A stretch of DNA of 37,380 nucleotides from a virus. Both the position numbers and the translations under genes were made by a program. The stretch spans positions 1 through 37,380 of IMG/VR virus record IMGVR_UViG_3300037573_000133. One strand, 5' to 3'. Positions 1-37,380 of the stretch are shown here, piece after piece (the stretch's first letter is position 1; every line of letters starts with the position of its first letter). Under the pieces are notes generated by a model. That model made no database searches and had not been told where the DNA came from. It saw only the letters and a program-made list of their open reading frames with translations.

Positions 1-676
1 CAAATACTCCTTCTACAACTATAACAAAGTTTCTATCGCTGTTTACATATCTGTCTATATTAAACACATACCCACTTTGCATATTTAACAAATACTTAGC
101 AGTTTCTTTGTTAGGTGGATTTATATGTCTGCCTGTCCAACCAACAAGTTCGTTATTATACATAAACGGTACAACTAAACGCTTTTTGTATAGACTGTTA
201 TTAATATGCATTAAAGGAAAGTTGCCTAACAATCCTCTTTGTTCTGCATACTCTTTAACTGGGTGTCCGTCTTCTAAATGTTCTACTAATGTAGTTTCTT
301 CTGGCAACTGATGTGTTTTAAAACTAGCCTCTGCGTAAACATACTCTGTGCTATCCTCAATTTCTAATTCCTCAGAATATTTCATTAAGTCTAAAACAAC
401 TTTGTGTATGTCTGCAATAGCCACACCTAATGTTTCACATAGCTTTCTATATTTTCCACCTAACTTTGGACCAGGTGCCCAGCCGGTTGTATATCCGCAA
501 TTGAAACAGTGGTAACTTATTTTAGCACTACTTTGAATTACACCTGCACGTTTTCTTTTGTCGCTACATAGAGGACAATCAAACGTTATCCAACCACTAG
601 GAGTTTTGCCAGAGTTTAAGGGCAAATTATCCATAAGTAATCGATGTACTTGGTCTACTAGTTCATGATGATGCAT
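1..676 (-). CDS. 61: DNA primase (T4 gp61-like), N-terminal part, cut by window edge
   Basis: The reading frame enters from base 1 and starts at an ATG at 676 (225 codons visible; C-terminus missing). Residues about 34-60 hold a zinc ribbon of the pattern CPLC...CFNC, as in phage primases that bind template DNA. The later part (VVPF...LVGWTGRHI, then FVIVVEGVF) matches the start of a TOPRIM catalytic domain. By family knowledge it lays RNA primers for lagging-strand synthesis together with a gp41-type helicase. A sigma70-like promoter ends only 8 nt before the ATG, and no Shine-Dalgarno sequence is visible, so the transcript may have almost no leader. Confidence 0.85.
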   Translation of the reverse strand, partial: MHHHELVDQVHRLLMDNLPLNSGKTPSGWITFDCPLCSDKRKRAGVIQSSAKISYHCFNCGYTTGWAPGPKLGGKYRKLCETLGVAIADIHKVVLDLMKYSEELEIEDSTEYVYAEASFKTHQLPEETTLVEHLEDGHPVKEYAEQRGLLGNFPLMHINNSLYKKRLVVPFMYNNELVGWTGRHINPPNKETAKYLLNMQSGYVFNIDRYVNSDRNFVIVVEGVF

Positions 677-684
677 ATACAGTT

Positions 685-713
685 ATTATAACAGCATTAT
701 GCTAAGATGTCAA
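685..713 (-). promoter_or_regulatory. Sigma70-like promoter for the primase gene
   Basis: Reading the minus strand, TTGACA (708-713) is followed after 17 bp by TATAAT (685-690), a full consensus match. The expected start point, near 678, is next to the primase ATG at 676. Confidence 0.8.
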
Positions 714-1544
714 TTAATTTCTTAACTGAAACTTATCTATTGTGCCGGCTGTTGGATGATATTTAACTCTAATCCAATTAGTGTTAATTTTAAAGTTGTA
801 AGGATCTACTATAGTTGTTGCTGTAGTGATGGGAATTGCTGGTTCTCCAATGTCACCTTGTACATTTATGTCATACCAATCAGTATCAGATGAGGGTGTT
901 GTTTCTAATGCACTACCTTGTAAGTGAATATTACCAGTAAAGTCTGTTAGGTAAAATGCACATGTATGAGATCCGTTTTGGTTATTATCCATATTGCCAA
1001 ACATTGCACTAGTAACAAACGTATTGGCGGCATCGCCTAAATCAGTATTTGCTGTTTGTGTAAATGTTGTTGTTTCTTGAGTTGCAATTGGTTCGTACTC
1101 TAACGAGCTCTTTACTTCCAAGTCTGTTACAATTCGGTCATTTTGGTTTGCATACAACGGATATTCTGATTCACCATCATCTGCAGACTCTGTAATAGCA
1201 ATAGTATAAAGCCCTGCACCAATGTTGTTCAAATCTGATGGGACCAAATCAAGTGTTGCTTCACCCGTTGTACCGCTGTTAACCAAAGTAAGTTGCTTGA
1301 GCATTATTCTACGTTTAGTATTTGGATTCATTATAGTTGCATATAGAGTCTTAGTGCTAATATTTTGCAAAGCTCTATCTCTATTTCTTACAAAGAAACT
1401 TAACTTATTATTAAACCCTTTGTGGACTGTTAATTTATTTTGATTCATAGGTCTGTTATCCGTTTTTATGCCTTCTGTCGTTAAAACTAGGTCTAACGAC
1501 TGGTTTCCTAAATTATATATTGTATGACTACCGTTAAAGGACAT
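714..1544 (-). CDS. Putative virion structural protein
   Basis: 276 residues, rich in Thr, Asn and Ser with alternating beta-type stretches and no membrane segment or catalytic motif that I can see. This composition is typical of phage surface or tail-appendage proteins. A late-type promoter about 24 nt upstream of the ATG (GATAAATA at 1568-1575) and a GGAA sequence before the start support late expression of a structural product. I do not recognise a named family; fibre, decoration or baseplate-associated protein are all possible. Confidence 0.5.
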   Translation of the reverse strand: MSFNGSHTIYNLGNQSLDLVLTTEGIKTDNRPMNQNKLTVHKGFNNKLSFFVRNRDRALQNISTKTLYATIMNPNTKRRIMLKQLTLVNSGTTGEATLDLVPSDLNNIGAGLYTIAITESADDGESEYPLYANQNDRIVTDLEVKSSLEYEPIATQETTTFTQTANTDLGDAANTFVTSAMFGNMDNNQNGSHTCAFYLTDFTGNIHLQGSALETTPSSDTDWYDINVQGDIGEPAIPITTATTIVDPYNFKINTNWIRVKYHPTAGTIDKFQLRN

Positions 1545-1567
1545 TTTTTAATTCCATGTTTGTTATG

Positions 1568-1575
1568 TATTTATC
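1568..1575 (-). promoter_or_regulatory. Late-type promoter (GATAAATA)
   Basis: T4-late-like -10 element on the minus strand upstream of the structural gene ending at 714. It lies back to back with a plus-strand late element at 1585-1592, forming a divergent late promoter pair. Confidence 0.6.
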
Positions 1576-1584
1576 CATTTTGTC

Positions 1585-1592
1585 TATAAATA
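1585..1592 (+). promoter_or_regulatory. Late promoter TATAAATA, 6 nt before ATG
   Basis: Exact T4 late consensus TATAAATA, followed by C at 1593. Only six bases separate it from the ATG at 1599, so the predicted transcript starts at or next to the start codon. Confidence 0.7.
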
Positions 1593-1598
1593 CTTTGG

Positions 1599-1979
1599 AT
1601 GACTAATGAGACTAACCTACAAGAGAAATTCCCTTTTTTAACTGGAATGTCGTACAACGGTAAAGACTACGTCGGCATTGTCCAGAACAAAGATAATCAA
1701 ATTATAAGTTTTTACGATATTGACAAATGCCGTAACAGTAAAGAGAAGAAAATAATGATGGAATGTGGCGACTTATGGTGGTGGGAATCTAATAGGATGT
1801 TACCAATCGATGTATTTCTGTTCCATGAGATGCAACAATTTGGGCATTGTGTTAGTACGTTTATTTTAAAAGAGACTGAAGTACTTTTTGGGCCTGTAAC
1901 TAGTATGCAAAACATACTTAAAAAGCGGATCAAACGTAGAAGTATTCAGTTAGTTAAAAAAACAGACACACCCGAATAA
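1599..1979 (+). CDS. Conserved hypothetical protein of T4-like marine phages
   Basis: 126 residues on the plus strand, one of the few plus-strand genes here. It has a Trp-rich core (GDLWWWESNRMLPIDVFL) and a basic C-terminal segment (KKRIKRRSIQLVKK) that could contact nucleic acid. I recall similar small proteins in cyanophage-type T4 relatives, always without a function. It is driven by an exact late promoter so close to the ATG that no ribosome-binding site can fit. An in-frame ATG at 1647 is the alternative start. It converges with the mini-DnaE gene, ending 5 bp from it. Confidence 0.7.
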   Translation: MTNETNLQEKFPFLTGMSYNGKDYVGIVQNKDNQIISFYDIDKCRNSKEKKIMMECGDLWWWESNRMLPIDVFLFHEMQQFGHCVSTFILKETEVLFGPVTSMQNILKKRIKRRSIQLVKKTDTPE

Positions 1980-1983
1980 GGCG

Positions 1984-2553
1984 TTAGCCTAATTGCTCTA
2001 TAATTAAATTCAATTGCACTATAATAGCTGTAGCATAACCAATTGCATGACTTCTTTTGAAAAAGTAACTATCAGTTTGTTCCCATACTTCGCTTAATAT
2101 TACTTCCCAACTATTACCGACTAAGTGTCGTTTGCCTGGTCGTATAAGTGCAAGTATTATTGCCAAGTCTTCTACACTTTTAGGTAAGTGTTGCTTAACA
2201 ATTTCGTAATGTTTATTAATATGAAACAGTTGGTCAACAATTTCTTTATGCTCAAACAACTCCCACATAGGTTCTGTTGCTAAAAGTTTATCTAAATGCT
2301 CTTCACTTTTAACACCATTGTAAATATGATTATTCAATACATCTAATTTAAAGTAACCAACTGCTTCTGCTTCTTTATGGTCTATTGTACTAATACCTTT
2401 TAACGGAAACATAGGAATAGGTTGCACATACACACCAGTGTTATGCTTTTCAAATTCTATTCCACGTTTGATACTCGCTGGTGTATGTTCAATAAGTTCT
2501 AGTAACTTATCTCTATCAGCCATATCAATGTCTACATCAAAATCTATATTCAT
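1984..2553 (-). CDS. Miniature DnaE-like protein (relative of DNA polymerase III alpha palm)
   Basis: 189 residues that follow in order the conserved blocks of bacterial replicative polymerase alpha (about 1,160 residues). DFDVDIDMADRD at residues 4-15 matches DFDVDFCMEKRD, which carries D401 and D403 of E. coli. KHNTGVYVQP at 36-45 matches KHAGGVVIAP. GYFKLDVLNN at 66-75 matches VKFDFLGLR, which carries D555. LPKSVEDLAIILALIRPG at 123-140 matches the CFEDMIALVALFRPG block, and FKRSHAIGYATAIIVQ at 165-180 matches FNKSHSAAYALVSYQ. PHP, most of the fingers, the clamp-binding tail and the OB fold are absent. All three palm aspartates appear to be kept (D4, D6, D71). It overlaps thyX by ATGA. Whether it polymerises, binds nucleotides, or acts on the host replisome is unknown. 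Confidence 0.75.
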   Translation of the reverse strand: MNIDFDVDIDMADRDKLLELIEHTPASIKRGIEFEKHNTGVYVQPIPMFPLKGISTIDHKEAEAVGYFKLDVLNNHIYNGVKSEEHLDKLLATEPMWELFEHKEIVDQLFHINKHYEIVKQHLPKSVEDLAIILALIRPGKRHLVGNSWEVILSEVWEQTDSYFFKRSHAIGYATAIIVQLNLIIEQLG

Positions 2554-3254
2554 AATTCTTTTCCAGCAAAATCTGATGCCATTGGAAATACTTTTGCAAT
2601 AACTTCTGCAATAGCGTGAGCTAGTTCCATATGCTCTAACTGTGTACCGTTAGCACCACGTAATCCAATATAATGAATCCAACTACGAAGCGTACCGTTC
2701 ACATAGAGTCTACTTAACGTGTTACCTTCCGGTAGTACTGCTCTTGCTTGTTCTTTTGCAATGCCTTTGCTTATAGCCCAATTGTATGCGTCTAGTGAAG
2801 CATCTATAACTCGCTGTTGCTTGTTTTTCCATTCACCTTGAAGTACTGCATGTCCATCCATCTCAGGATCAAGCTCAATACTATTTTGCCTATTAACAGG
2901 ATCTTGTAGTCTTGCTTTTCTAACTTCGAACTCTAAATCCTTTGTTGGATCTGCATAACGTTGACTAAACTCTTGGAAACTAAAACTTCTATGTCTCAAC
3001 AATTGTCTAGCAATGTCTCTAGTTGTTTCTACTTCCATACAAACACTTACCATCTCAAGTGGACTCCAGTGTTTATGGTGAATAAGATAATTAACAAGTC
3101 TCTCGTTTGAAGCTGTATTGTGTTGATTTTCTGGATTGCTTACCTTAGCACAATACGCCACTAAACCTAAAAGGCTTGAGTCTCTCATATCATCTCCTAT
3201 AGTTGGTGTAACTACTGCAGGTGATTGACTGTAACTAATTATGGTTGCTTTCAT
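2550..3254 (-). CDS. thyX: Flavin-dependent thymidylate synthase ThyX
   Basis: 234 residues. It makes dTMP from dUMP using FAD, NADPH and methylene-tetrahydrofolate. The ThyX signature RHR-SFS-FQEF-SQRY lies at residues 87-100, and the C-terminal R-SWIHYIGLR...AQ-type helix region is present. I place the start at 3254 rather than 18 nt upstream: this ATG follows GAGGAAGC at suitable spacing and overlaps the upstream stop as ATGA. The gene fits with the adjacent salvage genes as phage dNTP supply. Confidence 0.95.
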   Translation of the reverse strand: MKATIISYSQSPAVVTPTIGDDMRDSSLLGLVAYCAKVSNPENQHNTASNERLVNYLIHHKHWSPLEMVSVCMEVETTRDIARQLLRHRSFSFQEFSQRYADPTKDLEFEVRKARLQDPVNRQNSIELDPEMDGHAVLQGEWKNKQQRVIDASLDAYNWAISKGIAKEQARAVLPEGNTLSRLYVNGTLRSWIHYIGLRGANGTQLEHMELAHAIAEVIAKVFPMASDFAGKEL

Positions 3255-3919
3255 AGATTTGCTTCCTCGCATGTTTGTTTAATTTCTGCTACTTCGTCCT
3301 TGTTCTTTTTAAATAGTCTCATCCAAAATGGAGGATCTATGTTATCTTGTATCATTTTTACTTGTTCATCATTAAAACGTTCTAGTAATGTTCCGCCTGT
3401 GTCACTTAAATACAATACCCATGGACTTACTTTACCTGAACGTATATCATATACTGCTCTACTAGGAGATACATTAACAAAGTATGTCTGCCATGCTTCG
3501 TTATGTTCTTCTCCCCACTTAGACATATAAATTATAGTTCGCTCTAATGCTTTTAGACCAGGCTCTTTTTTTACATATTCTTTTAAAAACTTATCGTACT
3601 GTGCATCTGATATCCATAACTTTAGTTTTACGCCTGTTTTAATTAACCATTCTGTAAACAATTCTGGGTGTAGCCATTCGTTAACTTGACATGCTCTGCC
3701 AAATTTAACAAACGATCCATAATAAGGACTTACAATAAAGTCTTCTATAGACTTAGGATGTTTAGCACTAGTATTCAAATCATAAAACATTTGGAATGCA
3801 CGGTGGCTTAATCGTATGTGGCTCATATCTTTGTCTGCAAATCTTCTTTTCTTTACACACATATGAACTGCCAAAGTAGTCTCTGACTTAAATGTCTTTT
3901 TGCACCATTTACATTCCAT
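3251..3919 (-). CDS. Zinc-finger-bearing hypothetical protein
   Basis: 222 residues. The N-terminus (residues 3-21) has Cys-x2-Cys, twelve residues, then His-x-Cys (C3, C6, H19, C21), a C2HC-like finger that probably binds zinc and perhaps nucleic acid. The remainder is a helical domain with several Trp/Tyr residues and no motif I can name. It overlaps the neighbours at both ends (TAATG upstream, ATGA downstream), so it is co-translated between a possible clamp-loader subunit and ThyX. That placement suggests, but does not prove, a replication-related job. Confidence 0.65.
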   Translation of the reverse strand: MECKWCKKTFKSETTLAVHMCVKKRRFADKDMSHIRLSHRAFQMFYDLNTSAKHPKSIEDFIVSPYYGSFVKFGRACQVNEWLHPELFTEWLIKTGVKLKLWISDAQYDKFLKEYVKKEPGLKALERTIIYMSKWGEEHNEAWQTYFVNVSPSRAVYDIRSGKVSPWVLYLSDTGGTLLERFNDEQVKMIQDNIDPPFWMRLFKKNKDEVAEIKQTCEEANL

Positions 3920-4392
3920 TATTTAAATATCTCTTTTATCTCTTTATCAGGTACGCCGGCATCTTTAACATATTGCTTGAGTTCATCTTTTGTGTTTATA
4001 CTTAATAATAACCCTACCTCATCATGCTTTAAATGTGGCAGTAGTTCTGATATTGCTGTAAACACTTTGTTCTTCTTTTTTCTAATGTTCGGCGGTTTAA
4101 TATATTCATGATTCTGTGGTTTACCACAACCGGCTACTGTAAACAATAGCCATTGCAGTTCTGGATGTTTACTAACATCGCTGAATCTATTATTAATACA
4201 CTCGTTGACCATATACAAGTAGTCTGCCGACATATTACCTCTAACACAACTAGCATAACGCATCATCATCCAAACACTAAATGCCTTTTTCTTTTCTGCA
4301 TCAAGGCTAGTATACCAGCCACGGTCTTTTACGTCAATAGCTCGCATAACTTCTGATAATGGTATAGCCGGTGCCTTCTTCTTAGCCGCCAT
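3919..4392 (-). CDS. Possible clamp-loader small subunit (gp62-like)
   Basis: 157 residues from the ATG at 4392, which follows AAGGAT at proper spacing. A longer frame to 4470 would run deep into the nucleosidase gene and is unlikely. The central part (residues 36-90: FSVWMMMRYASC...YLYMVNECINNRF...LQWLLFTVAG) has the pattern I associate with gp62-type proteins, whose partners are gp44 and the gp45 clamp. The identity is weak and based on pattern and on length (T4 gp62 is 187 residues). A basic N-terminus (AAKKKA) and a C-terminal helix-hairpin-helix-like stretch (residues 130-155) are visible. It might instead be an unrelated DNA-binding protein. Confidence 0.45.
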   Translation of the reverse strand: MAAKKKAPAIPLSEVMRAIDVKDRGWYTSLDAEKKKAFSVWMMMRYASCVRGNMSADYLYMVNECINNRFSDVSKHPELQWLLFTVAGCGKPQNHEYIKPPNIRKKKNKVFTAISELLPHLKHDEVGLLLSINTKDELKQYVKDAGVPDKEIKEIFK

Positions 4393-4930
4393 GATAATCC
4401 TTGTATGTTTGTATAAAGTCAGGTTCGCCTTTTGCCACGTTAGCTTTCCATGTGTCTCCTGTGTCGTCATCAGCAGTATCGCTGATATATTTATAACAAT
4501 GGAAATCTACGCCTTCATTTTTACAAACTTTTGCAATTGCAAAGGCTTCCATTTCAACTATATCTGTGGGTATGTCTAATTTAGGATCTGTAATGAAATC
4601 ATCACCTGTGCTACAAGAAACTCCTTCACCAATAACTATCTTTCTGCTGTTTGGTTCATAAGGAGTCTCTCCTAGTTTAATGCCAAACTGTGTACAATTC
4701 ATATCACGTTGTACAACTACACCAACTTGATGTATGCCTTCATGTAATGTGATACCGCCGGCGGTGCCGAAGTTCCATACACGTTCTGGCTTATATCGTT
4801 CTACTAACTTCGCCGCAGTAATACCTGCATTAACCTTACCTACTCCAGTAAAGAAAACGTTTTCCCATGTAGCCATTTCAGGAGCCTCTTGGGCCAATGC
4901 TATTAAAATTATGTCTTTTATATTACTCAC
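4382..4930 (-). CDS. MTA/SAH-type nucleosidase (PNP/UDP family)
   Basis: About 182 residues, short for this family (about 230). The fold markers are present: an early strand IILIALAQEAPEM, GVGKVNAG, the FGTAGG loop, VEMEAFAIAKVC (the Glu that binds the ribose) and YISDTADDD (the catalytic Asp region). The predicted reaction is hydrolysis of the glycosidic bond of methylthioadenosine, S-adenosylhomocysteine or a related purine nucleoside, releasing adenine. No ATG is available. I prefer the GTG at 4930, overlapping the apt stop by 8 nt; TTG at 4942 or 4936 are alternatives. The upstream apt gene would recapture the adenine. Confidence 0.8.
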   Translation of the reverse strand: MSNIKDIILIALAQEAPEMATWENVFFTGVGKVNAGITAAKLVERYKPERVWNFGTAGGITLHEGIHQVGVVVQRDMNCTQFGIKLGETPYEPNSRKIVIGEGVSCSTGDDFITDPKLDIPTDIVEMEAFAIAKVCKNEGVDFHCYKYISDTADDDTGDTWKANVAKGEPDFIQTYKDYHGG

Positions 4931-5492
4931 CTTCAAATTCAATTAGTGTGTTTACGTTGTATCCATGTTGTTCTATTATAGCACTTCCTTGTAGTGTGGG
5001 CAAGTTTATTAGTGCTAAAATTAAAATATTTTCTTTTGGTACAGCAAAATGTTCATGTACAATATCAGCACATGCTATTGCTGTGCCGCCTGTTGCAATT
5101 AAATCATCAATAATAACAACATTGTCATGCTCAGTTATTTCTGTAATCTTTTGTATTTCTAAACTTGTACTTCCATACTCTAGGTCAAAATCACGGTTGT
5201 GCGTTTCGTTTGGTAACTTGCCTGGTTTCCTTGCCATTATAAACGGCAGTTCTAAATCTCTGGCAATAGGGGCTCCAAATATAAACCCTCTACTTTCAAT
5301 GCCAATAAGTTTAGTAGCACCAAAGCTCATTGTTAGCGAACTCAAATCTAATAGCGACTTATTAAACGCTAACGGATTTTCTATTAGGCTTGTGATGTCT
5401 CTAAATGCAATACCTGCTTTTGGAAATCCTGATACTGTTCTAATATATTCTTTTAAATCAATATTATAACTATTCGATATCGGCGAGCTCAT
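4923..5492 (-). CDS. apt: Adenine phosphoribosyltransferase
   Basis: 189 residues, close to the bacterial Apt length. It converts adenine and PRPP to AMP. The PRPP-binding loop is VVIIDDLIATGGTA in the C-terminal half, and GIESRGFIFGAPIA plus the flexible segment ARKPGKLP match the Apt family. The start at 5492 is chosen because it overlaps the previous stop as ATGA and follows GGGG with six bases between; upstream TTG (5516) and ATG (5504) are less likely. It is paired with the nucleosidase just downstream. Confidence 0.92.
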   Translation of the reverse strand: MSSPISNSYNIDLKEYIRTVSGFPKAGIAFRDITSLIENPLAFNKSLLDLSSLTMSFGATKLIGIESRGFIFGAPIARDLELPFIMARKPGKLPNETHNRDFDLEYGSTSLEIQKITEITEHDNVVIIDDLIATGGTAIACADIVHEHFAVPKENILILALINLPTLQGSAIIEQHGYNVNTLIEFEGE

Positions 5493-5704
5493 CTTTTTCC
5501 CCATATCTTTTCCCAAGCATCTGCATACTTCTTTTGGTCTCCTTTTCGTGACCTTTGCCTAGAGCCTTTACCGCCATGCCATTCACCTTTGCTTGGTTTC
5601 TTTTCTTCTGCTTTACTTGGTTCTGCTTTACTTGGTTCCGCTTTACTTGGTTCCGCTTTACTTGGTTCTGCTTTACTTAGTTTTGGTTCCTTTTTTTCCG
5701 TCAT
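5489..5704 (-). CDS. Small lysine-rich protein with KAEPS repeats
   Basis: 71 residues, strongly basic, probably unfolded. Residues 11-33 consist of a five-residue unit (Lys-Ala-Glu-Pro-Ser) repeated in tandem, encoded by 15-bp DNA repeats. The tail has SRQRSRKGDQKK followed by a short aromatic helix ADAWEKIWGKR. It starts at an ATG preceded by GGAAAG and overlaps apt by ATGA. Low-complexity basic proteins like this may bind nucleic acid, but no function can be assigned. Confidence 0.6.
   Translation of the reverse strand: MTEKKEPKLSKAEPSKAEPSKAEPSKAEPSKAEEKKPSKGEWHGGKGSRQRSRKGDQKKYADAWEKIWGKR
5610..5684 (-). repeat. Five tandem 15-bp coding repeats
   Basis: Five consecutive 15-bp units, the last two with a few differences, encode the KAEPS/KAEPK repeats of the small lysine-rich protein. 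Copy number is likely to vary by slippage. Confidence 0.85.
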
Positions 5705-5722
5705 TCTTTCCAGCCCCTCATC

Positions 5723-6226
5723 CTAGTCAATCAAATCACCTATTTCTATTTCTTGTGGTATTTTATTTGCCTCTTTAACAAACATGGCACACTTTGGATT
5801 GGCTTTAGATTCCAAAGGAACCATTAACATGTGTCCATTCTTTAATTTAGGAAAAAACCATTTAACATCTTGGAAGATGTTTGTGATTTTAATTTCCACC
5901 GGATTCAATAGAGAGCCGCTTAATGGATTAAATATGACTGTTAAAAATCCTCTATTGTTCAAACTCGTTAGTGGAATAACTTCTACTCCGGTTAAATCTT
6001 CATCTGTGATTGCTATACTCCAATCCATTGGCATTTGGATATTGTATTCTCCAATCTGCAAACATATTGCTGGTGCATAAAAACTCTCTAGGAATATAAG
6101 TGGTAAAAAATAGTAATCCATAAACGTCGGATCTGTTGTATCAAAAACACAAAACCGAATATCATCTATCTGATCCGGTACTTGGTCTATTTCAAATACT
6201 GTATTATCGACTGTTAATATTTTCAT
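5723..6226 (-). CDS. Conserved hypothetical protein downstream of uvsW
   Basis: 167 residues with many beta-type stretches, aromatic and Pro residues (for example FFPKLKNGHMLMVPL near the C-terminus), and an acidic end. No catalytic motif or membrane segment is seen. Its ATG overlaps the uvsW stop as ATGA, so it is translated together with the helicase. I have the impression that similar proteins lie near uvsW in marine T4-like phages but cannot name the family. Confidence 0.65.
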   Translation of the reverse strand: MKILTVDNTVFEIDQVPDQIDDIRFCVFDTTDPTFMDYYFLPLIFLESFYAPAICLQIGEYNIQMPMDWSIAITDEDLTGVEVIPLTSLNNRGFLTVIFNPLSGSLLNPVEIKITNIFQDVKWFFPKLKNGHMLMVPLESKANPKCAMFVKEANKIPQEIEIGDLID

Positions 6227-7680
6227 TTATACTCCACTTTGGTAACTTGAAATTTAAAAGATTGCTCTTTGTAGAAGGCTTTTCTTTTTGTCAAATGGCG
6301 TTTACTATATTTTAAATTACTAGTTACATCAATTACCTGTAAATAGTCCTTGTCTTCTGCTTTACGGATTCCCCTCCCTATACTTTGTATTACCCTTACA
6401 AAACTCTTGCCTGGTTCAAGTAATACAAGATTAAAAATCCTAGGTATGTTAATACCAACTGCGGCAACTCCGTAAGTTGCTACAATTACTTTATTGTCCA
6501 TGTCGGATACTTCAGCATATTCTGCCTGCCTATCTTTCACTTTCATTGCACCTGATATAAATGCCCAATCAGGATTTCTTTCTTTAAACATTTCTCCCGT
6601 TTTAATTCTATCAATTAGCACTAGTGTATTTCCGTTGTTAGACAATCCATTAATAATTGAAGACAAGTGGTCTATACGTTTAGGATCTGTTACTAGCCAC
6701 TTTAGTTCTTGTGCATAATTAGTAAAGCCTTGTACGCCATCTTGCATTTGAAAAATATTAATATCTAGGTTTGCTAGGACGCCTTTATCTTGTAACTCTT
6801 TACTGCTTAAATTTCCAGTAACTGGGCCTAAGCAACAAGTACATCCAACTGCTTCGTGTTCTTCTTGTGGTATTGTGCCTGTTAATCCCCAACGGATTGG
6901 AACATTAGCAAACACTCCTCCTAATAGTTTTTGAAGTACGTCAGCTTTTGCTTTGTGTACTTCATCTACTATAATACAAACTACTCCATCTAAGAACTCG
7001 TCTATTGGAAAGTCTGCTTCAAACTTTTTACTCTTCTTTTCTAATACTGCTAAACTTTGCCATGTACAAATAGTATGAGTTTTGTCATATTGTTTTCTAT
7101 CGCCAAACAACACACCAACATCAAGTCCTAAAGTCTTATAATCTTTTTCTGTTTGTACTACTAAGTCTTTGTTAGGTACAATAACTATACTACGCCCATA
7201 TGGCTCACAGATATCGCTTAAGGCGGCTGTTATGAGCGTCTTGCCTGCTCCTGTAGCCACTTCCTGTAAGCTCTGTGTATTCTTTAAAAAGTTATTAATA
7301 ACTTCTACTTGATAATCTCTTAGTATTACTGGCGAACCTTCTGCTGGGTGACCTTTGGACCACATAGTGTTTTCGTATTTTAACTCTGTTACAGGATCAA
7401 ACTCAAATTTCCATTCGGTCCTCTGGTCATCTAATTCTATACTATATCCGCTGTCTTGAACTATGGGTAGTAATTTATCCAATAAGTTCATATATGTTCT
7501 GCCGCCAATATCACAATACCTAATACACCCGTCCCACCTGCCAAGTTTATAAGCAGGCATGTGATAAGCGTAAGGTAAAAAGTATTTCGCCGCATCTGAC
7601 ATCTTACGTCTTGTTGCTGGATCTAATCCTGCAAACTTTACGTTAACTTCATCGCGAATCTCTAAAACACATTTAGGCAT
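6223..7680 (-). CDS. uvsW: UvsW-type recombination DNA/RNA helicase
   Basis: 485 residues, close to T4 UvsW. By family knowledge it unwinds R-loops and branched DNA and helps switch replication from origin-primed to recombination-primed. Visible motifs are the Q-like RDYQ at residues 121-124, Walker A ATGAGKT at 142-148, DEVH near residue 236, LTGT motif III, VATYGVAAVGIN motif V and QSIGRGIR motif VI. The N-terminal 100 residues correspond to the UvsW substrate-binding domain. The -10 element of the upstream promoter ends only 5 nt before the ATG, and no Shine-Dalgarno is present. Confidence 0.95.
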   Translation of the reverse strand: MPKCVLEIRDEVNVKFAGLDPATRRKMSDAAKYFLPYAYHMPAYKLGRWDGCIRYCDIGGRTYMNLLDKLLPIVQDSGYSIELDDQRTEWKFEFDPVTELKYENTMWSKGHPAEGSPVILRDYQVEVINNFLKNTQSLQEVATGAGKTLITAALSDICEPYGRSIVIVPNKDLVVQTEKDYKTLGLDVGVLFGDRKQYDKTHTICTWQSLAVLEKKSKKFEADFPIDEFLDGVVCIIVDEVHKAKADVLQKLLGGVFANVPIRWGLTGTIPQEEHEAVGCTCCLGPVTGNLSSKELQDKGVLANLDINIFQMQDGVQGFTNYAQELKWLVTDPKRIDHLSSIINGLSNNGNTLVLIDRIKTGEMFKERNPDWAFISGAMKVKDRQAEYAEVSDMDNKVIVATYGVAAVGINIPRIFNLVLLEPGKSFVRVIQSIGRGIRKAEDKDYLQVIDVTSNLKYSKRHLTKRKAFYKEQSFKFQVTKVEYK

Positions 7681-7685
7681 AATTT

Positions 7686-7715
7686 ATTATACTACTAGTT
7701 GTACTGAATTGTCAA
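7686..7715 (-). promoter_or_regulatory. Sigma70-like promoter for uvsW, 5 nt from ATG
   Basis: TTGACA (7710-7715), 18 bp, TATAAT (7686-7691) on the minus strand. Five bases separate the -10 element from the uvsW ATG at 7680, predicting a leaderless transcript. Confidence 0.75.
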
Positions 7716-7770
7716 GTTAATTTCTCTACCTTTATTATTTATTACCATACTTTAGAATAACTCCCATGAT

Positions 7771-7878
7771 CTACATCATTGATAGACAGTGAAAATGACA
7801 GAGTATTTGAAAGAGTATGAAACCTCCTACAACAATTCCTGTCCATTTTCCTATAACTTTAAGTTTAAATGTTTTCAT
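7771..7878 (-). CDS. Tiny membrane peptide (35 aa)
   Basis: 35 codons (MKTFKLKVIGKWTGIVV...). A basic N-terminus is followed by one hydrophobic segment (about residues 13-27, GIVVGGFILFQILC), a typical single-pass small membrane protein. The ATG has AAGGAG about 7 nt upstream and overlaps the stop of the preceding 19-codon gene as TAATG, which argues for real, coupled translation. No function is known; membrane-acting toxin, holin-like helper or host-takeover peptide are all possible. Confidence 0.55.
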   Translation of the reverse strand: MKTFKLKVIGKWTGIVVGGFILFQILCHFHCLSMM

Positions 7879-7937
7879 TAAATTTTCTCCTTGAATGCTA
7901 ATAACATTGTCGCGGCAAAAGTAAACATCTTGTTCAT
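7878..7937 (-). CDS. Leader-like micro-ORF (19 aa)
   Basis: 19 codons (MNKMFTFAATMLLAFKEKI) behind a strong GAGGAGA ribosome-binding site. The last codons contain the ribosome-binding site of the next gene, and its stop overlaps that gene's ATG. It could be a functional peptide or a translational leader that controls the membrane peptide. Confidence 0.45.
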   Translation of the reverse strand: MNKMFTFAATMLLAFKEKI

Positions 7938-7990
7938 ACTTCTCCTCGTTTAAAATGTTATTATATTATTCTTTTGTTTTTTAATATATG

Positions 7991-8048
7991 TAATTATACA
8001 CTTTACTGCGTCAATATATAATATAATTATACACTTTACTGCGTCAAT
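7991..8048. repeat. 25-bp direct repeat in promoter region
   Basis: Two identical 25-bp copies at 7991-8015 and 8024-8048, period 33 bp. On the minus strand each copy contains TTGACG and TATAAT-like elements. Copy 2 coincides with a good promoter (see 8026-8053); copy 1 lacks a matching -35 box in the same place. It may be a duplicated promoter or an operator pair. Confidence 0.8.
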
Positions 8049-8053
8049 GTCAA
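8026..8053 (-). promoter_or_regulatory. Sigma70-like promoter for the tiny ORFs
   Basis: TTGACA (8048-8053), 16 bp, TATAAT (8026-8031) on the minus strand, with the predicted start near 8019. It reads into the micro-ORF pair at 7937-7771. Confidence 0.65.
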
Positions 8054-8084
8054 GTAATTTCTGTTACTCGATTACATAAAAGGT

Positions 8085-8109
8085 GAAGCCCGGAGGGGAT
8101 CCGGGCTTC
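8085..8109 (-). terminator. Intrinsic terminator after the AAA ATPase gene
   Basis: Perfect 10-bp GC-rich stem (8085-8094 with 8100-8109) with a 5-base loop. On the minus strand it is followed by CCTTTT after one base. It separates the AAA ATPase transcript from the tiny-ORF promoter just downstream. Confidence 0.75.
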
Positions 8110-8111
8110 GT

Positions 8112-8163
8112 GGTGCTCTAATTAGGGGATGACTAACAATCGAGCACCGGGGGAACTGTTAGT
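8112..8163 (-). ncRNA. Predicted H-type pseudoknot in the 3' UTR
   Basis: Two interleaved perfect 7-bp pairings: ACTAACA/TGTTAGT (8157-8163 with 8132-8138) and GGTGCTC/GAGCACC (8142-8148 with 8112-8118). In the minus-strand RNA the order is 5' stem 1, 8-nt C-rich loop, 5' stem 2, 3 nt, 3' stem 1, 13 nt, 3' stem 2, which is a classic H-type pseudoknot. It lies between the AAA ATPase stop (8172) and the terminator (8109). It could be a regulatory 3' structure or part of a small RNA; the role is unknown. Confidence 0.55.
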
Positions 8164-8171
8164 TAAACGTG

Positions 8172-9245
8172 TTATACTGTGTCCTGATATGAAACGTATC
8201 CCTTCATACAAGTAGTTCTTGCAAGTCTGGTCCAGTTGGTAGGATCCATTCTTTTAAGATCCGAAATCTTCAGTACCATTCTCAAACTAATTTCTCTCAA
8301 AGCTTCTTGGTTCTCTGTCATAAAGTTAATAACTTCTTTATCACCATCTTCACCAAACTTGTATTCTTCGAGCATACCATCTTTAACAATCTGGTTAATC
8401 CTCAAGAATTTGTCTCTCCGTGAGTTCATTGTAAGATCTAAATAATGACATCTTGACATAAGTGCCGATAAGTGACCTCTAATCTTTTTGCTACGAACGT
8501 TCTCAAAATCAACGTTGGTAATAAAAATACAACCACCTTTGAATTCAAACCTATCCGGAATACCTTCTCTACGCAATGCATTGGATTCTGACTTCCAACT
8601 AATAAAACGTTTTTTGCCTGAGTCCAAAGTAGCCTTCAACATGTTTAAGCAAACTTCATCAAACAACACACTATCACAATCATCAAATACAAGTATGTTA
8701 CCTGGAGAAGAATTGTTATATAGTGTTTGGAACAAACCAATTGGAGTAACCGAACCTTTAACAATCTCAGTCCTCGCAGGCTTGCCAGCAACTTCAGTAA
8801 GCATGTCGTAATCTTCTAGTACAGTTTCTACACCATAAGATTTACCAACGCCCGGAGGTCCACTAACAATCATACCACGTACTGTGCCTTCCGCTACAGC
8901 ATGTGTCATCCTATCAAGGATATCAAAACGTTCACGAATTCGCTCAATTGCTTCTTCGTCGCTTTCTTCCTTTTTAGGTTTGGGGTTTAAATCAATTTTT
9001 GGTTGTTCTTCATATACACTAGGAGTTACATATTCTAAATCCGTTGTTGGATTTTCAATTAGTACTCTGATACTAGCGAACTGGTCTCCCATTACTTCAC
9101 TACCGTTTACAGTAATGAATGGCCCTTTCTTACCAATGTTAAGTGGCTTAATAATTGGAAATACTGTATCAACGACATCGTTTTTACGGTAAGTACCAGC
9201 CTTAATCTTTACATAGTGTAGTTTATTTTTCTTTATGTTTGTCAT
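8172..9245 (-). CDS. AAA-family ATPase
   Basis: 357 residues. Walker A GPPGVGKS is at residues 129-136, and Walker B ILVFDDCD is about 65 residues further on, followed by an FITNVD sensor-like strand and a conserved Arg-rich region. The N-terminal 90 residues form a separate beta-rich domain, followed by an acidic Lys/Glu linker. Similar stand-alone AAA proteins occur in marine T4-like phages without an assigned function; remodelling of a replication or host protein is the usual guess. The ATG follows GGGGAT. Two consensus promoters lie in tandem upstream. Confidence 0.8.
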   Translation of the reverse strand: MTNIKKNKLHYVKIKAGTYRKNDVVDTVFPIIKPLNIGKKGPFITVNGSEVMGDQFASIRVLIENPTTDLEYVTPSVYEEQPKIDLNPKPKKEESDEEAIERIRERFDILDRMTHAVAEGTVRGMIVSGPPGVGKSYGVETVLEDYDMLTEVAGKPARTEIVKGSVTPIGLFQTLYNNSSPGNILVFDDCDSVLFDEVCLNMLKATLDSGKKRFISWKSESNALRREGIPDRFEFKGGCIFITNVDFENVRSKKIRGHLSALMSRCHYLDLTMNSRRDKFLRINQIVKDGMLEEYKFGEDGDKEVINFMTENQEALREISLRMVLKISDLKRMDPTNWTRLARTTCMKGYVSYQDTV

Positions 9246-9303
9246 GTAGTCATCCCCGACATAAACATTATTGTTAAAAAGCCCTTCTTCTTAACTTGTA
9301 TAT

Positions 9304-9332
9304 ATTATACTAAATTTCAGGACCAATGTCAA
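9304..9332 (-). promoter_or_regulatory. Sigma70-like promoter (proximal) for the AAA ATPase gene
   Basis: TTGACA (9327-9332), 17 bp, TATAAT (9304-9309) on the minus strand: full consensus. It is preceded by GGTAAAGG, also found upstream of other promoters here. Confidence 0.85.
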
Positions 9333-9387
9333 CCTTTACCGTTTTTATTGGATTTTCTTCCTGTCTTTTATTGTCTAATATATGTAT

Positions 9388-9416
9388 ATTATACAATCTT
9401 TTACACCCGAAGTCAA
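9388..9416 (-). promoter_or_regulatory. Sigma70-like promoter (distal) for the AAA ATPase gene
   Basis: TTGACT (9411-9416), 17 bp, TATAAT (9388-9393) on the minus strand, in tandem with the promoter at 9304-9332. An inverted repeat at 9420-9440 abuts its -35 side. Confidence 0.8.
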
Positions 9417-9419
9417 CCT

Positions 9420-9440
9420 TTTACCACAAATAGTGGTAAA
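9420..9440 (-). terminator. Hairpin right after the exonuclease stop
   Basis: Perfect 8-bp stem TTTACCAC/GTGGTAAA with a 5-base loop, starting at the base after the stop codon. No U-tract follows, so it is a weak terminator candidate; it may instead protect the 3' end or act as an operator next to the -35 box at 9411. Confidence 0.4.
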
Positions 9441-9989
9441 TTATTGGGTGATATTTAGGTGCTTATATGCTTTCTGTACTGCTTTGGCTTGGTTGTATGC
9501 GTCAGCGAGTGCTGAGTGAAGGTCTTTTTGATTGCCTGAAGTGTCTTTACGCAGATCCTTTGGGACTAATTGCCCTAGTGTTCTGCTATCAGCTTCTTGC
9601 CAAAAGAACCAATTTTTGTGCTGTTCAAAACTGTTCTCAATTAGGTCTTCAAGAATACCATAATCAAATCTAGATCCTTGGGCCCATTTAAGCTCAGTGC
9701 CATTTAGCCATTTATTAAGGTCTGCAATAAAGTCCATTACTGAAACTCTATCCTCCTCTGAGAACGCTTCATCTTGGACTGCTTTATCTTGTTTACTCCA
9801 CCATTCAATAGTATTAGGATCAATAACTCTGCCTTTAGCAGTTTGTTCATCAATGTTTAATCTTACATTAAATGGCGTATGAGGTTCTTCGCTACTATAC
9901 GGATTAAATTTAATTCCACCAACAGTTAAAACTACTGCATCGGGCTTAGTAGCCAATGTCTCGATATCAATCATTGCGTGAGTTGTCAT
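9441..9989 (-). CDS. dexA: DexA-like 3'-5' exonuclease (DEDD superfamily)
   Basis: 182 residues. It begins MTTHAMIDIETL, with the first catalytic pair D8 and E10 of the DnaQ/DEDD fold. A middle motif (WAQGSRFDYGILEDL) supplies the second Asp, and HSALADAYNQA near residue 160 gives the His-x4-Asp of a DEDDh nuclease. T4 DexA is about 227 residues, so this form is compact. The predicted role is degradation of single-stranded DNA ends during recombination or host DNA breakdown. It starts directly after the upstream stop. Confidence 0.8.
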   Translation of the reverse strand: MTTHAMIDIETLATKPDAVVLTVGGIKFNPYSSEEPHTPFNVRLNIDEQTAKGRVIDPNTIEWWSKQDKAVQDEAFSEEDRVSVMDFIADLNKWLNGTELKWAQGSRFDYGILEDLIENSFEQHKNWFFWQEADSRTLGQLVPKDLRKDTSGNQKDLHSALADAYNQAKAVQKAYKHLNITQ

Positions 9990-10175
9990 TTATTTAAAAT
10001 TACCGTATTGTTTGTCAAAAGTTAGTTCTGCTTCTTCGGCAGATAATTGCTCTTCATTCCATGAACTGCGTTCTTCTTGATTAAGTGAACGCCATGCTTG
10101 GTAGTTTTCCAAATATGACAACTCTTTGTTATATCTAAATTGAAATTGGGAACTAATTATTGTGTCATTATCCAT
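9990..10175 (-). CDS. Small hypothetical protein
   Basis: 61 residues, acidic and aromatic-rich, predicted helical (YLENYQAWRSLNQEERSSWNEEQLSAEEAE). It abuts the exonuclease gene, whose ATG immediately follows this stop, so it is the first gene of the dexA transcript. A consensus promoter lies about 30 bp upstream. Function unknown. Confidence 0.65.
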   Translation of the reverse strand: MDNDTIISSQFQFRYNKELSYLENYQAWRSLNQEERSSWNEEQLSAEEAELTFDKQYGNFK

Positions 10176-10206
10176 ATTATACTCCAGTATTATGTTTACA
10201 TCAATA

Positions 10207-10235
10207 ATTATACTAAAATTTGCAACCTATGTCAA
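10207..10235 (-). promoter_or_regulatory. Sigma70-like promoter for the dexA transcript
   Basis: TTGACA (10230-10235), 17 bp, TATAAT (10207-10212) on the minus strand. The spacer resembles that of the promoter at 9304 (both end AAATTT-TAG before the -10). Confidence 0.85.
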
Positions 10236-10240
10236 GACAT

Positions 10241-10723
10241 TTATACATTTAATTTTTTGAAGTAATATTCGTATAAACGTTTTTCCCATCCATATGCTTC
10301 ATACTCCCATGGGTGTTGTATATGAGGAATTTTGGTACGGTCCACTGCTTGTAGTTTCCACATGTTCATAGTAGGAGTCAGCTCTCCTGTTATAAACTGT
10401 TTTGCATGTATTAATTCATGTGTGAGATTAGTTAATATTTTTTCTCGTGAATAGCGATGGTTATTTGACATTCTAGCAATTTCAATTTCAATAGTTGATT
10501 CGTCGCCCCAACAATATCCACCGACTTGTTGATCACAAATAGTTAATACGTTAATAGTAACATCTACTGTACGTTTTATTTTTGTAGGTATAATATTCTC
10601 GAGTAATAGTTCACTTACTCGTTCAATTAATAGTTTGTTTTTGATTCGTCCTATAACTTGAACATGTACCATATCTTGGTTTCTACATCCAGCTATTAAA
10701 TCTTCGGTGTTAATAGTCACCAC
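10241..10723 (-). CDS. Putative zinc metalloprotease-like protein (HExxH)
   Basis: 160 residues. LTHELIHAKQF, about residue 101-111, contains the HExxH zinc-binding motif, and YEAYGWEKRL near the C-terminus supplies a Glu that could complete the site. This arrangement is like SprT-type or other small phage peptidase domains. The GTG start at 10723 follows AGGATAG; an ATG 17 codons later is possible. It sits 6 bp downstream of uvsY, within the recombination operon. Its substrate is unknown. Confidence 0.65.
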   Translation of the reverse strand: MVTINTEDLIAGCRNQDMVHVQVIGRIKNKLLIERVSELLLENIIPTKIKRTVDVTINVLTICDQQVGGYCWGDESTIEIEIARMSNNHRYSREKILTNLTHELIHAKQFITGELTPTMNMWKLQAVDRTKIPHIQHPWEYEAYGWEKRLYEYYFKKLNV

Positions 10724-10729
10724 TTTACA

Positions 10730-11191
10730 CTATCCTATTGAAATATCTTCCATACCCGCTGTTCTAAGTCGCGTGATATGTCCGATTTGCCATTGCTTTG
10801 TATCTAAGCCTTTCATTATACCTAAGTACTTATTCCGTAAAAGGCTGTATTGGTTACAAAGGTGCTGTAAGTTAATTACACTTTCTTCACCATCAACAAA
10901 CTTTTCAGCATCTCTGCTAGTAAGTGTTCTGTTATAACTTTCAAAGTACTTGCGAAATACTTTAGAGCGTTCTCTTCGAAGCTCTATGTTTAAATGTTCG
11001 AGAATTGCTTCAATTTCTTGTAACTGATTAAAGCGATGTTCTGTAATACCAGGAAGGGCGGCACTCAATTTCTCGAGACTCCCTTTAATGCCACATTCAT
11101 ATTTTGCGTCTTGAAGTTCTTTATCAAAGTAGTCTATAGAGCCTACAATTTTAGTAAGATCATCAACAACTGAATTGTACCATCCTGCCAT
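10730..11191 (-). CDS. uvsY: UvsY-like recombination mediator
   Basis: 153 residues, similar in length to T4 UvsY (137). Mainly helical, with the family-like segments RRERSKVFRKYFE, LTSRDAEKFVDGE and LRNKYLGIMKGLD...GHITRLRTAGM. By family knowledge it loads UvsX on gp32-covered single strands. Gene order (gp32, UvsX, small acidic protein, UvsY) supports the call. Confidence 0.8.
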   Translation of the reverse strand: MAGWYNSVVDDLTKIVGSIDYFDKELQDAKYECGIKGSLEKLSAALPGITEHRFNQLQEIEAILEHLNIELRRERSKVFRKYFESYNRTLTSRDAEKFVDGEESVINLQHLCNQYSLLRNKYLGIMKGLDTKQWQIGHITRLRTAGMEDISIG

Positions 11192-11197
11192 CTTATT

Positions 11198-11425
11198 TTA
11201 ATCCCATTCGTCATCTTCATCATCTTCGTCTAATCCAAAATGCCCAATAATTGCATTTTTCATAGCCGAGTCAAATATATTGATGTTTTCTTGAATATTG
11301 TTAAGATCGGCATTCTCATCAAAAATAGTAATTAATTGCTCTGCCGCCTGGATCCTGTCTTTCTTGGTAATGTAGTGTTTCAACCCGTCCCAAACTTCTA
11401 CTAAAAAATCTAAATCAGGATCCAT
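11198..11425 (-). CDS. Small acidic protein between uvsX and uvsY
   Basis: 75 residues with a strongly acidic tail (DEDDEDDEW). It overlaps the uvsX stop as TAATG, so it is coupled to uvsX translation. A conserved small gene in this position is familiar to me from marine T4-like phages, without a function. The acidic tail resembles that of ssDNA-binding proteins and could contact UvsX, UvsY or gp32. Confidence 0.7.
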   Translation of the reverse strand: MDPDLDFLVEVWDGLKHYITKKDRIQAAEQLITIFDENADLNNIQENINIFDSAMKNAIIGHFGLDEDDEDDEWD

Positions 11426-12534
11426 TATGCAACTCCCTCAGTAGTTGGATCATCTACTAAAGTTTCGTCATCTACTAAATCAGATAAATCTTCAACGTTA
11501 GAAACTTCTGGGATTTGATTCCATTCATCCATTACTACTTGTAAACGTTCTTCAGTCCACTGCTTTCTAAACTCTTTAATAATTTCTCCTGTAACAGGTG
11601 ATGTATATTCTAGTTTATTACCAGTTTTTGTAACGATGCCTTTTCGTTCATATAATTCTAAAAGACCTGAGTAAGGATTCATTCCTGATTCGTACGGAAT
11701 TTTAATCTGTACACTTTCAAACGGTTTGCTGTAACGAGTTTTCACTACTTTGCATGCCGCTCTTATGCCTTGGACTGTTGATACTTTGTTACCGGCTTCG
11801 TCTTCTTTTAATTTAAGTTTCTTCATAGCGACAACAATACTGCTTGCGTATATAAAGCCTTGTCCTCCACTAATCTTATCATCTGGATCAAACATATCCT
11901 GTGATGCATAAGTGTGATTAGTGCATACAAGGCCGATTGGATGTGGTGCTAGTTGATTAACTGTATTTCTAACTAAAGCTGTTAATGCCTTAGGCTTTCT
12001 ACCCATATCACCTTTCATATCACCCTTTTCAAATTGGGCTACATCAGTCGGTGTAAGTAACATACCTAAACTGTCTATTACAAATAGTAATTTAGGTTGC
12101 TCGTCGTATGGTAGGTCACCATAGTTAGATTTATAGTCTTTTACAAAATCACTAATGGTTTTAGCAACATCATCAATCATGCTAACACTAATCTTCAGAA
12201 GTTTCTCTGGTGATGTGTCAACATCTAATGCTTGTAGCCAATCTTCATCTAGTGCATTCTCACTATCAAATAATACTGCTTGACAGCCGTGGTCTTGGGC
12301 ATTTTTTACAATGTTTCCGGCACAAACAAATGATTTGCCTGAACCGGATTCACCTGCAAATACACTAACTTTACCTAAAGGGACTCCTTTTTGGAAGTCC
12401 CCACTAATTAGGTAGTTTAAAGTGTAGTTACCAGTTGATATCCAGTCTTGGGGATCGTGAAATCCAGCACTAATGCCAGAGATACTTTTCGTGATGCCAG
12501 TTCGAAACTTTGCTAAGTCAAATGGTTTCTGCAT
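11425..12534 (-). CDS. uvsX: UvsX RecA-like recombinase
   Basis: 369 residues (T4 UvsX is 391). It forms filaments on single-stranded DNA and drives strand exchange and recombination-dependent replication. Walker A is GESGSGKS at residues 61-68; Walker B is LLFVIDSLG near 150; the L2-type loop lies around KISGGQGF. The acidic C-terminal tail (EDLSDLVDDETLVDD) is typical. AAGGAG lies 8 bases before the ATG. It is 11 bp downstream of gp32. Confidence 0.95.
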   Translation of the reverse strand: MQKPFDLAKFRTGITKSISGISAGFHDPQDWISTGNYTLNYLISGDFQKGVPLGKVSVFAGESGSGKSFVCAGNIVKNAQDHGCQAVLFDSENALDEDWLQALDVDTSPEKLLKISVSMIDDVAKTISDFVKDYKSNYGDLPYDEQPKLLFVIDSLGMLLTPTDVAQFEKGDMKGDMGRKPKALTALVRNTVNQLAPHPIGLVCTNHTYASQDMFDPDDKISGGQGFIYASSIVVAMKKLKLKEDEAGNKVSTVQGIRAACKVVKTRYSKPFESVQIKIPYESGMNPYSGLLELYERKGIVTKTGNKLEYTSPVTGEIIKEFRKQWTEERLQVVMDEWNQIPEVSNVEDLSDLVDDETLVDDPTTEGVA

Positions 12535-12545
12535 GTTAGTTCTCC

Positions 12546-13517
12546 TTAAGTGCGATTTCTAATCATGTTCAGAATGTCATCTGCACTAGGTTTTGCATCA
12601 CTGTTTGCCGTAGTAGCCACCGTTGCTGTAACAGGTGCTGTAACAGGTGCTGTAACAGGTGCTGTAACAGGTGCTACTGGAGCCGCTGTTTGTGCAGGTG
12701 CTGTAGTAGATTGTGTTGCCGACTTAGGTGTTTCTACGCCATAAGGCTTGTAGAACATTGCCCAACGCTCTGGCTCATACAACTCACCGTCAACCGATGC
12801 TTGGAACATTTCGCTAATTGCATTAAGTTCATTTTGTCCAGGTCTTTTAGGTAAATAGTCTGAAAGTGTAAATAAACCATTTGCGTCAATCGCCGCTATT
12901 TCAGTTTCATCCAAACCACGCTCTTTACGAGCCCATTTTGAAGTACTGTAATCCGCATACTGTCCTTTAGTTGTTTTAGTAATTCTAAAATCTGTACCAG
13001 CAGTATAGTCAGTTGGAATATTTTCCATATCTGGATCCATTAGTGCTGACTTAATAATGTTAAAGATTTGTGGTGAGATTACAAAACGTCTGATTGGATT
13101 TTCAGGTGGTGTTTCGGGAAGTGAATTTTCAGTTACAAATCCTTGGAAAATGTAAGAACGTTTTTTCCAATACTTTCTACCCATATCTTCTAATGAAGCA
13201 TCCTTGAACCAAGGACGTACTTCAGTTAATACTGGGCAATTATCGCCGTACATTTCTGCACAAGGTACTTGTACTGTTACTGGTTTCATGTCTCCACCTT
13301 TTACTCCAGGGAATGTAAGACGAATCATTTGTCTTTCAACCCAGAAAAAAGTGTTGTCAGGATCGCTATCAGGCAAAAACCTTAGTGTAGTACTAGAGTT
13401 TTCGTTGATATTCCAGTGTGGGTAAATGGCGTTGTCTCCGCCGTTTGATAAACTGTTTGGTCTGGAATTAGATTCCATAGAGGCCAGTTTAGCCCTAATT
13501 TCTGTTAAAGATGCCAT
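12546..13517 (-). CDS. 32: Single-stranded DNA-binding protein gp32
   Basis: 323 residues (T4 gp32 is 301). The OB-fold core spans about residues 30-235, with many aromatic and basic residues. Only part of the T4-type Cys/His zinc site is visible (VPCAEMYGDNCPV). A linker rich in Ala, Pro, Val and Thr (residues about 262-305) contains a fourfold four-residue repeat, and the protein ends DDILNMIRNRT, the partner-contact tail common to this family. It has both a sigma70-like and a late-type promoter upstream, consistent with expression throughout infection. Confidence 0.92.
   Translation of the reverse strand: MASLTEIRAKLASMESNSRPNSLSNGGDNAIYPHWNINENSSTTLRFLPDSDPDNTFFWVERQMIRLTFPGVKGGDMKPVTVQVPCAEMYGDNCPVLTEVRPWFKDASLEDMGRKYWKKRSYIFQGFVTENSLPETPPENPIRRFVISPQIFNIIKSALMDPDMENIPTDYTAGTDFRITKTTKGQYADYSTSKWARKERGLDETEIAAIDANGLFTLSDYLPKRPGQNELNAISEMFQASVDGELYEPERWAMFYKPYGVETPKSATQSTTAPAQTAAPVAPVTAPVTAPVTAPVTATVATTANSDAKPSADDILNMIRNRT
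12625..12672 (-). repeat. Four tandem 12-bp repeats within gp32 linker
   Basis: Four identical 12-bp units encode the (Ala-Pro-Val-Thr) repeats between the gp32 DNA-binding core and its C-terminal contact tail. Copy number may vary between relatives and would change tether length. Confidence 0.85.
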
Positions 13518-13578
13518 GTTATTTCTCCATATGTGCCATGTGTGTTAGAACGTCTGTGTTTGTGTTCTAACTTGGGTT

Positions 13579-13607
13579 ATTATAATATATCTTTGCCATG
13601 TTGTCAA
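13579..13607 (-). promoter_or_regulatory. Sigma70-like promoter for gp32-uvsX-uvsY
   Basis: TTGACA (13602-13607), 17 bp, TATAAT (13579-13584) on the minus strand, with AAAAAGG just upstream of the -35 box. It heads the recombination operon. Confidence 0.85.
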
Positions 13608-13652
13608 CCTTTTTCTATCACCTGATAGCAATCGTTGTCTTTATTGTAATAG

Positions 13653-13660
13653 TATTTATG
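13653..13660 (-). promoter_or_regulatory. Late-type promoter (CATAAATA) upstream of gp32
   Basis: CATAAATAC on the minus strand, about 135 bp before the gp32 ATG and upstream of the sigma70-like promoter. It may keep gp32 expressed late. Confidence 0.5.
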
Positions 13661-13684
13661 CTTTAAAGGGGTTTAAACCGTCTT

Positions 13685-14968
13685 TTATTGAGCAAAAGGT
13701 TTATCAATATTAGTAAACGTGTCTAGGAATGATTCATACTTTCCTAAATCGTCTATAGTTTCTGCCATAACTGGTGCTGAATTCTGTGCAGAAAGCAATG
13801 ATGCCTTAACTGCTCTGTATTCAAAATGAGACATTGTGCCGCCTCCGGATAACTTGCTACCTATACTATTTAAGTACCCGCCTAACTTCTCGCTAGTTGC
13901 AGATTGTCCTAATTGTGATACTCTATATCCTAATTGTGCATTAGGTGTATCAAACTGCATTACATCACTTTCTTGCATAAGTGTTTTAGCATTCTTAAAT
14001 GATTCGGTTTGGATAGTATTCATTATATAACTTTCAAAAGCAGATTGTTTATTAACTAACTTGCTTAATGTACTATGTGCGTTGCCTACCTTGTCGTCAA
14101 AATGTGTTTCAGTGAAGTGGTCTTCTAGATTTACTTCATTAACAATTTCAATATTGTCAAATTCTGCTAAACTTTCAACAGCATTTGCATAAGTTTTTAC
14201 ACCGCTAAGTTTCTTAAATGTTGTTCTGATGTTTTCAATATGTTCTTTAGCAAGTGAGACATACTCGCCATTAGTTTCATTAACTAACCCTTTCTTAGTA
14301 ACATAACTAACAAACTCTTTGATATATCCAAAGTCTTTACACATTTCAATAATGCTTTCAGCGACAGTATCGTGCATCGTTCCACCATTATGTATATGCC
14401 TAGCCATTGCTCTTGCGCCATGTAAATTTTTACTTGGGAACAAATAACGTTCTTCGTTCGCTTGAATAAAAATCTTATTAATATTTCTACTTCTCGAACC
14501 ACGTATTTCTTCGTTAACATCTTTACTGTGTTTAACAATAATTTTAACGTTGTCTAGTGGTTGATAACTAGTTTTTGTTGAACCGCTTACTGGTCCTAAA
14601 GTTGCTTCTGTTACTGATTCCATATCTGTCTCTTTTGTTGCTTTTGCAACACTTATTGTATCGCTTATTGGTTTGAGTGTTTTCCCAAATACTCTAAAGT
14701 CTAAATTCATTAAGTAACTTTGAGATAACTGTTTTAATTGCTTTCGCAAAACGTCAGTTTCTTCTGTATTTGAACTAACGGAAAATTTAATTGTTTCTTG
14801 AGGTACATCAAGTGTGACTAATAGATCTGGATCTTCCACGTAAAAACGTACTGCTTCTGCAGGGTCACCGACTATATTACCTTCTTTGTCATAAGTATCA
14901 ACAGCAAATCCATATCCTTTTAATAAATTGAATACTTTATCTGCTACTGTTTTGACTGAAATTGCCAT
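13685..14968 (-). CDS. Hypothetical protein, possibly virion-associated
   Basis: 427 residues without recognised motifs. The N-terminal 110 residues look like a globular alpha/beta domain; the middle (about 140-280) is basic then acidic; the C-terminal third is helical with Ser/Ala/Gln-rich segments. It is preceded by GGAGATATATTAA-ATG and by a late-type element at 14988-14995, and follows terminase and sulfotransferase in the same direction. Late timing suggests an internal or structural protein, but there is no direct evidence. Confidence 0.6.
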   Translation of the reverse strand: MAISVKTVADKVFNLLKGYGFAVDTYDKEGNIVGDPAEAVRFYVEDPDLLVTLDVPQETIKFSVSSNTEETDVLRKQLKQLSQSYLMNLDFRVFGKTLKPISDTISVAKATKETDMESVTEATLGPVSGSTKTSYQPLDNVKIIVKHSKDVNEEIRGSRSRNINKIFIQANEERYLFPSKNLHGARAMARHIHNGGTMHDTVAESIIEMCKDFGYIKEFVSYVTKKGLVNETNGEYVSLAKEHIENIRTTFKKLSGVKTYANAVESLAEFDNIEIVNEVNLEDHFTETHFDDKVGNAHSTLSKLVNKQSAFESYIMNTIQTESFKNAKTLMQESDVMQFDTPNAQLGYRVSQLGQSATSEKLGGYLNSIGSKLSGGGTMSHFEYRAVKASLLSAQNSAPVMAETIDDLGKYESFLDTFTNIDKPFAQ

Positions 14969-14980
14969 TTAATATATCTC

Positions 14981-15757
14981 CTACTTGTATTTATCAATAA
15001 TGGTGTTTAAGTATTCATAATCGTTTTTATAAATTTCTTTAATCATATCTCGCACACCAGGATCAACTGTTTCATCAGTAACTATAACATTCTTTTCCAT
15101 AGAATAACGTGTGGTGTGATCCCATGCATAATCCATTCCTAATTTACCATTAAAGTACTCTGAATCACCAATTTTGTTAAAGTCTAGTAGTACTAAGTTA
15201 ACACCTGTGTCTTCCCAACTTGGTATTATATCGCTATATTTGTTCTGTGCATACATTAATTTATCGGGTGTTTCAATTTTTCTAATTGCATGTTGCTGTA
15301 CTTTGCGTTTAAGTATATCCACTCCTTCTGGAGTATTAAAGTATCGTGCTTCTCTATCAAATACTTCTCCCATTGTAGTTCTAGCATGTGTCCACCAACT
15401 AGTATGATTAATAGTACTAATCCAAGTTTCATATGGATCTCTAATCCATAAGTAAACAGTTAAATTAAACCGTTCGTTTAATTCTTTAATTATAGTTGTA
15501 CTTCGCTGAGGTTGATACCATCCTAACGAAAAATCCATCCAAGGTTTGTCAGATTTTTCTACTGTAGAGTAATAATCATGCAATGTTATTTCAAACGGCT
15601 TACCATGGTATATTAAGGGGAAGTCTGGGAATGGTTTTTCACACCATATGTATGTTTCTTTTAATTCGTATGAGTTATAGTTGTCTTTTAAGTTTTCCCA
15701 CAGCCATGTAGTTCCTGTCCTGGCTGGACCAACACATAACAAAAGTTCTTGAGACAT
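14981..15757 (-). CDS. Sulfotransferase family protein
   Basis: 258 residues. LLCVGPARTGTTWLW at residues 6-20 is the 5'-phosphosulfate-binding loop of PAPS-dependent sulfotransferases, and TVYLWIRDPYETWIS (about 99-113) is the 3'-phosphate-binding motif with its Arg and Ser. The expected reaction is transfer of sulfate from PAPS to a hydroxyl or amine on a sugar, peptide or small molecule; the acceptor is unknown. Its ATG overlaps the terminase stop as TAATG, so it is made with the late packaging protein. It could modify virion protein, host envelope glycan, or a metabolite. Confidence 0.85.
   Translation of the reverse strand: MSQELLLCVGPARTGTTWLWENLKDNYNSYELKETYIWCEKPFPDFPLIYHGKPFEITLHDYYSTVEKSDKPWMDFSLGWYQPQRSTTIIKELNERFNLTVYLWIRDPYETWISTINHTSWWTHARTTMGEVFDREARYFNTPEGVDILKRKVQQHAIRKIETPDKLMYAQNKYSDIIPSWEDTGVNLVLLDFNKIGDSEYFNGKLGMDYAWDHTTRYSMEKNVIVTDETVDPGVRDMIKEIYKNDYEYLNTIIDKYK
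14988..14995 (-). promoter_or_regulatory. Late-type promoter (GATAAATA) inside the end of the sulfotransferase gene
   Basis: GATAAATAC on the minus strand, 19 bp before the ATG of the 427-residue gene; it also encodes the last codons of the sulfotransferase. Confidence 0.5.
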
Positions 15758-17352
15758 TATAAGAAACCAATTGGCATAGGCTCATCGAATTCATCATATG
15801 GGCCATTGTCTCCATCTTCTTTTTCAAGTCCTATTGTGGAATTTACTACAGTAAACACATCGTCCTCAAATGTAGCAATATATGAAACCATTCTACAAGC
15901 AACAATCATAGCCATAACTAAGTCATCACTTTCTCCTGGTTGTCCGGCGAAACTATTGCCCCTTGCTACAAATGTTTTTAACTCTCCAATTAATGCTTTA
16001 CTACATATTCCTAATTTATCTTGTTCTATGTATCGTTTAATTTGAATACAGCCTTCAATTTTTGTTTTACTGCTTGTATGAAATCCTTTACGTCCTTTAC
16101 GTCCTTGAACTTTAACAGGATCATGCAAGAACGTGCCAGGAAAAGTTTCCTCGCCTGTGTCTCTAATAACAACAAGTGCCGCTTCTCCAATACTGTTATT
16201 CTCAACTGTCCAATAAATTTCTTTAGCACCATAGTTCTGTATTTCTTGCAAGATTTCCATCATTGTCTTAACTTGCCCCTCAATAGGAGTTTTATTATGA
16301 CACCATTCTGCAACTTGATTCATGCTTGGTAGTTCTAATACTTGTATTGCGGCATTATCTCCACCAGTTCCAGCACTTGGATCTAAACTTACTACATACA
16401 TTTTATTTGATTCGGGCCTTTTATACCAACGTACTTGTCCCATCTTGTACAGAGTGTTTATGGGCTTTAAAACAGCAAGTTTTAACGAATCAATAAGTGT
16501 TTCATTGTAAATAAGAAACTCGCATTCATGTTCTCTCCTAAATCGTTCTTCTCCAATTCTGCTTCTTTCTTCTTCCGCCCATTCTTCTGTTCTATCTGGA
16601 TGCTGATGCCATTTTGCTAGGTATCCTTTAAATCCATTAACACCTACGACAGCTGGATTACCATATTCATCGACTGTCTTTGTTGCTTGATTCCAAATAC
16701 TAGCAAAAGTATCTTCATCACTATTAGGTGTGGAGGTCATAATACACTTACCTCCTGTACTTAATGTCGGAGACAATGCTGTCCAAAATTCTGCGGCAAT
16801 ACGTGGAGGTACAAACGCAAACTCATCTAAGTATACTAATGTAAGCGACATACCACGACCAGTATTTTCAGTTGTTGTACTTGCAACAATTCTACTGCCG
16901 TTATCAAACGTTAAACTAGTCTTATTATATTCTGAAACTCCGGCTCTAATATGATCTGGAATCAATTCGTATGCATATCTAATACGTTGCATAATTTCTT
17001 GTGAGCCAGCCGCTTTGTGGGCCGCTACAAGTATAGTACTGTCTGGCTTAAACATAGCAAACCATAGCAAGTATGCCGCCGCAACAGTAGTTTTACCCAT
17101 CTGTCTCCCTAGCATGTTAATACTATATCTAAATTCAGTGTAGTTTGATATTAAATCTCTTTGATAATCAAAAGGTACAAAGTTAATACCGCCTTTTACA
17201 GGATGTTGAATCTTTACAAATTTTTCCATGAAGTACAAGGCACCATCAATGGGGTCACAACACAGTTGAAACTCTCTGAGCATGTCTTGATCGTATTGTA
17301 TCTTTTGGTAGGCTGGTTTAACCTGGTCTGTATTTACTGTTCCCTTAGGCAT
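15757..17352 (-). CDS. 17: Terminase large subunit gp17
   Basis: 531 residues (T4 gp17 is 610). It is the packaging ATPase and headful nuclease. Walker A GRQMGKT is at residues 82-88, Walker B LVYLDEFAF about 95 residues later, motif III TSTPN follows, and the RNase H-like nuclease begins VVSLDPSAGTGGDNAA with its first catalytic Asp. Further acidic residues (VENNSIGEA; SDDLVMA near the C-terminus) complete the site. A late-type element ends 6 nt before the ATG at 17352 with no Shine-Dalgarno. Confidence 0.95.
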   Translation of the reverse strand: MPKGTVNTDQVKPAYQKIQYDQDMLREFQLCCDPIDGALYFMEKFVKIQHPVKGGINFVPFDYQRDLISNYTEFRYSINMLGRQMGKTTVAAAYLLWFAMFKPDSTILVAAHKAAGSQEIMQRIRYAYELIPDHIRAGVSEYNKTSLTFDNGSRIVASTTTENTGRGMSLTLVYLDEFAFVPPRIAAEFWTALSPTLSTGGKCIMTSTPNSDEDTFASIWNQATKTVDEYGNPAVVGVNGFKGYLAKWHQHPDRTEEWAEEERSRIGEERFRREHECEFLIYNETLIDSLKLAVLKPINTLYKMGQVRWYKRPESNKMYVVSLDPSAGTGGDNAAIQVLELPSMNQVAEWCHNKTPIEGQVKTMMEILQEIQNYGAKEIYWTVENNSIGEAALVVIRDTGEETFPGTFLHDPVKVQGRKGRKGFHTSSKTKIEGCIQIKRYIEQDKLGICSKALIGELKTFVARGNSFAGQPGESDDLVMAMIVACRMVSYIATFEDDVFTVVNSTIGLEKEDGDNGPYDEFDEPMPIGFL

Positions 17353-17358
17353 AGTAAG

Positions 17359-17366
17359 TATTTATG
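17359..17366 (-). promoter_or_regulatory. Late promoter CATAAATA, 6 nt before gp17 ATG
   Basis: Minus-strand CATAAATAC; six bases then ATG. It predicts a leaderless terminase mRNA. Confidence 0.65.
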
Positions 17367-17387
17367 TGAGTTTTGGGGTATTGTTTA

Positions 17388-17927
17388 CTAGGACCGGCTG
17401 TTTTTAAGGTAATCTCTAAGTTTATCTTTAATAACGCTAGTTAATACTGCTTTATCAGTGGACATATTCGGATTAACGTCTGTTTGTGGGAAGTCCATCG
17501 TTGGTTGGCTACCGTCATCAACGTCTGCTTCTGGTTCGCCTTGGTCTGTGTCAGGATTCATGTCTTTTGGAAGTGTTAGTCCTGCAAGTTTTAATACTTT
17601 TGCTAGTTCTTGCATATCATCAGCACTTGCTTCAATAGTTACAGTACCTTTATCAGTATTTTTACTTGTTGAAAATGATACTGAACCGCTAGTTTCTTCT
17701 TCTTCTGGTTCTACTTCAAGTTCTGGTTCTATTCCACATGGTGCTTCGTCTGTTTCTGGTTCTATTTGTATTGCTACTGGTTCTTCTCCCAGGCCATTAA
17801 CTGGTTCGCAAGTACATTCGCCTTTAGGACAACCACAATCAGTTCTTCCGCATTGCTCACACGGTTCATTTTCTTCTTCTGCAAAAAGTTCCATTAATTT
17901 TTTGTTTAGATCGTGGTCATTTATCAT
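17388..17927 (-). CDS. Acidic protein with a Cys-rich knot
   Basis: 179 residues from the ATG at 17927, four bases past the previous stop codon's first base; a frame extended to 17993 would overlap the upstream gene deeply. Residues about 23-40 hold seven cysteines (CEQCGRTDCGCPKGECTC), which could bind one or two metal ions. A long Glu/Pro-rich low-complexity stretch follows, then a helical region and a basic C-terminal helix (VIKDKLRDYLKNSRS). It lies just upstream of gp17. No family is recognised; assembly factor or internal head protein are guesses. Confidence 0.6.
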   Translation of the reverse strand: MINDHDLNKKLMELFAEEENEPCEQCGRTDCGCPKGECTCEPVNGLGEEPVAIQIEPETDEAPCGIEPELEVEPEEEETSGSVSFSTSKNTDKGTVTIEASADDMQELAKVLKLAGLTLPKDMNPDTDQGEPEADVDDGSQPTMDFPQTDVNPNMSTDKAVLTSVIKDKLRDYLKNSRS

Positions 17928-17928
17928 T

Positions 17929-18630
17929 TTAGTTTCTTCTTGAGCTTTGTGATATAACGTCTGCCGCCTTAGGTTCAGGTGCGAGTCCGCCATGTGCTGT
18001 TCCTGTTATTGTATCATACATAGACTTTAAGTTGTCGCCCATTAGTTCATCTTTTGTTGGGTAGTTTCTGAAGTAATCAGCGCCTTTTTCTGCTTTGATT
18101 CTTTCTAACTCTGCTAAAAACTTAGTGTTATACTCTTCGCCAAATACTGCTAAGTTCATATCTTCGTTCTGTGCAGTATAATGTTCTTGTTCTTCAGTTG
18201 AATCTACTTCTTTTAGTTGGGCTTCTGGTGTCTCAACACTTCTATCTTGGTCGTCTGCTAATCTCTTTTCGGACATTTCGCTTTCAACACGTCTAGGTTC
18301 GTCAACTCCGTAACATAATACATGTTCATGATCCAATCCCATATTAACTGCAATTAATACTTCTAGTATTCTTTGGTTGACTGGGTATTTAAGTATAACA
18401 TCTGTACTACAAACTTCTGATGTAATATTTACACCTTTTAATCTTTGAAATTCCATTGGATTTTCTTGGATTGGCATTCTTTTCCAAGAAGTAGCACTAA
18501 CTAAGTTATACTTTGCAAGGACGCTTTCTAGTTTAGATAGGTCATCTGAGCTACAGTCTCTCGCTAACTTAATTCTATAGCCATACTCTTTGCTAAAAGA
18601 TTCGTTAATTAGTTCTTTTAAGTTTTTCAT
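17929..18630 (-). CDS. Hypothetical late protein with possible capsid-targeting N-terminus
   Basis: 233 residues. It begins MKNLKELINESFSKEYGYR; the first 11 residues resemble T4 capsid-targeting peptides that are cut by the gp21 protease after (Leu/Ile)-x-Glu (here I-N-E before S). Residues 18-110 look like a compact alpha/beta domain (YGYRIKLARD...LESVLAKY...ITSEVCSTDVILKYP), and the C-terminal half is acidic and helical. CAGGAG precedes the ATG, and two late-type elements lie upstream. The packaging idea is inference. Confidence 0.6.
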   Translation of the reverse strand: MKNLKELINESFSKEYGYRIKLARDCSSDDLSKLESVLAKYNLVSATSWKRMPIQENPMEFQRLKGVNITSEVCSTDVILKYPVNQRILEVLIAVNMGLDHEHVLCYGVDEPRRVESEMSEKRLADDQDRSVETPEAQLKEVDSTEEQEHYTAQNEDMNLAVFGEEYNTKFLAELERIKAEKGADYFRNYPTKDELMGDNLKSMYDTITGTAHGGLAPEPKAADVISQSSRRN

Positions 18631-18653
18631 CTATTATAAACTCCTGTTACACT

Positions 18654-18670
18654 TATTTATCATATTTATC
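18654..18670 (-). promoter_or_regulatory. Two adjacent late-type promoter elements (GATAAATA)
   Basis: Two minus-strand GATAAATA motifs at 18654-18661 and 18663-18670, 9 bp apart, ahead of the gene starting at 18630. Here the leader is normal and contains a ribosome-binding site. Confidence 0.55.
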
Positions 18671-18708
18671 AATTTTTTATAAATATAAGCATGACCAACA
18701 GCTAGTGA

Positions 18709-19233
18709 CTATTCCGGATCAGTAGCGTCATCTACTTTAGTATTAATTATTTTCAACAATTCGTTACGATCCATTATTGCAGTATCGTGTGATCCGTCAT
18801 CGTAGGTGCCAGCATTACTATCAACTCTTGCTTTCTTAATCATCATATCAATTTGTTTTAGTTTTGAATTAATTTTGCTGTCTTTTGCTTCTAAGGCAGT
18901 CTTCAACATTTTTGCGGCACTATCAAATATACTGCCTGCTTCTCTATCTCCAACATTCATACCTAAATTCATTAACTGCTGATAACTGTCAACTGCCTGT
19001 TGAGCAATGCTATCCATTTCGGTATCATGCTCCTCAAGACCCTTTACATTTTGTAAAGCGTTATCAATTTTTTCTGCTGTACTTAATGCTGTTTGAATAT
19101 CTTCCACATTAATAGTTTCAAATTCTGTTATTTGCTGGTCATTTATCTCTTTTTGAGGTTTAGACTCTGGTATACTTTTATAATTGTCATCTATGGGTGG
19201 TAAGTTGAATTCTTCTTCTAATTTCTTAGTCAT
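18709..19233 (-). CDS. 16: Probable terminase small subunit (gp16-like)
   Basis: 174 residues (T4 gp16 is 164). Predominantly helical: a central coiled region with DREAGSIFDSAAKMLKTALEAKDSKINSKLKQIDMMIKKAR matches the central oligomerisation helices of gp16, with flexible acidic ends. It would regulate gp17 ATPase and DNA recognition. Two genes lie between it and gp17, so the order is looser than in T4. A perfect TATAAATA lies 5 nt before the ATG. Call based on length, helix pattern and context. Confidence 0.6.
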   Translation of the reverse strand: MTKKLEEEFNLPPIDDNYKSIPESKPQKEINDQQITEFETINVEDIQTALSTAEKIDNALQNVKGLEEHDTEMDSIAQQAVDSYQQLMNLGMNVGDREAGSIFDSAAKMLKTALEAKDSKINSKLKQIDMMIKKARVDSNAGTYDDGSHDTAIMDRNELLKIINTKVDDATDPE

Positions 19234-19238
19234 AACAC

Positions 19239-19246
19239 TATTTATA
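19239..19246 (-). promoter_or_regulatory. Late promoter TATAAATA, 5 nt before gp16-like ATG
   Basis: Exact T4 late consensus on the minus strand, then GTGTT and ATG at 19233. Confidence 0.7.
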
Positions 19247-19251
19247 CAGGT

Positions 19252-19776
19252 CTAAGATATTATTCTGTTATTACTTGCATCTATGTACCAAACTTTTGCT
19301 TTGCCTTTTGCATCTATTAAGCCTATTAGGCGTGTGTTACCTGCTATAAGTTCTAATTTACCATTTGGCATTTTCATCACAATAGGCATTTCAACGTTAC
19401 CTGATTTCATTGCTTGGCGGAAACGTTCTACTTTGTCTGCTTCTAAATCATCAAAGTCTTCACTACCATCAGCACCAGTGTTGCCTATCTTTTTTACTGT
19501 ATCACTATTTACATTAGCAACTTTGCCTGATTGTGCAAGTTCAATCCAACCGTCTTTGCCTAACTTGTTAAGAAACGGATAACGATTTGCTTCTTCCCAT
19601 TCTACATCAAACTTCGGTTCAGCAAAGTTTTCTAATGCAGATACACCTTTAGGTGTTGGTTCATTACTAGGTACAAAAAATTTATGTTTGCCTACTTTCA
19701 TTTTCTTTAATTTATAGGCAGGCATAGTTCTATAATCTGGTACTCCACCTCCACCAAATATTTCTGATATCTTCAT
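19252..19776 (-). CDS. ParB/Srx-like domain protein
   Basis: 174 residues. The C-terminal part (about 126-168) MPIVMKMPNGKLELIAGNTRLIGL...AKVWYID has the ParB/sulfiredoxin-like core with the GNTRL motif that in this superfamily binds nucleotides. Such stand-alone domains may act as nucleases, CTP-binding switches or kinases; which applies cannot be seen. The stop of gp4 overlaps its ATG as TAATG, so it is co-translated with a head-completion gene. Confidence 0.7.
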   Translation of the reverse strand: MKISEIFGGGGVPDYRTMPAYKLKKMKVGKHKFFVPSNEPTPKGVSALENFAEPKFDVEWEEANRYPFLNKLGKDGWIELAQSGKVANVNSDTVKKIGNTGADGSEDFDDLEADKVERFRQAMKSGNVEMPIVMKMPNGKLELIAGNTRLIGLIDAKGKAKVWYIDASNNRIIS

Positions 19777-20243
19777 TATTTTCTCTTTTGGCGTTTAGGC
19801 TTTGTTCTTTTCTTCGGATTGTTTCTAAATATCTGATCTTCTGTTATTACTTTAAATCGTATACCTTTTGCTTCTGCCCATTGTTGAGCGGCTGTCCATT
19901 TAGCGGCATTTACTACGGTTGCTATTTTATCACCTTTGCCCCTAGCTTCTTCAATTACTGTTTGGCTTTTAGGTTTAATCTCAATAAGTTCTATTAATGT
20001 TTTGCCGTTCTTGTCTTGATACTGTACCATAAAGTCGGGTACATAGTTTGTTATTTTTCCTGTTAAAGGATGTCTGTAAGGAATTTTTACGTTCTCACTT
20101 GCCCACTTTAATATGTTAGGGTGTCCATCACAAAATCTCATAAAAGCAGTTTCCCAACTACTTCGTGCAAAAGGCTTTTTAGGTCCTATATATTTTCCGG
20201 GATTCTGCGGCGTGTATAGCCCTTGGGAATAATGAGATGACAT
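19776..20243 (-). CDS. 4: Head completion protein gp4
   Basis: 155 residues (T4 gp4 is 150), closely similar across its length to my memory of gp4: SSWETAFMRFCDGHPNILKWASENVKIPYRHPLTGK...YVPDFMVQY...IELIEIKPKSQT. The fold is TnsA-like endonuclease; the PDF...EIKPK residues form the probable metal-binding site. In T4 it is needed for heads to accept tails. A very basic tail (KKRTKPKRQKRK) could bind DNA. Confidence 0.92.
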   Translation of the reverse strand: MSSHYSQGLYTPQNPGKYIGPKKPFARSSWETAFMRFCDGHPNILKWASENVKIPYRHPLTGKITNYVPDFMVQYQDKNGKTLIELIEIKPKSQTVIEEARGKGDKIATVVNAAKWTAAQQWAEAKGIRFKVITEDQIFRNNPKKRTKPKRQKRK

Positions 20244-20245
20244 TG

Positions 20246-20686
20246 TTAAGGCCTAATTACATTTGCTATTTTGCTCTGCCTATTTGTTTTAGAAACTGTT
20301 AAACCAATAAGGTTGCCTTTTGGTCTAATTTTATTAATAGCTTTGTATGTATTTTCTGCTAATTTAATAGAGGATTCGTTTATTTCAAAATACTCCATTG
20401 GGTGTACACCTTGCTGTTTAGCAATTTGTATTAGTGCAACTGCAAGTGTTTTGCCTGTTGCTTCGTTAAAGCCAATACTAGTAAGCCTACTATATATTAA
20501 GTCGATCTCATCACCATTCATTCCAACGGCATCCTGGTCGGTGCCTAACATAGTTGTTAAAATCTCAACACTTGCTTCTGGTATTGGAAATGCTATAGTA
20601 GAGTTTTCTAAAAACTTAACAAGTTTATCTTTACGAACTTCATAACTTATTTCGTTACCAAATGTTTCATATAAACTAGTAGACAT
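20246..20686 (-). CDS. Conserved hypothetical late protein
   Basis: 146 residues, mostly helical (residues 40-115), with a basic C-terminus (SKTNRQSKIANVIRP). It overlaps the preceding gene as TAATG and is two bases from gp4, so it belongs to a late operon of tail and head-completion genes. A minor structural or assembly role is likely from context only. Confidence 0.6.
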   Translation of the reverse strand: MSTSLYETFGNEISYEVRKDKLVKFLENSTIAFPIPEASVEILTTMLGTDQDAVGMNGDEIDLIYSRLTSIGFNEATGKTLAVALIQIAKQQGVHPMEYFEINESSIKLAENTYKAINKIRPKGNLIGLTVSKTNRQSKIANVIRP

Positions 20687-21876
20687 TAGCCTCCGCCTTT
20701 CCCTACTTCAAAGTCTGCCTGTTGACGAGCATTGATTTGATCGGCCTTTGCGGCAATTTCTGCATCTGTCATCTGAGTATCGCCACTGGTACTAAATGAA
20801 TCCAAGAAGCTTATTTGCTCTTTTCTAAATACATCATTTAAAAAACTAGCTTTTCTATTTTGATGTTCCAGTGGGTATATAGATTTCTCTCCAGCCCACG
20901 CACCAACATCTCTCGGCGCGGAGGTTCCGGGTTCTCTGCCTGTTCCGATATGCCACTGGTTTTGATTAAAATCTGAAAATCTTTCTAAATCTTCTTTACT
21001 AATAAATGCATTTATATCTGGATTTATTGTAAAGTTTTCATATGCAATATCTAAAGTAATTGTGCAAGCGGACGAATCTGCATAATCTATTCCGTCAATT
21101 TCAAATGATGTTATCAAAGGATTAAATAGTGTGTGCATAATTCCACGTTGTCCGTGATATTGTACAACGTCTATACTTGTAATAAAGTTACGTTCGTCCC
21201 CTGGTTGTAAATTTAAGCCTGCATCGTTACTGTCAAATGGTCTATTAAAACTTCCAGATACATCTTTTACTGATTCTGGAACAACATCATTCTTGATAAT
21301 TTTCTTTGCATTTTCTTTATACATATTAGTAGGGTTAGTGAATAAGTGTGCATACATTTTCATCAACATAGTAACCCATATACTATCAACTGTATCGTAT
21401 ACAACAACCTGAATAGGTTTATAGTCTACCGATGCAATTGTTATACGTTTTCTATTATATTGATTTTGTACTGCTGTGGCAAACTCTGCACTTGGCATTG
21501 TGCTAGATTTTACCATACTGCTTAATCTATTTTTGAAATCTGCATTATTTGCGAATCCTTTTACTTCGACAAGATCGTTAAAACAAAAGTTAACATATCC
21601 GTTAAACTTTTGTCGTGCCGGGGTGTTCGATGGTTTAAACCTATCAGCATTCGTGGGATTCTTTAAATAATATCCTAGACCTGGATCGCCTCGCTCCACT
21701 CTTTCAATGGGAGCGCCGTTAAAATATAGTCCGTCACTAGAATCTGATGCATCTCTTGGCAATATTGGAGTACCATTATACGCTCTACCGCTAGCTATGT
21801 CGTATAAGAGTCGGGATACCGGCGGAAGTTTTTCAACTAGGTTGCTGATAATAACACCTTTAACGTTGTCTGCCAT
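20686..21876 (-). CDS. Putative tail-tube-associated structural protein
   Basis: 396 residues. The region about 140-295 (VVVYDTVDSIWVTMLMKMYAHLF ... YHGQRGIMHTLFNPLITSFEIDGIDY...ITLDIAYENFTINP) has the beta-sandwich pattern seen in tail-tube and tube-initiator proteins, so this may be a gp48/gp54-type tube initiator or a tube terminator. It follows gp19 directly on the same strand and has a strong AGGAGG site before the ATG. The C-terminus is Gln/Ala-rich. Assignment to a specific T4 protein is uncertain. Confidence 0.5.
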   Translation of the reverse strand: MADNVKGVIISNLVEKLPPVSRLLYDIASGRAYNGTPILPRDASDSSDGLYFNGAPIERVERGDPGLGYYLKNPTNADRFKPSNTPARQKFNGYVNFCFNDLVEVKGFANNADFKNRLSSMVKSSTMPSAEFATAVQNQYNRKRITIASVDYKPIQVVVYDTVDSIWVTMLMKMYAHLFTNPTNMYKENAKKIIKNDVVPESVKDVSGSFNRPFDSNDAGLNLQPGDERNFITSIDVVQYHGQRGIMHTLFNPLITSFEIDGIDYADSSACTITLDIAYENFTINPDINAFISKEDLERFSDFNQNQWHIGTGREPGTSAPRDVGAWAGEKSIYPLEHQNRKASFLNDVFRKEQISFLDSFSTSGDTQMTDAEIAAKADQINARQQADFEVGKGGG

Positions 21877-21898
21877 GATTTCCTCCTGTGAAATAATA

Positions 21899-21923
21899 AG
21901 TGAGGCTAGTAACTAACCTCACT
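21899..21923 (-). terminator. Hairpin after gp19, possible terminator
   Basis: 7-bp stem AGTGAGG/CCTCACT with an 11-base loop that can pair further, followed on the minus strand by TTATTATTT-like U-rich sequence. Probably partial termination between the tube gene and the 396-residue gene. Confidence 0.5.
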
Positions 21924-21935
21924 ATATTAAATGTT

Positions 21936-22574
21936 TTAACCTGTTGTGCCACCTGGGCTATATGTAGGTAGTGTATCTGGGTTAAGTCCTTTAACTGCGT
22001 CAGAAACTACTGTGCCGCTTTCTGGATCTTGATGTATTGCATTATCAAATCTGATTACCATAGTAATCTGGACTGGTTCGTTTGTCGCATAGTCTGAATC
22101 ACTGTAATCTGTTTGAGTAAGGAAGCATCCTTCTAATGCCCAACTTTCTGTTGCATCAGCTGTTTGACCGTCTAATACTTCAATAAGCATATCAAATTTA
22201 TAGTCTGCTCCAGATACTGGTGCTGTTTGACTAAAGTGATTTAACTGCTTCATGTTCTGTGATCCAACTGCTTTAGCTACTGTATTTCTAATATCATCTC
22301 TAATTACAATAGTCATTGGTTCCCAGGTATGTTTACCTTGAACGTATACTTTTGAGTTATAACTATCAATCACAACTTCTTCGTATGCTACTTTAGGTCT
22401 GGTTACGTTCTGAACATTTTGCGTTATAGCAAGTGTATCGCCACCGTCACCAAAACCAGCCGCAAACAAGACCCTAAATCGAAACTTTAGTTTAGGCATT
22501 AAAATACCTGAACCAGTGTTACTTGTTGTAGGGACACCGAACTTGTCTAACGTTTTTGTTTTAATTTGTGCCAT
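21936..22574 (-). CDS. 19: Tail tube protein gp19
   Basis: 212 residues (T4 gp19 is 163). It forms the hexameric inner tail tube. FRFRVLFAAGFG...TQNVQNVTRPKVAYEEVVIDSYNSKVYVQGKHTWEPMTIVIRDD is a clear gp19-type beta-sandwich core, followed by the long loop and strands LEGCFLTQTDYSDSDYA and ITMVIRFDNA. The Gly/Thr/Pro-rich C-terminal extension makes it longer than T4's. AGGAG lies 9 bases before the ATG, and a late-type element about 57 bp upstream. Confidence 0.92.
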   Translation of the reverse strand: MAQIKTKTLDKFGVPTTSNTGSGILMPKLKFRFRVLFAAGFGDGGDTLAITQNVQNVTRPKVAYEEVVIDSYNSKVYVQGKHTWEPMTIVIRDDIRNTVAKAVGSQNMKQLNHFSQTAPVSGADYKFDMLIEVLDGQTADATESWALEGCFLTQTDYSDSDYATNEPVQITMVIRFDNAIHQDPESGTVVSDAVKGLNPDTLPTYSPGGTTG

Positions 22575-22631
22575 TTGTTTATTCTCCTAAACCATATATC
22601 CTAATGTATATTTAGGATTATTGTTAATACT

Positions 22632-22639
22632 TATTTATC
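22632..22639 (-). promoter_or_regulatory. Late-type promoter (GATAAATA) for gp19
   Basis: Minus-strand GATAAATAA about 57 bp before the tube ATG, after the strong terminator of the sheath gene, so the tube gene has its own late transcript. Confidence 0.6.
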
Positions 22640-22682
22640 ATTTTCTTCCAAAAATTATTAAACAGTAGTTTAATAGCCAAAA

Positions 22683-22706
22683 AGAAAGGGCAATTACGCC
22701 CTTTCT
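22683..22706 (-). terminator. Intrinsic terminator after gp18
   Basis: Perfect 9-bp stem AGAAAGGGC/GCCCTTTCT with a 6-base loop, followed on the minus strand by TTTT. It ends the sheath transcript 19 bp past the stop codon. Confidence 0.85.
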
Positions 22707-22724
22707 CTAGTATTACTTACTGTT

Positions 22725-25511
22725 TTACGCTGTTGAACCCAAAGTGTTCTGGATTCTAATCGGAATGTAAATAAACTCAACTGCTTTCATTGGCTGTACT
22801 GCAATGTCAATGTAAAGTTCGTTTCTGTCTATTCTAGCCGGTGTGTTGTTTGAGCTATCACATACTGTAATGTAATCAACTAAACCACGTGTCATTACTA
22901 ACTGACTTAACAGTCCGTCAACAATATTTTTGGCTTTCATTCTAACAATCGAATCGTTTGGTTCAAACAATAAAGGTTTAACGATATCATCAAGTCTTTC
23001 TCTTATGTAAACTATAAGTCTAGCAACGTTAATTCTATCTAATGCACTAGCAACTGGGTTCAGAGTTTTCTGACCAAATACTGCAAGTCCTCTTCCTGGG
23101 AAAGAAGCTATAGGATTAAGTTTGTTTTGATATAATGAATCTCTTTGTCCTTCATTAAGTGTTACACTTACATACTCGCCTGAAGTAGGATCTACATAAC
23201 CAACGCTAGTAGCGTTACTTACTAATCCTCTTTGGAAGCCAGCTGGTGCAAACCAAGGATAAGCAACATTATCGTTATATGCTATTGTTCTTAAAGCAAC
23301 ATGACTTGAAGGAACAACTACGTTAGTTCCGTCTAAGTTTGTTGTTAATGCACTAGGGTAGTAAACAGCCGCATAAGGTGAAGCTGAAACAAGTCCGTCT
23401 TCGCCGTTTTCACTTGCATTACCAACGTTAGTTGACCAGTTAGTAGTGCTACTTGCATCTGCTTTAAGTCTGAATGGAGTATCACCAATTACAAAGGCAG
23501 TATTTCTTCTGTCTGTGCTTAGTGTAATCATTTCATCTAGCATTTCTGGATATCCTGGAGCGGCAATAACGTTAAACGCATTAATTTCAGATCTAATGTC
23601 ATCATTAGCCGCAATAGCACCTTGCATTCCAACTTTAACTAAATTGTGTACTGCTTTTCTTAAACCTTGCATGTTACCGTCTGCTTTGTTACCTGAAGCA
23701 TCTATCCAAACATTACCAATGTTTGTTGCGGCTGGTGTGTAATTAATTTTATATTCTTTTACGTTACCAGCTGATGCTCTTTTATTCCATCCTAATATTC
23801 CGTTTGGATATAATGAAGCCGTAGGCGCATCTGCGTCTAATGATCCTGCACTTGACTGTCTAAAGTCAGCAAATACAACACCTTCTCCGGTTACTTGATC
23901 CGTTCCATCTACTGCTACCCAAGCTGTTCCTGACCATTTGTTCAGGGAAGGGAAGTTTTCAGTATCATCAGAATCTAACCATACATCACCTGCCACTAGT
24001 GCAGTTGCATCACTTTGTACTGTTGGAGCAGTTGCTTTAGCTTGGAAGTCCTTAGTAAAGGTTACCCAAGTAGTGCCGTTATGCTCTAATAAGTCAATTG
24101 ATGTGTTAGAAACTGTAGCGTTGTACCAATATGTACCTGACGCTAATGTACCAGTTAATGAAGTCTTACTTGCTTGGTAGCTTAGTGCTGAAAAGTTAGA
24201 GTATGTAATTCCAGCTGTAACAGCCTGTGATCCAAATCCTACTGAACTTGGTCCAAAGTCTGCATGGTTGCTTTGTAATACAATGTCTCTACCAGTGCTT
24301 GAAGTTAATACTACTGTATTAGCAACAGATCCTGCACTTGCTACTACTTCTGAAATACTTGCCGCCGCCAATGCCGCGTTGATGTCAAAAATAGCATCAT
24401 CGGCTGTTGAGGTTGCCGGAGTACCTGAAATAGTACCAGCTAATGTTACAACAACAGTTGTACCATTGTAAACGATATCAAAACTAGAGTTACCTGAAAC
24501 GTCTAAGCTAGAAATAGCTGTTCCCGTTGCGGTAAGAGTTTCTGTTCCGTTATGTCTTTTAAATTCAACTTCTGCTTCTGTTCCTGCATTGTTGTAAATA
24601 CCAACAAGGCTACCAACAGCAACATTCGCTATACCAATAGTGGTATATGCTATGTCTGAGTTAGCGTATAATGGAGCACTTACGGTGCTAAAAGTTTTAG
24701 TTGAAGTACTGTACGCCTTAACACTAAAACTTGCACCAGTATTTGGTGTAGAAGTTTGAATGAAAACATCACCAGTTGAAAGAGCTGTAACTCCGTCGCT
24801 TTGTAATGTTGGTACAGTTGTGTGACTAGCAAATTGGAAGTCACTACTTGTAGTAGAGTCCCAACTTGATGTACCAATTTGGTACCAGTCATCACTGTAT
24901 TTTTCGTAGTATTTTACGTCTGTAGCAGTTCCGCCAGCGGAAGTGTTAGCTACAACAGCATAGTCGCCGTTTAAGCCAAATGACCTTTTAGGTCCTGCTG
25001 TTCCTGAATCTACGTTGGTTGAATCTACAACACTTACTGATTGTTTAACCCATGCTGTACCTGACCATTCTCTAAGTCCTAATAAAGAACTTGTAGTGTC
25101 AAGCCAGTATGTGCCGTCTGCAATAGCGCCAGTTGGTGCTGTGCTTTGTGCGGCAAGTTCGCCCAAATCAATGTCTGCTCTTAAAACGTATGCTCTGTTG
25201 GCAAGTCCTAAGAAACTATGGGCGGCTAGTAATCCGTATTCGTTGAGATCATACCCGTTTAGTGCAACTGAACCACTTGAGTGAAACAATGGGTTACCAA
25301 ATGTTTGTAGTAATTCGCGTTGACTAGTAATAAGTTTTAATTTACCTGCGTTTGCTTTAGTTGTATTTGACGCAGTACTCAAACCGTCAGGAGTATTTTT
25401 GTCCTGTGCAGTCGCTATAATTATTAACGGTACTGTTCCTGTTCCTGCCGCGGCATAGAACGATTCGTCGGATACACTAATGGAAACACCTGGTGATACT
25501 AATGTAGCCAT
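22725..25511 (-). CDS. 18: Tail sheath protein gp18, enlarged
   Basis: 928 residues, against 659 in T4. The N-terminus MATLVSPGVSISVSDES and the C-terminal 350 residues (QGLRKAVHNLVKVG..., then FAPAGFQRG...LNPIASFPGRGLAVFGQKTL and the final strand-rich end) are typical sheath. The extra length lies between about residues 120 and 560 and contains Trp-rich repeats of the form G-T/D-Y/V-W-L-D...L-W-S-G-T-A-W-V (near 132-155, 460-490 and 510-535). These are likely surface-exposed sheath domains that decorate the tail. AAGGAG precedes the ATG. Confidence 0.93.
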   Translation of the reverse strand: MATLVSPGVSISVSDESFYAAAGTGTVPLIIIATAQDKNTPDGLSTASNTTKANAGKLKLITSQRELLQTFGNPLFHSSGSVALNGYDLNEYGLLAAHSFLGLANRAYVLRADIDLGELAAQSTAPTGAIADGTYWLDTTSSLLGLREWSGTAWVKQSVSVVDSTNVDSGTAGPKRSFGLNGDYAVVANTSAGGTATDVKYYEKYSDDWYQIGTSSWDSTTSSDFQFASHTTVPTLQSDGVTALSTGDVFIQTSTPNTGASFSVKAYSTSTKTFSTVSAPLYANSDIAYTTIGIANVAVGSLVGIYNNAGTEAEVEFKRHNGTETLTATGTAISSLDVSGNSSFDIVYNGTTVVVTLAGTISGTPATSTADDAIFDINAALAAASISEVVASAGSVANTVVLTSSTGRDIVLQSNHADFGPSSVGFGSQAVTAGITYSNFSALSYQASKTSLTGTLASGTYWYNATVSNTSIDLLEHNGTTWVTFTKDFQAKATAPTVQSDATALVAGDVWLDSDDTENFPSLNKWSGTAWVAVDGTDQVTGEGVVFADFRQSSAGSLDADAPTASLYPNGILGWNKRASAGNVKEYKINYTPAATNIGNVWIDASGNKADGNMQGLRKAVHNLVKVGMQGAIAANDDIRSEINAFNVIAAPGYPEMLDEMITLSTDRRNTAFVIGDTPFRLKADASSTTNWSTNVGNASENGEDGLVSASPYAAVYYPSALTTNLDGTNVVVPSSHVALRTIAYNDNVAYPWFAPAGFQRGLVSNATSVGYVDPTSGEYVSVTLNEGQRDSLYQNKLNPIASFPGRGLAVFGQKTLNPVASALDRINVARLIVYIRERLDDIVKPLLFEPNDSIVRMKAKNIVDGLLSQLVMTRGLVDYITVCDSSNNTPARIDRNELYIDIAVQPMKAVEFIYIPIRIQNTLGSTA

Positions 25512-25550
25512 ATTATATTCTCCTTTGTGATATGAATCTAATTATACGAA

Positions 25551-25558
25551 TATTTATC
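25551..25558 (-). promoter_or_regulatory. Late-type promoter (GATAAATA) for gp18
   Basis: Minus-strand GATAAATATTCG about 40 bp before the sheath ATG. The leader between them contains AAGGAG. Confidence 0.6.
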
Positions 25559-25628
25559 AAAAAACTGTAAAAAAGGTATTATTACGGAGTGGGGTGCAAG
25601 AAATCTGGGAGGTTTTGATAAATAAGGT

Positions 25629-26282
25629 TTATTTTTTTGGGTCGCTTGCTGTAATAAATTCGTGTAAAGCGTCTACTTCAGTTTGTAAATTTCCTAACTT
25701 GTCATTGTTTGTAAGTACATGGTCAAAATTGTAACCTATCCAATTCCATTCAGTTATATGTACACCTTTATATCGTGTGTTCATCAAGTGTTGTGATGGT
25801 ACATGACCATTATTGGCTTGGGTAGCTGTTTCATACCAGTCTGGCTTCTCGCCACGTTCAACGTTGATTACTACTCCGCCTAACCGTTTAATTAAGTCTA
25901 GCTCATTTATAAATCTAGTATCGCTAATAATAACACAAGGATGGTTTGGTTGTGTACTACGCATTCTATATTCTAAACTATCTATCCATATGTTTTCATG
26001 GAAATGATTACGCATTACTTCGGTACCCATAAGTTGTAGTGCTAGTCTAGGTGTAAAATTGTCTATTCCAAGTTTTCGTGTCCAAAACATATCAGGCGTT
26101 TCTCTAAAGTCTCTACTATCAACAGTATCACCTTCTAGGTCTGCTCTCTCCCATCCGAATATAGAAGCACACACATCTTTAAGTGGTGATGCAAAACTAT
26201 CTCGCACACAACCTCTATTAACAAAAAAGTTTGTAACGGTATCTTTGCCTGATCCTATTAGTCCTGTAATCCCAATTATCAT
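25629..26282 (-). CDS. 1: Deoxynucleoside monophosphate kinase (gp1-like)
   Basis: 217 residues (T4 gp1 is 241). IIGITGLIGSGKDT at residues 2-15 is the P-loop, then DSFASPLKDVCASIFGW, TPRLALQLMGTEVMR and IISDTRFINELDLIKRLGGVVINVER match the dNMP-kinase family. It phosphorylates dNMPs, including those made by ThyX, to dNDPs. Its ATG overlaps the upstream oxygenase-like gene as ATGA. It is unusual in lying between tail genes and accessory enzymes. Confidence 0.88.
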   Translation of the reverse strand: MIIGITGLIGSGKDTVTNFFVNRGCVRDSFASPLKDVCASIFGWERADLEGDTVDSRDFRETPDMFWTRKLGIDNFTPRLALQLMGTEVMRNHFHENIWIDSLEYRMRSTQPNHPCVIISDTRFINELDLIKRLGGVVINVERGEKPDWYETATQANNGHVPSQHLMNTRYKGVHITEWNWIGYNFDHVLTNNDKLGNLQTEVDALHEFITASDPKK

Positions 26283-27136
26283 TTTATAAACTCGTTATCC
26301 ATAATCAGTTTCTTAATATCAGCGAACGAGTAATCTGGGTCAAAACTTATTGATCCCATATTTCTATCTTCGGTTTCCATGTTAATAATTCTATGCCACT
26401 GATTAGTTCTTATTAATGTAGGTACTGGCATTCCATAATACTCGTCTACTTTAGTAAGTAACTCATCGTGGTTATCGTATACAATACTATGTCCTGCTTT
26501 AATTCTTACACCTTCGCCACTGTCATGTGTAATGTATAGTATATCAGTAATTTCTTTAGTGTCTTGGTCATGATCCTCGGCTCCTTGGCGTGTCATATAT
26601 TGTGAACGTAATTTTATATGACTTTCTATCATCGCTTGTGGTTGGTTCTGTCCTATACTATCCATTATATTTTTATATCCCTCTATTAACAGTTCGCTAA
26701 CTTTGTCATTTCCCTCTGCCCATTCAATTTTACTTTTAGATAAGTCTGCATTATCAACTGGGTAATTAAGTGCAACTGACCTTCTTGTAACTCTGACCAC
26801 TTCTTTATAATTACCTTTTGCATGTTCTGTGTTTTCCATTCCTTCGTTATGCCACTCGTACGCTCCATTTGCTGGTGTATGTAAAATTATAACGTCATGT
26901 ACCGGGATTGTCAACTTATTTTGGAGGTCTTTTATTATTTTATTTATAACACCTGTTTTCCAAAGATATATGAAACCCATCCTATGTTGAGTTATAAACA
27001 AATCATTATTACCATTTCGATTGAACTCGTTGACATCTCCAGTGAAACGTTCGATGCTACGAGCGAAGCAATCTTTAACAAATGTAAAGATTGGATCTAG
27101 TTCCGAGGTTGGTAATTGGCAATGGTGGTCACTCAT
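26279..27136 (-). CDS. Putative 2OG/Fe(II)-type oxygenase-like protein, paralogue B
   Basis: 285 residues. Residues 94-99 (EWHNEG) give His-x-Glu (H96, E98). RRSVALNYPVDNAD (119-131) matches the strand that follows the first metal ligand in aspartyl/asparaginyl hydroxylase-like phage proteins. WHRIINMETEDRNMGSISF (247-265) gives the distal His (H248) and an Arg (R258) that would bind 2-oxoglutarate. It uses Glu instead of the common Asp, and a 70-residue insert lies between the halves. It is a tandem duplicate of the next gene upstream. The substrate is unknown. Confidence 0.55.
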   Translation of the reverse strand: MSDHHCQLPTSELDPIFTFVKDCFARSIERFTGDVNEFNRNGNNDLFITQHRMGFIYLWKTGVINKIIKDLQNKLTIPVHDVIILHTPANGAYEWHNEGMENTEHAKGNYKEVVRVTRRSVALNYPVDNADLSKSKIEWAEGNDKVSELLIEGYKNIMDSIGQNQPQAMIESHIKLRSQYMTRQGAEDHDQDTKEITDILYITHDSGEGVRIKAGHSIVYDNHDELLTKVDEYYGMPVPTLIRTNQWHRIINMETEDRNMGSISFDPDYSFADIKKLIMDNEFIK

Positions 27137-28020
27137 TTTATAAACTCGTTATTCATAATTAATGTTTTAATATCGGAGTAAGAATACGTTGGATCAAAAC
27201 TTATTGATCCCATATTTCTATCTTCCTCGACATGAGCATTAATAATTCTATGCCACTGATTAGTTCTTATTAATGTAGGTACAGGCATTCCATAATACTC
27301 GTCTACTTTAGTAAGTAACTCATCGTAGTTATCGTATACAATACTGAGTATCGAGCTAATTCTTATGCCTTCACCACTATCATGTGACCTATGTAGTATA
27401 TCAGCAATTTCTTTGGGGCCTAGTTCCGGTGCCTCGAATGACTTGGTTCGTTGCATCTGCCCTATATGAAGTGTCTTATTTTGTGAACGTAAGTTTATAT
27501 GATCGTCTGTGTAGTTCTGTGAACTGTTGATTTCGACACTATTCATTATATTACTATATCCGTCGATTAACAATTCTGTGGCTTTGTCACTAGGTGTCGC
27601 CCATTCAAGTTTACTTTTAGATAAGTCTGCATTATCAAGTGGGTAATTAAGGCCCACTGACCTTCTTGCACTAACCACTTGTCGGAATTGCTCTGTTGCA
27701 TGTTCAGTATGTTCCATTCCTTCGAGATGCCACGGATATGATCCATGTGCTGGTGTTTGTAAAATAATAAAGTCGTGTACCGGGATTGTCACCTTCTGTT
27801 GAAGGTCTCTAATCATCTTATTTATAACACCTGTTTTCCACACATATATGTGACCCAGCTCAGATCTATTGAGTGCAATAAAGAAATCGTTATTACCGTT
27901 TCGATTGAACTCGTTGACATCTCCGGTAAAACGTTCGTTGCTACGAAGAAAACAATCTTTGGCAAACTTAAAAATTGGGGCTAGTTCAGTGGAAGGTAAT
28001 TGAATGTGGTGGTCGCTCAT
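27133..28020 (-). CDS. Putative 2OG/Fe(II)-type oxygenase-like protein, paralogue A
   Basis: 295 residues, nearly co-linear with paralogue B: both begin MSDHH-QLP and share FTGDVNEFNRNGNND, the GLNYP/ALNYP strand and the ending TNQWHRIIN...DRNMGSISFDP. The metal ligands are H98 and E100 (WHLEG) and the distal His. The main difference is a variable insert around residues 160-205. GGAGG precedes the ATG, and the two copies overlap by ATGA. Gene duplication with divergence of the insert suggests two substrates or a heterodimer. Confidence 0.55.
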   Translation of the reverse strand: MSDHHIQLPSTELAPIFKFAKDCFLRSNERFTGDVNEFNRNGNNDFFIALNRSELGHIYVWKTGVINKMIRDLQQKVTIPVHDFIILQTPAHGSYPWHLEGMEHTEHATEQFRQVVSARRSVGLNYPLDNADLSKSKLEWATPSDKATELLIDGYSNIMNSVEINSSQNYTDDHINLRSQNKTLHIGQMQRTKSFEAPELGPKEIADILHRSHDSGEGIRISSILSIVYDNYDELLTKVDEYYGMPVPTLIRTNQWHRIINAHVEEDRNMGSISFDPTYSYSDIKTLIMNNEFIK

Positions 28021-28051
28021 GGATTCCTCCTGTATTGTGTGTGACAGTGGC

Positions 28052-28819
28052 TTAGCCTATAACAAATCCTAGAGGTGAATTACCTTCTTCCATATTATGG
28101 ATACCGGATATTAATTGCTCTAGTTCGCCAAGTGCTTCATTTTTAAGAGCGTCACCGTTTAACTGTATCGCTCCGCCTGGTCCTGGTAGTCCGCCTGTAA
28201 ACTTACTTCTTGCTTCACCTAACATTAATTTACTTTGTGCTAATGCATAGTTACTTAACCAGTCACTTGCATACACATCTTTAATTAATACACTTTCAGG
28301 TATAAAATTATTAACGCCTACAGCAATATCTTCTGCGTGATTTACGTTTCGTAGTATAGTAAGTTGCTTACTGTTTCTGTTGAATGTAAAGTTATATTCA
28401 CTACCAAAAATACGTCCTATAGTTTCTTTATACTGTGCAAAGGCATCAAATACTGCTAGTCCGCCTATTTGCCCTGCTTGTAGCATGTACATATTATTAA
28501 ATGCAACATCAAACGGATCAAAGTTTGTTCCGCCTCCGCTATTTGTACCTATACCACGTCTATATAATCGTTTGACATCAATTACTTCATCTGGAAGAGT
28601 GTATTCTACTACACCTGCTGTAGTTTGTATAAAAATAACTGCTTCTTCTACACTACCACTACTCAATTGACGATATTTTTGAATTGCTTTATTAATTGCT
28701 ATGTCGTAATGGGCTCTGTCTAACTCAACATCTACCATGCCGTCAGCAAGCCTTAAAGTTATCTCTTCAATAATTTCTTGTCTGTCGTTGTAACCTACTT
28801 GATCTATTCTAGTTGCCAT
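28052..28819 (-). CDS. Putative neck/head-tail connector protein
   Basis: 255 residues from the ATG at 28819; the GTG at 28834 used by a longer frame would lie inside the promoter. Features are a helical N-terminus (ELDRAHYDIAINKAIQKYRQLSSGSVEEA), a beta-rich core (VEYTLPDEVIDVKRLYRRGIG) and a C-terminal helical pair (ALAQSKLMLGEARSKF...GDALKNEALGELEQLI). I associate this set with conserved neck structural proteins of marine T4-like phages, perhaps the gp13 counterpart. A late element ends 5 nt before the ATG. Confidence 0.6.
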   Translation of the reverse strand: MATRIDQVGYNDRQEIIEEITLRLADGMVDVELDRAHYDIAINKAIQKYRQLSSGSVEEAVIFIQTTAGVVEYTLPDEVIDVKRLYRRGIGTNSGGGTNFDPFDVAFNNMYMLQAGQIGGLAVFDAFAQYKETIGRIFGSEYNFTFNRNSKQLTILRNVNHAEDIAVGVNNFIPESVLIKDVYASDWLSNYALAQSKLMLGEARSKFTGGLPGPGGAIQLNGDALKNEALGELEQLISGIHNMEEGNSPLGFVIG

Positions 28820-28824
28820 ACAAC

Positions 28825-28832
28825 TATTTATC
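28825..28832 (-). promoter_or_regulatory. Late promoter GATAAATA, 5 nt before the neck-protein ATG
   Basis: Minus-strand GATAAATA, then GTTGT, then ATG at 28819. Confidence 0.65.
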
Positions 28833-28843
28833 ACTTTTTGCGA

Positions 28844-30004
28844 TTAAAAGGCTTTAAGAATGATTGTAGTATTGTTTAGTCGTCCGGTGAGTTTGGTTTC
28901 TACTGCTTTGATTTCATCAAATGCTTTATTAAACTTAGTTTTAGCATTACCAGTCCAGTTCTTTATTTGGTCTACTGGTTTACGCAATGTTTTTTGTACA
29001 CTAGCGTTACTATTAAAGTCTAAAATAGTTGTTCCTTTAACAGTTAAGCCTGCACCTTGTCTTTTCATGCTTCTAGGATCAGGATTGTTTGCTTTATACA
29101 CTCCTATCTTTCTTGACTTAGTGTTGTATACCCATACTTCGTTAGCATACACTATTTCTTCTGCTGGTATACTTGCAATACCTAATGTACTTTCGTTTAC
29201 TTGGAACTTTAACTTAGTAACCATTTTTTCTTTGCTTACTAAACGTTTCTTTCTAGGCTTACGATTTGCTTTACCGGTTTCAATTATTGTATCACATGCT
29301 GTTTGAATCTTTTCAAACCATTTAAGATGCTCTTTACGAAACTTAGGTGTCATAAATGCAAAGCCTTCTTTAATTTGGTCACACTTCCAAGCAATAATTT
29401 CATGTGCTTCTTCTATACTACCATCAACACTATCTCTAATAATTTTTGCATGGGCTGGCTTAACTATGCCGCCCTCAAATACTAGCATATCTTTATAAGG
29501 GTCAAAGTCTGCTAACGTTTGTTCACCGCTAATAAAGTCATCTAATTTACCTTCCCAATCGCCTAACAAGTGTGAGACTTGCTCTTTCATTCGCTGTTGG
29601 ATAGTTTGGTGTCTCTTTGGCTTTTCTTCTTTTTTTGCTTCTGCCTCTTGTATAGCTTTTTTACCTTGGGTGAGCCAGTCAATTCTTCTCTTTTGAATAT
29701 GGGCAACAATGGAGTCAGGAATGAATCCTAATTTGTTCCAAGAATAAAATGTAGTACTAGTTGCATTAAAGACATAGTCAGGACATTTAAGGATTTTTTT
29801 GATGTCTGCAGAATCCCATCCAGATTCGTTTTTAATCCATGCTTTAGTATAACTGATCTTGTCTTTGTCTTTAATTTCTGTTCGTACAAAGTACTGAACT
29901 TCTTGGAATGCTTTTAACATTGCATCCTGATCTGTTATTCCGGCATATTTTTCCCAATCTGGTTCTGGTGTAAAGTATAAACTCCTTGCTTTCCTTTTTG
30001 CCAA
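28844..30004 (-). CDS. Hypothetical basic protein
   Basis: 386 residues, rich in Lys (about one in eight). The start is a TTG at 30004, directly after the upstream stop; no ATG is near. The N-terminal 120 residues form a helical domain with many Trp/Tyr residues (ending RRIDWLTQG). A charged coiled linker (AKKEEKPKRHQTIQQRMKEQ) and a basic middle segment (NRKPRKKRLVSKEKM) follow, then a beta-rich C-terminus with NEVWVYNTKSRKIGVYKA. It looks like a nucleic-acid-binding or structural protein, but I do not recognise the family. Confidence 0.6.
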   Translation of the reverse strand: MAKRKARSLYFTPEPDWEKYAGITDQDAMLKAFQEVQYFVRTEIKDKDKISYTKAWIKNESGWDSADIKKILKCPDYVFNATSTTFYSWNKLGFIPDSIVAHIQKRRIDWLTQGKKAIQEAEAKKEEKPKRHQTIQQRMKEQVSHLLGDWEGKLDDFISGEQTLADFDPYKDMLVFEGGIVKPAHAKIIRDSVDGSIEEAHEIIAWKCDQIKEGFAFMTPKFRKEHLKWFEKIQTACDTIIETGKANRKPRKKRLVSKEKMVTKLKFQVNESTLGIASIPAEEIVYANEVWVYNTKSRKIGVYKANNPDPRSMKRQGAGLTVKGTTILDFNSNASVQKTLRKPVDQIKNWTGNAKTKFNKAFDEIKAVETKLTGRLNNTTIILKAF

Positions 30005-30006
30005 AA

Positions 30007-30240
30007 TTATTTACTCTCTATTAATATTGCTTGAGGATCCTCCAACAATTGCTTAATGGTTGTTGGTAACTGTTCATAGTTATGTATTGTATCTTTGGAT
30101 TTAAGAATATTGTGAATCTTTAGTGTAAGTGCAAGGCCGGTAATTCCAATGAATTGTCCTTCGTTAAATCCTGACTTATAACTAAAATATGAATTTGCTA
30201 ATATAAATAACCCAACGGCTATCATTATTTCTATAGACAT
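30007..30240 (-). CDS. Small membrane protein
   Basis: 77 residues. One transmembrane helix lies at about residues 4-20 (EIMIAVGLFILANSYFSY), possibly a second weak one at 29-45, then a soluble tail. AAGGAG stands before the ATG, and a consensus-like promoter is 25 bp upstream. Function unknown. Confidence 0.6.
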   Translation of the reverse strand: MSIEIMIAVGLFILANSYFSYKSGFNEGQFIGITGLALTLKIHNILKSKDTIHNYEQLPTTIKQLLEDPQAILIESK

Positions 30241-30265
30241 TTTATCTCCTTCTTAATTGGTAGTT

Positions 30266-30294
30266 AGTATAGCACCACAAAAAAGGAATGTCAA
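30266..30294 (-). promoter_or_regulatory. Sigma70-like promoter for the small membrane protein
   Basis: TTGACA (30289-30294), 17 bp, TATACT (30266-30271) on the minus strand. Confidence 0.75.
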
Positions 30295-30316
30295 TAGGTT
30301 ATTTTGACGTCATTTA

Positions 30317-30739
30317 CTAAAGTTTCTTGGCTGTGAGCCCAATCGTGGCACTTGCACACACTTTATCGTTTTTCCAGACCTCACAAGAGTAGAAAATATG
30401 GTCTCGTCGGCGTTTGATAAGTTTGGCTGTGAGTATTAATTGGTCTTCGGGAAAGACTGGAGTTCTAAATTTTGCTCTATCTACACTAGTAACAAAAGTA
30501 ACATATCCACTGTGTCCGGCATCTGAAATTCTGTCTTTTGCTAAATGTAATGCATGTAATCCGGCACATTGAAGCATGCCTTCAATAAGATATACTCCGG
30601 GCCATATTTTAATGTGGGGGAAGTGTCCTTCTAGGACCGGATGGTCTGCTTGGATAGTATATATTGCAACGATATTTTCGTCATCTAATACATTATGCGA
30701 GTCTATTAATGCTATTGGGTGTCTGTGTGGAAGTTCCAT
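30317..30739 (-). CDS. fabZ: FabZ-like 3-hydroxyacyl-ACP dehydratase
   Basis: 140 residues, the usual FabZ size. HRHPIALID near the N-terminus, then GHFPHIKIWPGVYLIEGMLQCAG (residues 38-60) with catalytic His39 and Glu53 of the hot-dog dehydratase. In bacteria FabZ removes water from 3-hydroxyacyl-ACP in fatty-acid elongation. The usual MPG is WPG here. The ATG lies 5 nt after a late-type GTTAAATA, and 12 bp past the radical SAM stop. It might act on host ACP or be repurposed for lipid-A or other acyl intermediates. Confidence 0.85.
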   Translation of the reverse strand: MELPHRHPIALIDSHNVLDDENIVAIYTIQADHPVLEGHFPHIKIWPGVYLIEGMLQCAGLHALHLAKDRISDAGHSGYVTFVTSVDRAKFRTPVFPEDQLILTAKLIKRRRDHIFYSCEVWKNDKVCASATIGLTAKKL

Positions 30740-30744
30740 ACCAG

Positions 30745-30752
30745 TATTTAAC
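30745..30752 (-). promoter_or_regulatory. Late-like promoter GTTAAATA, 5 nt before fabZ ATG
   Basis: One base differs from the ATAAATA core (TTAAATA). Spacing to the ATG is the same 5 nt as in other late promoters. Confidence 0.45.
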
Positions 30753-32689
30753 TATTCCTTAGCGTAATGGCTGTGATTTTCCGTAAATAATTTGTAAAAG
30801 TAATCATTTACCTTGCAGTACTCTTTGAAATTAAATACGAAGTTATTTTGGTCGTTATAATCTTCGCCTTTTGCTGAAAATCTTTCATCATGATGTGGTA
30901 ATCCGTGTGCAACAAACAACGGACTTGATATATGCTGACCAGACTCTTGAAGTCTGCCGTGAAACTTCATAGCATACTTCATAGTGTCGTAAAATGTTAA
31001 GCCATTTCTGTTTTTCCAAGATATAGTACTTTCCATTAATTTGCCTTGAGAAGTGCTTTTTGGTATCTCTTCACCGTTGTTATCAAACTCTGTGAACACA
31101 TACCCGTGGTCTTTCCAGTTTTTACTGAATTCACTTACACTAAGTTCAGTATAATAGTGAGCCTTGTCGTCAATTCGTCTAATGTATAACGGATTCATGT
31201 TAATAGTGTGCAAGGGATTGTCTTTTGACAGTAAATACTTGGCCATCTTCTTAAGAGCCTTTTTATCGTCACTTGGTAAGCCGGCGATAAAGCCACTCAT
31301 TAATGTCATACCCTTCCAATAGCCGTCTGCTAACTCTCTTAAATATGCAAATTGTATATCAGGGTGCAATCCTTTACCAATGTCTTTAGCACATTCTGGA
31401 TCAGTCGTTTCAATACCTAAATTTGTTAATCGACAACCACTTTCAGCAATTAATTGTGCTTGTGGTGGATTATGTTTACGGTTAATGTACACTAGATCCA
31501 ATCTAATGTATGAACTCCACTTTAATTTGAAGGGCAATGTTTGTGTCATGGCATGCCAGTCAATCATTTTTTTATGGTCGTCATTAAATGTGTCATCTGT
31601 TAGCCAATAATCTTCAATACCATACTTTTCGTAATTATATATTAGCTCTTCTCTAATATAACTAAAGTCTCGTAATGCTTCGCCCTTACCTTTTCCGTTT
31701 AATGGAAAAGAACAAAAATTACATTTAAATATGCAACCTCTAGCAACCTCTAACGGTAATATTTCTCCATTCTGAACATTATCTTCTGGTCGCCATACTT
31801 GAGTTGAGTGTTTTATGTCTAATTTGCTTTCGCCATCAGCTGTTACCATTACATTATGTTTATTTGTAGGCAAATGGTCTGCTTTTCCGCCATCTTTAAG
31901 ATGTTGTAGTATTTGTGGCAATGTTACATCACCGAATCCTAGATTCACATAATCCATTAAGCCGTTATCGTCTGGTCTGGAATAGTTTGCTGTGGTATTA
32001 GCACCACCCGTAATGTATTTTACGTTGGGATTTATATCGTGTATATACTTGCCTAATATCTCATCACCTTTTTTACCAGTTGAAAAGAAATGTCTGCGAG
32101 TATTGTTGAAGTTTGTTACCCATTCTGTTTTTTCATCTGCAGTAAACCCTTCAAAAGGATCAAAGTTTGATATTGAAGGTCGTTGCATTAATAATTGGAA
32201 ACTTCTAAATGTACTACTTACACCTAACATTAATGTTTCTTTTCCAACAAATTTATCTATTACACGTTTTGTTGTCTCAATATCTAGATGGAACAGGTTG
32301 TCTATAACTTGAACTGTAAAACCATGCTCTCGGCATTCGTGTGCTAATTTATATGCACCCATCGCTCTACTAGTATTAAAATTTATCTGATCATATCTGC
32401 CATCTTTCCATCTATCTACATCGTTAATTCTTCGAGTAGCTGTGTCAGTGTCTTTTGGTATATTTGATTGTTTTATACCTTTATGATCTGTTGTAGTTTC
32501 AGCCATCGACCCCATGGTCACACTATTTCCCCAACCGGGTGAATCAGTAAACAAAAGAAATTGTACTGGCGTAGGTGTTACTTTGATGTTCTTAAATGGA
32601 TTGTAGCGTTGGGAACCGTGTCCGACACGTTGGTTGTGAAATTCGTTGTATGCCTCAAGAGTAAATTCAGAGTATTTAGTTATTGCCAT
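30752..32689 (-). CDS. Radical SAM enzyme with N-terminal Rossmann-like domain
   Basis: 645 residues from the ATG at 32689. Residues 319-326 hold the radical SAM cluster motif C-x3-C-x2-C (GCIFKCNFCSF), preceded by LPLEVARG. ADGESKL..., LTDDTF and LGIETTDPE fit the following SAM-barrel strands. The N-terminal 270 residues include a Rossmann-like region as in B12-binding radical SAM proteins, but I do not see the DxHxxG cobalamin signature. The substrate is unknown. The reductase upstream could supply electrons to reduce the Fe-S cluster. A late element ends 5 nt before this ATG; a TTG at 32704, overlapping the reductase stop as TTGA, is an alternative start. Confidence 0.85.
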   Translation of the reverse strand: MAITKYSEFTLEAYNEFHNQRVGHGSQRYNPFKNIKVTPTPVQFLLFTDSPGWGNSVTMGSMAETTTDHKGIKQSNIPKDTDTATRRINDVDRWKDGRYDQINFNTSRAMGAYKLAHECREHGFTVQVIDNLFHLDIETTKRVIDKFVGKETLMLGVSSTFRSFQLLMQRPSISNFDPFEGFTADEKTEWVTNFNNTRRHFFSTGKKGDEILGKYIHDINPNVKYITGGANTTANYSRPDDNGLMDYVNLGFGDVTLPQILQHLKDGGKADHLPTNKHNVMVTADGESKLDIKHSTQVWRPEDNVQNGEILPLEVARGCIFKCNFCSFPLNGKGKGEALRDFSYIREELIYNYEKYGIEDYWLTDDTFNDDHKKMIDWHAMTQTLPFKLKWSSYIRLDLVYINRKHNPPQAQLIAESGCRLTNLGIETTDPECAKDIGKGLHPDIQFAYLRELADGYWKGMTLMSGFIAGLPSDDKKALKKMAKYLLSKDNPLHTINMNPLYIRRIDDKAHYYTELSVSEFSKNWKDHGYVFTEFDNNGEEIPKSTSQGKLMESTISWKNRNGLTFYDTMKYAMKFHGRLQESGQHISSPLFVAHGLPHHDERFSAKGEDYNDQNNFVFNFKEYCKVNDYFYKLFTENHSHYAKE

Positions 32690-32694
32690 ACCTG

Positions 32695-32702
32695 TATTTA
32701 TC
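32695..32702 (-). promoter_or_regulatory. Late promoter GATAAATA, 5 nt before the radical SAM ATG
   Basis: Minus-strand GATAAATA, then CAGGT, then ATG at 32689. It overlaps the end of the reductase gene. Confidence 0.65.
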
Positions 32703-33426
32703 AATCCACAAAGGCACGTTCTAGAATAAAGTCGCCAGGTTCTCCTGCATTGCCTTCTTGGAAATCATGTTCTTCAAAAAAATCTCTGCACTGGTAGTTC
32801 ATCTCTGGTCCACCGCACACCATAACTCTATCAGTTGCTTTATTAAATCCGCCATCTGTAAAATTATCTATATGGTCCCAAAAGCGTCCTGAACGTACAT
32901 AGTCTTCTTGCGTACATGTATCGTAATATGTAATTGGATGTAGTTCTACTAATTCTTTTATTAGGTCAGTATAAGTATGATCTGAATGTGTTCGCGTAGT
33001 GTGTACTAATACAACATTTTCAAATTTATCGTATGTATCAGGGTCTCTAATTATACTTAAAAACGGTGCAATTCCTGTACCAGTTGCAAGTAAAATTAAA
33101 TTCTTCGCCGTAGTAACGTTGTTAATAGTCAGTGTGCCTGTTGTTTTAGGCATTACTACTATTTCGTCTCCAACTTTTAAATGCTGTAGACGACTTGTAA
33201 GAGGTCCGTACGGTACCTTAATACTGAGGAACTCTAACTCGTCTTCATAGTTTACACTTACCATACTATATGCTCTTAGTAAAGGACGTGATCCTTCCTC
33301 TTCTCCTTTTAATCCAATCATAGTAAACTCACCATTTGTAAAACGGAAAGTTTGATTTCGAGTTGTTTTAAAACTAAATGTGTTATCTGTCCAATGATGG
33401 ACCCATGTTACTGTTTCTATATTCAA
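32701..33426 (-). CDS. Ferredoxin/flavodoxin-NADP+ reductase-like protein
   Basis: 241 residues, about bacterial Fpr length. RAYSMVS at about residues 51-57 is the FAD-binding motif, GPLTSRLQHLKVGDEI follows, and LLATGTGIAPFLSI plus MVCGGPEM give the NADP-binding side. The start is probably the TTG at 33426, overlapping the upstream stop as TTGA with AGGG upstream. The predicted reaction is NADPH oxidation with electron transfer to a ferredoxin or flavodoxin; the radical SAM enzyme just downstream is an obvious consumer. Confidence 0.88.
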   Translation of the reverse strand: MNIETVTWVHHWTDNTFSFKTTRNQTFRFTNGEFTMIGLKGEEEGSRPLLRAYSMVSVNYEDELEFLSIKVPYGPLTSRLQHLKVGDEIVVMPKTTGTLTINNVTTAKNLILLATGTGIAPFLSIIRDPDTYDKFENVVLVHTTRTHSDHTYTDLIKELVELHPITYYDTCTQEDYVRSGRFWDHIDNFTDGGFNKATDRVMVCGGPEMNYQCRDFFEEHDFQEGNAGEPGDFILERAFVD

Positions 33427-33674
33427 TGCTTAGTCGCCCTAAATGATTCTATCATTGCTTTACGGATTATCGGGTCCTTCAGCTTTTCTAGATATTCATG
33501 ATTTAAAATGTAGTTTTCGTCTTGCTCTAGTTGTGTCAGTAAGGATAAATCATCGACACCTAACATAGTACATACATCTTCGAACGATAATATATCAATG
33601 CCATGTTCTCTAGCATCTAACAACAATTCTAGTATTAAATTTGTAATCGTATTTTCTAGTTTATCGTCATTCAT
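33423..33674 (-). CDS. Small acidic hypothetical protein heading the reductase operon
   Basis: 83 residues, acidic, helical. Residues 26-44 (IDILSFEDVCTMLGVDDLS) resemble a helix-turn-helix-like or helical-bundle pattern, without clear assignment. It begins 9 nt after the encoded CCA of tRNA-Ala, and its AGGA ribosome-binding site overlaps the tRNA 3' end. Its stop overlaps the reductase start. Confidence 0.6.
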   Translation of the reverse strand: MNDDKLENTITNLILELLLDAREHGIDILSFEDVCTMLGVDDLSLLTQLEQDENYILNHEYLEKLKDPIIRKAMIESFRATKH

Positions 33675-33683
33675 TTTAAATCC

Positions 33684-33759
33684 TGGTGGAGCTGATAGGA
33701 ATCGAACCTACGACCTATTCCGTGCAAGGGAATCGCTCTCCCTACTGAGCTACAGCCCC
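33684..33759 (-). tRNA. tRNA-Ala (anticodon TGC)
   Basis: 76 nt with encoded CCA. The acceptor stem has the G3:U70 wobble pair that identifies alanine tRNA; the discriminator base is A. The anticodon loop is CTTGCAC. A weak terminator hairpin from the gene upstream ends just before it. Confidence 0.93.
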
Positions 33760-33769
33760 GAAAAATTAT

Positions 33770-33790
33770 AAAAGCCCGTTATGAGCTTTT
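33770..33790 (-). terminator. Weak intrinsic terminator upstream of tRNA-Ala
   Basis: 8-bp stem including one U.G pair (AAAAGCTC/GGGCTTTT) with a 5-base loop, followed on the minus strand by ATAATTTTT. It follows the 68-residue basic protein gene. Confidence 0.6.
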
Positions 33791-33809
33791 AGTAAAAATT
33801 ATTAATTAC

Positions 33810-34016
33810 TTAGATAGTTCTATTTAAGTATGCGGCAACATTGTCACTAATTCTTTGTGCATTTGCCATTACATTTTTTGCAATTTGTTCTGAATTCTTT
33901 AAAACGTTATCACCAACTTGGTTCCAATCAAAACTAGTATCTACTACTTTCTTCTTAGTTACTTTTTTAACTGCTTTTTTTGCTGGTGCTTTCGCTTTTG
34001 CTTTTACTTTTACCAT
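33810..34016 (-). CDS. Small histone-H1-like basic protein
   Basis: 68 residues. The first 25 are Lys/Ala/Val-rich (MVKVKAKAKAPAKKAVKK...), like the tails of H1-type or HU-like proteins; residues 28-66 form an amphipathic helix with Asn, Ala and Gln. It probably binds DNA, perhaps in the head or host nucleoid. GGGG lies before the ATG. It is read alone, with a terminator downstream. Confidence 0.65.
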   Translation of the reverse strand: MVKVKAKAKAPAKKAVKKVTKKKVVDTSFDWNQVGDNVLKNSEQIAKNVMANAQRISDNVAAYLNRTI

Positions 34017-34109
34017 TTTTTATCCCCGTGTATACATGTGTGTTTTTAAAATATCATTAGTGATATAGTTTCTTGTAATACAACACATATATTTATTATC
34101 TTAATCATA

Positions 34110-34574
34110 TCAATCCCACAAGTTCTCGTAATACTTTCCAAATAGTTTAAACCCGTGTGTTATACGATCCTGATATTTTGTATGCTCGGCCCAATCAGCG
34201 TCCGGAGTGTAGAATTGTTCTTCCCAATCGTTATGTTTGCTCTCAAAGGCAAAAATCATTTCACCTAATACCCAATCCCAACGTTCAAAAAACTTAGGAT
34301 CGCAATCGCCGTTATTGGTGTACAACGTTAATTCTTTTTTTGTAGGTCGTAAGTCGGCTGGCACATCTTCTGGATAAACGTATGGTGCACCATGAGTTGT
34401 GGATTTAAGTTGTTTAAGCATAGGCTCTATTATATAAGCTAGAGTATGATCCATACTCCACGTGTCGAAGTCATCTATATGCACAGACGTCTTCTGCTTG
34501 TTTTCAATTCCTAACTTATACAGAAAGTTATGATACCAGCGGTGCTTGGGGTAGGGTCTTATATTAATTTTCAC
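34110..34574 (-). CDS. Conserved hypothetical protein
   Basis: 154 residues from GTG at 34574, with AGGA six bases upstream; a TTG at 34580 is possible. It matches a family I recall from many phages: RPYPKHRWYHNFLYKLG, DTWSMDHTLAYIIEPMLKQLKSTTHGAP, FERWDWVLGEMIFAFE, HGFKLFGKYYENLWD. The family is widespread and has no known function. It lies directly after tRNA-Trp in the direction of transcription, so the two may be processed from one transcript. Confidence 0.8.
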   Translation of the reverse strand: MKINIRPYPKHRWYHNFLYKLGIENKQKTSVHIDDFDTWSMDHTLAYIIEPMLKQLKSTTHGAPYVYPEDVPADLRPTKKELTLYTNNGDCDPKFFERWDWVLGEMIFAFESKHNDWEEQFYTPDADWAEHTKYQDRITHGFKLFGKYYENLWD

Positions 34575-34595
34575 TCTCAATCCTATTCATTTAAT

Positions 34596-34671
34596 TGGCA
34601 GACAAGTAGGGATTCGAACCCCAATCGCAAGGTTTTGGAGACCTGCATGTTACCATTAACACCACTTGCCT
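34596..34671 (-). tRNA. tRNA-Trp (anticodon CCA)
   Basis: 76 nt with encoded CCA and discriminator G, as in bacterial tRNA-Trp. The anticodon loop reads CTCCAAA. The acceptor stem closes over seven pairs with one G.U. Confidence 0.88.
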
Positions 34672-34677
34672 ATAATT

Positions 34678-34965
34678 TTATACGAAATAATCTCGACGCT
34701 GTTTGATATACCAACGCTCTAGCACAGGGCCGCCTTCATCTTCGTCTACGATGATATAAGCCACCGTCTTCTTAACGTTTGCATAACGCCATCCACTGTC
34801 ACCGCCAATTTGTCCTGAACCCACCCATACTTTGTGTGGATAATTCTCTACAAGGGACTGTGAGTAAACATCTTGCTCGTTGTTTATGCTGAATTCGAAG
34901 GTATTTCCCTGGTCTTTCTCAACAAAAACACCAATTGGATCTTGCGTATAAGTGTAATATGCCAT
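34678..34965 (-). CDS. Small hypothetical protein before tRNA-Trp
   Basis: 95 residues, aromatic-rich, largely beta (YTYTQDPIGVFVEK...VWVGSGQIGGDSGWRYANVKKTVAYIIV). It ends 6 bp before the tRNA-Trp 5' end, so both lie on one transcript from the consensus promoter at 35001-35029. Function unknown. Confidence 0.65.
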   Translation of the reverse strand: MAYYTYTQDPIGVFVEKDQGNTFEFSINNEQDVYSQSLVENYPHKVWVGSGQIGGDSGWRYANVKKTVAYIIVDEDEGGPVLERWYIKQRRDYFV

Positions 34966-35000
34966 GATTCTTACTGCCTTATTGCGTTAATATGTGTACT

Positions 35001-35029
35001 ATTATACCGGATTTCCTGGTACATGTCAA
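35001..35029 (-). promoter_or_regulatory. Sigma70-like promoter for the 95-aa gene and tRNA-Trp
   Basis: TTGACA (35024-35029), 17 bp, TATAAT (35001-35006) on the minus strand. Confidence 0.85.
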
Positions 35030-35059
35030 CCATTTATGCGTATTTTTTGGGAGAATGTT

Positions 35060-35278
35060 TAAAATGCTTTAAGCATCGATCACCTTGTTCCGCCTGACTG
35101 ACCAACAAGGTGATTTACTTGCCGGGGTTGGACTTTCATTTAAAAAGACACTATTACTCGCCCTTTCTCCCCTGGGACAACATCTAATGTTAATTCAACT
35201 GTCTCGGATCTATCGTGTCTTAAGCCATACACCGAGCCCTTGTGTTATCCTTTATTGGTTCACAAAACCTAATTTGTA
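35060..35278 (-). ncRNA. Candidate structured non-coding RNA
   Basis: About 220 nt from a good promoter (35285-35312) to a hairpin with a short U-tract (35064-35076). No open frame with a ribosome-binding site lies inside on this strand; the longest start-stop frame is 19 codons. Pairings visible are an 11-bp perfect stem ATCACCTTGTT/AACAAGGTGAT (35079-35089 with 35104-35114), a long-range 8-bp stem (35243-35250 with 35175-35182, one G.U), and CTCGG/CCGAG inside it. G- and C-rich runs (CAGGGG, AACCCCGG) may pair as well. It is richer in GC than its neighbours and lies beside tRNA-Ser. Family not recognised. Confidence 0.45.
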
Positions 35279-35284
35279 TATACT

Positions 35285-35312
35285 ATTATACAGTATTTTG
35301 CTGGTAAGTCAA
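35285..35312 (-). promoter_or_regulatory. Sigma70-like promoter for the candidate ncRNA
   Basis: TTGACT (35307-35312), 16 bp, TATAAT (35285-35290) on the minus strand; AAAGG precedes the -35 box as in other promoters here. Confidence 0.75.
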
Positions 35313-35332
35313 CCTTTATTTACCAGAAAAAC

Positions 35333-35422
35333 TGGCGGAGAGTGAGAGATTCGAACTCTCGGTACAGTTACCCGTACTCCTCCTTAGCAAGGAGACGCTT
35401 TAAACCACTCAGCCAACTCTCC
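35333..35422 (-). tRNA. tRNA-Ser (anticodon GCT)
   Basis: 90 nt with the long variable arm of serine tRNAs, encoded CCA and discriminator G. The anticodon loop TTGCTAA reads AGC/AGU codons. Confidence 0.93.
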
Positions 35423-35443
35423 AGAGAGATCGAAAGGAGCAGG

Positions 35444-35899
35444 TTATGCAAATGCCACGTGAGTTACTTCCGGATATTCTGATTTAAATCTTCGTGCTTC
35501 TTTATTAAATGCCATAATCATATTATTCATATGCCCTTCTTCTCTTCCAACACTAATCATTGTTGGTCCTCCAGGGTTCTCATCGCTTGTTGTTGGAATT
35601 TCTGCAGATTGTTTATCAAGATGTTTCCTTAACCATTGTGTAGATATGTTTATAAAGGTATCAAGTTCGGTTGGCCCTGCTTCTTCAAAGTATGAATCTA
35701 GTCCTAGTGTATCTAATACCATTCTTGCACTATTATTACTTAAATGTCCTGTTTGGGTTTCAAAGCCATCAGGAAAAGTCCATACTGTTTCTATTTTGCC
35801 ATTGAATTCTCTTTGGGCCTCGTAATAGCCCATGAAGTCTGCACCTTCTTCTAGTTCTGCAGACTCAATAAGATTCATATATGTTCGCATATCGTTCAT
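35444..35899 (-). CDS. Hypothetical late protein with capsid-targeting-like N-terminus
   Basis: 151 residues from the ATG at 35899, preceded by a late promoter at 5 nt. MRTYMNLIESAE at residues 4-15 resembles the T4 internal-protein targeting peptide (MKTYQEFIAEA), with a possible prohead protease site after L-I-E. The rest has an acidic N-terminal part and helical C-terminus (GHMNNMIMAFNKEARRFKSEYPE). It could be injected with the DNA, but this is inference. tRNA-Ser lies downstream on the same strand. Confidence 0.6.
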   Translation of the reverse strand: MNDMRTYMNLIESAELEEGADFMGYYEAQREFNGKIETVWTFPDGFETQTGHLSNNSARMVLDTLGLDSYFEEAGPTELDTFINISTQWLRKHLDKQSAEIPTTSDENPGGPTMISVGREEGHMNNMIMAFNKEARRFKSEYPEVTHVAFA

Positions 35900-35904
35900 A
35901 AATG

Positions 35905-35912
35905 TATTTATC
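35905..35912 (-). promoter_or_regulatory. Late promoter GATAAATA, 5 nt before ATG at 35899
   Basis: Minus-strand GATAAATA, then CATTT and ATG. Divergent from the plus-strand late element at 35947. Confidence 0.65.
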
Positions 35913-35946
35913 ATTTTCACGTCTTGTGTCAAGAACTTTATAAAGT

Positions 35947-35954
35947 GATAAATA
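35947..35954 (+). promoter_or_regulatory. Late promoter GATAAATA, 5 nt before gp14 ATG
   Basis: Plus-strand GATAAATA, then CTGCT and ATG at 35960. Confidence 0.7.
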
Positions 35955-35959
35955 CTGCT

Positions 35960-36991
35960 ATGCCTAGATTAAGTTTATGGAACAAGAACAAAACAAACGA
36001 TTATGATTTTCAAGATAGGATCATAGCCGAGAACATCAACGCGGGTGGTACAGGTGTTTATGTACACAAATACATAGGCACTTATACAGATGATTCCGGT
36101 GATTCAAGTACCGGGACTGGCGACTTGTATATTCAAGATGTGCTATTTTTGGAGAACAGAGACAGGAAATATGACACTGATATTTACGAATTACGTGGCA
36201 GTTATACTCCTGGTGATCCAGAATTCGACTTAACACAGTTTGGACTGTTTGTTAACAATGATTCATTGTTTATGACTTTCCATATGAATACATGTGCAAG
36301 TTTATTAGGCAGACGTCTAATGTCAGGTGACGTTATTGAACTACCTCATTTGCGAGATGACTTATTACTCGGTGGTGGAGAAGCCATTAATAGATATTTT
36401 GTTGTTAGTGATGCCGGTCGCCCAGCAGAAGGTTATGATGCCAGATGGTGGCCTCACTTGTGGAGAGTTAAACTAACTAATATAACAGACAGTCCAGAGT
36501 ACAGAGATATACTTGGTACTGGCGAACAGGCAGATGATTTACGAAATATATTAAGTACTTACAGTACAGAAATTGCTATTTCAGATAAAGTTCAAGCAAT
36601 GGCGGCGGCAGAAACACCATACGATGCAAACTATCTGGCTAGCGGACATTTGTATATAGATGAAAATGCTCCTGACAAAATGGGTATTGCTGTAGCAGGT
36701 GATGGCACTCCTCCAAATGGCGCGGCGGTGGTTGGCAGTGGGGTAACATTCCCACCTGATGCTGATGAGGGAGCCTACTTCCTACGAACAGACTTTACAC
36801 CGCATAGATTATTCTTAAAGAACTTATCTGTTTGGCGTAAAGTTGGCGATGATAGAACGGCGGCTTGGTCTGCGGCTAATAAGATACTTACTTCGTTCGT
36901 TAATAACGATGACCAAGCAATTAACACAGACGGTACAACTGCTCCAATTAAAACTAATCTCAGTAAAGCAGTGAAACCAAAGGCAGACTAA
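35960..36991 (+). CDS. 14: Neck protein gp14
   Basis: 343 residues from the ATG at 35960; a longer frame to 35924 would run through the promoter. It begins MPRLSLWNKNKTNDYDF and contains LENRDRKYDTDIYELRGSYTPGD, DLTQFGLFVNNDSLF, LLGRRLMSGDVIELPHLRDD and WPHLWRVK, features I associate with marine T4-like gp14. T4 gp14 is 256 residues, so this one is larger. It joins head and tail at the neck. The following gene is gp15, the same order as T4. Confidence 0.75.
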   Translation: MPRLSLWNKNKTNDYDFQDRIIAENINAGGTGVYVHKYIGTYTDDSGDSSTGTGDLYIQDVLFLENRDRKYDTDIYELRGSYTPGDPEFDLTQFGLFVNNDSLFMTFHMNTCASLLGRRLMSGDVIELPHLRDDLLLGGGEAINRYFVVSDAGRPAEGYDARWWPHLWRVKLTNITDSPEYRDILGTGEQADDLRNILSTYSTEIAISDKVQAMAAAETPYDANYLASGHLYIDENAPDKMGIAVAGDGTPPNGAAVVGSGVTFPPDADEGAYFLRTDFTPHRLFLKNLSVWRKVGDDRTAAWSAANKILTSFVNNDDQAINTDGTTAPIKTNLSKAVKPKAD

Positions 36992-36992
36992 T

Positions 36993-37380
36993 ATGGCAAA
37001 TATGGATTATTTTTATGACGCACAGATAAGAAGATACTTATTACAGTTCATGCGGATCTTTAGTGAATTTAAAGTTTCAGAAGGCAAACGTGATAGTGTT
37101 ACATATTACAACAAAGTTCCTGTTAGATATTCTGACATGAGTCGAATGGTTGCTCACATTCTTACTAAAGGTGGTGAGAACATGGTTAACAGTACTCCGT
37201 TTATTGCTTCCAGTATACAAAGTTTATTAATTGCTAGAGATAGGACACAAGACCCTACACTAGTTTCTAAAATGCAAGTAGCTGAAAGAGAATACGATAC
37301 TGGTACAGCTTCATATGAAACTGGGCAAGGAAACTTGTACAGCACCGATAGAATAATGCCTGTACCATACAACTTAACAA
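36993..37380 (+). CDS. 15: Tail completion/sheath stabiliser gp15, N-terminal part
   Basis: 129 codons visible, cut by the window end. DYFYDAQIRRYLLQFMRIFSEFKV...KVPVRYSDMSRMVAHI matches the T4 gp15 N-terminus (YFYNSSFRRY...LFSNIQIK...VPITY). Gp15 caps the tail and stabilises the sheath before head joining. It starts 1 base after the gp14 stop. Confidence 0.8.
   Translation, partial: MANMDYFYDAQIRRYLLQFMRIFSEFKVSEGKRDSVTYYNKVPVRYSDMSRMVAHILTKGGENMVNSTPFIASSIQSLLIARDRTQDPTLVSKMQVAEREYDTGTASYETGQGNLYSTDRIMPVPYNLT

Follow-up and report, generated by a model that had tools for sequence, protein, structure and literature searches.

A Conserved Reductase, Radical SAM and FabZ-like Gene Cassette in T4-Superfamily Jumbo Phages: A Possible Acyl-Chain-Tailoring Module

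Introduction

Why does a phage carry a flavoprotein reductase, a radical SAM enzyme and a FabZ-like dehydratase side by side among its structural (neck/tail) genes? The question was raised by one locus in the window, that is, the whole 37,380-nucleotide stretch of IMG/VR virus record IMGVR_UViG_3300037573_000133 that was analyzed. The original prediction described an accessory operon that may modify a lipid, acyl chain or envelope component late in infection. With about even confidence, we propose that this T4-superfamily jumbo-phage lineage uses the cassette, expressed late, as a module for tailoring acyl chains or lipids.

Gene Organization of the Locus

All five elements named in the original prediction were found where it had placed them, on the minus strand. 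The features of the locus, including the promoter motifs, are as follows.

33684–33759, minus strand: tRNA-Ala (TGC), identified by ARAGORN
33423–33674, minus strand: ORF of a small protein, 83 aa, from the ORF listing
32701–33426, minus strand: ferredoxin/flavodoxin-NADP+ reductase (FNR) of the proteobacterial Fpr type, 241 aa, assigned by PDB and NCBIfam matches and motifs
32695–32702, minus strand: late promoter motif GATAAATA of the T4 type, which lies 5 nt ahead of the rSAM ATG and keeps this place in most relatives
30752–32704, minus strand: radical SAM (rSAM) protein, assigned by Pfam Radical_SAM, invariant residues, AlphaFold and Foldseek
30745–30752, minus strand: degenerate late-promoter-like GTTAAATA before fabZ, a weak candidate from sequence only
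30317–30739, minus strand: FabZ-like 3-hydroxyacyl-ACP dehydratase, 140 aa, assigned by Pfam FabA-like, structure 3d6x and catalytic residues

The genes overlap or nearly touch, as predicted. The small ORF shares 4 bases with the FNR gene, an overlap by which the two are translationally coupled, the FNR stop directly adjoins the start of the rSAM gene, and 12 bases separate the rSAM gene from fabZ. The rSAM ORF opens at a TTG (32704); the ATG at 32689 was judged the likelier start, and the protein length is 646–650 aa. The Pfam domain calls in the window were FabA-like (1.7e-19), Radical_SAM (1.8e-11) and NAD_binding_1 (1.4e-11). The tRNA-Ala gene was also found upstream of the cassette in three relatives (L001, L002 and L005) and, more widely, in many relatives but not in all. 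Because it is absent in some, it is probably an upstream neighbour and not part of the enzyme cassette; its predicted position was correct, and its predicted place in the operon probably was not.

In about half of the core loci, a homologue of the 83-aa protein is encoded directly ahead of FNR. Comparison of its predicted structure with PDB gave no significant match, the winged-helix-like matches being weak (E ≥ 1). Acyl carrier protein (ACP) was considered as its identity and rejected: it has no Pfam match, S44, which would have to be the phosphopantetheine serine of a DSL motif, is replaced by T or G in homologues while D41 and D42 are invariant, and the AlphaFold model (pLDDT 87) is mixed alpha/beta rather than four-helix.

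Conservation of the Cassette in Viral Contigs

The co-occurrence of the three enzyme genes, proposed earlier as a check, was searched for in IMG/VR. The counts refer to the 41 contigs in which the region downstream of this phage FNR is uncut. FabZ was present downstream of FNR in every contig (41/41), and the FNR-rSAM-FabZ order was repeated in 35/41, with one rSAM in 26 contigs, two in 7 and three in 2; the other 6 had none. These counts firmly contradict the possibility, named in the original prediction as a refutation, that the homologues never co-occur. Where the cassette has an rSAM, it always lies between FNR and FabZ. The cassette genes are under purifying selection, with dN/dS of about 0.1 in most comparisons (0.03–0.04 for the neck-protein controls). 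Since the order recurs, FNR and FabZ occur together throughout and dN/dS is low, the arrangement is not due to chance. Pairwise identities of FNR, rSAM and FabZ correlate with one another and with those of the neck protein (Mantel r 0.44–0.82). The carriers are large marine bacteriophages of a T4-like lineage, T4-superfamily jumbo phages. In INPHARED phages, tblastn revealed no rSAM relatives, and the FNR and FabZ matches were mostly host-like contigs with <60% identity. A first scan of genome contigs gave no match; a broader alignment found only relatives of about 31% identity or less.

As FNR and FabZ persist without an rSAM in 6 contigs, the rSAM is the variable slot of the cassette, and FabZ need not act with it. 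These contigs favour another explanation, in which FNR and FabZ together boost the host through redox supply and fatty-acid flux. The rSAM inserted between them would then be a late enzyme in its own right and would modify something else, for example a virion protein, peptide, sugar or nucleoside. The slot also varies in copy number (0–3) and in clade, its rSAMs falling into two deep subclades of the tree. The invariable position of the rSAM between FNR and FabZ speaks against such independence, and we regard this explanation as possible, on the doubtful side.

Late Promoter Motifs

Late promoters had been predicted in front of both the rSAM and the fabZ genes. The first is borne out by the conservation of GATAAATA across relatives. 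In the window, NATAAATA precedes 6 of 40 gene starts, whereas the rate at randomly chosen positions is about 0.9% (p about 2e-6), so that a TATAAATA-like element stands just upstream of late genes above chance, as in T4-type late promoters; this significance is confined to position relative to gene starts, and a whole-window scan for TATAAATA with one mismatch gave no excess over chance. The second fared less well. Only a degenerate GTTAAATAC was found upstream of fabZ in the window, and because of this a promoter there is weakly indicated; some relatives carry ATAAATAC at this place. The motif at the rSAM gene and the enrichment at gene starts, both of them sequence motifs, argue for the late expression of the cassette.

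FNR and FabZ-like Protein

The FNR aligned over its full length (residues 2–241) with the Fpr structure 6rr3 (1.5e-70) and had an NCBIfam match of 3.3e-36. Its FAD motif RAYS (RxYS) and nucleotide motif GTGxAPF are invariant among homologues. The protein scored below the curated cutoff of NF008178 (124.8 vs. 390 bits), and in the PDB search Fpr of the Azotobacter/Pseudomonas type was closer to it than the E. coli type was. It resembles proteobacterial Fpr (6rr3, 1a8p) in its full-length homology and its FAD and NADP motifs, whereas the phage FNR clade is about 71–97% identical to the window FNR and the best INPHARED matches are <50% identical. An electron chain from FNR to the rSAM, suggested in the original prediction, is plausible. 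The transfer would need a host carrier because no phage Fer2 ferredoxin was found in the 15 records searched, and the retention of FNR in contigs without an rSAM also counts against the chain.

Enzymes of the FabZ family dehydrate 3-hydroxyacyl-ACP. The phage protein has the hot-dog FabA/FabZ domain (PF07977, 70.2 bits, cutoff 23) and matched the FabZ structure 3d6x at 3.3e-24 with a profile. Its catalytic H39 (GHFP) and E53 (PGVxxxEGxxQ) are invariant in 14 homologues. We name it FabZ-like, and not an equivalog, because it scored 94 bits against the TIGR01750 cutoff of 155.

Radical SAM Protein

The cysteines of the CX3CX2C motif (C324/C328/C331, numbered from the TTG) are invariant in 51 sequences, and PF04055 scored 44.9 bits (cutoff 29.5); the protein has the motif and core of cobalamin-dependent (class B) rSAM enzymes. 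In the AlphaFold model (pLDDT 87), the N-terminal domain is predicted to be a cobalamin-binding-like Rossmann domain. Foldseek matched the fold to TsrM, OxsB, CysS and TokK (1e-14 to 1e-9), which by fold share the overall domain architecture and also have the CX3CX2C cluster, and likewise to AprD4, which is not known to bind B12. PDB entries of CysS and TokK include pantetheinylated substrates. The phage protein differs from TsrM, OxsB, CysS and TokK in its 10–16% identity and in its 13.2 bits with the B12-binding model PF02310 (cutoff 32.1), and its cobalamin binding is putative. Its predicted structure shows the fold that cobalamin-dependent rSAM enzymes have; the protein is a member of no named family.

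The best NCBIfam match of the window rSAM was the PhpK family radical SAM P-methyltransferase (TIGR04479), with 69.8 bits against a subfamily cutoff of 600; no phosphinate pathway genes were seen near the phage rSAM. RiPP methylase models also matched, and both results favour an rSAM that acts independently of FNR and FabZ; that PhpK and not a lipid model ranks first also weighs against a lipid role. The ladderane "lipid biosynthesis B12-binding/rSAM" model TIGR04072 clearly matched the window rSAM at 4.6e-14 (51.9 bits) and was the best NCBIfam match for L005, L030, L036 and L045 (1e-17 to 3e-23), the best relative reaching 82 bits against the equivalog cutoff of 360. A known, unrelated substrate of the rSAM subfamily would have spoken against a lipid role, and no named subfamily reached its cutoff.

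The rSAM also weakly matched the PADLOC candidate PDC-M51A (2.8e-4; 1.7e-14 for L045), which bears on whether the cassette has nothing to do with lipids and serves instead as a superinfection or anti-defence device. Most of this match covers the radical SAM core, and superfamily likeness may be all that it shows; FNR, FabZ and the small protein matched no known defence or anti-defence family above noise. We consider such a device highly improbable; a known defence system was rejected as the identity of the cassette for want of a convincing match.

Lipid Genes Near rSAM Relatives

Within the wider rSAM family, 9/26 viral loci have flanking fatty-acid desaturases (7 within 100 bp), compared with 0/24 control loci (p = 0.0012). 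This link concerns distant relatives (about 30% identity) and not the cassette rSAM clade itself, and the desaturase-flanked lineages are scattered over the tree. One 17-kb locus (L045) holds an rSAM, ketosynthase, ACP, FabZ, AcpS, a second ACP, an SDR, three desaturases and IscA/IscU-like genes; it has no terminase match, and its viral origin rests on IMG/VR. A locus from Bdellovibrionales (L222) combines two desaturases with an ACP. In a 340-kb phage (G001), FNR-FabZ, FabF, ACP, three desaturases, at least 11 rSAMs and a terminase lie on one contig. The searched cassette contigs that bear an rSAM, which are fragments of up to 110 kb, yielded no ACP, ketosynthase or desaturase. The wider-family link is to desaturases and not to FabZ, because among 20 records FabZ or ketosynthase stood beside the rSAM in L045 only. 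The predicted lipid or acyl-chain role gains support from the desaturases, ACP, ketosynthase and AcpS near relatives and from the lipid genes of the 340-kb phage; the rSAM fold and the ladderane-model matches also speak for it. The desaturase neighbourhoods, and the ACP, ketosynthase and FabZ of L045, weigh against an independent rSAM; some wider-family members, whose neighbours include SPASM rSAMs, beta-hydroxylases and PP-loop enzymes, weigh for independence.

Alternatively, the cassette could feed a natural-product-like phage small molecule built on a carrier protein, such as an inhibitor of rival phages or of the host, instead of a membrane lipid. The gene preceding a bacterial relative (L216) is NRPS-like and encodes a carrier domain, and in jumbo relatives rSAMs, SDRs, 2OG-type and PP-loop enzymes form islands, which fits this idea. 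No NRPS/PKS, transporter or resistance gene was seen beside the cassette, which is embedded among neck/tail genes, and we judge the small-molecule explanation quite improbable.

Proposed Function

If the cassette is an acyl-chain or lipid-tailoring module, FNR would draw electrons from NADPH and reduce a host flavodoxin or ferredoxin. The reduced carrier would serve the [4Fe-4S] cluster of the cobalamin-type rSAM, and possibly its cobalamin too, and the rSAM would yield an acyl chain that is C-methylated, rearranged or ring-formed. FabZ, as expected from its family and catalytic residues, would dehydrate 3-hydroxyacyl-ACP in the same pathway, fed by the host type II fatty-acid synthase. The product may alter host membrane or envelope lipids, or may be a lipid that serves virion release or superinfection control. 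A bolder version, which we think unlikely, is that tandem rSAMs powered by FNR make, with FabZ, an acyl chain that an uninfected host lacks, whether C-methylated, cyclised or ladderane-like, the copy number differing because the phages make different lipids.

Comparison with Known Systems

No description of FNR, a cobalamin-type rSAM and FabZ in combination was found in the literature; the kinds of component are already known. The anammox ladderane fatty-acid clusters of Kuenenia contain the B12-binding rSAM Kuste2803 and FabF and FabZ paralogues (PMC2649909). The likeness lies in a cobalamin-type rSAM with FabZ/FabF/ACP-type genes and in TIGR04072 being one of the models that the phage family matches best. 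The phage proteins, however, scored 52–82 bits against 360, the window is without ketosynthase, ACP and methyltransferase, the phage host and genome setting differ, and the phage FabZ best matched ordinary FabZ structures (3d6x).

Marine phages are a second point of comparison, since they carry genes of fatty-acid synthesis and desaturation. Excerpts of published reports describe cyanophage lipid desaturases (Roitman 2018, as cited in PMC8224337), roseo-prophage fabG-acpP-fabF (PMC8224337), marine viral fabG/fabF/fabZ (PMC10653327) and pelagimyophage fabF and stearoyl-CoA desaturase (PMC7029224). Those of PMC8224337, PMC10653327 and PMC7029224 describe no fixed cassette of FabZ, FNR and a cobalamin-type rSAM. 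The phage lipid genes known to date are mostly lone genes (desaturases) or fab genes; if our proposal is true, viruses remodel host acyl chains by radical chemistry. The cassette offers a compact, expressible system for probing what B12-type rSAM enzymes of an orphan clade do, and a lead on the cooperation of rSAM enzymes with FabZ in lipid pathways.

Organization and Conservation of the Cassette

The virus record has a G+C content of 36% over 37,380 bases, and its terminase was closest by sequence comparison to those of jumbo myoviruses (PA5oct group, 58%; Atu_ph07, 54%; Phosso, 51%). Nearly all genes of the window are carried by the minus strand, including those which, judged by sequence, are gp32-, UvsX-, sheath- and neck-like. 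At 30317-33759, all elements of the original prediction were found, tightly packed: tRNA-Ala, an 83-aa ORF, a ferredoxin/flavodoxin-NADP reductase (FNR), a radical SAM enzyme (rSAM), and a FabZ-like dehydratase. The rSAM gene probably starts at ATG 32689 and not at TTG 32704, because comparison of upstream regions revealed an ATAAATA element a few nucleotides 5′ of that ATG in most relatives. In the closest relative, an inserted gene (L001:4426-5721) for a 431-aa protein of family c32, without a Pfam match, separates the tRNA from the small-protein gene.

IMG/VR was scanned with rSAM, FabZ, and FNR alignments. The phage-type FNR was present in 51 contigs (29 distinct FNR sequences), 41 of which have an uncut region downstream of FNR and were used for counting gene orders.

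Gene orders of the cassette in 41 contigs
FNR-rSAM-FabZ: 26
FNR-rSAM-rSAM-FabZ: 7
FNR-rSAM-rSAM-rSAM-FabZ: 2
FNR-FabZ, no rSAM between: 6

In nearly all contigs, the cassette is flanked by the tRNA/small-gene region on one side and by phrog_11903 and neck genes on the other. Pairwise identities of FNR, rSAM, FabZ, and the neck protein were correlated (r 0.44-0.82), and dN/dS was 0.08-0.23 in all comparisons but one (rSAM versus L001, 0.43, at very low divergence). Hence, the cassette is an old, vertically inherited component of the phage lineage and not a recent acquisition.

Other genes of the lineage were also recorded. Two tandem paralogues at 26279-28020 of the window (one tested, without a Pfam match) belong to family c8, which comprises 189 ORFs from 82 loci and has expanded in relatives, where 1-5 copies follow the neck gene. 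A WHxEG motif suggests that these proteins are Fe(II)/2OG-oxygenase-like. A CHASE2 and class III nucleotide cyclase protein (L137:1770-3635; PF05226, 5.9e-35; PF00211, 3e-19; Pycsar-cyclase-like in PADLOC) belongs to family c10, found about 5 kb upstream of FNR in 63 of 116 core loci; a membrane sensor cyclase of this kind seems unusual for a phage. Among the relatives, L129:261-1163 encodes a curlin-repeat protein (PF07012, 2.6e-4); for pelagimyophages, CsgF/CsgG have been reported and CsgA/CsgB stated to be absent (PMC7029224).

Properties of the Cassette Proteins

The FNR aligns over its full length to proteobacterial Fpr structures (6rr3, 1.5e-70). The FabZ-like protein retains GHFP/PGVxxxEG and matches FabZ structures, with a score under the FabZ equivalog cutoff. 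The rSAM alignment keeps CX3CX2C and a GG pair in the N-terminal domain, and the structure model (pLDDT 87) matches TsrM, OxsB, AprD4, CysS, and TokK. The rSAM reached no NCBIfam cutoff; the models scoring best across members of the family were those for PhpK, HpnJ, and the ladderane lipid B12/rSAM. Cassette rSAMs and a second-locus paralogue form one clade (support 100/99) with two deep subclades, each contributing one rSAM to the L025 cassette. The paralogue occurs as a single copy elsewhere in the structural region of some relatives (L028/L037 contig, L034, L036, L038, L039).

Association with Lipid Genes and Proposed Role

Among 26 viral loci with distant rSAM relatives, 9 have a fatty-acid desaturase as direct neighbour, at a distance of no more than 100 bp in 7 of them; none of 24 FNR-only control loci has one (p = 0.0012 by Fisher test, approximate as contigs are not fully independent). 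The arrangement also occurs in a few bacterial records. The desaturase-bearing loci are scattered over the tree; therefore, this association must have arisen, or been retained, repeatedly. The 47-kb record L045, in which a search found no terminase, encodes an rSAM, a ketosynthase, two ACPs, FabZ, AcpS, SDR, three desaturases, and NifU/IscA-like genes. The terminase-bearing 340-kb contig G001 has FNR-FabZ without an adjacent rSAM. It also encodes FabF, ACP, three desaturases, and no fewer than 11 radical SAM domains, mostly in one array. That array (L196:4503-14249) has a desaturase inside, and alongside lie nucleotide-sugar dehydrogenase, methyltransferase, and carbamoyltransferase-like genes. 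Bacterial records contain rSAMs about 30% identical: that of L220 (Halomonas sulfidaeris chromosome) lies in phage-like sequence, that of L216 follows an NRPS-like gene, and that of L222 is accompanied by two desaturases and ACP.

The cassette is most simply read as a module for tailoring lipids or acyl chains. NADPH would reduce host flavodoxin or ferredoxin through FNR (no phage-encoded Fer2 ferredoxin was found in 15 records), and the carrier would reduce rSAM. The latter may modify an acyl chain, perhaps carrier-protein-bound, whose 3-hydroxyacyl-ACP would be dehydrated by FabZ. Desaturases use flavodoxin/ferredoxin-type electron carriers, and FNR-FabZ pairs without rSAM could serve them in G001-type phages, within the same lipid theme. 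The data show that the FNR, rSAM, and FabZ genes are functional and maintained as a unit; the mechanistic steps past that point we infer. The predicted role in lipid, acyl or envelope modification is partly borne out by the kept co-occurrence and the desaturase/ACP/FabF context, and an FNR-rSAM electron chain is plausible.

Comparison with Known Systems

Phage lipid metabolism is a known theme, and the rSAM clade outside named families is the interesting part of the cassette. Phage lipid genes are reported as single genes or in sets of fab genes (PMC8224337, PMC10653327, PMC7029224, PMC7678222), and radical SAM genes in pelagimyophages (PMC7029224). In ladderane clusters, a B12-type rSAM is paired with FAS genes (PMC2649909; PMC13142503). 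Within the open-licence literature, searches for radical SAM together with FabZ or FNR in phages yielded no account of this cassette.
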